From Candidatus Adlerbacteria bacterium (GTDB lineage Bacteria > Patescibacteriota > Minisyncoccia > Phycocordibacterales > SBAW01): a stretch of 35,929 bases of DNA. Under the pieces are notes generated by a model that did no database searches, was not told where the DNA came from, and was given only the letters and a program-made list of their open reading frames with translations. Below are positions 1-35,929 of this stretch, piece by piece; the stretch's first letter is position 1; the number at the start of each line of letters is the position of its first letter. Location of the stretch: contig CAINNF010000009.1 in the NCBI GenBank assembly GCA_903851045.1, positions 70,525 to 106,453 on the forward strand, written 5' to 3'. The translations under genes were made by a program, and so were the position numbers.

Positions 1-25
1 ACGAGTACGCACATCCTTGTGCACA

Positions 26-3000
26 TTATTGCTCGACCCTAAAGACCGAACCAGCGGTCCTGCCGAAATTCTCTGGGAAGTACAGCTCGCTCGCTATCGC
101 AGGGAGATGGCTAAAGGTGCCTGGCGTCGTCGCACGCACATAGTACTCGTAGGTATACGTGCCTGGCGGCAGGTCTTGCGTGAACAAGAACAGGCGGTCA
201 TCATGCATCTCTTGGAAATCTGGGTAGAATTTTTGATAGGTCACCGATGCGTCGGTGGTAGTGCCATCGGCGGTCACACTGTTACTGCCGCCACCGAATC
301 CGAAGAATGCGAGTAGTGAACGCCACGTACCCACGAGCAGGTGCGGTATCGTGAAGACGCGCGACCGAACGCTTGCTGACACTGCCGCAAGTCCCGTCCG
401 CCCGGTCGTCGAGGCTATACCCACAGCACCGGTTTGAGACGCTTGGTCCTCGGTCGCCAGGTTGAAATTCACCAGCTCGAACCCTGCAGGGATGTAGTCC
501 TCGACCGAGAAGAGGTGGCGCTCCTTCGGCGAGATGATCGTGATGACGCCACGCACGACATCTCCCACTTTCGCAGTCGTGAGCGGGTGAGCATTCTTGG
601 CATCGGTCAAACTATAGAACTCGCGCGTGATTGCCACACCTTCGTCGCGCGGTGCGATCTGCTCCACGGGCACGTAGTACTTAAGACTCAGGTCGTAGTA
701 GAAGTTGTTCGGCAGTGTGCTTGCGTTCGACTTGGTGAACGTCAGGGTGTGCATGGTGTCGAGCACGATCTTCGCGGTCGGCATGAACGTCTCGATAGTT
801 GAGAGGATGTTCTGCTTCGAGAACGCGGTGGTCGATAGCGCGCTTCCATCCAAGGTCGTCGTGAGCGTAAAGCTCGACTCGGTCTCGCGCTTCCATGAGA
901 GATAGTCGGCGAGCGCGTCGATCGCGGACACCGATGTGTTGGTCGACCCCCACGACCCATCGCTTGCGCGACTCGCCACGAGCCAGCGGATCATGTTCGG
1001 CGTCTCGGCGAACTCTCGCTTGTCGGCGACCAATGCCTTAAGGAGAAGCGCGGTATCCTTCTCTGGCGTCTCGTAGTACATCCAACCCCTCTGTTCTTCG
1101 TTTTGCTTCACGTACGCGCCGCGTGAGTCGATCAATACCCGATTCATCAGCGTCGCGAACACTTTGTCTTTGAATTGGGACGATGTTCCACCACTGGTGG
1201 TCAGAAGCGCGAGATAGCCGAGCGTGTTACTGCTGGCCACATCACTCAGATACTTCGTGGTCGCACGACCCTGCACATCGCTGAGCAGTGCTGCGTAGGC
1301 AGATGAACCCGCGTCCGCGCGCGACACCGCATACGCGAGAAGCACGAGCGAGTCGGTATCATTATCATTCTTGAAGGCCGTACTTTTGTCGTACAGATAC
1401 TGCACTGCCTGAGCGATCACCGACTGACGAACGGAGTATCCGGCGTTCTTGAGGTCGACCAGTGTGTTGAGCACCTCCATGGTGAGATACGGGTCGGTGC
1501 GGAGTCCTTTGTAGTATGAGAATCCCCCATCGATCGTTTGTGTGTCGTAGAGTTGACCGAGTCCGATCGTCACCGCCTGGTCGACCGTATAGTCGACTCC
1601 GTCGAAGGCGACCTTCGGAATCGTGAACGAAGCACCGACGTTCGGTATCGCAAGCGCTCGCTTCGTGATAGCGATCGCAGAGAGCTTGCTCGAGATCTGC
1701 TCGGCACATCCGTACGGATAGGTGAACAGATACTTGAGCGCATCCGACAGGTAGACCGCCAACGTCGCACTCGTCTTTATCGTAAGACCTCCTTTGTCGA
1801 CAAGCACATTGTGCGGCAGGTACAGGTACTCCTGCACACTGGTCGAGCCGGTCGACCCAGCGGTCGCCGTCGATTCATAGGTCATGTTCCTCGTGATCGG
1901 GAACGACTGCGTGACCGTATCGTTATAGGTAGCGTTCTTGGCAGAAAGTGTGAACGTGTGCGCGCCTTCGGTCACAGTCAAAGGTGCCTTCACTTTGAAG
2001 TACACGGTCGCGGTATCACCTGCAGCGATGGTGCGCTGTGTCTGCGGCGTATCTTCGATCTGCAACGTCGGACTCGTGAGCGATACGGAGAGCGACTGCG
2101 GATCTTTTGTCTGATTGAATATCTTCGCACCGATCATGAACTCGTCACCGGGGACCGCGAAGCGTGGCGCGATCGGCACTGTCATGACATCCTTCTGTGC
2201 GACGATCTCCTGGTACTGCACACCAAGCTTCGTATCCTTCGTGATACCGACCGATTCGACCTGCCACTTGGTCAGGTTGTCCGGCAGCGTGAACGACACG
2301 CTCGCCACCCCTTGTGCGTTCGTCACCACATCAGCCTGCCAAAACGCCGTGTCCTTGAACTCTCCCCGCTTGCGAGTCGCCAGATCGGCTGGACTTCCGC
2401 CGTCTCCCCCCTTCGTGCCGGTCGGTATCGGCGTTTCTTCGAGCAGGTTCTTGATATTCGTCTCGGCCGTCACCGCGAGCGGGAAGCCGCCGTAGAAGAA
2501 CACGAGCGGATCCTTCTTCGGATTGCCTGCGAGCGCCAGGACGCTCACGTCCGCCACCGCGACTGAAACGTCGGCAGGCACCGGCCGGTTCTGCGAATCC
2601 GTCGTCGTGATGGTGAGGTTCACTTTTTCTCCCGGCAGATACGAGGTCTTGTCCGGATGTATACCGATCGTCAACTCCTTTTCTTTTTTATCCACCGTAA
2701 ATTGGACCTGTCCGAACTTCACCTCTGGCCCTGGCGACAACAAGGTGACCGATGCGTACACATTGGGCACATAGTCCGCCGTTATCGGGAATTGATACTC
2801 ATAGATACTCTGCGTGATATCGACGACCTCATAGGTAAAGATGCGTCCACGCTCGATAGAGATCAGCGCCTTGGCATGGGGGTAGGGGTTTTGGATGATG
2901 AACTTCGCCATGTCACCCACCCGCACGTCGGTCTTCTCTGCGGTCATAGTGAGCGTCGCATTGTTCGTCGGCTGTACCGTGACCGTGCCACTACCATAGA

Positions 3001-6000
3001 CATAGATCTCGCTCGTACTCTTGATGTCGTTCCCACGACCGTCCGTCCCGACCCCATCTATCTCATACTCCCCCGGGTCAGTGAGCATGATCTGCTCCGA
3101 GTAGTCACCGGTGAAATTCGTCGAGATATGCTTCGTGATGACCGAGGTCAGTGTTCGTGTCGGTCGATCATAAAAACCTCCATCCACCTCTTGACGCTTG
3201 TACGAAGACCAGTCGACCTTGTTGACCGTGACCGTGATGTTCGACTTCGATACTGGCTTGCCCTTCACATCGACCGTCTTCAGTCGCAGTGCGAACGGCG
3301 TCTTCGCTGCCGTAAACGACGGATCCGCTTTGACGCCCAGATAGTAGTCGCCACGATGTACGATGAACGACTTCTCGAAGCTCACCGACTTACCCTGTTT
3401 GTCGTGCATGGTGCCATGGAACACGAAGATCTTGCTCTGGTCGCGATCACTACCCTTGTACAGCGTGTTGAAATCGAGTGGCAGTTGCACCTGTGTGGCC
3501 CCCTGCGCGTCCAGCGTCACCTTTCCGCTCTTCAGATACGTGTCACCGTACCCACAGTCATAACAGTCATACCACCCGCTCCCGAAATCGAAATACTCGT
3601 CCGTGTATCGATCGAAGTAATAATTTTGTGACGTGACGCTGTACTCGAGCGTCCCACCATCAAGCGGCACACCGAAGTAGTACTTGCCGGACACGGAGAT
3701 ATTTGCCGTGTCCCCCGCCAGGTACTCGTCTTTGTCCGCCTGCGCTTCGGTTTCGAACGCAGCTCCCACATATTCCTCCACATCGAAGCTCGAGTAGTCG
3801 CTGCCGGCTGAGATACCGTAGGTCCCCAATGGGGCGTCGACGGGCAGCGTGATGTTGGTCGAGAACGTACCATATGCATTCACTGGCACTTGCTGCGTCA
3901 ATAGCACGTTTCCTTTACTGTCGGTGATACGGATCTTGATATCCTTATCTTGGAACACCTGGAACACGCCATCGAAATTCACTCGATAAAGGCCTTTTAT
4001 GAACACCTGCTGCCCTGGACGATATATCGGTCGGTCGGTGTACACGTACGTGCGATCATCTTGGTACGCATTCGACCAACTCCCTTGGCTAAGCGTATCC
4101 GCCCATTGTGACACCACCGCCGTGTCATCTCCCGAGGTGATGGCAGCGCCGACGACGTCAGCGATGAGCGGAAACTCCGTGATCCCGTTGACGTCGGTCG
4201 TGTTCGAACGAGCGAGCACGAGTGGCGCATCGAGCTTGTTCCGGTCGGTCGTTTGATACACCGAGATCTTCGCGCCGACCTCAGGCGCGAGCGAGTGGAT
4301 ACGGCTTAGCCAGTACACCGACCCACGCGTATCGTCCGGTGTAAGATCTGGAACATCGGGTAGGTAGTCATATGATGTCCACTTCACCCGATTATCGGTC
4401 ACTGCCAAGTTGGTCACGCTCACATAGGTGCGCGCATACAGCTGTTCGCCTTGATCGTCTTGATACTGCGGATGGCTGAAGGAGAGGATGTACTGGCCTC
4501 GTGGGTCGGCGAAATACTCTTTTAGATCGATCTGGAAGTACTGGTTCACCCACTGGTCGCTTTGCAGCGCGATCTTTTTCGTCACTGCTGTTTGGCATGC
4601 GAGCGAACTATTCGGTACAGTGGTCACGTCGCTCGGCTGGGTCGCGAGATACCGCACCATGGTGTCGGGACTCACCTTACACACATACACGTTCACGTAG
4701 TCGAAGTTTTCGGTCGCATAGGTGAGTGCGGTCTTATCCGGCGTGGTCACATCGTAGATCTTTTGAAGATTCTGGAAGCGTAGGTAGAACTTCGGTGCTT
4801 TGGTCGTCGTGAACGAGAGCTGTGTACCCGCCTTTTGTCCGAACACATCTTCGACCGCAGCCTGAAGCGTATACGACTGGAGCGGCAAGAGACCGTAGTG
4901 AATTCGATTCACGTACTGTCCAACGACACAGGGCTTCGGGTAGTCATAGGTGTTGGAGTCTTCCAGGTACGGGTTATCCCATCGCCCAAAGACCAGGTGT
5001 TTGTTCGCAGAGAAGTTCTTATAGAACTCACTCGCCTCTTGTACCTTCAGCGGCACATTCGTACAGAGCACTACGTCACTGATACTCGCAGCGCTCGCGC
5101 CGCTCGTGGGTGTCGTCTGCAGGATCTGAAGCTGCGAATAGACGGACAAGGTTACAACGACCGGATCTTTGTTGATCACATACCCCGATGCGTTCACCAA
5201 CCGATCGAACGTGACCGGGACCTTCTCTCCCCGACCGTACGCACTGGGGTCGAACGACATGATGAGCTGAGTCTTGTCATCCACCTTCGTACAGGTATCG
5301 GTCGAGTCTGTGGCGTCAGCACCGCTTTGACATTTTTTTCCATAGACGATCTTTTTGAGGCCTTTGGCATGTATGGAACTCTTATCGACATCGATATCCT
5401 CGTAGAATGAGAAGGTTACCGTCCCCGATGGATCGAAGAGGTCGGCGGACGCCAGGTCGGTGCTATCGGACTGAGCGGTCACCCCCTGGAGCACGGGCGT
5501 GGTTGTTATGGTCGTCGAGACCGCTGGGTTGAACAAGGACCCGGACAGTGCGATATCCCCTCCCACTGGATACACCGTGGAGATGGTCGCGGTATATGAG
5601 GTCGTGAAGTCCCACACGTTCGTGTGACCGTTCAGAGAGTTCTTCGGTACGATATGGATGATCGAGGTATCCTCGACCTGTTGTTGCTCCCCGCTCGCAT
5701 CATCCCACACCGCAGATGTGCCATAGGTTGCCACGAATGCTATCTTGCCGTGGGTCGTGTTATTGATGAGCGTGATCTCAGGGGTCGTCTTTTGCAGATC
5801 GACCGGCTGATTGAAAGAGATGTCTATCCCCTGGTCGTACACCACCGTGTCGGATGTCGCATGGTTGAGACGCAGGCTGGTGGTCGTGAACGAGTACGTC
5901 TTGCCCGGCACTGACAGGCCGTCCATGGAAACGAAATCGGGACGGATAGCGACCGTATAGTGTGCGGAACCAAAAAGCGTCTTGTCCGGAATGAACTGGA

Positions 6001-6655
6001 GCGTGCGGGTCGATATCCATTTGAACTTTCCGGGTGTCGCGGGTGTGATGATGATGGGTATGTTCTTCGTATCGAGCTTTGACAGTGTCGTGAGCGGGAC
6101 CATGGGGCGATTGAACACGATGGTGATAGCGGAGGAGAGGTTCGCTTCAGCGGTCGCGTCTGGGAACACGCTTACCACCGCCGGGTCTTCATCGACGAGA
6201 AAATCTTTTTTGATCACTCCCGTATCGGTGGTGAGCGATACGCGATAGTGCATACCAAGCTCGAGCGCGGTAGATGGTTTGTACACTACCGCATCTGGCA
6301 GTACGGAAGGCACCCATTCCCCCGCGATACTCGGCTCGAAAGATATCTTCGCTTGTACGCTCTCTCTGGGGACCCCTTGCGGCACGTTCACGATGATCGC
6401 TCCATGTTGAGAGATCTTATCGTTCACGAGTGTATAGACCTGCGTGTAGTTGGTGGACGGTACGAAGAAAGCGACACCCCCGAACGGACTTCTCAGCAGC
6501 AGCAGCACAACACCGAGCACGAGCACGACGACCGCACCACCGATAGCGAGACGTTTTGTCCGTGGAACACGTTGGAACCAGAGCACGCAGGAGATACTAT
6601 ACGAACGAATGCTCGCAAAAAACGCAGCTCGACTCGGTCGTTCTGGCTGATCCAT
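26..6655 (-). CDS. Alpha-2-macroglobulin family protein with thioester
   Basis: A 2209-aa membrane-anchored bacterial alpha-2-macroglobulin. A short cytoplasmic N-terminus is followed by one TM segment (about residues 36-54) and no lipobox, so the body should sit outside the cytoplasmic membrane. Macroglobulin-type beta domains fill most of the protein; the A2M_N signature YTDRPIYRPGQ is near residue 870 and the A2M domain near 1430-1470. The thioester PYGCAEQ is intact, with Cys1650 and Gln1653 (DNA 1691-1720), followed by the helical thioester domain. Family members trap proteases covalently after bait-region cleavage and are thought to protect the envelope. At 2209 aa it is longer than E. 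coli YfhM (about 1650 aa). The ATG at 6655 has a GGGGG ribosome-binding stretch just upstream. The usual partner pbpC is not visible, but only 25 bases remain downstream. Confidence 0.95.
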   Translation of the reverse strand: MDQPERPSRAAFFASIRSYSISCVLWFQRVPRTKRLAIGGAVVVLVLGVVLLLLRSPFGGVAFFVPSTNYTQVYTLVNDKISQHGAIIVNVPQGVPRESVQAKISFEPSIAGEWVPSVLPDAVVYKPSTALELGMHYRVSLTTDTGVIKKDFLVDEDPAVVSVFPDATAEANLSSAITIVFNRPMVPLTTLSKLDTKNIPIIITPATPGKFKWISTRTLQFIPDKTLFGSAHYTVAIRPDFVSMDGLSVPGKTYSFTTTSLRLNHATSDTVVYDQGIDISFNQPVDLQKTTPEITLINNTTHGKIAFVATYGTSAVWDDASGEQQQVEDTSIIHIVPKNSLNGHTNVWDFTTSYTATISTVYPVGGDIALSGSLFNPAVSTTITTTPVLQGVTAQSDSTDLASADLFDPSGTVTFSFYEDIDVDKSSIHAKGLKKIVYGKKCQSGADATDSTDTCTKVDDKTQLIMSFDPSAYGRGEKVPVTFDRLVNASGYVINKDPVVVTLSVYSQLQILQTTPTSGASAASISDVVLCTNVPLKVQEASEFYKNFSANKHLVFGRWDNPYLEDSNTYDYPKPCVVGQYVNRIHYGLLPLQSYTLQAAVEDVFGQKAGTQLSFTTTKAPKFYLRFQNLQKIYDVTTPDKTALTYATENFDYVNVYVCKVSPDTMVRYLATQPSDVTTVPNSSLACQTAVTKKIALQSDQWVNQYFQIDLKEYFADPRGQYILSFSHPQYQDDQGEQLYARTYVSVTNLAVTDNRVKWTSYDYLPDVPDLTPDDTRGSVYWLSRIHSLAPEVGAKISVYQTTDRNKLDAPLVLARSNTTDVNGITEFPLIADVVGAAITSGDDTAVVSQWADTLSQGSWSNAYQDDRTYVYTDRPIYRPGQQVFIKGLYRVNFDGVFQVFQDKDIKIRITDSKGNVLLTQQVPVNAYGTFSTNITLPVDAPLGTYGISAGSDYSSFDVEEYVGAAFETEAQADKDEYLAGDTANISVSGKYYFGVPLDGGTLEYSVTSQNYYFDRYTDEYFDFGSGWYDCYDCGYGDTYLKSGKVTLDAQGATQVQLPLDFNTLYKGSDRDQSKIFVFHGTMHDKQGKSVSFEKSFIVHRGDYYLGVKADPSFTAAKTPFALRLKTVDVKGKPVSKSNITVTVNKVDWSSYKRQEVDGGFYDRPTRTLTSVITKHISTNFTGDYSEQIMLTDPGEYEIDGVGTDGRGNDIKSTSEIYVYGSGTVTVQPTNNATLTMTAEKTDVRVGDMAKFIIQNPYPHAKALISIERGRIFTYEVVDITQSIYEYQFPITADYVPNVYASVTLLSPGPEVKFGQVQFTVDKKEKELTIGIHPDKTSYLPGEKVNLTITTTDSQNRPVPADVSVAVADVSVLALAGNPKKDPLVFFYGGFPLAVTAETNIKNLLEETPIPTGTKGGDGGSPADLATRKRGEFKDTAFWQADVVTNAQGVASVSFTLPDNLTKWQVESVGITKDTKLGVQYQEIVAQKDVMTVPIAPRFAVPGDEFMIGAKIFNQTKDPQSLSVSLTSPTLQIEDTPQTQRTIAAGDTATVYFKVKAPLTVTEGAHTFTLSAKNATYNDTVTQSFPITRNMTYESTATAGSTGSTSVQEYLYLPHNVLVDKGGLTIKTSATLAVYLSDALKYLFTYPYGCAEQISSKLSAIAITKRALAIPNVGASFTIPKVAFDGVDYTVDQAVTIGLGQLYDTQTIDGGFSYYKGLRTDPYLTMEVLNTLVDLKNAGYSVRQSVIAQAVQYLYDKSTAFKNDNDTDSLVLLAYAVSRADAGSSAYAALLSDVQGRATTKYLSDVASSNTLGYLALLTTSGGTSSQFKDKVFATLMNRVLIDSRGAYVKQNEEQRGWMYYETPEKDTALLLKALVADKREFAETPNMIRWLVASRASDGSWGSTNTSVSAIDALADYLSWKRETESSFTLTTTLDGSALSTTAFSKQNILSTIETFMPTAKIVLDTMHTLTFTKSNASTLPNNFYYDLSLKYYVPVEQIAPRDEGVAITREFYSLTDAKNAHPLTTAKVGDVVRGVITIISPKERHLFSVEDYIPAGFELVNFNLATEDQASQTGAVGIASTTGRTGLAAVSASVRSRVFTIPHLLVGTWRSLLAFFGFGGGSNSVTADGTTTDASVTYQKFYPDFQEMHDDRLFLFTQDLPPGTYTYEYYVRATTPGTFSHLPAIASELYFPENFGRTAGSVFRVEQ

Positions 6656-6711
6656 AAGCCCCCTAACTGTACCACCACGTACCGCAACACAACACAGTTA
6701 TCAACCCACAG

Positions 6712-6787
6712 TGGTGCACCCTCCAGGGCTCGAACCTGGGACCTTCTCAGTGTAAATGAGTTGCTCTACCAACTGAGCTAAGGGTGC
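6712..6787 (-). tRNA. tRNA-Val (UAC)
   Basis: A full cloverleaf can be drawn: acceptor GCACCCU/AGGGUGC, D arm GCUC/GAGC, anticodon loop UUUACAC (anticodon UAC, codon GUA), T arm CCAGG-UUCGAGC-CCUGG, discriminator A and an encoded CCA. The only flaw is an A-A opposition at pair 27-43. It lies just upstream of the alpha-2-macroglobulin gene on the same strand. Confidence 0.95.
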
Positions 6788-6805
6788 ATATATCGAACGC
6801 AACCT

Positions 6806-6834
6806 ACTGTACCCTGCTTTTATACTTTTCTCAA
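6806..6834 (-). promoter_or_regulatory. Probable promoter of tRNA-Val
   Basis: Read on the minus strand, TTGAGA (6834-6829) and TACAGT (6811-6806) are separated by exactly 17 bases. Transcription would start about a dozen bases before the tRNA 5' end. The -35 matches the consensus at 5 of 6 positions and the -10 at 4 of 6. Confidence 0.5.
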
Positions 6835-6844
6835 CACAGGGGCT

Positions 6845-8029
6845 TTACGGAACAATGGACGACCCGACGATGGGCGTTATTTGACCAACGGATGGTATCA
6901 ATATACAAGCCTTACCGACCCAGAGGAAACAATCTTGGATACCCGCCACGTAAAATCCGACCGCAGCGACGCCAGGCAGCGGCAGAGTATAGAACGGGAA
7001 CGCTTGCGACCCGTTGAGATACGTCAACATGATGTTCGATATCGGCGGCGGAGCGCTTGGCAGGGCAATGAATAGTTGCGTGAGAACACCGGGAGGACAA
7101 TTGCAGATGGCCGGATTCGAGTAGGTGACGAACCCACCAAACGGCACTGGCGCGAACGCGCGCGCTACATGTATCGAAAAGATATCCTCGATCGAAGAGA
7201 TCGCCCCCCGCACGAACGTATCCACCTTCGACACGGACGTTGATGTGGCGTTCTTTTGTTGGATCGCGGCACGAACATAATCGGCATACATCTTTTGAAA
7301 GTCCATCGTTTCGGCTTGGGTGCGCACTATCTGTAACGCTTGCGCCACCACCTCCGGCGATTGTCCTGCTTGGGTCAGATCGTCCTGGAGCTTCGAGAGA
7401 TACTTGTCGAGATTGACGAGATTCGGATTGGTGCTCGTTGCGGCTGAACTAGAAGATGTGGTGGTATTCGACTGTGTGGATGGGACTGTGGGGGTAGGAG
7501 GGGCGACGACCGTGGTGGTGGGCACTGTCGACACGACCGAGGTCGTGGTTTGGATGACCGGCGTATTCGTGGTGGTCGTTTGAGCACCGGCACACCCCAT
7601 CATCGCTCGCGTGTGCTCTCCCACGAAACCCCACCCGGTCGTGCCGGGCGAACCTGATGAGACGATACCGTGCGCCGCCTGCCACAGCTGTACTGCCCTG
7701 AGCGTTATAGGGCCAAAGTAGCCGGTGGTCGGACTGATGCCGAGGAATTGCTGGAGGCGCGACACTTGGCCGTTCGTGGTCGTGTCGGTTGTTCCTGCCG
7801 AGAGGTTCGTGAATAGGGCGACACAAGTCAGGCCGGACGTCGGCGAACCGCCGAGTGCAACCGATACGTTATTGATCACGCTTTGGTCCGCACCGAACGA
7901 CTGCAGAAGACCGACAATGGCGGACACTTGCGCCGTCGTGAGACCCGATGCTTGAGCAGGGACCGCGGTACCCATAAGCGAGAGGGATATGGCTGCACCA
8001 GCGATGAGACGATACATGTGATGTCGCAT
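6845..8029 (-). CDS. Secreted peptidoglycan-binding-domain protein
   Basis: A 394-aa exported protein. It has a signal peptide (about residues 1-27, hydrophobic core then AQA), a QVSAIVGLLQSFGADQS segment (about 34-50), a PG_binding_1 domain (about 88-143, with RLQQFLG, TGYFGPIT and FVGEHTRAMM) and a long Ser/Thr-rich linker. The C-terminal roughly 100 residues are hydrophobic, with cysteines (CNCP, CFLWVGKAC). The domain should bind cell-wall glycan stems; no catalytic domain is recognised. The start at 8029 (MRHHMYR) was chosen because it begins the signal peptide; ATG 8017 is an alternative, and the open frame extends upstream to 8227 only by running into the helicase gene. Its N-terminal half is paralogous to that of the product of 9765-12116, on the other side of the helicase. 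Confidence 0.85.
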   Translation of the reverse strand: MRHHMYRLIAGAAISLSLMGTAVPAQASGLTTAQVSAIVGLLQSFGADQSVINNVSVALGGSPTSGLTCVALFTNLSAGTTDTTTNGQVSRLQQFLGISPTTGYFGPITLRAVQLWQAAHGIVSSGSPGTTGWGFVGEHTRAMMGCAGAQTTTTNTPVIQTTTSVVSTVPTTTVVAPPTPTVPSTQSNTTTSSSSAATSTNPNLVNLDKYLSKLQDDLTQAGQSPEVVAQALQIVRTQAETMDFQKMYADYVRAAIQQKNATSTSVSKVDTFVRGAISSIEDIFSIHVARAFAPVPFGGFVTYSNPAICNCPPGVLTQLFIALPSAPPPISNIMLTYLNGSQAFPFYTLPLPGVAAVGFYVAGIQDCFLWVGKACILIPSVGQITPIVGSSIVP

Positions 8030-8091
8030 ACAATCTACGTAGCTATAGCATAGCACCTGCGTACCACCCGGCGAGCCTCGCCTGTTGACAG

Positions 8092-9669
8092 TTACCCTTT
8101 GAGTCCGAGTTTGATGAGTCGCGCCCGGATAGCGCCCGGTTGGCGGCCAAGAACCTCTGCTATCCCCTTCACCTTCTCCCCGTTCCCGAATCGGTGGGTC
8201 ACCTCGACGTCTTCCTCTGTACTCCACGGTCGGTACGCGTTCTTGTGCTTCTCGCGGATCGTGTCCACTGAAAAACTTTTCTTCGCGCCTACCTTCGTGT
8301 GCGCGACTTTCGTTGTATCCACCTGCCCCCCGTTCGCTTTGATAAAATTATCGTGCATCGTCCGTAGCTCTTCGGATGACAATTTGGCGAACGCCTCGAT
8401 TGCCGCATCTGAATGTTCACGAAAGGTCTCGTCAATCGCCAAGATCTCGGGATGCACCTGGAGTGCACGTTCGTTGAGCCCGCCGAGCGAGAGCCCCTTG
8501 AGCGTACGCACGCGCGAGAGCGCGACGTAGCCTTGGCCATACTCGAACGCCTGCGCGAGGTCCATATGCGCCGCATCGAGCGACATCCCTTGACTCTTGT
8601 GCACCGTCATCGCCCATGCGAGGCGCAGCGGCACTTGGGTGATGGATGCGAGCACACGCCCATTGTCCGCGATGTTCCACTCATCGGTCTCGACGACGAG
8701 CGTGCGTCCGTCGAACGTCTTCACGATCGGCTTCCCCTCGACGGAGAACCCGGCTATGGTGCCGAGCGTGCCGTTACAAAACTCATGTTTTTGGACGTCA
8801 TTCTTGGTGAACATCACACGCGCACCAACCTTCAGCGGCAACGACTCCGGCGAAAGGCAGCCGCGTTTGAGCGACATGACCATGGACTCCGGCCCAAAGC
8901 TCGTCATGGTGAAGACACGCATCTCGCCCGGGATAGCACGCAATGCGACATCGTTGATGCGGTCGACATCTGCATTGTGCGAATATAATTTCGTCACCGC
9001 ACCTTCGGGTTCGGGAGTGAAGCGAGTCCTCAGGAGCTTCCGATGCGAGTCGGTCAGTGCGTTCTGGCGCATCGCCGTCAGCACGTCGAGAAAGGCCGGG
9101 TCTTCTTGTCGGTGCTGCTCGTGCAGATAACACACGATGGGACTCAGCCGCGCCCACGCAGGCGAACCAAAGGAGAAGATCGATCTTCTGTCCTCGAATA
9201 GTTCTTGCGATTCGTCCTCGACGTCACGACGCACCACTGGCGGCAGCTGGAAGAAGTCGCCCACAAGGATCACTTGCAGCCCGCCGAACGGTCGATCGTT
9301 GCGCCTGACGGTGCGGCACACCGCATCGACCATACTAAGCGTCTCAGCCGCGAGCATCGACACTTCGTCGACAATGAGCACGTGCGCGAACAACACCCGG
9401 TCGACGATGCGCTTATTTTGTGCGATCTGGTCGAGGTCGTAGTCGGTGAGACGCGGCTTGATACCGATACCCGCCCACGAGTGGATCGTGAAGCCACCGA
9501 TATGGGTCGCGGCGATACCGGTCGAGGCGGTGATGGACGGCTCCACCCCGCGCTCGGTCAGCCACGCGACATATTGGTTGACGGTGTGCGACTTGCCACT
9601 CCCCGGCTCACCGGTGAGAAACACGTTCGCACCCGTCTTCAGGATAGTGAGTGCTTCGTCTTGGGTCAT
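8092..9669 (-). CDS. Pif1-like superfamily 1B DNA helicase
   Basis: About 525 aa with a full helicase motif set. These are Walker A GEPGSGKS near the N-terminus, Walker B VLIVDEVSML, motif III GDFFQLPPV, and the C-terminal MTVHKSQGMSLD and YVALSRVRTL motifs typical of Pif1/RecD-type 5'-3' helicases. The last 45 or so residues (WSTEED, GRQPGAIRARL) form an extra HTH/SANT-like tail that may bind DNA. Pif1 enzymes unwind forks, R-loops and G-quadruplexes; a role in replication or repair is inferred. The ATG at 9669 is preferred; an in-frame GTG at 9681 would add four residues. It lies 62 bp before the neighbouring peptidoglycan-binding gene. Confidence 0.9.
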   Translation of the reverse strand: MTQDEALTILKTGANVFLTGEPGSGKSHTVNQYVAWLTERGVEPSITASTGIAATHIGGFTIHSWAGIGIKPRLTDYDLDQIAQNKRIVDRVLFAHVLIVDEVSMLAAETLSMVDAVCRTVRRNDRPFGGLQVILVGDFFQLPPVVRRDVEDESQELFEDRRSIFSFGSPAWARLSPIVCYLHEQHRQEDPAFLDVLTAMRQNALTDSHRKLLRTRFTPEPEGAVTKLYSHNADVDRINDVALRAIPGEMRVFTMTSFGPESMVMSLKRGCLSPESLPLKVGARVMFTKNDVQKHEFCNGTLGTIAGFSVEGKPIVKTFDGRTLVVETDEWNIADNGRVLASITQVPLRLAWAMTVHKSQGMSLDAAHMDLAQAFEYGQGYVALSRVRTLKGLSLGGLNERALQVHPEILAIDETFREHSDAAIEAFAKLSSEELRTMHDNFIKANGGQVDTTKVAHTKVGAKKSFSVDTIREKHKNAYRPWSTEEDVEVTHRFGNGEKVKGIAEVLGRQPGAIRARLIKLGLKG

Positions 9670-9750
9670 ACTGTTGGTCACTTCACGCTACCGCATGGAC
9701 ACGCGAGAATCAACAGAGGGGGGTGCAGGCTGTCGCGCGGAAACGACTCG

Positions 9751-9766
9751 AACGTACGCGTACGTT
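9751..9766. repeat. Perfect 16-bp palindrome at a gene end
   Basis: AACGTACGCGTACGTT is identical to its own reverse complement. It overlaps the stop codon of the LamG-domain gene and lies about 80 bp upstream of the helicase start. There is no T-run, so it is not a standard intrinsic terminator. It may be a binding site for a dimeric protein. Confidence 0.6.
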
Positions 9767-12116
9767 ACCAATTCGCAGGAGTATCGGCCCCTTTGCCATA
9801 CAACGTCTTCACTTGGTCCGCGCTCAATGCCGTGGTGTACACCTGCGCCATGACAGATCCGTTGAGATAGTCTGCACCGTTCGGATAGCTACCGCTCGCA
9901 CCGTCGAACATACGCCCGAGCGATGCTGGGCCATGAGATCCCACGTTGCTGCCGGTCATGGCGACCGCGCCGACCTGTGCACCATCCACATAGACCACCG
10001 AGCCGCTACCGTTGTTCACCCACACGATCTGGTGCCACGAGTTAGAGAGGGTCGTTTGTAACGGGAACCAAGCATCAGAGACTCCGAAGAGAGAAAGAGG
10101 TACCGCATACGCACCCAGGGTGCCACAGGCAGATCCAGAAAGCTTGGCGCCGTTCTTGTCAGCACGCAAATAGACGTGCGTAGCATCAATCGCCAATACG
10201 ACACCACCTCCCGCACCATTGCTATCCGAAAGGATTGTCCCGCACGACGTACCCGTGTACTTGACCCACGCAGTGATGGTGAACGTGGTGGAATCCGGGA
10301 GCAGCGTCGGCAGCGTGTAGTAGGCCGGGTTCGTGGGCGACGAGGTGATGTACGAACGTGCGCTCGGCAAAGAAGCGACCGGGGTAGGAATGGAGGCGAT
10401 AGTGTTAACAGTGAGGGTTTCGCTCGCCAGCACCGGACCGTAGACGCCTCGGGCGTCATTGTTATATACACGGACCGGATAACTGCCTGGCGGCAGTGTC
10501 GTCAGTGATGACGTCTGACAAGCGTTCGTCGAAGCGCATCCGTATGCCGCAGGCAGCACGACCGGCACCGACCAGCGTCCATTAGTAACACCAACCTTGA
10601 ACGTGTTGCTGCTGGCTAGGCCGTCGCTCGATGGACCAACGGTAACCAGAATACCGAGTGTCGATACGTTCGTCGCGGTGCCCGTCAGTGTCGTGGCGGT
10701 GCCCATGGTAGAGGTAAGAGAGCCAGGATCTATGGTGACGACCGAGGTTACCGAGGTGGCCGAGGTCGAAGCGGTGACGATCAGCGTGCCGGTCGTTAAC
10801 GGGAGCTTCGATCCAAGAGGGTTTGGGTTGTATACGAGCACACGGTAGCTACCCAGCTGTGGGGTGGCAATGGTTCCCGTCCATCGCCCATTCGTGACCG
10901 GGACGGTAACCGCAGCGAGTGACGCGGGGTGGTTGCTACTCGCAAACAGGGTGCGGATCGTGTCGATATCGGTCGAACCGACATAGAGTGCCGACGCCGG
11001 AATCAATACGATATAGAGATAGTTATTCGAGGGGTCGTTCGAACTCAGGTTGGAGGCCGAACCCGACACTGTTGAAAACGCCGTACCTGAGTTGGACACC
11101 AGAGAGTCCGGATCAATCGTGGCGGTTGATACACCAGCGGTCGTGGTCGTGGCGGTAGTGGTGGTCGAAGCGGTCGTCACGTTTGCCGCCAAAATAGTGA
11201 ATGTACCACTAAGCGCATGCACGATCGGTTGGTCCGTCGTTCCTGCCGCGCAAGATTGTGGCAGGCCATCTGCAGGAACGACACAGTAGTTCGCGGGCAG
11301 CAGAGCGACTTGTATCTGATATTGTCCGGGCGTGAGCGTACGTCCAAGATCACCAAGGATGATCGTCGATGGCACGTGCCAGGTGTATGACCCGGTCGTC
11401 GGTTGACCGACAACGAGATGGTTGCTCGCGCGGGTCCCCGTCGTCGTATCCACAAGATACAAACCGACAGTCGCTCCCGAAGGCACATTCTGTGCGCTCC
11501 AAGACACGTTCAAAGTGGAGCCTTGTGCGACACTTGTACCGGCGACCGGTGTCGCGATAGATATGACAGGATCGGCTGTGGTGGTCGAGGGTGTGGTCGT
11601 TGCAGCAGTCGACGTCGTGGTGGCTACCGTAGCGCATCGCATCGCGGAACGAGTCTTTTCTCCGACATATCCGAACCCGGTCGAACTCGCGGAACCCGAA
11701 GAGACGATATGGTGTGATGCCTGCCAGTTTTGCACAGCCTGTTCGGTCAGATGTCCGAAGTAGCCCGTGGTCGAACCAAAATTTCCGAAAAACTGTTGTA
11801 GACGAGTAACATCCCCATCCGTATCGGCGTCAGTGGATCCAAAGTGGATGTTATGAGAAAGGTCGATGCAGCGATGAGAAGCGACCGTCGAAGTCGAGGT
11901 CGCTCCGCCAAACGGACCTGTGGAGGTTGCGGTGTGTTGTAGGGCATTCTGTACATGTGCGATCGTTGACTGATCCGCCCCAAATGCCTTGAGCAGTGTG
12001 ATAATGGCGGAGACTTGCGACGACGACAGGGTCGATGCTTGTGCGAAACCGGCCGCGCCGAACAACGAAAGAGCGATGACGGTGCCGGCCACGAGACGAT
12101 ATATAGTGGAGAGCAT
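9765..12116 (-). CDS. Secreted PG-binding and LamG-domain surface protein
   Basis: 783 aa. A signal peptide (about 1-27, ending FAQA) is followed by a QVSAIITLLKAFGADQS segment, a PG_binding_1 domain (about 100-160) and a Thr/Ser-rich linker. Next come Ig-like beta domains, including a Ser-Thr-rich cell-wall type near 185-310 and two repeats starting TIDPDSL and TIDPGSL. A concanavalin-A-like LamG domain covers about 590-780 (TFTITAWVKY, WHQIVWVNNGSGSVVYVDG, LGRMFDGASG). The likely role is a wall-attached surface protein binding glycans on itself or on a host cell. No enzyme motif is seen. The ATG at 12116 begins the signal peptide. It is a paralogue of the product of 6845-8029 through the first 160 residues. 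Confidence 0.85.
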   Translation of the reverse strand: MLSTIYRLVAGTVIALSLFGAAGFAQASTLSSSQVSAIITLLKAFGADQSTIAHVQNALQHTATSTGPFGGATSTSTVASHRCIDLSHNIHFGSTDADTDGDVTRLQQFFGNFGSTTGYFGHLTEQAVQNWQASHHIVSSGSASSTGFGYVGEKTRSAMRCATVATTTSTAATTTPSTTTADPVISIATPVAGTSVAQGSTLNVSWSAQNVPSGATVGLYLVDTTTGTRASNHLVVGQPTTGSYTWHVPSTIILGDLGRTLTPGQYQIQVALLPANYCVVPADGLPQSCAAGTTDQPIVHALSGTFTILAANVTTASTTTTATTTTAGVSTATIDPDSLVSNSGTAFSTVSGSASNLSSNDPSNNYLYIVLIPASALYVGSTDIDTIRTLFASSNHPASLAAVTVPVTNGRWTGTIATPQLGSYRVLVYNPNPLGSKLPLTTGTLIVTASTSATSVTSVVTIDPGSLTSTMGTATTLTGTATNVSTLGILVTVGPSSDGLASSNTFKVGVTNGRWSVPVVLPAAYGCASTNACQTSSLTTLPPGSYPVRVYNNDARGVYGPVLASETLTVNTIASIPTPVASLPSARSYITSSPTNPAYYTLPTLLPDSTTFTITAWVKYTGTSCGTILSDSNGAGGGVVLAIDATHVYLRADKNGAKLSGSACGTLGAYAVPLSLFGVSDAWFPLQTTLSNSWHQIVWVNNGSGSVVYVDGAQVGAVAMTGSNVGSHGPASLGRMFDGASGSYPNGADYLNGSVMAQVYTTALSADQVKTLYGKGADTPANW

Positions 12117-12215
12117 GGTGACGTTACATATTTCTTAGTCTTATAAATACCTCAGTCCGTATGGTACCACCCCCGGTAGTCGCGGGGAGGAGCAGGTGTT
12201 GATATATCGACCGCA

Positions 12216-12962
12216 CTATTGAGACGATGTCGGGGGCGGCACATACCGCCACACCATCCGCACATCGGGTCGATCCCATATCCGTACGAACACGCCGAAA
12301 CAACAACACATAAAAAGCGCCGCCCACACGCTGCCGTACGGTATGGGGCTGGCTACCAAGAAATCGAAAAAAGCGTGAAGTGCGGAGGCGTAAACGATAC
12401 CTTGCACGATAAGGAGAGATCGATCACCGCTCGAGAATTTCGCCTTACCGACGAAATAGCCAAGAATACCAGTAAAGGTGACGTGCGCGAGGGTCGTAAA
12501 CAGTCCCCTAAACAGGGCGCTGACCAGAAAGACAGCGGTCGTCTGTGTTAGGTACAAGTCGATGAAATATGAAAAATTCTCGATGAACGAAAAACCAAGC
12601 GCGACCGTGATGCCGTACACGATACCGTCGAACACCTGGTTGAAATCCTGGCTCACGTATACGTTCGCACGCAGAACGAGATATTTCGCCAACTCTTCTA
12701 TGGGGCCGACCAGTACGACGGCGAGCGTCGTGATCATGAGCGGAGCCGCCCGCCCCGCAGCGAAGACGTCATCGGGCACGCCGAGTACCTTAAACAGCAG
12801 CAGTTCGAAGATAGCGGCACCGATGCCCGCGGTAATACCGACATAGAAGCAGCGTCGCATAAGTCTCCCCGGCTCAGGTTCGGACCGATCCTCACGCCGA
12901 ATGAACCAGATCCATAGTGCAATCGGTAGTACTACCGAAACCAGAAAAAGGACATATAGCAT
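12216..12962 (-). CDS. prsW: PrsW-family intramembrane glutamic-type protease
   Basis: 248 aa with about eight hydrophobic segments. The PrsW/CPBP-like signature is present: EE at residues 89-90 with Lys93 (PIEELAKY), FIEN at 127-130, His160 within LAHVTFTGILGYF, and His196 in the last helices. Bacillus PrsW cleaves the anti-sigma factor RsiW in the membrane; the substrate here is unknown. It lies 3 bp after the DUF4190 gene and is probably co-transcribed with it. ATG 12962 is the natural start because it opens the first TM helix. Confidence 0.88.
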   Translation of the reverse strand: MLYVLFLVSVVLPIALWIWFIRREDRSEPEPGRLMRRCFYVGITAGIGAAIFELLLFKVLGVPDDVFAAGRAAPLMITTLAVVLVGPIEELAKYLVLRANVYVSQDFNQVFDGIVYGITVALGFSFIENFSYFIDLYLTQTTAVFLVSALFRGLFTTLAHVTFTGILGYFVGKAKFSSGDRSLLIVQGIVYASALHAFFDFLVASPIPYGSVWAALFMCCCFGVFVRIWDRPDVRMVWRYVPPPTSSQ

Positions 12963-12965
12963 GTA

Positions 12966-13328
12966 TCAGCGCGAAAAAGACTCGATAACCGCACCCGACG
13001 CCGAACTCCCGGTCGAGAACAGGTCGGGGTGTGCGTGAACGTAGATTCCGAGCATTAGGCCTATCACCATAAAAACCGCCGAGAGCGCTATAGCGGTGAT
13101 ACCGAGCGCCTTCTCGCCTTTTCTCAAAGAAAGCACACCGAGTATGAGACCCGTGAGGCCGAGCACCGGAGGAAAAAACAACAAGGAGGCGACCGCACAC
13201 ACTATCCCGACGATACCCTGGGTTGTGCCAGGGTGTGCGGGCACTACCGCCGGTACGCCGACAGGCTGATAGGTCCCCTGCGGGACGACGGGTGGCTGCA
13301 CGGGGGGCTGAGGGGTTGGTTGGTCCAT
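12966..13328 (-). CDS. DUF4190-domain small membrane protein
   Basis: 120 aa. The N-terminal 40 residues are rich in Pro and Gln (PTPQPPVQPPVVPQG). Two TM helices follow, with the conserved loop LGLTGLILGVLSLRKGEKALGI between them, the hallmark of DUF4190. Function is unknown; relatives are often near membrane or secretion genes. It is first in a two-gene unit with prsW (TGA, three bases, ATG). Confidence 0.8.
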   Translation of the reverse strand: MDQPTPQPPVQPPVVPQGTYQPVGVPAVVPAHPGTTQGIVGIVCAVASLLFFPPVLGLTGLILGVLSLRKGEKALGITAIALSAVFMVIGLMLGIYVHAHPDLFSTGSSASGAVIESFSR

Positions 13329-13390
13329 ACAAAATGTATCTATCGGCTAATGCCCCCACTGTAGCACGCACAACACCCCTCACGACTTGA

Positions 13391-13423
13391 TTACCAACAG
13401 GTGCCCCCGCTCGGTCTCGACCC
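13391..13423 (-). other. tRNA-Arg 3'-end-like fragment, candidate att site
   Basis: Bases 13393-13410 match 15 of 18 bases at 33449-33466, the 3' end of tRNA-Arg plus flank. The similarity continues discontinuously through a T-loop-like TCGA and CCT. A full tRNA cannot be folded here: there is no matching 5' acceptor and the T stem does not pair. It could be the leftover of a tRNA-targeted insertion. Confidence is limited because the perfect match is only 10 bases. Confidence 0.35.
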
Positions 13424-13438
13424 TGTGTGGGTGAGACC
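13413..13438. repeat. Strong hairpin GGTCTC-gACCC / GGGTGAGACC
   Basis: Ten base pairs with a single bulged G (13419) close a TGTGT loop. There is no T-run on either side. It directly abuts the tRNA-like fragment and could be part of an attachment site or an RNA end structure. Confidence 0.5.
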
Positions 13439-13505
13439 CCGTAAGGCTTCTTTGGAGGATTTTAGTATAGCAGAGTAAGGCCGCTCGGTCTGGGGTCTGC
13501 TTTAC

Positions 13506-13556
13506 AAAGTTTACAGTTTTTCTGGACTTCCAGCCACATCGTGCTGTGTAAACTTT
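13506..13556. repeat. 10-bp perfect inverted repeat with nested palindrome
   Basis: AAAGTTTACA (13506-13515) and TGTAAACTTT (13547-13556) are perfect inverted copies. The small palindrome CTGG-actt-CCAG (13522-13533) lies between them. A related AAGTTTACA is at 28741, ahead of the HTH/restriction operon. It could bind a recombinase or a repressor. Confidence 0.45.
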
Positions 13557-13579
13557 TTGGCAGAATGTGAGGCCATACA

Positions 13580-13614
13580 ACAAAAAAGTGCAGCGGTATA
13601 CTGTGCTTTTTTGT
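13580..13614 (+). terminator. Terminator-like hairpin with T6 run
   Basis: ACAAAAAAGTGCAG pairs with CTGTGCTTTTTTGT around a 7-base loop. The two non-Watson-Crick positions are G-U wobbles on the plus strand but A-C mismatches on the minus strand, so a plus-strand RNA is favoured. No plus-strand gene is seen upstream for it to end, so it may insulate the next gene from read-through. Confidence 0.4.
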
Positions 13615-13652
13615 CGGGTACCGTGTCGCGCTGTAAATGGCGCAAAGCGGGA

Positions 13653-13658
13653 TATAAT
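13653..13658 (+). promoter_or_regulatory. Consensus -10 box, probable leaderless start
   Basis: A perfect TATAAT ends 7 bases before the ATG at 13666, so the transcript would begin at or next to the start codon. No clear -35 box is seen at the right spacing. Confidence 0.45.
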
Positions 13659-13665
13659 TAGAGGC

Positions 13666-14616
13666 ATGGCAGAGGAACGCGAAATCGATATTGTGGAAAT
13701 GTTTGGGCCGCGCATGGCGCGCGACTTAGAGGATGTTTGGCGTGCACATAAAGAACTCAGTGAGTCGGTAGCACAGGCATACAAACCTTTCTATCTCTTC
13801 ATCGAGCAACAGGCCGAGATCCACCGACGCGTAGCCGAGGCACTTACGCCTGTGACTCGAGATGCGGAGGAGATCACCAAGACCATGCAACCGTTCATTA
13901 ATGAGTGGGCACGCATGCAGGAGTTGGTCCAGAATATTTCGCTGCCCGTCCTAACAATGCCATCAACCGCACTCGCCAATTACCGCGTAGAGGAGCTCAT
14001 AGAATACATACCCCGACCTATGAGTCCTACGCTAATTAGACTGGATAACTACACGATGGATACTATTGTCGAGAAGGTCGTGGTGCTACTAAAATCCGAT
14101 GCACCAAAAATATCCACACCTGAGGGCACAATTCCAACCTCGGTAGTGCCGATGCCTGAGGGCGCAAAATGGGAGGACGTGGAATTCGCTTTCATGGATG
14201 GGCATACTTTAAAAATTTCTCATAAAGAAAAGTTGCTCGGGTTGTACGATTACGCTGTACTTGGATTTGCAAAGCATAATACGCGAGATAAAAGTCCGGA
14301 TTATCAGTGGAAGTTTTTGGAAAAGCTGTCTTTGCTCTTGGAATTCGGCAGCATGAAACCGACGACACAAAATCTTGCAATGGGATGGCGAATTAAAGTA
14401 GGTGCGTGCGAGAAACGGAAGGAGAGTCTCTCGAAGAAACTGCAGACGGCCTGCGGCATCAGTGACGACCCGTTTCGCCTCTACGATGCGACGCAGGGAT
14501 ACCGACCTAAATTTAAGCTCATACCCGAGCCGCTACTACGCGGCGATGGTGACGTACATGCCTCTGGCGGAGAACTTTTTATCTGGAAAGAAAGCGAGGA
14601 AGATTCTGACGAGTAA
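13666..14616 (+). CDS. Unknown island protein, possible winged-helix C-terminus
   Basis: 316 aa, not assigned to a known family. The N-terminal half is acidic and helical, with likely coiled coil around residues 20-90 (DLEDVWRAHKELSESV, then QAEIHRRVAEAL). The last 80 or so residues (KKLQTACGISDDPFRLYD, then GYRPKFKLIPEP) resemble the wing of small winged-helix DNA-binding domains; that reading is an inference. ATG 13666 was chosen over an upstream ATG at 13567 because the TATAAT box lies directly before it. It is the first gene of the plus-strand phage-like block, separated from the methyltransferases by a probable terminator. A regulatory role is possible but unproven. Confidence 0.7.
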   Translation: MAEEREIDIVEMFGPRMARDLEDVWRAHKELSESVAQAYKPFYLFIEQQAEIHRRVAEALTPVTRDAEEITKTMQPFINEWARMQELVQNISLPVLTMPSTALANYRVEELIEYIPRPMSPTLIRLDNYTMDTIVEKVVVLLKSDAPKISTPEGTIPTSVVPMPEGAKWEDVEFAFMDGHTLKISHKEKLLGLYDYAVLGFAKHNTRDKSPDYQWKFLEKLSLLLEFGSMKPTTQNLAMGWRIKVGACEKRKESLSKKLQTACGISDDPFRLYDATQGYRPKFKLIPEPLLRGDGDVHASGGELFIWKESEEDSDE

Positions 14617-14639
14617 CCCTCCAGCACAACATCATCCCG

Positions 14640-14668
14640 CACCCGACGAAATTTAGGCGGGTGTTTTC
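14640..14668 (+). terminator. Weak intrinsic terminator
   Basis: CACCCG (14640-14645) pairs with CGGGTG (14658-14663), followed by TTTT, 23 bases after the stop of the unknown gene. The stem is short and the T-run modest. The rest of the gap up to 14778 holds an AGGAGG (14742) too far from the next ATG to act as its ribosome-binding site. Confidence 0.4.
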
Positions 14669-14778
14669 GTCTATGAGCGTGTGCGAGGCCTAGATTTAAA
14701 GCCATAGATTCGGCCGCACCGAAATCTCTGCAGCTAGTTTAGAGGAGGCATATAAAACCCCTTCTCTCAATTATCAAC

Positions 14779-16059
14779 ATGGCAAAACAATTGGTCTGGT
14801 CAACGGAGCGGCGGCGTCTCGGCAACCTCGTTCCACATAAGTTTAACCCGAGATTAGCAACGGAGAAATTCAAGCAGACCCTTACCCGGCTGCTGAAGAA
14901 GTTCGGATTAGTCGAAATCCCAGCGATAGATCTCGATGGTGGAATTCTGGCTGGTCACCAGAGAATCGCTGCTCTGCTCGCTCTCTATGGTCCTGATTAC
15001 GAAATAGAGGTACGGGTTCCAAGTCGCCGCCTGACTGAATCAGAGCGAAACGAATATTTGCTCGCAAGCAACCGCGCCCACGCGGACTGGTCATACGAAC
15101 TCCTCGCGGAACACTTCGATATTGGGACAATGCTCATGTCGGGCTTCGACGACAACGACCTCTCAGTCATCTTCGCCGACTCGCTTGAAGTGACTGATGA
15201 TGTGTTTGACATAAACGCTGAGTTGAAAAAAATAAAGAAACCGAAAGCGAAGCTTTGGGACATGTACGCCCTTGGGCCGCATAGATTAATTTGCGCAGAC
15301 TCACTTAATCCAGAAACGGTAAAAAAATTGGTCGGTAAAACTAAAATCGATATGATTTATTGCGACACAATTTACAATCTGGATTTGGACTACAACGGCG
15401 GAGTGGGCGGAAAAGCAAGTTATGGCGGCACGGTGCAGGATCTCAAACCGGACACTGAGTATCGCACTTTCCTAAGGCGCTCGATGGAGAACGCTCTCTC
15501 AGTCGCTAAACCGGATTGCCACGCCTATTACTGGTGTGATCAGACATACATAGGAATGGTGCAGGACTTATTCCGTGAACTTGGACTTGAGAACAAGCGG
15601 GTATGTATGTGGGTAAAAGGGTCGGCAAATCCGACACCTGGCATTGCCTACAATAAATGCTACGAGCCCTGTGTTTATTCCACACGCGGGATACCCTATC
15701 TTTCGCCGGTGGCACTTAACTTTGCCGAAGTGCTCAACAAAGAATTGGGACCCTCCGGTAACAAACTCTTCGACGATATTCACGACCTTATAGATATATG
15801 GCTCACGAAGCGTATTTCCGGCTCAGAGTACCAACACGCCACCCAGAAGCCCGTAACGCTGCATGAGCGCCCTATAAAGCGCTGTACGAAGCCGGGCGGC
15901 ACGATACTAGATTTGTTTGGGGGGAGCGGGTCGACGCTCATCGCCGCAGACGCCATGAAGCGAGTGTGCTTTATGTCTGAAATCGAACCCGTCTTTATTG
16001 ACCTCATCATCGCAAGATATGAACACGCAACTGGCACGAAAGCCCGCAAGCTCAATTAA
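14779..16059 (+). CDS. ParB-like domain fused to DNA methyltransferase
   Basis: 426 aa, a common phage architecture. An N-terminal ParB/sulfiredoxin-like domain (about 14-110; LVPHKFNPR, ILAGHQRIAALL) precedes an N6-adenine/N4-cytosine methyltransferase domain (about 155-425). The SAM-binding FGGSGST motif is clear (ILDLFGGSGST). The catalytic DPPY motif appears as CDTIYN, with both prolines replaced, so activity is in doubt although Asp and Tyr remain. Phage enzymes of this kind protect genomes from restriction. Its 3' end overlaps the next methyltransferase gene by about 40 bases. Confidence 0.85.
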   Translation: MAKQLVWSTERRRLGNLVPHKFNPRLATEKFKQTLTRLLKKFGLVEIPAIDLDGGILAGHQRIAALLALYGPDYEIEVRVPSRRLTESERNEYLLASNRAHADWSYELLAEHFDIGTMLMSGFDDNDLSVIFADSLEVTDDVFDINAELKKIKKPKAKLWDMYALGPHRLICADSLNPETVKKLVGKTKIDMIYCDTIYNLDLDYNGGVGGKASYGGTVQDLKPDTEYRTFLRRSMENALSVAKPDCHAYYWCDQTYIGMVQDLFRELGLENKRVCMWVKGSANPTPGIAYNKCYEPCVYSTRGIPYLSPVALNFAEVLNKELGPSGNKLFDDIHDLIDIWLTKRISGSEYQHATQKPVTLHERPIKRCTKPGGTILDLFGGSGSTLIAADAMKRVCFMSEIEPVFIDLIIARYEHATGTKARKLN

Positions 16060-16792
16060 ACTGGGTACGATTTGGCAGCTTGGCGATCATCGTCTCGCGT
16101 ATGGCGACTGTCGTGATGAGAAGTTGTTACAGCGCCTCATAGGCAAAGACAAGGTCAGTTTAATTTGTGCAGACGTCCCGTATGGGGTTGGTGTGGTTGA
16201 GTCGAAGCGAAACTTCCAGACCCTCTCCAAGGACAAGGTAATCCAAAACGACCAACTGCAATCCGATGTAGAGTACGCTGCCTTCAGCCAGGCATGGCTC
16301 AATGCGGTCAAACCCTTCCTCGCCAAAAAGAACGCCACATACATCTTCAACGCAGACAAAATGATTTGGCCTCTGCATGAGGGCATCATCAACGCTGGAT
16401 TCAAATTCGCACAACTGCTCATCTGGGTTAAATCCCAATCGGTCATTGGACGACTCGACTATGCTCCCCAGCACGAACTAATCTTTTACGGCTGGTACGG
16501 TACCCATCACTTCCGCCGCTCCAAGGATAAATCGGTGCTGTTCTACCCGCGTCCGTCTAAAAGCAAATTGCACCCTACGACAAAACCAGTCGGGTTAATA
16601 CGACGATTGATTTTGAACTCAACAAGCATTGGTGACGCGGTATATGACGGCTTTCTAGGGAGCGGTACGACCTTACTCGCGTGCGAGCAGACCAAGCGCC
16701 GTTGTTTTGCGATCGAGGTCGAGGAGGAGTATTGCCTGACCACCATACGTCGTTGGGAGCAACTTACTGGCCTTAAAGCAAAACGCGTATGA
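16019..16792 (+). CDS. Second DNA methyltransferase (N4/N6 type)
   Basis: 257 aa from ATG 16019; an upstream in-frame ATG at 15998 would overlap the previous gene further. The catalytic motif reads ADVPYG rather than DPPY, the SAM motif is YDGFLGSGTTLLA near the C-terminus, and HPTTKPVGLI is the usual conserved stretch between them. It lacks the ParB-like domain. Its stop overlaps the terminase small subunit start (ATGA at 16789-16792), so the two are translationally coupled. The target sequence cannot be told. Confidence 0.85.
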   Translation: MNTQLARKPASSIKLGTIWQLGDHRLAYGDCRDEKLLQRLIGKDKVSLICADVPYGVGVVESKRNFQTLSKDKVIQNDQLQSDVEYAAFSQAWLNAVKPFLAKKNATYIFNADKMIWPLHEGIINAGFKFAQLLIWVKSQSVIGRLDYAPQHELIFYGWYGTHHFRRSKDKSVLFYPRPSKSKLHPTTKPVGLIRRLILNSTSIGDAVYDGFLGSGTTLLACEQTKRRCFAIEVEEEYCLTTIRRWEQLTGLKAKRV

Positions 16793-17178
16793 GGGAGAGT
16801 AAACGGGCAAAAGAGTTGATGCTTGAGCAGCTGAAGAAAACTCCAATCGTACAAATTGCATGTGAGAAGGTTGGCCTGAGCCGCGTCTCCTTTTACAACT
16901 GGAAAAAGAGGGACAAAGAATTTGCCAAGCAAATAGACGACGCGCTGCTAGACGGCCGCTCGCTTGTGAATGACCTTGCGGAGAGCCAGCTCATAAACGC
17001 GGTTAAAGATCGCAACATCACCGCCATTGTTGCGTGGTTGAAGCACAATCATCCGAACTACAAGACCAAGGTGGAGATCGAGGGGCAACTTAACCTCATC
17101 GAGGAACTGTCACCTGAGCAGAAAGAGCTTGTGCGGAAAGCATTGGAATTAGCAGGTATGCAAATTAACAAATCTTAA
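16789..17178 (+). CDS. Probable terminase small subunit (phBC6A51-type HTH)
   Basis: 129 aa. An N-terminal helix-turn-helix (about 20-45; IACEKVGLSRVSFYNWKKRD) is followed by helical oligomerisation sequence (LVNDLAESQLINAVKDRN, then AWLKHNHPNY). Both are typical of phBC6A51-like small terminase or homeodomain-like phage proteins. Small subunits recognise the packaging site and recruit the motor. The position, overlapping the methyltransferase and 13 bp ahead of the large subunit, supports the call more than the sequence alone. Confidence 0.72.
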   Translation: MRESKRAKELMLEQLKKTPIVQIACEKVGLSRVSFYNWKKRDKEFAKQIDDALLDGRSLVNDLAESQLINAVKDRNITAIVAWLKHNHPNYKTKVEIEGQLNLIEELSPEQKELVRKALELAGMQINKS

Positions 17179-17191
17179 ATAAAAATTAAAC

Positions 17192-18715
17192 ATGAACAAT
17201 CCAATAACAGCAGGGTTCGACGACGCCTCGTTCGAGGCGATTACCAACGATCGACTCGTGCGGCAGGCAGTCGCACGCGAGAGCCACACCATGTTCTTCC
17301 ACCTCTACTTCCCGCACTACGTCCGCTACCCAATAGCGGAATTCCAAAAAGACATCTTCCGCATCACGGAGGACCAGTCAAACAAGCTGGCCTGCATCGT
17401 AGCCTTTCGCGGCTCGGGCAAGTCGACCTTGGTCACGTTCTCCTACTCACTGTGGGCAACGCTCGGGGTGCAACAGAAAAAGTTCGTACTAATCATCTGT
17501 CAAACTCAGGCGCAGGCCCGCCAGCACATGTCGAATCTCAAATATGAACTTGAACACAACAGACTTCTCAAGAGTGACCTAGGACCGTTTCGCGAGGACA
17601 CTAATACCGGCGAGTGGGCTATATCTTCGCTCGTATTTCAAAACACCGGCGCTCGTATCATGATCGCCTCTGTCGACCAAAGCATACGTGGCATACGACA
17701 CCACCAATACCGCCCCGACCTCCTGATACTGGACGACATCGAAGACATGCAATCAGCCAAGACATACGAAAGCCGCACCAAGCTTTTCGACTGGTTCTCG
17801 CGAGAAGTGATTCCGCTTGGCGACATCGGCACGCGAACTATTATCGTCGGCAACCTGCTCCATGAGGACGCACTGGTCATGAAGCTGCGCCGTATGATGG
17901 ATCGCAAAGAACTCAAAGGTACCTACTGCTGGTTTCCGCTCCTTAATGAGAGCGGCGAGTGCCTCTGGCCGGGCAAGTTCGATACCAAAGGAAAAATCGA
18001 AGATCTGCAAATGAGCGTCGCCAACGAGCTGGCATGGCGACAGGAATATCTTCTCGAAATTGTCGCTGACGCAACGCGCGTCGTCGACCCCAAGTGGATC
18101 CAGTATTACAAAGAGCTTCCAAAGTCGGGTACCATGCGCTACCGCGAAAGTTGCATCGGCATTGACCTGGCGATATCGGACAGCAAGAAAGCAGACAAGA
18201 CAGCAATGGTCGTGGGCCACGTGTACGGATACGGCGCAGAGATGCGTATCTATATTGCGCCCAAACCAGTCAACGAGCGCCTGAACTTCCCAGCAGCGCT
18301 TGAGCGGGCGAAGGCATTGTCCGCTACCATCATGCACAACGTGCGGGCCAAGCTCTTCATTGAGGACAATGCCTACCAGAAGGCGCTGCCGGAGATGATG
18401 CAAAAAGATGGGTACCCCGCAGTCGGCGTGACAGCGCAAGGTGATAAGCGGTCGCGCATTGTACTCATAAGCCCACTCATTAAAAACGGCATCGTGGTAT
18501 TCCCTGAGACCGGGTGCGAGGAATTACTCGCGCAGCTGACCGGGTTTGGGAGTGAATTGCACGATGACTTAGTAGATGCGCTATCGCTTCTGGTCTTGCA
18601 GGTATCGAAAGTCAACCAGCCATACACACCGTTCCCCAATCCGGATATAGGGAGGAGGCCAGAAGAAGGTAACGGCTACTCATCATTTTTTGGACGGCAC
18701 AGGACGAGGTTTTAG
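17192..18715 (+). CDS. Terminase large subunit (packaging ATPase-nuclease)
   Basis: 507 aa with both domains intact. The ATPase has Walker A AFRGSGKST (about 71-79) and Walker B LLILDDIED (about 174-182). The RNase H-like nuclease has an acidic residue in IGIDLAIS (about 322), another in LFIEDNAY (about 389) and the C-terminal HDDLVDAL (about 456). It should cut concatemeric DNA and pump it into a procapsid. No portal, protease or capsid gene follows; instead a minus-strand gene overlaps its 3' end. The length and motifs show no decay, so it is probably still selected for. Confidence 0.9.
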   Translation: MNNPITAGFDDASFEAITNDRLVRQAVARESHTMFFHLYFPHYVRYPIAEFQKDIFRITEDQSNKLACIVAFRGSGKSTLVTFSYSLWATLGVQQKKFVLIICQTQAQARQHMSNLKYELEHNRLLKSDLGPFREDTNTGEWAISSLVFQNTGARIMIASVDQSIRGIRHHQYRPDLLILDDIEDMQSAKTYESRTKLFDWFSREVIPLGDIGTRTIIVGNLLHEDALVMKLRRMMDRKELKGTYCWFPLLNESGECLWPGKFDTKGKIEDLQMSVANELAWRQEYLLEIVADATRVVDPKWIQYYKELPKSGTMRYRESCIGIDLAISDSKKADKTAMVVGHVYGYGAEMRIYIAPKPVNERLNFPAALERAKALSATIMHNVRAKLFIEDNAYQKALPEMMQKDGYPAVGVTAQGDKRSRIVLISPLIKNGIVVFPETGCEELLAQLTGFGSELHDDLVDALSLLVLQVSKVNQPYTPFPNPDIGRRPEEGNGYSSFFGRHRTRF

Positions 18716-18919
18716 TCTCCGTCTTTTGGGAGTAAAGAGGCTGAGTTGGTTAGGTACGAGAGGCGGCTTCTGCCGCCTCTCTACGTTCCACAGCAGCTGC
18801 AGGAGCTTGAGGAGGTAATGCCAGATAGCATAGGCCTCTCCGAGCGAAATATTGCGCCCTGTGGCCTCCTTGATGATTCGCCGTAGCTCGGTAGCGCTCT
18901 GCTTGGAGAGAATAGCCAT
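18683..18919 (-). CDS. Small conserved-looking CPR protein
   Basis: 78 aa, no assigned function. The N-terminal half (LSKQSATELRRIIKEATG, then SLGEAYAIWHYLLKLLQLL) has the helix-Gly-helix pattern I associate with short hypothetical proteins near mobile genes in CPR genomes. The C-terminus is very basic (PKRRRLKPRPVPSKK), suggesting nucleic-acid contact. It converges with and overlaps the terminase gene by 33 bases, and a strong hairpin (18758-18781) lies inside it. The start at 18919 lacks a clear ribosome-binding site. Confidence 0.55.
   Translation of the reverse strand: MAILSKQSATELRRIIKEATGRNISLGEAYAIWHYLLKLLQLLWNVERRQKPPLVPNQLSLFTPKRRRLKPRPVPSKK
18758..18781. repeat. 9-bp perfect hairpin near terminase gene end
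   Basis: GAGAGGCGG and CCGCCTCTC flank a CTTCTG loop, 43 bases after the terminase stop. It could end or protect the terminase mRNA, but there is no T-run, and it is also coding on the other strand. Confidence 0.5.
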
Positions 18920-18931
18920 GAGGCCATTTCA

Positions 18932-18961
18932 GCTTAGATTTGGGGACTTGCGAAGCGAGTT
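18932..18961 (+). repeat. Direct repeat, left copy, flanking nuclease cassette
   Basis: This 30-bp sequence matches 19705-19734 at 25 of 30 positions. All five differences are transitions. The shared core includes CTTGCGAAG. Between the copies lie only the nuclease gene and the hairpin row. Confidence 0.7.
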
Positions 18962-18970
18962 GTCGACACC

Positions 18971-19447
18971 TTACGCCCACCACGAATGCGTGCTGGTTTG
19001 GAATTCAAATACCTTGATGTCGGGGTCGGCGTAGTAGCGAGTCAACGCCTCGTCACTCATCTTCCACTGGTGAACCTCTTTAGTGTCATCGAGGATAGAT
19101 CGTAGCTTCGGTACGGAAAGAACGAAGCACACAATCTTATCCTTCATGTCAGAGACAATCGCAAAGTAGGGTTCGCAGTGAAATTGTTTGCAGGCAATCT
19201 CCGCCTTTTGAATATCCGACTCGTTTATGTTTATAGAGGCAGTCTCAGTGCCCGGACCGCGACTCCTGCTTTTAACGGAAATACCCATCACCTCATCTGA
19301 GTGGGGGTTACGGGCGATTAAGTCGATACCGGTGTGATCAACGCGGGCGCACTCAAAGCCGTGTTTGGAGAGCCAGTATAAAACTAGGTGCTCGGTGAAA
19401 TCACCGGTGATTTTTGAGTGTCTCGAGCTTTTGAGTATTTGCACCAT
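18971..19447 (-). CDS. PD-(D/E)XK nuclease-like protein
   Basis: 158 aa. The fold signature is GDFTEHLVLYWLSKHGF (Glu19), then HTGIDLIA (Asp42), then GISVKSRSRG (Lys59). This order of Glu, Asp and xxK is that of PD-(D/E)XK nucleases resembling PF11645 homing-type endonucleases and DUF4365-like proteins. The acidic residue before Lys59 is replaced by Ser57, which occurs in some active relatives. The start at ATG 19447 begins the conserved domain; the frame continues upstream into the hairpin region without similarity. An 8-bp inverted repeat overlaps this start codon. Function could be homing, restriction or repair; I cannot decide. Confidence 0.68.
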   Translation of the reverse strand: MVQILKSSRHSKITGDFTEHLVLYWLSKHGFECARVDHTGIDLIARNPHSDEVMGISVKSRSRGPGTETASININESDIQKAEIACKQFHCEPYFAIVSDMKDKIVCFVLSVPKLRSILDDTKEVHQWKMSDEALTRYYADPDIKVFEFQTSTHSWWA

Positions 19448-19463
19448 AGCGTGTGTATGGTGC
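19441..19463. promoter_or_regulatory. Inverted repeat across the nuclease start codon
   Basis: GCACCATA (19441-19448) and TATGGTGC (19456-19463) are perfect inverted copies with a 7-base loop. On the minus strand the hairpin would hold the start codon in its 3' arm, so it could limit translation as RNA or act as an autorepressor operator as DNA. Confidence 0.5.
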
Positions 19464-19692
19464 GGATTTTGTGGGGAACACAAAACCCGCCACCAGGAAG
19501 GCCTTGCGGCCTCTATGCAAGTTTCCCTGCATAACATGAAGCATGCCCTGAATGACGGGTTGTCTATGCTTCATGATTTGAGACCATGCCAACCGGAAAT
19601 CCGATTGGTTTAGGTCCTAGCTCCTTGCGGAGCGATATTCAATTGTTTGTACCCGAAAGGTACAAGAGCAATGATAGCAGAAAACGCTATCA
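19462..19692 (-). ncRNA. Candidate structured RNA: row of eight hairpins
   Basis: Eight consecutive stem-loops lie at 19462-19490 (12 bp), 19499-19512 (5 bp), 19514-19533 (6 bp), 19535-19575 (10 bp perfect, with a CCC/GGG inner stem), 19589-19608 (8 bp), 19620-19633 (5 bp), 19647-19665 (7 bp) and 19672-19692 (7 bp). On the minus strand the two imperfect positions (19466/19486 and 19593/19604) become G-U pairs, and two loops become GCAA (GNRA) tetraloops. Both points favour a minus-strand RNA lying between the tRNAs and the nuclease. No known RNA family is recognised. Confidence 0.55.
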
Positions 19693-19704
19693 CTTGGCAC
19701 CCTA

Positions 19705-19734
19705 GCTTAGGTTTGGAGGCTTGCGAAGTGGGTT
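19705..19734 (+). repeat. Direct repeat, right copy, flanking nuclease cassette
   Basis: Partner of 18932-18961 (25 of 30 identical). It runs straight into GTTACCAAC (19732-19740), the word that recurs at other module borders. Confidence 0.7.
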
Positions 19735-19753
19735 ACCAACAGCTGCTTATAGG

Positions 19754-19826
19754 TGCCCTCGGGAGGGGTCGAACCTCCAACCTTCCCGTTAGAACCGGTA
19801 TGCACTATCCATTGTGCTACGAGGGC
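19754..19826 (-). tRNA. tRNA-Arg (UCU), island copy
   Basis: Acceptor GCCCUCG/CGAGGGC, D arm GCAC/GUGC, anticodon loop GUUCUAA (anticodon UCU, codon AGA) and T arm GGAGG-UUCGACC-CCUCC. Discriminator A is followed by CCU, so a full CCA is not encoded. One A-G opposition lies in the anticodon stem (28-42). It is a different sequence from the tRNA-Arg(UCU) at 33458-33529 and lies 3 bases after tRNA-Phe. Confidence 0.88.
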
Positions 19827-19829
19827 GTG

Positions 19830-19900
19830 TGCCTTTGAGAGGAATCGAACCTCCGTGTGTGGGGCTTCACTCCACCGCTCTACCATTGAGCTACAAAGGC
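19830..19900 (-). tRNA. tRNA-Phe (GAA)
   Basis: Acceptor GCCUUUG/CAAAGGC, D arm GCUC/GAGC, anticodon loop GUGAAGC (anticodon GAA) and T arm GGAGG-UUCGAUU-CCUCU with one weak closing pair. CCA is not encoded. The anticodon stem has an A-C opposition at 31-39. No clear promoter is seen in the 90 bases upstream, so it may be transcribed from the operon behind it. Confidence 0.85.
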
Positions 19901-19990
19901 AAATAGAAAAGCCACCCAAAACAACCACAAGACGTGTGGCTGTTTACGGGCGGCTATCTAAAGTTCCTTCGTTCCATTACCCACACTGTA

Positions 19991-20131
19991 TCAAAGTTCC
20001 TCGGCTAATTCAATTGCATCATCTTCATCTATCCCCTCATCAATAAGCTCTTGTGCTTTCTCCGCTGTGTCTTGATCCACATCATGGTCTTTCATCAGGC
20101 GACGTGTCTCCTCATCTTCAATGTCATCCAT
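19991..20131 (-). CDS. 46-aa acidic protein at the end of the RelA/SpoT operon
   Basis: A short open frame starting MDDIEDEETRRLMKDHD and ending DDAIELAEEL, with 20 Asp/Glu residues and strongly helical. Its ATG lies 2 bases after the TAG of the TM-protein gene, implying translational coupling. The size, charge and position fit an antitoxin-like or regulatory partner of the preceding RelA/SpoT-TM genes, but no family is recognised. It might also be a chance frame; the codon use and coupling argue against that. Confidence 0.6.
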   Translation of the reverse strand: MDDIEDEETRRLMKDHDVDQDTAEKAQELIDEGIDEDDAIELAEEL

Positions 20132-20133
20132 AA

Positions 20134-20532
20134 CTAGAAGCGACGAACGCCAATCTTATTCAAGAATTTGCCGGTGAGAATAAAGCAGGTGACGTAGAGA
20201 ATGGCAAGAGTTATTTTGAAGTAGTCGTTTGCAAAGACTTCAGGGCCCCAGATTGTGCCGATGAGAAATAGTGCACCGAAGTAGAGGTAGTTGTACACGA
20301 CACTACCGAGCATTGCCCAGCGACCTGTGAGAAAAGCTCTAATGAGAGCAATCACAAAGATTATTAACAGCCCGGCAAGTACCGCAACCCAGTGTTGAGC
20401 TAGATACGTCATTCCAATATCCCAGATCATCCGGAAAGCCTTTGCCGTAGCTACACCAACCTGTTGAACTAGCCAAGGTATGAGTTCTTTCACGTAGTCA
20501 GGGCCAAATTGTGGAGTGGAGGTTGGCATCAT
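20134..20532 (-). CDS. Three-TM membrane protein of the RelA/SpoT operon
   Basis: 132 aa. A soluble amphipathic N-terminus of about 45 residues is followed by three predicted TM helices (about 47-68, 74-96 and 104-124) and the short basic tail GKFLNKIGVRRF. No known family is recognised. Its start follows the RelA/SpoT gene stop by two bases, with AAAGGA in the end of that gene acting as ribosome-binding site. Two adjacent ATGs (20532, 20529) are possible starts. Coupling suggests it acts with the RelA/SpoT protein, for example as a membrane effector or anchor. Confidence 0.8.
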   Translation of the reverse strand: MMPTSTPQFGPDYVKELIPWLVQQVGVATAKAFRMIWDIGMTYLAQHWVAVLAGLLIIFVIALIRAFLTGRWAMLGSVVYNYLYFGALFLIGTIWGPEVFANDYFKITLAILYVTCFILTGKFLNKIGVRRF

Positions 20533-20534
20533 AT

Positions 20535-23525
20535 CTATCCTTTAAATTCGATCTCACGAGTTTTCTTTCGAGTGTTGGCACGTTCGTACTCTCTTTGGGC
20601 AGATTCTTCAAAAGATTTTTTCATTCTGATGGCAAATGCTTTAGTTCGTGCATCTACCGATGATGCGTATGCTTCAAGCTGTTTTGCTTTCGCTTCGTAT
20701 GCTCGAGCTAAACCATCCTCGCCGGATACCACACCTGTAGCACCCATCGCTCCACCGATATGGTTCAAGATGTCTTCGTCATCAGTCCTTTTGACAATCT
20801 CAAAGCAGAGAGTGAAGTCGGCACCGTCAAATGCGTTCAGTGCATATGCGGCTTTCTCAAGAGTCGCCTTATCCGCATTCTCTATGAGATTTAAGAGTAT
20901 TGTCGAATATGACGCACCGCCAATCCTTTGAATAAAATGGGTAACGTTCCAGTTATATGTACTCCAATCGGGAGTCATATTTTTAAGCCATTCAACCATT
21001 TCAGCAACATACTCTTTATGCTCTGTAATGTACTTTTGTAAGTCAGGATTAAAGTGATAAGGGATGACTTCGTAGTGCTCCTCGCTATCCTTGTCCCTTT
21101 GTATTCTTTTCTTGAATACTTCTAAAATTATATGGATAGGTTCCGATGCTAATTCAAGCATCATCTCTTGAACATGCCAATCAAGGTCTCTCAACGAGAT
21201 CAATTCTGCTTGGATAAATTCAATTCCATCGGTGCTCCAGTCTTTAAACGACATCCACTTACGATGCGACGCAAAAGGTAATTCTCGAAAATACATGTTT
21301 AAGAACTTGGGATGGTCCCGCATCTCCTGAACAATCAACACCTCAATGCGAGCAGGATTCTTAGCAAAAATTCTCGTTAGTGTATTGAAAATCATGTACC
21401 GTGCAGGGAAATTTTCACCACCCACAAAGCCAAATGGCTCCTCTCCGGTCACTAGTCTTTCAAGTACTTTAATATCCTCCTCCCTAATTGATACCGCCAG
21501 ATCAGCTCCTGCATCTAAGTTTAAGGAAACCGCAATAGAACTGGCTAACACTGGCATCTTCTTTTTGCATATAATTGCAACAAAAGAATCCCATGATTGA
21601 AAGTCATTGATTCTCCTTAGGGTAGCGAGATATGCGGTTACGAATGGCTCTTGAGCAAGAGCAGACTGCTCTTCAGCGGCTTTTTCGAGAAGCTTCGTAG
21701 CTAAAGGTAATTTAACCTCAGTAAGGCGGGCAATGAGCAGTTTGAACGTGTTGTACTTCCACGCGTCTACAACCCCCTCTTGTAGTGGTTCTGCGAAGTC
21801 ATTCAATTTTTTATACCACCCTTCCAGTCCTTCCTCTGTTATTGTCGCAACGAGAGCTTTTACTTCCTCCGCTCTGCGTTTCTCTGCATCATTCCAGTCC
21901 TCATCAAGATTTCTGTATTCATGTATATCACCGACAAGCGTACAGAAAACCCCATAGTCGGCATCTGCTTGAAGGCGGTCATAAAGTGCTTGAGCCTCTG
22001 CACTTCTAAAACCTTCGCTTCTAAGTAAACGAATCAGAGCTTTTTCAATCTCCTGTGCGATTAAGTAGTTGCCTACCACTGATGATGGAAATACAAACTT
22101 TGACAGTACTTCTACCAGACGCTTACCATCTTCTCGAATCATTTCTTTTAGATCATCCCCATAAGCCACGTTATGCGGAGCTTCCAGAGCTGTAAGCAGA
22201 ACACGCACTAAGGCTACTCGCTCCTTGAGATCCGTTGATTGCTCGAACAATTCCACTACGAAATCAATGGTCTCTTGGCGCATCTTTTTCAATCCATCAT
22301 TCGGTACTAATGCTCCCGATGAAAACGTAAGCGTATCAGCACTACTCCATTCAGTACCCTCTACCTCGGAAGACAGGATCTCTTCTGCCGTTGCAGTGAT
22401 TGCTACGAAGTTCTTCTTGCGATCCTCCGGTGGAATCTTCTTTATAAATTCAAGTGCCGTCTTCTGGGGGTAGAGGTTTTTAAACCGCTTAATAAAAGTA
22501 TTGTTGTATTTAACTGTGTCTTTGATTGCCTTCATGGCTTCCTCGGAAATCTTTTTTGTCGGGTGCAATGCAAGCGAAAACAAAGAGGATAGTATTCTCT
22601 CGGTATTCCAATATCTAACATGAAACTGCTTTAAAATATCTACGCACTTTTCAAGCAGATTGTCCTTGCTCTTTCCAAACAGTTCTTTATCGACGAATTT
22701 ATGAATGACCTTAGGTTCGATGGGCGCACTCTTGATAGTCTCTTCCACCATTTGCACGGCCTCTTCCGGCTTCTTGTGTGAGAACTTGCTTGCTATATCA
22801 AGGATAGAGGCAATCTCGTCGTTTGACTGTGCGTTTCGTATATCGGAAAGAAAGTCAGAATAAATTACTTGTCCTGCGTGTAGTACTTCTTTGTGTTTTT
22901 TATGCAGTAAGTCAAATTGAATAGTGGCCTCCTCCAAGTGTTGAGCCATTATTTCTTGAAAAGAATTCTCAATATCATCTAGCCCTAAGCTTGCGAGCTT
23001 CTCTCGATCACCGCCGGGTTTATATATGACGTCATGCTCTATTTCAGACCATGCGTGGTAAAGGACGGACACAACCTGAACTTCGCATTTTAGCCCCTTA
23101 TATCGGGCATACTCGGGAAGCTTTTCCCTTGCTTCATCAAGGCGTAGAACAAAGTGTGTGCCCCTGTAACCTTTAGGGTCATATTTGTTCGTAACGTCAG
23201 GCTGGGAGCCTTCAAACTGTCGATAAATCAGGTTTTCCGCTTGGCTCTTATGGCTTTCAAGATACGTAACAACCCTCACTCCCGCCAGATCTTCAATATC
23301 CTCCAAAGCCTTATATATTATTCCTTCAGCTGCCTTTCTGACAACTTTCTCCTTAAGCCTTTCGGGGTCTTTTTCTCTACCGCTTATGCTGTAGATTTTT
23401 ATTTCTCCATTATCAAGAACCTCGCTAATGATTTTTTTAACGACTTCAGAAAAACTGTGGTAAAGCTGTCGTTTAGGCAGATACTCATCGCTTAGTTTAT
23501 CGGGTTTTTGGGTTTCTTCTGTCAT
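20535..23525 (-). CDS. RelA/SpoT nucleotide-synthetase domain with long helical tail
   Basis: 996 aa. The N-terminal 180 or so residues are a RelA/SpoT (PF04607-like) pyrophosphotransferase domain: ISGREKD (about 46-52), DLAGVRVV (79-86), YRGTH (120-124), CEVQVVSVLYHAW (147-159) and IEHDVIYK (162-169). The synthetase motifs look complete; no HD hydrolase domain, TGS or ACT domain is present. The remaining 800 residues are almost all helical, with a HEAT/ARM-like pattern and no named domain. It is far longer than small alarmone synthetases or CapRel-type toxins. The gene is 24 bp after the HsdM-HsdS stop, in the same operon. The product may be (p)ppGpp or (p)ppApp, or it may modify tRNA as some toxSAS enzymes do; the sequence cannot decide. 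Confidence 0.85.
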   Translation of the reverse strand: MTEETQKPDKLSDEYLPKRQLYHSFSEVVKKIISEVLDNGEIKIYSISGREKDPERLKEKVVRKAAEGIIYKALEDIEDLAGVRVVTYLESHKSQAENLIYRQFEGSQPDVTNKYDPKGYRGTHFVLRLDEAREKLPEYARYKGLKCEVQVVSVLYHAWSEIEHDVIYKPGGDREKLASLGLDDIENSFQEIMAQHLEEATIQFDLLHKKHKEVLHAGQVIYSDFLSDIRNAQSNDEIASILDIASKFSHKKPEEAVQMVEETIKSAPIEPKVIHKFVDKELFGKSKDNLLEKCVDILKQFHVRYWNTERILSSLFSLALHPTKKISEEAMKAIKDTVKYNNTFIKRFKNLYPQKTALEFIKKIPPEDRKKNFVAITATAEEILSSEVEGTEWSSADTLTFSSGALVPNDGLKKMRQETIDFVVELFEQSTDLKERVALVRVLLTALEAPHNVAYGDDLKEMIREDGKRLVEVLSKFVFPSSVVGNYLIAQEIEKALIRLLRSEGFRSAEAQALYDRLQADADYGVFCTLVGDIHEYRNLDEDWNDAEKRRAEEVKALVATITEEGLEGWYKKLNDFAEPLQEGVVDAWKYNTFKLLIARLTEVKLPLATKLLEKAAEEQSALAQEPFVTAYLATLRRINDFQSWDSFVAIICKKKMPVLASSIAVSLNLDAGADLAVSIREEDIKVLERLVTGEEPFGFVGGENFPARYMIFNTLTRIFAKNPARIEVLIVQEMRDHPKFLNMYFRELPFASHRKWMSFKDWSTDGIEFIQAELISLRDLDWHVQEMMLELASEPIHIILEVFKKRIQRDKDSEEHYEVIPYHFNPDLQKYITEHKEYVAEMVEWLKNMTPDWSTYNWNVTHFIQRIGGASYSTILLNLIENADKATLEKAAYALNAFDGADFTLCFEIVKRTDDEDILNHIGGAMGATGVVSGEDGLARAYEAKAKQLEAYASSVDARTKAFAIRMKKSFEESAQREYERANTRKKTREIEFKG

Positions 23526-23549
23526 GTAAGTGTTGCTCTGTTTTCATGT

Positions 23550-25967
23550 TTATTCCTTCCAAAGCTTCGATAGGGCGTCTCTGGTCTTCTGTTCGTAGAT
23601 TTCAATCAGTTTTTTGCTACCCTGAATGAGGGTGCGTTCGGATTCAATACGCTCGGCGATTTTCTTTTGGATTTCCATAGGTGGGAGAGGAATCTCGTAT
23701 TCTTTAATCTGCTTCGGTGAGATATTTCCTTGAGCTCCACCACCCGCAGTCATCTGACAGTATTCATAAAATTCATCAGAAAATAAAATTGATTTCAAGA
23801 AATATTTTGAGAGCTTTTCTCCATCCGGCCTTACTAGACCGACACGTTGATTAAGAAACAAATTATCGAATTGCGAAACGGCAACCTTACCGACCGTCGC
23901 TCCGGTCATGGCAATAAGTATGTCGTCTTTATTAACGATAAACTTATCTAGTGACTTAGTATGTGAAAAATATTGTGCATCCTCAATTTCAACTTCTCCA
24001 TTTTTGCCAACATTTCCTATTTTAACCACAGGTAGGTCAGTGTCGGCAGATTTTCCATTTTTCAATTCTTCACTCTTAAACGCATAGCCGCCAACAAAAT
24101 CAACAACGTCGCCCAGCTTCGTCTTCTTCCACTCTGGATCGATGTCAATTTTGGGTTTCCAGTTTTGGGTAATTTGCTTGGCACCCGTGATAATGCTTTG
24201 GTAGCTGTCCAACTCCTTCACTATCAGCTTCTGAACTTCAAGCGGAGGAAGGGGAACTTTTATAGACCGTAGTTTTTCTTGATTTAACTTTGGAACTGTC
24301 ACGCCGGTTATGAATGGAGATAGGTCGATATTGTTTAAGTAGGAAACGAGAAATGTATCGATCATCTTCTCCTTTATTGGACGAACAACATGGGCGTGGT
24401 TATTGACCCAATATTTACCTTCTGCAATAAAAGCAGTCCTGTCTCCTATGTCCCACTTTGCACCATCCTCTCCAATTAAAACCAACCTTTCATCAAAAAT
24501 GTAGTCGTGGACATGATCCAGAATACCCGTGGCTCCGTAGTATGGAAACGGACCTGCTTTCCTGTCAGATTTCGTTATCGGTTTTCTCTTGTTGTCTAAA
24601 ATATCAACTACGTCACCGAGTTCTACCATCGGCCACTTTGCGTTTGCGTAATTGGTTGTTAAACGATAGCGATCACCAGACAGATTATAGTCGCCAGTTT
24701 CGGCAATTATTGTTTTCGCAACGTAGGTGCCTTTGTCATTGTCTACTTTCTTTCCTCTTTTCCAATTGTTTAAAATATCGAGGGCATCTGGTAGATCATT
24801 TTTATTGCTCGCTCGCTTGGTTGCACCCAAGTCAAAGCCGTCGTTCTCGATTTTCACAAACAAAATCTCTTTGCTTTGTTTTGCCAATTCGTTGTTAAAC
24901 AAAAGAATGCTTGTTTTTACACCGCTGTAAGGCTGGAATACCCCCGATGGCAAGCTGATTACCGCATACAGCCCATCCTCTACTAGATTCTTGCGTAGTT
25001 GCTTATGTGCCGTGCCGGATTGAAAGATAATGCCCTCGGGCACGATAACAGCCGCACGTCCCTGTGGTCGTAGGTGGTTCATGATGTAGTCAACGAACAG
25101 CACTTCGGACCGAGTAGACTCTATGCTGAATTTGCTATGGGTACTGACACCGCCTTTTGGCGACATAAATGGTGGGTTGGCCAGGATTACAGAAAACTTA
25201 TCACCCCATCGCTCATCCATGGAAAGGGTGTCGTAGTTGAATATCTTTGGATTCTTGAACTGGTGCAGGTACATGTTGACCTGTGCGATACGGACCATGC
25301 CGGGGTCTATGTCGTAGCCTTCAAAATTACCCATCAGGTTTTTGCGTTGATCGGGTGTGAGTGGCTTTTCAATGTGTTGCTTCAATATGTGTTTGTAGGT
25401 ACTCACTAAGAAGCCACCAGTGCCACATGCAGGGTCTAGCACCTTATCCTCCATGGTTGGGTCTACGACTTCCACCATAAAATCAATGATGTGGCGTGGA
25501 GTACGGAACTGCCCAGCATCGCCTTGAGACGACATAATAGAAAGCAGGTACTCATACGCATTACCCAATTCCTCGGGGTGTGAGTAGTCAAAATAATCGA
25601 TTTCTTTCAAAAACAAGCCAAGCACTTCAGGACTTCGGTACGGCAGAAACGCTGACTTAAAAATCTCACGGAAGAGTTGGGGTAGCTGTTTTGATTCGGA
25701 AAACTTTACAAGTGCTTCGCTGTAGATGTTCATTCGTTCTTGATTCCCGATTCGGGCATCCATAAGACGAGTCCATGCGTATTGCTCTAGGTTACCGACG
25801 AAGAATGAGGGGTCGCCACCTTGCTTGATAGCAGACTGGTCCATATCATCCATGAATTTGTAGATGAGGGCGTTCGTGATTTGATCTATTTGTGAAGTTG
25901 GATTAGGAACAACACCAACAAGAACTTGGCGAGCGGCATCTATGTGATTTTTTGTTTGAGTGTTCAT
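23550..25967 (-). CDS. hsdM: Type I restriction HsdM-HsdS fusion
   Basis: 805 aa combining modification and specificity subunits. The methyltransferase part (about 1-440) has the N-terminal helical HsdM domain, SAM motif DPACGTGGF (about 177-185) and catalytic NPPF (about 263). Two HsdS-type target recognition domains follow: TRD1 about 450-600 (WPMVELGDVVDIL) and TRD2 about 615-800 (WKKTKLGDVVDFVGG, then DDILIAMTGATVGKVA). Each ends in a coiled-coil-like helix. It should methylate adenines in a bipartite site and guide HsdR. It starts 4 bp after the HsdR stop. The fusion is rarer than separate hsdM and hsdS genes. Confidence 0.93.
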   Translation of the reverse strand: MNTQTKNHIDAARQVLVGVVPNPTSQIDQITNALIYKFMDDMDQSAIKQGGDPSFFVGNLEQYAWTRLMDARIGNQERMNIYSEALVKFSESKQLPQLFREIFKSAFLPYRSPEVLGLFLKEIDYFDYSHPEELGNAYEYLLSIMSSQGDAGQFRTPRHIIDFMVEVVDPTMEDKVLDPACGTGGFLVSTYKHILKQHIEKPLTPDQRKNLMGNFEGYDIDPGMVRIAQVNMYLHQFKNPKIFNYDTLSMDERWGDKFSVILANPPFMSPKGGVSTHSKFSIESTRSEVLFVDYIMNHLRPQGRAAVIVPEGIIFQSGTAHKQLRKNLVEDGLYAVISLPSGVFQPYSGVKTSILLFNNELAKQSKEILFVKIENDGFDLGATKRASNKNDLPDALDILNNWKRGKKVDNDKGTYVAKTIIAETGDYNLSGDRYRLTTNYANAKWPMVELGDVVDILDNKRKPITKSDRKAGPFPYYGATGILDHVHDYIFDERLVLIGEDGAKWDIGDRTAFIAEGKYWVNNHAHVVRPIKEKMIDTFLVSYLNNIDLSPFITGVTVPKLNQEKLRSIKVPLPPLEVQKLIVKELDSYQSIITGAKQITQNWKPKIDIDPEWKKTKLGDVVDFVGGYAFKSEELKNGKSADTDLPVVKIGNVGKNGEVEIEDAQYFSHTKSLDKFIVNKDDILIAMTGATVGKVAVSQFDNLFLNQRVGLVRPDGEKLSKYFLKSILFSDEFYEYCQMTAGGGAQGNISPKQIKEYEIPLPPMEIQKKIAERIESERTLIQGSKKLIEIYEQKTRDALSKLWKE

Positions 25968-25971
25968 ATTC

Positions 25972-28533
25972 TTAATTCATAAAGGTATTCAGAGAGACGT
26001 AGTCTTTGATATACGTCGGGACCGTGGTCTTAAAACCGTTGAGCCGTTGATATTCCTCGAAGTCAAAAGACGCACAGAAATGAAGTTGTGCGAGTTGTTT
26101 CGTATCAATAATTTCTCGAACCTGCGGATCGGCAATGTAGGCCTTGAAAAAGCTCTTTACTGGTGCGAAGTGCTCTTGGTCTACTGGATTCACTTCTGTG
26201 AATTTGCTCCACTCTGACTCAAGTAGTTCGTCTTTGGATTCAAAGCCGCTCTTTTGACCAAAGGCAACCTGCAGGAACTCACGGATAGTGATACGACGAT
26301 CAACGTTAAATGTCTTCCTTATGCCTTGCAGATTGAGGTAATGGTTCGGCTTGTCAAAGATGTTCGTCTTCGTATAGTCTTCGGCTCCCGCTACATCTCC
26401 ATTGTCCCAGAGGCTTTTTAATGTGTCATTGGCGAGTACGTCTTCCTCGACTGCACGCTTGAAGCCTTCACGATCAACACGCATACCGTCGGTGCCAATA
26501 TGTTTTTCTGAAATAGAGGCAATATCGTCATCTGTGGCCAGATCAATAGGACCCTTGAAAACATTGGTGCCGCCTTCATCTACGAAGATATCTGTACTAC
26601 CGGACCCTCCCGTGGAATCTGTTTCTTTTATTTTCTTAATCTTCGGTATCTTTATTTTCTCGTCATACTCAAACTCGTTCTCGAAGTATTCGCATGTGGC
26701 AAAAAAGTCAAAGAACTTAAAATGTTCCTTTGGTTCAGTAACAGTTTCTTTTGTGGCGTAGTCTCTATACTCAAATAAGTATTTTCGTGTGCCTCGTCCT
26801 TTTATCTGCACGAACTCCGCAGGACTGAACACGGGACGCATCAATGCGAGGTTTAAGATGTCTTGGCAGTCATAACCTGTGGTCATCATCCCCACAGTTA
26901 CTGCTACACGGGTCTTAGTGGAATCGTAACCTTCGGGGCTATTAACCTTGCCGTTGAGCATATTGTTGGAGAAGTTGATCGTCATCTGTTGTGCGGTTGG
27001 GACTTGCGAAGTCACCTGTACGGCAAAATTTGATTCATTGTATTGTTCCGGCCATCTTTCAAATGCGAGTTTGTTCAATATGTTTGTAACTCTTGTGGCA
27101 TGTTTTTGAGACACGCAGAAGACAATTGATTTACCAAATAAATCAACATCATATTTCTTTGCAACAGGGTCAAAGAGACCATTATCGATGAACGCCTTGC
27201 ACATAGCGATGTTAGTTTCCTCATTGAAGAACTTGCGCTCGTAGTGTCGCTCGTTAAAAACTTCGTTTATTGTTTCTCCTTGCTCTGTTGTTGAATGGGC
27301 AGCATAGCCATCAGTCGAAAGGAGCTCTGTGGTAATTTCTGTACGGGCGTCTACCACAATAGGGTTAATGAGGAAGCCATCTTTAACACCTGAAAGTAGG
27401 TCGTAACTAAAGGTTGGTTCGCTCGGCTTGCATCCAAAAGTTTTGTACGTATCAAGCAATTGCCTACGTTCAAATTCTCTTTGAGAGTCCGCATCCTCAC
27501 CATCAAATCCCTTGAGATAGTCTTTGGGGGTAGCAGTAAGCCCGAGCTTGTAGCCAACGAAATACTCAAATACTGCTCGGCTATTACCACCAATAGATCT
27601 GTGGGCCTCATCTGAGATCACCATTTCAAAATCTGTGGGAGAGAACTCTTTTTTATATCTATCACCGGCGAGAAAAGTCTGAATGGTAGACACAACAACC
27701 TGCGCATTACGCCATGAATCACGACTGTCTTTATAGATAACGCTTGTGTAGTCTTTGCCGATATATTGCTTGAAAGCTTTATGTGCCTGTTCTTCAAGTT
27801 CTATACGATCCACAAGGAATAAGACACGGCGTGCGTTGCCCGACTTGAGAAAGAGTTTTATTACTGCGGCAGAAATCAAAGTCTTACCAGTACCGGTTGC
27901 CATTTCAAAAAGAAATCTGTTTTTATTTTCAAGTGCCGCAGATTGCAGACTCTTGATTGCGCCTACTTGGTAGGGACGCATCTGTTTCAGGTTGTTGTTG
28001 CGAAAGAATTCTTGCCTCTTTGATTCGTCTTGAAAATCAGGGTCATTAGCGTAGCCGGGCATCTGTGATTCAATGATGTAATTCTCGTCTACTTTTGTAT
28101 TGGCAAGCTCTATAGGATTTGGGATGTATTTTTCATACTGCGTAATAGAGTCTTGTGTGGGGAAACGGGAGATGGTGTCAGGATTGCCATGCTTCGTATC
28201 CCAAAAATAATGAATGTTGCCATTTGAAAGGATGATGAAGCGAGCATTCACATTACGAGCGTAATTTCTGGCCTGCTCTTTCGCAGAAAGCGGATCAATC
28301 GATTCTTTTTTTGCTTCGACCACGACAAGGGCACGTCCGTCTTTATCGAGAAGTAAGAAGTCTATGTATCCTTTTGAAACATTTTCAAAATCTTCACCGA
28401 GGTCTGCGAGCATCACGCCGGGCTCAAGCTGTATGTTCATGGGGCCGTTCTTGTCTGCCTCAAAACGCCACCCTGATTCCTCAAGGAGTTTGTTTATCTT
28501 TATTCGAGCTGAAGCTTCTTTGGATTGCGTCAT
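25972..28533 (-). CDS. hsdR: Type I restriction endonuclease subunit HsdR
   Basis: 853 aa. The N-terminal nuclease domain has YIDFLLLDKDGRALVVVEAKK (PD-(D/E)XK, about residues 55-76). The SF2 translocase motor follows: Walker A MATGTGKT (about 210), DEAH (about 307), LGLTATP, and motif VI QIKGRGTRKY. A C-terminal helical domain would bind HsdM. It should translocate and cut unmodified DNA. It is in the order R then MS, which differs from the R-M-S and M-S-R orders often seen. The start at 28533 is 4 bp after the HTH gene stop. Confidence 0.95.
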   Translation of the reverse strand: MTQSKEASARIKINKLLEESGWRFEADKNGPMNIQLEPGVMLADLGEDFENVSKGYIDFLLLDKDGRALVVVEAKKESIDPLSAKEQARNYARNVNARFIILSNGNIHYFWDTKHGNPDTISRFPTQDSITQYEKYIPNPIELANTKVDENYIIESQMPGYANDPDFQDESKRQEFFRNNNLKQMRPYQVGAIKSLQSAALENKNRFLFEMATGTGKTLISAAVIKLFLKSGNARRVLFLVDRIELEEQAHKAFKQYIGKDYTSVIYKDSRDSWRNAQVVVSTIQTFLAGDRYKKEFSPTDFEMVISDEAHRSIGGNSRAVFEYFVGYKLGLTATPKDYLKGFDGEDADSQREFERRQLLDTYKTFGCKPSEPTFSYDLLSGVKDGFLINPIVVDARTEITTELLSTDGYAAHSTTEQGETINEVFNERHYERKFFNEETNIAMCKAFIDNGLFDPVAKKYDVDLFGKSIVFCVSQKHATRVTNILNKLAFERWPEQYNESNFAVQVTSQVPTAQQMTINFSNNMLNGKVNSPEGYDSTKTRVAVTVGMMTTGYDCQDILNLALMRPVFSPAEFVQIKGRGTRKYLFEYRDYATKETVTEPKEHFKFFDFFATCEYFENEFEYDEKIKIPKIKKIKETDSTGGSGSTDIFVDEGGTNVFKGPIDLATDDDIASISEKHIGTDGMRVDREGFKRAVEEDVLANDTLKSLWDNGDVAGAEDYTKTNIFDKPNHYLNLQGIRKTFNVDRRITIREFLQVAFGQKSGFESKDELLESEWSKFTEVNPVDQEHFAPVKSFFKAYIADPQVREIIDTKQLAQLHFCASFDFEEYQRLNGFKTTVPTYIKDYVSLNTFMN

Positions 28534-28537
28534 ATGT

Positions 28538-28720
28538 TTATTTGGCCTTGAGCATCTTCAGTATTTCACTCTTCCGATACCTGCGATCACGCCGAGTGCC
28601 GTATCGAAGTGCTTTAAGGAACCCGTTGTTATCCCATTTACGCAGGGTATTGGGATGCACGCTCAGGATTTCAGATGCCTCAGCCAGAGTGATGATTTCG
28701 TCTTTTTTCGTGTCTGTCAT
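28538..28720 (-). CDS. MerR/excisionase-type HTH protein
   Basis: 60 aa. One winged HTH covers nearly the whole protein: ITLAEASEILSVHPNTLRKWDNNGFLKALRYG, then RRYRKSEI. This is the MerR_17/excisionase-like pattern. As first gene of the restriction operon it could be its regulator, or a recombination directionality factor for one of the adjacent serine recombinases. An ACTTA-TAC-TAAGT inverted repeat lies just upstream (28735-28747) and could be its operator. Confidence 0.85.
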   Translation of the reverse strand: MTDTKKDEIITLAEASEILSVHPNTLRKWDNNGFLKALRYGTRRDRRYRKSEILKMLKAK

Positions 28721-28950
28721 ATAAAATACCGACTTATACTAAGTTTACACTGTTTTTTGGAGTAAATAAAGGGCTTTTAGTTACCAACTCCAAGATCTCC
28801 CGTACGTCACATGTTGGAAACGGACACAGTTCAAGGTACCGCTAATTGTCAAAAAGTGGTTTTACTATCCCAAACCCGCTAGACACTAGTCGTTTGCTTT
28901 ACTAGTGATATATCAGCTAATTTCGGCCTCTTGTAGGTCGCAACGTTACT
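28721..28950. promoter_or_regulatory. Divergent regulatory region between HTH gene and recombinase 1
   Basis: About 230 bp between divergent genes. It holds the inverted repeat ACTTA/TAAGT, AAGTTTACA (28741) also found in the left junction, GTTACCAAC (28780-28788), and two ACTAGT palindromes (28885-28890 and 28901-28906) with a 10-base spacer. The palindrome TGATATATCA directly follows the second one. Promoters for both directions must be here, but no pair of boxes stands out. The layout suits control by the HTH protein or binding by the recombinase. Confidence 0.5.
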
Positions 28951-30624
28951 ATGTCATCTAACACACTGCTGAAGTTGAAGTATTGCCTCTATGCGCGTAA
29001 GTCTATGGAGGCTGAAGAGCGGCAGGCGCTCTCGATAGATTCGCAGATTAAGGAAATGCGTGGGATTGCCGAGCGAGACAATCTCTTTATCTCCGCAGTA
29101 CGCACTGAATCGCACTCCGCTAAGGACTCCGGTGAACGCCCTGTGTTTAATCGGATTCTCCAAGAGGTACGTTTGGGCCGATACAACGCATTACTCACCT
29201 GGGCACCCGATCGCCTAAGCCGGAATGCGGGCGATCTCGGAAGACTCGTAGACATGATGGACAGTCAACATCTTCTTGAGATACGCACGTTCAATCAATG
29301 CTTTACCAACTCACCAAACGAGAAGTTCCTGCTCATGATTCTCGGCAGCCAAGCGAAGCTAGAGAATGATAACCGAGGAATTAACGTGAAGCGCGGACTG
29401 CGAGCGCTCGTTGCGCGTGGTCATTGGCCGGGCGTGCCTCCCATTGGCTACGAGTGTGATGAGCGCAAAGATTATCGAGGAAGGCTTAGAGTGGATGTTC
29501 GCCGAGCCCCCGTCATCAAACAAATGTTTGAGAAGGCAGCCGAGGGTATGAGCTATCGCAAAATCTGCCACTGGCTCAAAACTGAGTTGGACTTCAAATC
29601 TCCCAACAACAAGCACATCACCCTGAGTATGACCCAGTTAACCATCGCCAAACCATTCTATTACGGTGAATTCGAGTATCCTCGGGGAAGCAAGAACTGG
29701 TACAAGGGCAGCCATACTCCCATCATCACCAAAGAGCTGTACGACAAAGCTCAAAAAGAGCTGGCCAAGCGGCGACACATCAAAAGTATCTTCCGCAGGA
29801 ATCTCGCCTATACCAAGCTGATGAAATGCGGCTTGTGCGGTTCAGGAATCTGTGGTGAAGAAAAGTACAAAGAATTGAAAAACGGGTCCATATCCAAATA
29901 CACCTACTATGGCTGCACCCGCGCACGAAACCGCTATTGCGAACTCACCTATATTCGCGAAGACGTACTCGTCGATCAGCTCCGCGAACTTGTAGACTCA
30001 CTCAGTATTGATGAGCTCGGCGTACGTGGACAGTTGGATGTGGAAGTGGACCGCATGTACCGCTTCCATCGCGATGTCATGGGACAGGCAGAAGGATATG
30101 AAAATGGCGAGCAGCGAGATATCGACGTGAAAGCGTATGTGAAGTACCTACTCCGCGAAGGTACGATTGAAGAAAAACGCCATGTACTGCTAAACCTAAA
30201 AAGTAAATTGATTGTTAAAGATGGGAAGGTGTACATGGCGGAGACTGTCCCTCAAGAAGAAACCCCCGAACCAGCATCCCCTGAAAAGGCAATCATATTA
30301 GAGATTGAAGTGAATGATCCGCATTTTGACAGGCATATCATGGGTCCCGAACGGTTGGAGGTTGATGAGCCACGAGAACTTCCGGGAGGATTCCAGCTGG
30401 TCTATAACGGACAGGATCTTCCTCAGACCAGGAAACAGGGCACCTTATTCCACTTCGCAATGATCTATACGGGTGAAGTGAACGTTGCTGAAACGGTTGA
30501 GTTGCTGTTCGAGTATCTCTTTCAGAAGCGCGACGTTATTAAGCGTATGCGGGTAAATCGTCGGGAGATTCGGATAGATAAAATGGAATTCTCAAAAGTC
30601 CTCAGTGAGGAAATTCGGGTTTAA
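28951..30624 (+). CDS. Large serine recombinase 1
   Basis: 557 aa. The resolvase N-terminal catalytic domain has YCLYARKS (Ser18 as nucleophile, Arg16) and APDRLSRN. A Recombinase domain (PF07508) and a zinc ribbon near 290-330 (CGLCGSGICGEEK, then YGCTRARNRYC) follow. Compared with the neighbouring recombinase it carries an extra C-terminal stretch of about 130 residues (after KDGKVYMAETV) with no recognised domain. It should integrate or excise a mobile element through short att cores. The ATG 28951 lacks a clear ribosome-binding site. Confidence 0.93.
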   Translation: MSSNTLLKLKYCLYARKSMEAEERQALSIDSQIKEMRGIAERDNLFISAVRTESHSAKDSGERPVFNRILQEVRLGRYNALLTWAPDRLSRNAGDLGRLVDMMDSQHLLEIRTFNQCFTNSPNEKFLLMILGSQAKLENDNRGINVKRGLRALVARGHWPGVPPIGYECDERKDYRGRLRVDVRRAPVIKQMFEKAAEGMSYRKICHWLKTELDFKSPNNKHITLSMTQLTIAKPFYYGEFEYPRGSKNWYKGSHTPIITKELYDKAQKELAKRRHIKSIFRRNLAYTKLMKCGLCGSGICGEEKYKELKNGSISKYTYYGCTRARNRYCELTYIREDVLVDQLRELVDSLSIDELGVRGQLDVEVDRMYRFHRDVMGQAEGYENGEQRDIDVKAYVKYLLREGTIEEKRHVLLNLKSKLIVKDGKVYMAETVPQEETPEPASPEKAIILEIEVNDPHFDRHIMGPERLEVDEPRELPGGFQLVYNGQDLPQTRKQGTLFHFAMIYTGEVNVAETVELLFEYLFQKRDVIKRMRVNRREIRIDKMEFSKVLSEEIRV

Positions 30625-30672
30625 TCTTTCAGATACTCAAGGCTCAATCTCACCCAAACTCTGGACATTAAA

Positions 30673-30681
30673 GTTACCAAC
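30673..30681 (+). repeat. GTTACCAAC word between the two recombinase genes
   Basis: GTTACCAAC is also at 19732-19740 and 28780-28788, with TTACCAAC at 13391-13398, all on the plus strand at module borders. The 28780 and 30673 copies extend to 13 of 15 identical bases (GTTACCAACTYCRAG) and bracket recombinase 1. It is a candidate att core. Confidence 0.4.
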
Positions 30682-30729
30682 TTCGAGGCCTTTAGGACGC
30701 TCTGGACTCCTACCCCCGTTGCGTCATCA

Positions 30730-32061
30730 ATGGTGTGTATGCAAACCACAACAAGGGCTCCCTTAGGAGGCATTAACAGGCTACCTCCCCAAGAAGCGCC
30801 CGTAATCAAGTACTGCCTGTACGCAAGAAAGAGCACAGAGGAAGAGGATAAGCAGGCTCTCTCCATAGAGTCGCAAGTCCGGGAGATGACGAGATTAGCA
30901 GAAAAAGACGGCCTCAATATAGTGGAGGTAAAGCGCGAGTCGCACTCCTCCAAAGAGGTGGGCCAGCGGCCGGTATATAACGAGCTGCTGGCCGAAATTA
31001 GAACCGGCAAGTTTAACGGCATCCTGACGTGGGCACCGGATCGCCTGAGCCGCAACGCCGGAGACCTTGGCGCGGTAGTGGACCTACTCGATCAGAAAAA
31101 GCTCCTAGAAATACGCACTTACACGCAGAAGTTCACCAACAACCCGAACGAGAAGTTTATGCTGATGATTCTCGGTTCGCAGGCGAAGCTGGAGAACGAT
31201 CAAAAAATCATCAACGTAAAGCGCGGCCTGCGGGCTCGCTGTGAGATGGGCTGGCGGCCGAGTACCGCGCCGACCGGCTACCTCAGCGAGAAACATGTCG
31301 ACAAGAAGTGCCAGGTGCGCCTCGACCCAAAACGTTCCATCCTAATACGTCAGATATTTGAGAAGGTTGGCAACGAAGAGTGGAGCGGACGACAGACCTA
31401 CAAATGGCTTACCAAAACCGGCTTCAAGACCCGAAATGCAAAGAAGCTCTCACTCGCTAATCTATACACGATTCTGCGCAACACCTTTTACTACGGCGAA
31501 TTCGAGTACCCGGCCGGAAGCGACAATTGGTATCAGGGCAAGCATCAACCCATAATCACAAGAGAGTTGTTCGACAGGACACAAGCAAATTTACAAGACC
31601 ATTACATACCTAAAACCGAGAGCAAGGAATTTGCCTTCACGAAGCTGATAAAGTGCGGCTACTGCGAGAGCGGCATAACCGCCGACGAGAAGTTCAAGAA
31701 ACTAAAAGATGGCGGCGTGAACCGCCATGTCTATTATATGTGTACGAGAGCGAAAGATACCGACTGCAAGAATCAGGCCGTCAACGAGAAAGACCTCATC
31801 GAGGAATTGAGTGGGCTGCTGGAGACAATTGATCTCGACGAGATTGGCATGAGGGCTAAAATCGAGGAGGAGGTGGCGCGGTACAACAAATTCCGAATAG
31901 GCGTCCTTGGGATGAAAACAAAGGATCGCAACAGTGCCATAGAGGTACGCAACTACGCGAAGTACTTACTCAAGGAAGGAACTATTACTGAGAAGCGCGA
32001 GCTGCTAGCATGCCTCAAGAGCACGCTAGTGCTTAAGGATAGAAAGGTAACACTGCAGTAA
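30730..32061 (+). CDS. Large serine recombinase 2
   Basis: 443 aa from ATG 30730 (ATG 30739 also possible). The catalytic Ser35 is in YCLYARKS, followed by APDRLSRNAGDLG, a Recombinase domain and a zinc ribbon (CGYCESGITADEK, then YYMCTRAKDTDC). It is clearly homologous to recombinase 1 over the full length but ends at KDRKVTLQ, without the extension. Many synonymous and residue differences show this is not a recent duplication; the two probably came with separate elements. It converges on the TM-protein gene with no gap (stop at 32061, next stop at 32062). Confidence 0.93.
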   Translation: MVCMQTTTRAPLGGINRLPPQEAPVIKYCLYARKSTEEEDKQALSIESQVREMTRLAEKDGLNIVEVKRESHSSKEVGQRPVYNELLAEIRTGKFNGILTWAPDRLSRNAGDLGAVVDLLDQKKLLEIRTYTQKFTNNPNEKFMLMILGSQAKLENDQKIINVKRGLRARCEMGWRPSTAPTGYLSEKHVDKKCQVRLDPKRSILIRQIFEKVGNEEWSGRQTYKWLTKTGFKTRNAKKLSLANLYTILRNTFYYGEFEYPAGSDNWYQGKHQPIITRELFDRTQANLQDHYIPKTESKEFAFTKLIKCGYCESGITADEKFKKLKDGGVNRHVYYMCTRAKDTDCKNQAVNEKDLIEELSGLLETIDLDEIGMRAKIEEEVARYNKFRIGVLGMKTKDRNSAIEVRNYAKYLLKEGTITEKRELLACLKSTLVLKDRKVTLQ

Positions 32062-32754
32062 TTATAGCGCAGGGGTTGCAGGCGGCGCTTCCTCCACTTC
32101 TTCGTCAGAAAGGCCTAGAACCAGTTCGTGCATTTTCTCTCGGTACATAATCAGACGTTTATTTACGGTTTCCATATCCTCTTTTAGCTCCTTAAATTTT
32201 GGATACTTTGCTTGAATAGACTGCGGGTCGACATCATCCTTTGCGTCCGCAAGCTGGCGGTCGTACCACCGGCGGAAGCGAGCTTGCCAAGTGGTGAGGT
32301 GCGGGCGCAAGCCCTTGTTCAAAAGGGTGATAGAAAGCGTGATGATTTGCCGGGTGCTTTTATTTTTTACTTTATTTACCGGAATGTCCTTGATTAGCTC
32401 GCGCGTGATTGAAAAGAAGTTATGCCATGAGTCGTAAATCTCTGAGATAACATCGTGCTCCAAGTCGATGGGTAGACCAATTTTCCTCGTGCTCAACTCC
32501 ACCCAAATCTTATAGGCAATTTCTTGGTCGCGCAGATTGGGCTTGAAAGAAATCTTGTGGGAGCCGATGCCCATCTCCGCCGTGTCTATCTCAAAGTTTG
32601 ACCGTCGCCCGAACCACCACCATCGGATGCCGATGACTACCACGACCAGCGCAATGAGTACACCGATGGCAACCGGATTAAGCGTCAGCGAAAAGGAATA
32701 GTCGTGATTAAGTGTGAGCGAAGCCAAGGTCGCAAGCGTGCCGGTCGCCGTCAT
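32062..32754 (-). CDS. Single-TM protein partnered with TIR-like gene
   Basis: 230 aa. A short N-terminus, one TM helix (about 27-49, PVAIGVLIALVVVVIGIRWWW) and a basic stop-transfer are followed by a cytosolic helical body of about 175 residues. The tail is Pro/Ala/Glu-rich (EEVEEAPPATPAL). No Macro, SLOG or SIR2 domain is seen, so it is not a known Thoeris effector. The start overlaps the TIR-like stop by 4 bases (ATGA, 32751-32754), which suggests the proteins act together. It could be a membrane-damaging effector or a membrane anchor. Confidence 0.8.
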   Translation of the reverse strand: MTATGTLATLASLTLNHDYSFSLTLNPVAIGVLIALVVVVIGIRWWWFGRRSNFEIDTAEMGIGSHKISFKPNLRDQEIAYKIWVELSTRKIGLPIDLEHDVISEIYDSWHNFFSITRELIKDIPVNKVKNKSTRQIITLSITLLNKGLRPHLTTWQARFRRWYDRQLADAKDDVDPQSIQAKYPKFKELKEDMETVNKRLIMYREKMHELVLGLSDEEVEEAPPATPAL

Positions 32755-33332
32755 GGGAGATTGTTAGCGTACTGCGGGTGGGAGTTGTCGATGAGATGAT
32801 CGTGCGTCTCTCGCTTTTTTGCGGCTGCCTCAATCGCGTCTGTTATCTGCGTACTCCCGAGCTGGGTGTACATGCCGGGCCAGTAATAGAGGTCGGCATA
32901 GCCGCTTTTTACGTTGGCAGCAGTGCGGGGGTGAAGGTACGGGTAGAGGAGTGACTGGTCATACTCGCCGCGAGCGTTGAAGGGAACAGCGGGAAAGTTC
33001 GGCAAAATAATAACGATAAGTCCCTTGTGTCCTCCAACCTTGTCAGTCAGCCCGGCGGAGATTTCCCAATCGACGTGTTTGCGTTTGCGCGTGTGGGCCC
33101 CATATAGTGCGACTACTACGCTGGAGTGGACTACATGGTCTTCTTGGATGAGCCGTTTGGTGTACTCATCGCTATTTTCAGTATCTATATCCCCAAGCTT
33201 AACGGCCATGCTGATAAAGTATTGTTCAAAGCGGGTGTGGAAGTCGTTCCGGTAGTTCTCATCGGCATGATGGAAGCTGACGAAAACTTTTCGTTTTTCT
33301 GGCTGTGTAGGTTGTCCAAAAACTCCGTTCAT
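32751..33332 (-). CDS. TIR-like (DUF1863/MTH538, ThsB-like) protein
   Basis: 193 aa. It begins with beta-strand KVFVSFHHADENY (about 15-27), typical of the MTH538 TIR-like family. Next come SSVVVALYGAHT (about 70-81) and the hallmark HVDWEI (86-91), whose Glu90 is at the position of a family-conserved acidic residue. GLIVIILP follows, and the protein ends with LIDNSHPQYANNL, a tail I associate with this family. ThsB members of the family make cyclic-ADP-ribose-type signals on phage infection, and that role is inferred here. It is the first gene of a two-gene unit with the overlapping TM protein. Confidence 0.82.
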   Translation of the reverse strand: MNGVFGQPTQPEKRKVFVSFHHADENYRNDFHTRFEQYFISMAVKLGDIDTENSDEYTKRLIQEDHVVHSSVVVALYGAHTRKRKHVDWEISAGLTDKVGGHKGLIVIILPNFPAVPFNARGEYDQSLLYPYLHPRTAANVKSGYADLYYWPGMYTQLGSTQITDAIEAAAKKRETHDHLIDNSHPQYANNLP

Positions 33333-33409
33333 GTAGCGGAATTATGAACTTCCCACACGCTCGCGTCAAACCTGCCGATTTTAAGGCATTTGACGAACGC
33401 AATTCTTAA

Positions 33410-33450
33410 GTGCCTGAGTGGCGAAGCCGCTCGGTCACTCGACTTAGCAC
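33410..33450 (-). repeat. Hairpin downstream of tRNA-Arg with CCGCTCGGTC
   Basis: On the minus strand AGTGC and GAGTG pair with CACTC and GCACT around an inner GCGGCTTCGCC hairpin, just after the tRNA. It may end the tRNA transcript. It contains the third copy of CCGCTCGGTC (33427-33436); the others are at 13407 and 13481 in the left junction. Confidence 0.45.
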
Positions 33451-33457
33451 TAACCTG

Positions 33458-33529
33458 TGCCCCCGCGAGGAATCGAACCTCGATAGCCGGCTTAGAAGTC
33501 CGGAGTTCTATCCATTAAACTACAGGGGC
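33458..33529 (-). tRNA. tRNA-Arg (UCU), backbone-edge copy
   Basis: Acceptor GCCCCUG/CGGGGGC, D arm GUUU/GAAC, anticodon loop CUUCUAA (UCU) and T arm CGAGG-UUCGAUU-CCUCG. A73 is followed by CA, so CCA is incomplete. An A-G opposition lies at 31-39. Its 3' end faces the island, the orientation expected for an insertion target. Confidence 0.9.
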
Positions 33530-33532
33530 ATT

Positions 33533-33554
33533 GTGTACAATGCACGTGTACAAT
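33533..33554. repeat. Tandem GTGTACAAT upstream of tRNA-Arg
   Basis: GTGTACAAT occurs at 33533-33541 and 33546-33554, starts 13 bases apart, between the divergent tRNA-Arg and DUF2127 genes. Each contains the palindrome TGTACA. It may be a regulator site or part of the promoters. Confidence 0.4.
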
Positions 33555-33579
33555 AGCATATGCGCATCCACAGCTCTAT

Positions 33580-34080
33580 ATGCGATTCATAAAACAAGAA
33601 TTTTGGCACGAATTGTTCGAAATCGGCGTCTTGTTCAAGGCGTTTAATAGCACATGGGAGACGCTCAGTGGCATCTTTTTACTTACCCGTCTACATTCAT
33701 GGCTCTCGCGCCTCCTCGTGACCTTTAGTCGGGCACAGTTGCTCGGGGACGGCGACGGATTTTTATCACGCACCGCGCACTCACAACTACAACACCTCGG
33801 CACCGACAGCACACGTACGTTCGTCGGCATCTATCTCCTCTTCCACGGACTCATGAACGCCTTTCTCGCCTATCACCTCTACAAGAAGCATCTGTGGGCG
33901 TACCCGGTCATGATCATGTTCATCACCACCTTCCTTTTCTACCAGATATACCGGCTTGTCCACACCCAATCGCTCGTGTTGCTGCTAGTGACCTTGTTCG
34001 ATATAGGCTTCATATTCCTTACCTGGAACGAATACCAACACCAGCGCCGCCGCCACAGACACACACAAAAGGAGGATTAG
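33580..34080 (+). CDS. DUF2127 membrane protein
   Basis: 166 aa. The start (HELFEIGVLFKAFNSTWETLSGIFLL) matches the opening TM segment of DUF2127. Three further TM helices follow (about 85-101, 108-124 and 132-148). The C-terminus is polar and basic (HQRRRHRHTQKED). Function is unknown in the family. It converges on the MetRS-beta gene, with a hairpin between them (34085-34108). Confidence 0.8.
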   Translation: MRFIKQEFWHELFEIGVLFKAFNSTWETLSGIFLLTRLHSWLSRLLVTFSRAQLLGDGDGFLSRTAHSQLQHLGTDSTRTFVGIYLLFHGLMNAFLAYHLYKKHLWAYPVMIMFITTFLFYQIYRLVHTQSLVLLLVTLFDIGFIFLTWNEYQHQRRRHRHTQKED

Positions 34081-34084
34081 CGTG

Positions 34085-34108
34085 GGCACACAAGGTGATC
34101 AGTGTGCC
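34085..34108. terminator. Bidirectional terminator-like hairpin
   Basis: GGCACAC and GTGTGCC form a perfect 7-bp stem with a 10-base loop, between the convergent DUF2127 and MetRS-beta genes. It overlaps the last codons of the latter. There is no T-run. Confidence 0.4.
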
Positions 34109-34512
34109 TGCGACCCGACGGGTGCACCACATTCAAACAGATACAACGGCCCAAACTCCCCCGGCGCATCCGGGAGCGGTTCACCGCCGGTCGCCAATAT
34201 CATCGCCTGACTTTCGAGCCCCATGATCTTGCGCACCTCTAGATTCGTCGCGAACGCACATCGCTTCCCCACCAACAACGTTCTATCAGGGAAGAATTTC
34301 GAGATACCCGAGACCACCTGACGTATCTCTCCCTCGCCCGCCATAGCTTCCTTGTCCGCCAAAGCTTCAGCGACGGCTGGAGCGGAGGCTGGGCCAAAAT
34401 TCACCCGCAGACGAAGCAGCTTCTCCGACCCTTCGACCGGCTCCGCCGAAAGGATCTCACCGACGCGGATCTCCACCTTCTTAAACTCATCGATTGAAAT
34501 AGTGTTTTCCAT
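34099..34512 (-). CDS. MetRS-beta / EMAP-type tRNA-binding protein
   Basis: 137 aa, a single OB-fold tRNA_bind domain (PF01588): FKKVEIRVGEILSAEPVEG, LLRLRV, QVVSGISKFF, LVGKRCAFATNLEVRKIMG and SQAMILA. Such domains occur at the MetRS C-terminus or stand alone, raising tRNA affinity. An insertion of about 20 residues rich in Ala and Glu sits between the second and third strands. ATG 34512 has AGGA 5 bases upstream; an earlier ATG at 34524 overlaps the ruvX stop (TAATG) and would add four residues. It is co-transcribed with ruvX. Confidence 0.85.
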   Translation of the reverse strand: MENTISIDEFKKVEIRVGEILSAEPVEGSEKLLRLRVNFGPASAPAVAEALADKEAMAGEGEIRQVVSGISKFFPDRTLLVGKRCAFATNLEVRKIMGLESQAMILATGGEPLPDAPGEFGPLYLFECGAPVGSQAH

Positions 34513-34523
34513 ATTCCTGTACA

Positions 34524-34955
34524 TTACTGCGCTTTACGCATTCGGTCGAGATAGGACTGGAGGATGAGCGCGGCGGCGGACGCGTCGTGATTGAGCTCAG
34601 ACTCGGTCGGCTCCTTGCGCGCCCTTTCTCGACGTTGTGGGTCTCCCTGTGTCTGCCGCAAAGCGAGCGCGCTCGTGAGGAACTCTGGCTCAAAGATAAC
34701 GGGTACCTGGTGGTCTTGCAGCTTCTCGGCGAACGCTTCGGCCGCCTTCATGATCGGGTTTTTTTCTTGCTTGAAGTTCATCGACTCGCCCATCACTACG
34801 AACTTCACCCCGTTCTCCTTGACGATATCGAGCACTTCCCCGAGTGCCTTCTCCCCCGCCGCTACTGTCCCGAGCGGGAACGCCAAGACCGCCGACTCGT
34901 CCGAGACGGCAACCCCGATGCGCTTGGCGCCATAGTCGATACCGAGATATTTCAT
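34524..34955 (-). CDS. ruvX: RuvX/YqgF Holliday-junction resolvase-like nuclease
   Basis: 143 aa, RNase H fold. LGIDYGAKRIGVAVSD carries the first Asp (about residue 7), VIFEPEFLTS the Glu (in place of the usual DERLTT), and LNHDASAAALIL the final Asp. The family acts in pre-16S rRNA 5' maturation and possibly recombination. ATG 34955 is preferred, with GGTGGA 4-5 bases upstream; ATG 34967 would add four residues. It is followed 11 bp later by the MetRS-beta start. Confidence 0.9.
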   Translation of the reverse strand: MKYLGIDYGAKRIGVAVSDESAVLAFPLGTVAAGEKALGEVLDIVKENGVKFVVMGESMNFKQEKNPIMKAAEAFAEKLQDHQVPVIFEPEFLTSALALRQTQGDPQRRERARKEPTESELNHDASAAALILQSYLDRMRKAQ

Positions 34956-35004
34956 ACAGTCCACCATAGCAAAGTTAGGCTAAAAAGTGTATGGTGTTCA
35001 CTAT

Positions 35005-35023
35005 TAGAGACTCGTAGTCTCTA
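35005..35023. repeat. 8-bp palindrome just before tRNA-Ser
   Basis: TAGAGACT-CGT-AGTCTCTA ends 3 bases before the tRNA 5' end. It could be a leader hairpin cut by RNase P or a protein site. Confidence 0.45.
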
Positions 35024-35026
35024 TAC

Positions 35027-35111
35027 GGAGGAGTGGCAGAGGGGTCTAATGCACCGCACTTGAAATGCGGCGTGGGGTAACCCACCGTGAGTTCGAATCT
35101 CACCTCCTCCG
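35027..35111 (+). tRNA. tRNA-Ser (UGA)
   Basis: Acceptor GGAGGAG/CUCCUCC, anticodon stem CCGCA/UGCGG with loop CUUGAAA (anticodon UGA, codon UCA), the long variable arm of class II tRNAs (GUGGG-GUAA-CCCAC) and T arm GUGAG-UUCGAAU-CUCAC. G73 is followed by CA. The AT-rich element begins right after its 3' end. Confidence 0.93.
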
Positions 35112-35929
35112 CAAATTTTCGAAAAGGGCTTCTGAACCAAAAATATGGTCGGCACGAAGCGCCGTCTGTTCTGAATTCCCCCCAAAAAGTCCTGAATCCA
35201 AAAGGGTTCGCCACGCAGAGCGTGGCTCAAAAAGTACGGTTCGATCTTTAATTAAAAAGTTCGAACCGACTTTTTTAAACAAATGAAGATTTTCTTCATT
35301 TGTTTTCTCGTTAGCCAATTCCACCATATGAATATTAGCTTTTAGAAAATTTTCGGTAAGTTCGAACCGATTATGAGATTTTTTCTCAAAAGCCGATAAT
35401 TTCTCTTTTAAAAGTTGTTTTTGATTCACTAACTTATTTTTAGAATCACGATATTCTTCCAAAGATAAAACATTTTCTAAATATAAGTTCATCAACTTTT
35501 CAACTTTTGAATCCAAAAGAGAAATTTCATCTTTTGTTTTTTGAGAAAAAATCTCAATCGATTGATTTTCTGATTGTCGGTCTTTTTCATTTTCGACAAT
35601 CATCCAATTTGCCCAATCGAGTGGCAAAGAAACTTTTTTGATTTCCTTTTGAATTTCGGAAGTGATGATTTCCTCACGAGTATATTTTTGCGAACAAGGA
35701 TTTTTCCGTTTAGTACACCTCAAATAGTTATGACCTTTTTGTGTTTCAGTAGTGATAAAACATCCACATTCTCCGCAACGGAAAAATCCTCTATACAAAA
35801 ATGGTTTCAGTCCTTTGCTGTGCGGTTTAGATTTTCGGCTCATCACTTCTTGAACGGAATCAAAAAGTTTCTTTGTGATAATCGGTTCGTGCTTACCCTC
35901 AAAAATCTCTCCGTTATATCTCATTAACC
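35100..35929 (-). CDS. Serine recombinase 3, N-terminus cut by window end
   Basis: At least 276 residues; the frame is open at the window edge, so the catalytic domain lies outside. Visible are the end of the Recombinase domain (FEGKHEPIITKKLFDSVQEVM), a zinc ribbon (FRCGECGCFITTE, then YLRCTKRKNPC), a long coiled coil (SLLDSKVEKLMNLYLENVLSLEEY spans two heptad runs) and a short C-terminal tail. Much of it is far more AT-rich than the neighbours, a sign of recent transfer. Its TGA lies inside the 3' acceptor region of tRNA-Ser, so gene and tRNA overlap by 12 bases in opposite directions, as expected when the element attaches at that tRNA end. Confidence 0.88.
   Translation of the reverse strand, partial: LMRYNGEIFEGKHEPIITKKLFDSVQEVMSRKSKPHSKGLKPFLYRGFFRCGECGCFITTETQKGHNYLRCTKRKNPCSQKYTREEIITSEIQKEIKKVSLPLDWANWMIVENEKDRQSENQSIEIFSQKTKDEISLLDSKVEKLMNLYLENVLSLEEYRDSKNKLVNQKQLLKEKLSAFEKKSHNRFELTENFLKANIHMVELANEKTNEENLHLFKKVGSNFLIKDRTVLFEPRSAWRTLLDSGLFGGNSEQTALRADHIFGSEALFENLRRR

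Follow-up and report, generated by a model that had tools for sequence, protein, structure and literature searches.

The stretch of DNA analysed here (the window, 35,929 nucleotides in full) contains a row of closely spaced hairpins at 19441-19692, which raises the question of what these hairpins are, on which strand they act and what they might do. A sequence-only reading of the window had proposed selection on a minus-strand RNA made downstream of tRNA-Phe and tRNA-Arg, with an architecture that it did not recognise. The hairpins are indeed present. The minus-strand RNA from 19435 to 19750 folds at -127.1 kcal/mol, with z = -7.5 relative to dinucleotide shuffles, whereas the plus strand of the same region reaches z = -4.3 against such shuffles, so the structure is well above chance and prefers the minus strand. 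The minus-strand fold contains six G-U pairs, where two had been counted before, and three GNRA loops (GCAA in P0, GAAA in P4 and GCAA in P5) instead of two GCAA loops.

The architecture of the row is not new, because it belongs to the known family LOOT. In a cmscan search, 19498-19616 on the minus strand matches Rfam RF03000 over its full length (model positions 1-121, 84 bits, E 1.2e-14; gathering cut-off 46.4 bits), and the alignment contains the conserved P1 internal loop, P3, P4 with its GAAA loop, and P5. LOOT and the tRNAs were the only Rfam families above cut-off in the window, and weaker matches were taken as chance. Rfam gives the type of RF03000 as 'Gene; sRNA' and assigns it no function. 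No match was found to known repetitive palindromic elements, which had been named as one of the findings that would speak against a selected RNA. Repetitive extragenic palindromes would be expected in many near-identical copies, whereas the genome of the window (1.25 Mb in 25 contigs) holds six divergent copies of LOOT.

Position and promoter of the LOOT copies

We collected 188 copies of LOOT, of which 185, from Patescibacteria and phages, were used; because they were found with the Rfam model, very divergent copies are missed. The distribution is patchy, with LOOT in 13 of the 35 genomes of the genus, in 124 of the 297 sampled in the order and in 83 of the 380 sampled in the phylum, at up to 7 copies per genome. 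An independent set was drawn from named records found by a DNA pattern and chosen for one P1 type, CCUAAACC. Almost all named records with a confirmed LOOT are Patescibacteria (Kaiser-, Nomura-, Taylor-, Zambryski- and Saccharibacteria and others) or unnamed bacteria. A model built in this analysis did not confirm the pattern matches seen outside Patescibacteria, in Burkholderia, Bacillus and others.

Most copies of LOOT are followed by a gene. A frame of at least 60 aa with an ATG 15-110 nt 3' of LOOT, on the same strand, was found in 169 of 185 copies, compared with 68 of 183 at a control position at +400 and 20 of 183 at -330. The spacing from LOOT to the ATG has a median of 55 nt, and the independent set agrees, with such a frame in 44 of 51 copies (control, 14). 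On the other side, a 5' motif resembling ACAACUGAAUA precedes 141 of the 185 copies, mostly by 10-30 nt, against 25 at the control position. Ahead of this motif, 112 copies have a -10-like box, at a spacing of 6, 7 or 8 nt in 88 of them, as expected if transcription starts at the motif. A hairpin plus T-run between LOOT and the ATG occurs in only 6 of 177 copies. Position and promoter spacing thus place LOOT in the 5' UTR of a same-strand coding gene, and together with the rarity of terminators they mean that LOOT is best read as the 5' leader of an mRNA with its own promoter, against its label as an sRNA. Terminator-like hairpins with T-runs between LOOT and ATG are seen in L016, L021, L073, L096 and L129, and termination of transcription may be how part of the LOOT leaders work.

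The hairpins of the window are most likely the 5' leader of a 158-aa gene at 18971-19447. The RNA probably does not derive from the tRNA transcript, as the sequence-only reading had it, and would start from its own -10-like box at 19671-19676. Read 5' to 3' on the minus strand, the parts of this leader are as follows.

19672-19692 (-): palindrome TGATAGC...GCTATCA, overlapping the -10 box
19671-19676 (-): -10-like box TATCAT, extended TGCTATCAT, inside the palindrome 19672-19692
19647-19665 (-): 5' hairpin UUGUACC...GGUACAA, near the transcript start, whose position is predicted
19636-19646 (-): conserved 5' motif ACAAUUGAAUA, family consensus ACAACUGAAUA
19620-19633 (-): optional P0 hairpin GCUCCGCAAGGAGC with a GCAA loop, between the 5' end and LOOT
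19498-19616 (-): LOOT core, RF03000 positions 1-121 (cmscan)
19582-19616 (-): P1 with internal loop CCUAAA/CAUGG (from the alignment), a putative likeness of the 11-nt GAAA receptor
19535-19575 (-): P3 hairpin, 5' arm CAUGAAGCAU and 3' arm AUGCUUCAUG, with a loop that pairs with S
19513-19534 (-): P4 hairpin with a GAAA tetraloop, near-invariant in the family
19499-19512 (-): P5 hairpin with a GCAA tetraloop, a loop that varies in the family
19476-19497 (-): S segment, able to pair with D or, at -27.0 kcal/mol, with 19547-19568 (loop and 5' arm of P3)
19462-19473 (-): segment D
19462-19490 (-): S:D hairpin of 12 bp, GCGGGUUUUGUG/CACAAAAUCCGC, -16.4 kcal/mol
19441-19463 (-): start-codon hairpin GCACCAUA...UAUGGUGC, which holds the AUG of the downstream gene
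18971-19447 (-): gene that the leader would control, 158 aa, with a G[IV]D...[IV]xVK motif

The palindrome at 19672-19692, because the -10-like box lies within it, is probably promoter DNA outside the RNA. Similar palindromes, placed where an operator might be, precede LOOT in L002, L005, L010, L020 and L025. Between its -10-like box and the conserved 5' motif, the window copy has the 5' hairpin at 19647-19665, which, among the copies inspected, is common to the window and L005 alone. P0 also occurs in several other copies.

A helix beyond the Rfam model

Directly 3' of the Rfam model, and absent from its structure, lies a segment of 22-24 nt, S, that can form about 17 bp with the P3 loop. The pairing is specific to each copy: own pairs of S and P3 average -28.3 kcal/mol and swapped pairs -17.8 kcal/mol, and none of 2000 permutations was as good, in a statistic that, like our other permutation statistics, treats the copies as unrelated although they are related. 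In the independent set, the corresponding values are -25.8 and -17.6 kcal/mol. In a 43-sequence alignment, 91.6% of the cells in the main 17-pair helix are paired, and 10 of its pairs have changed on both sides. Taking all 19 pairs, 88.5% of cells are paired, compared with 43-57% for slid versions of the helix, and 77 cells carry double changes, compared with 23 in shuffles. The helix has one conserved mismatch, mostly A.C (unpaired in 32 of 43 sequences), and several conserved U.G pairs. P1, P3, P4 and P5 covary as well. An Rfam search and a covariation check on homologues were among the steps that the sequence-only reading had suggested, and the full-length match and the covarying helices both back its view that a minus-strand RNA is under selection.

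The P3 loop is shorter than 30 nt and offers no geometric room for a helix of 17-19 bp. A full loop helix that coexists with a closed P3 was rejected on this geometric argument, so P3 and S:P3 are probably mutually exclusive alternatives. The covariation of S:P3, combined with its exclusion of P3, suggests a folding switch. In the window, the S:D hairpin is a further competitor, both of S:P3 and of the start-codon hairpin.

The window copy shares P1, P3, P4, P5 and the P4 GAAA loop with RF03000, and the differences are that the Rfam model stops before S and that LOOT appears here as a leader, whereas its Rfam type is sRNA. The S:P3 helix, the leader position, the promoter spacing and the copied gene starts described below are absent from the Rfam model and from PMC7657543, PMC7779021 and PMC11701678, in which LOOT appears in structure statistics or a figure only; the 2017 discovery paper may hold remarks on gene association.

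Gene starts and a candidate leader switch

Forty-six of the 185 copies (score of at least 10) carry, as the 5' arm of P3, a direct copy of the sequence at the start of their own gene, where swapped pairs give an expectation of 2.6. The copied stretch mostly ends 0-7 nt before an ATG or includes the ATG. For example, L043 has AAGTCCTATCAAGCA in P3 and again before ATGATA, and L081 has CAAAACCAGTCACGGT in P3 and again before ATGCCT. Because the 5' arm copies the gene start, the P3 3' arm would be able to pair with the start and block it, and this pairing reaches -12 kcal/mol or lower in 54 of 160 copies (7.4 expected). A set of related methyltransferase genes (L027, L028, L047, L081 and L112) has four clearly different starts, each of which matches its own P3. 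The start copy is commoner with a P1 of CCUAAC or CCUACC (28 of 71) than with CCUAAA (18 of 114; p = 4e-4). The independent set, with its single P1 type, barely exceeds chance in this respect, with 2 at score 10 against 0.7 (permutation 105/5000).

Three quarters of LOOT copies have no start copy, and the window copy is one of them, with a pairing of -6.6 kcal/mol between its P3 3' arm and the start. A trans-acting target for its P3 arm is ruled out within its own genome, where, with up to 2 mismatches allowed, the arm matches nothing but the copy from which it comes. In the window, the ATG at 19445-19447 lies inside the hairpin at 19441-19463, whose 5' arm overlaps D. The predicted fold gives the AUG an unpaired probability of 0.002 without S and 0.877 with S, and the largest gain obtained with a shuffled S was 0.015. 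S is thus predicted to open the start-codon hairpin, a prediction made for the window copy alone. Family-wide, opening of the start through S:D is weakly above chance (occluded starts, 22 versus 14; gain above 0.5, 9 versus 4.7), and the mean effect of S over all copies is nil.

We propose that LOOT forms the basis of a cis leader switch that controls the start of the downstream gene, a reading to which we give a probability of roughly two in three. The sequences themselves show the family match, the leader position, the spacing of the promoter and the S:P3 helix, as well as the start copy in a quarter of the family; what we infer is that the helices exclude each other, which way the switch turns, the docking and the existence of a signal. 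In the ON state, P3 would be intact, S would pair with D and the start codon would be free. In the OFF state, S would invade the P3 loop and pair with the loop and the 5' arm (about 17-20 bp), which would open P3 and leave the start blocked. The block would differ between classes. Where P3 carries the start copy, the freed P3 3' arm, being complementary to the start region, would cover it; in the other copies, including that of the window, the freed D would fold over the start codon. Among the competing pairings, S:P3 shows strong covariation, the start copy is confined to the 46 copies and start occlusion is weak across the family.

For the start-copy class, the summed energies are about -47 kcal/mol for the OFF set (S:P3 plus P3 3' arm:start) and about -34 kcal/mol for the ON set (P3 plus S:D), with no penalty included for the crossing fold. 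Since the energies favour OFF, a newly made RNA may begin in the ON state and, depending on a signal, either stay in it or pass to OFF. The classical 11-nt receptor for GAAA tetraloops is CCUAAG/UAUGG, with a G.U pair. LOOT resembles this system in its P4 loop (GAAA in 167 of 170 parsed copies; the P5 loop, by comparison, is variable) and in its P1 internal loop, CCUAA...AUGG. It differs in having A.C (or C with UAUGG or CAAGG) in place of G.U, the variants being CCUAAA/CAUGG or CCUAAC/UAUGG. Given the near-invariant GAAA loop and the receptor-like P1, docking of P4 onto P1 is a reasonable expectation, and the docked pair would probably serve as scaffold or core of a putative sensor.

Other explanations must be weighed against this switch. 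LOOT could be a free-standing sRNA that merely tends to sit upstream of genes, with the S helix closing the molecule. The Rfam type, the compact fold with its own promoter and the lack of a shared function among downstream genes would all fit. We nevertheless find this quite unlikely, given that a same-strand ATG follows at short distance in 91% of copies, that 171 of 177 copies have no terminator before it, that one copy in four repeats the sequence of its own gene start in P3, and that the P3 arm of the window has no second site in its own genome. A non-switch leader, acting as a stable cap to shield the mRNA or to fix the translation level of cargo genes, is unlikely. It would share the leader position, the diverse genes and the strong constant structure, and S:P3, favoured by the summed energies, could simply be its final fold. 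However, a plain stabiliser needs no competing specific helices, and the overlapping P3, S:P3, S:D and P3 3' arm:start pairings each show own-versus-swapped specificity or covariation, which counts against it.

The hairpins might instead act as DNA, with LOOT and its gene forming a mobile cassette and the repeats serving as recombination signals. An element of about 45 bp lies on both sides of LOOT plus gene in the window (18928-18968 and 19699-19742) and recurs in many copies upstream of LOOT and in several behind the stop codon; moreover, large serine integrases or recombinases make up 10 of the 53 divergent upstream genes scanned. Yet the LOOT helices carry the traits of RNA on one strand (G-U pairs, the GAAA loop, covariation), the flanking element, which is distinct from LOOT, surrounds a non-LOOT gene in one contig, and mobility would account for the spread of LOOT, not for its fold. 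We regard this explanation as very improbable. What does sit awkwardly with a common regulator such as the proposed switch is that regulators usually precede related genes, and LOOT genes are very diverse.

Downstream genes, mobile elements and known systems

The 177 downstream proteins fall into 117 clusters, 97 of them singletons, and no common protein family was found among them. Among them are DNA methyltransferases, nucleases, GIY-YIG-like and zinc-ribbon proteins; many belong to no family. The 158-aa protein of the window has no Pfam or PHROG match and no relatives in IMG/VR or in the genus; its motif makes it a putative PD-(D/E)XK-like nuclease.

The neighbours of LOOT genes suggest mobile elements, as in the case of the divergent recombinases above. 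One IMG/VR contig with LOOT has portal, head and endolysin genes, and another has an integrase and a LOOT gene that matches a moron family. In the window, genes for a ParB-methyltransferase, a methyltransferase and the small and large terminase (14779-18715, plus strand) adjoin the LOOT gene and are probably a prophage near tRNA-Arg and tRNA-Phe. We tentatively suggest, at somewhat less than even odds, that signal-responsive LOOT leaders travel with the cargo genes of Patescibacteria phages and integrative elements, and that one class tailors itself to each gene through the start copy in P3, so that the same switch would serve unrelated genes.

Since the discovery study of 2017, LOOT has reportedly remained a family without an assigned function. 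The 185 Patescibacteria copies suggest a leader role, the S:P3 helix and the copied start region as new features, which would turn an orphan filed as an sRNA into a concrete candidate switch at mRNA 5' ends. If true, largely uncultured Patescibacteria and their phages would have a regulatory system for newly arrived genes, and its modular, gene-by-gene fitting could serve synthetic regulators.

Riboswitches and other cis leaders offer a comparison in mode of action: LOOT is likewise a 5' leader with a compact conserved domain, with overlapping helices that may exclude one another and with varied downstream platforms (predicted start occlusion, and a few terminator-like copies). Unlike riboswitches, LOOT precedes genes that share no pathway, has no known ligand, and carries a part that, in about a quarter of copies, repeats the sequence at the start of the gene behind it. 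In hok-type mRNAs, metastable refolding lets competing leader helices gate the start region. LOOT has similar competing helices at the start, and its more stable fold is likewise predicted to be the silent one, but it has no antitoxin RNA, no common toxin gene and a different structure.

The flanking element of about 45 bp (CTGTTGGTAACTC..CTTCGCAA...CTAAGCTAAGGT; minus strand in the window) is present in about 27 copies, either upstream of LOOT by 26-83 nt or shortly after the stop of its gene, and in L339 it flanks a gene without LOOT. It may be a cassette recombination site or an upstream promoter element. Elsewhere in the window, two adjacent large serine recombinases (28951-32061, plus strand) lie beside a type I restriction-modification locus (23550-28533), and a 996-aa protein with an N-terminal RelA/SpoT-like domain (20535-23525, minus strand) adjoins the restriction-modification genes.
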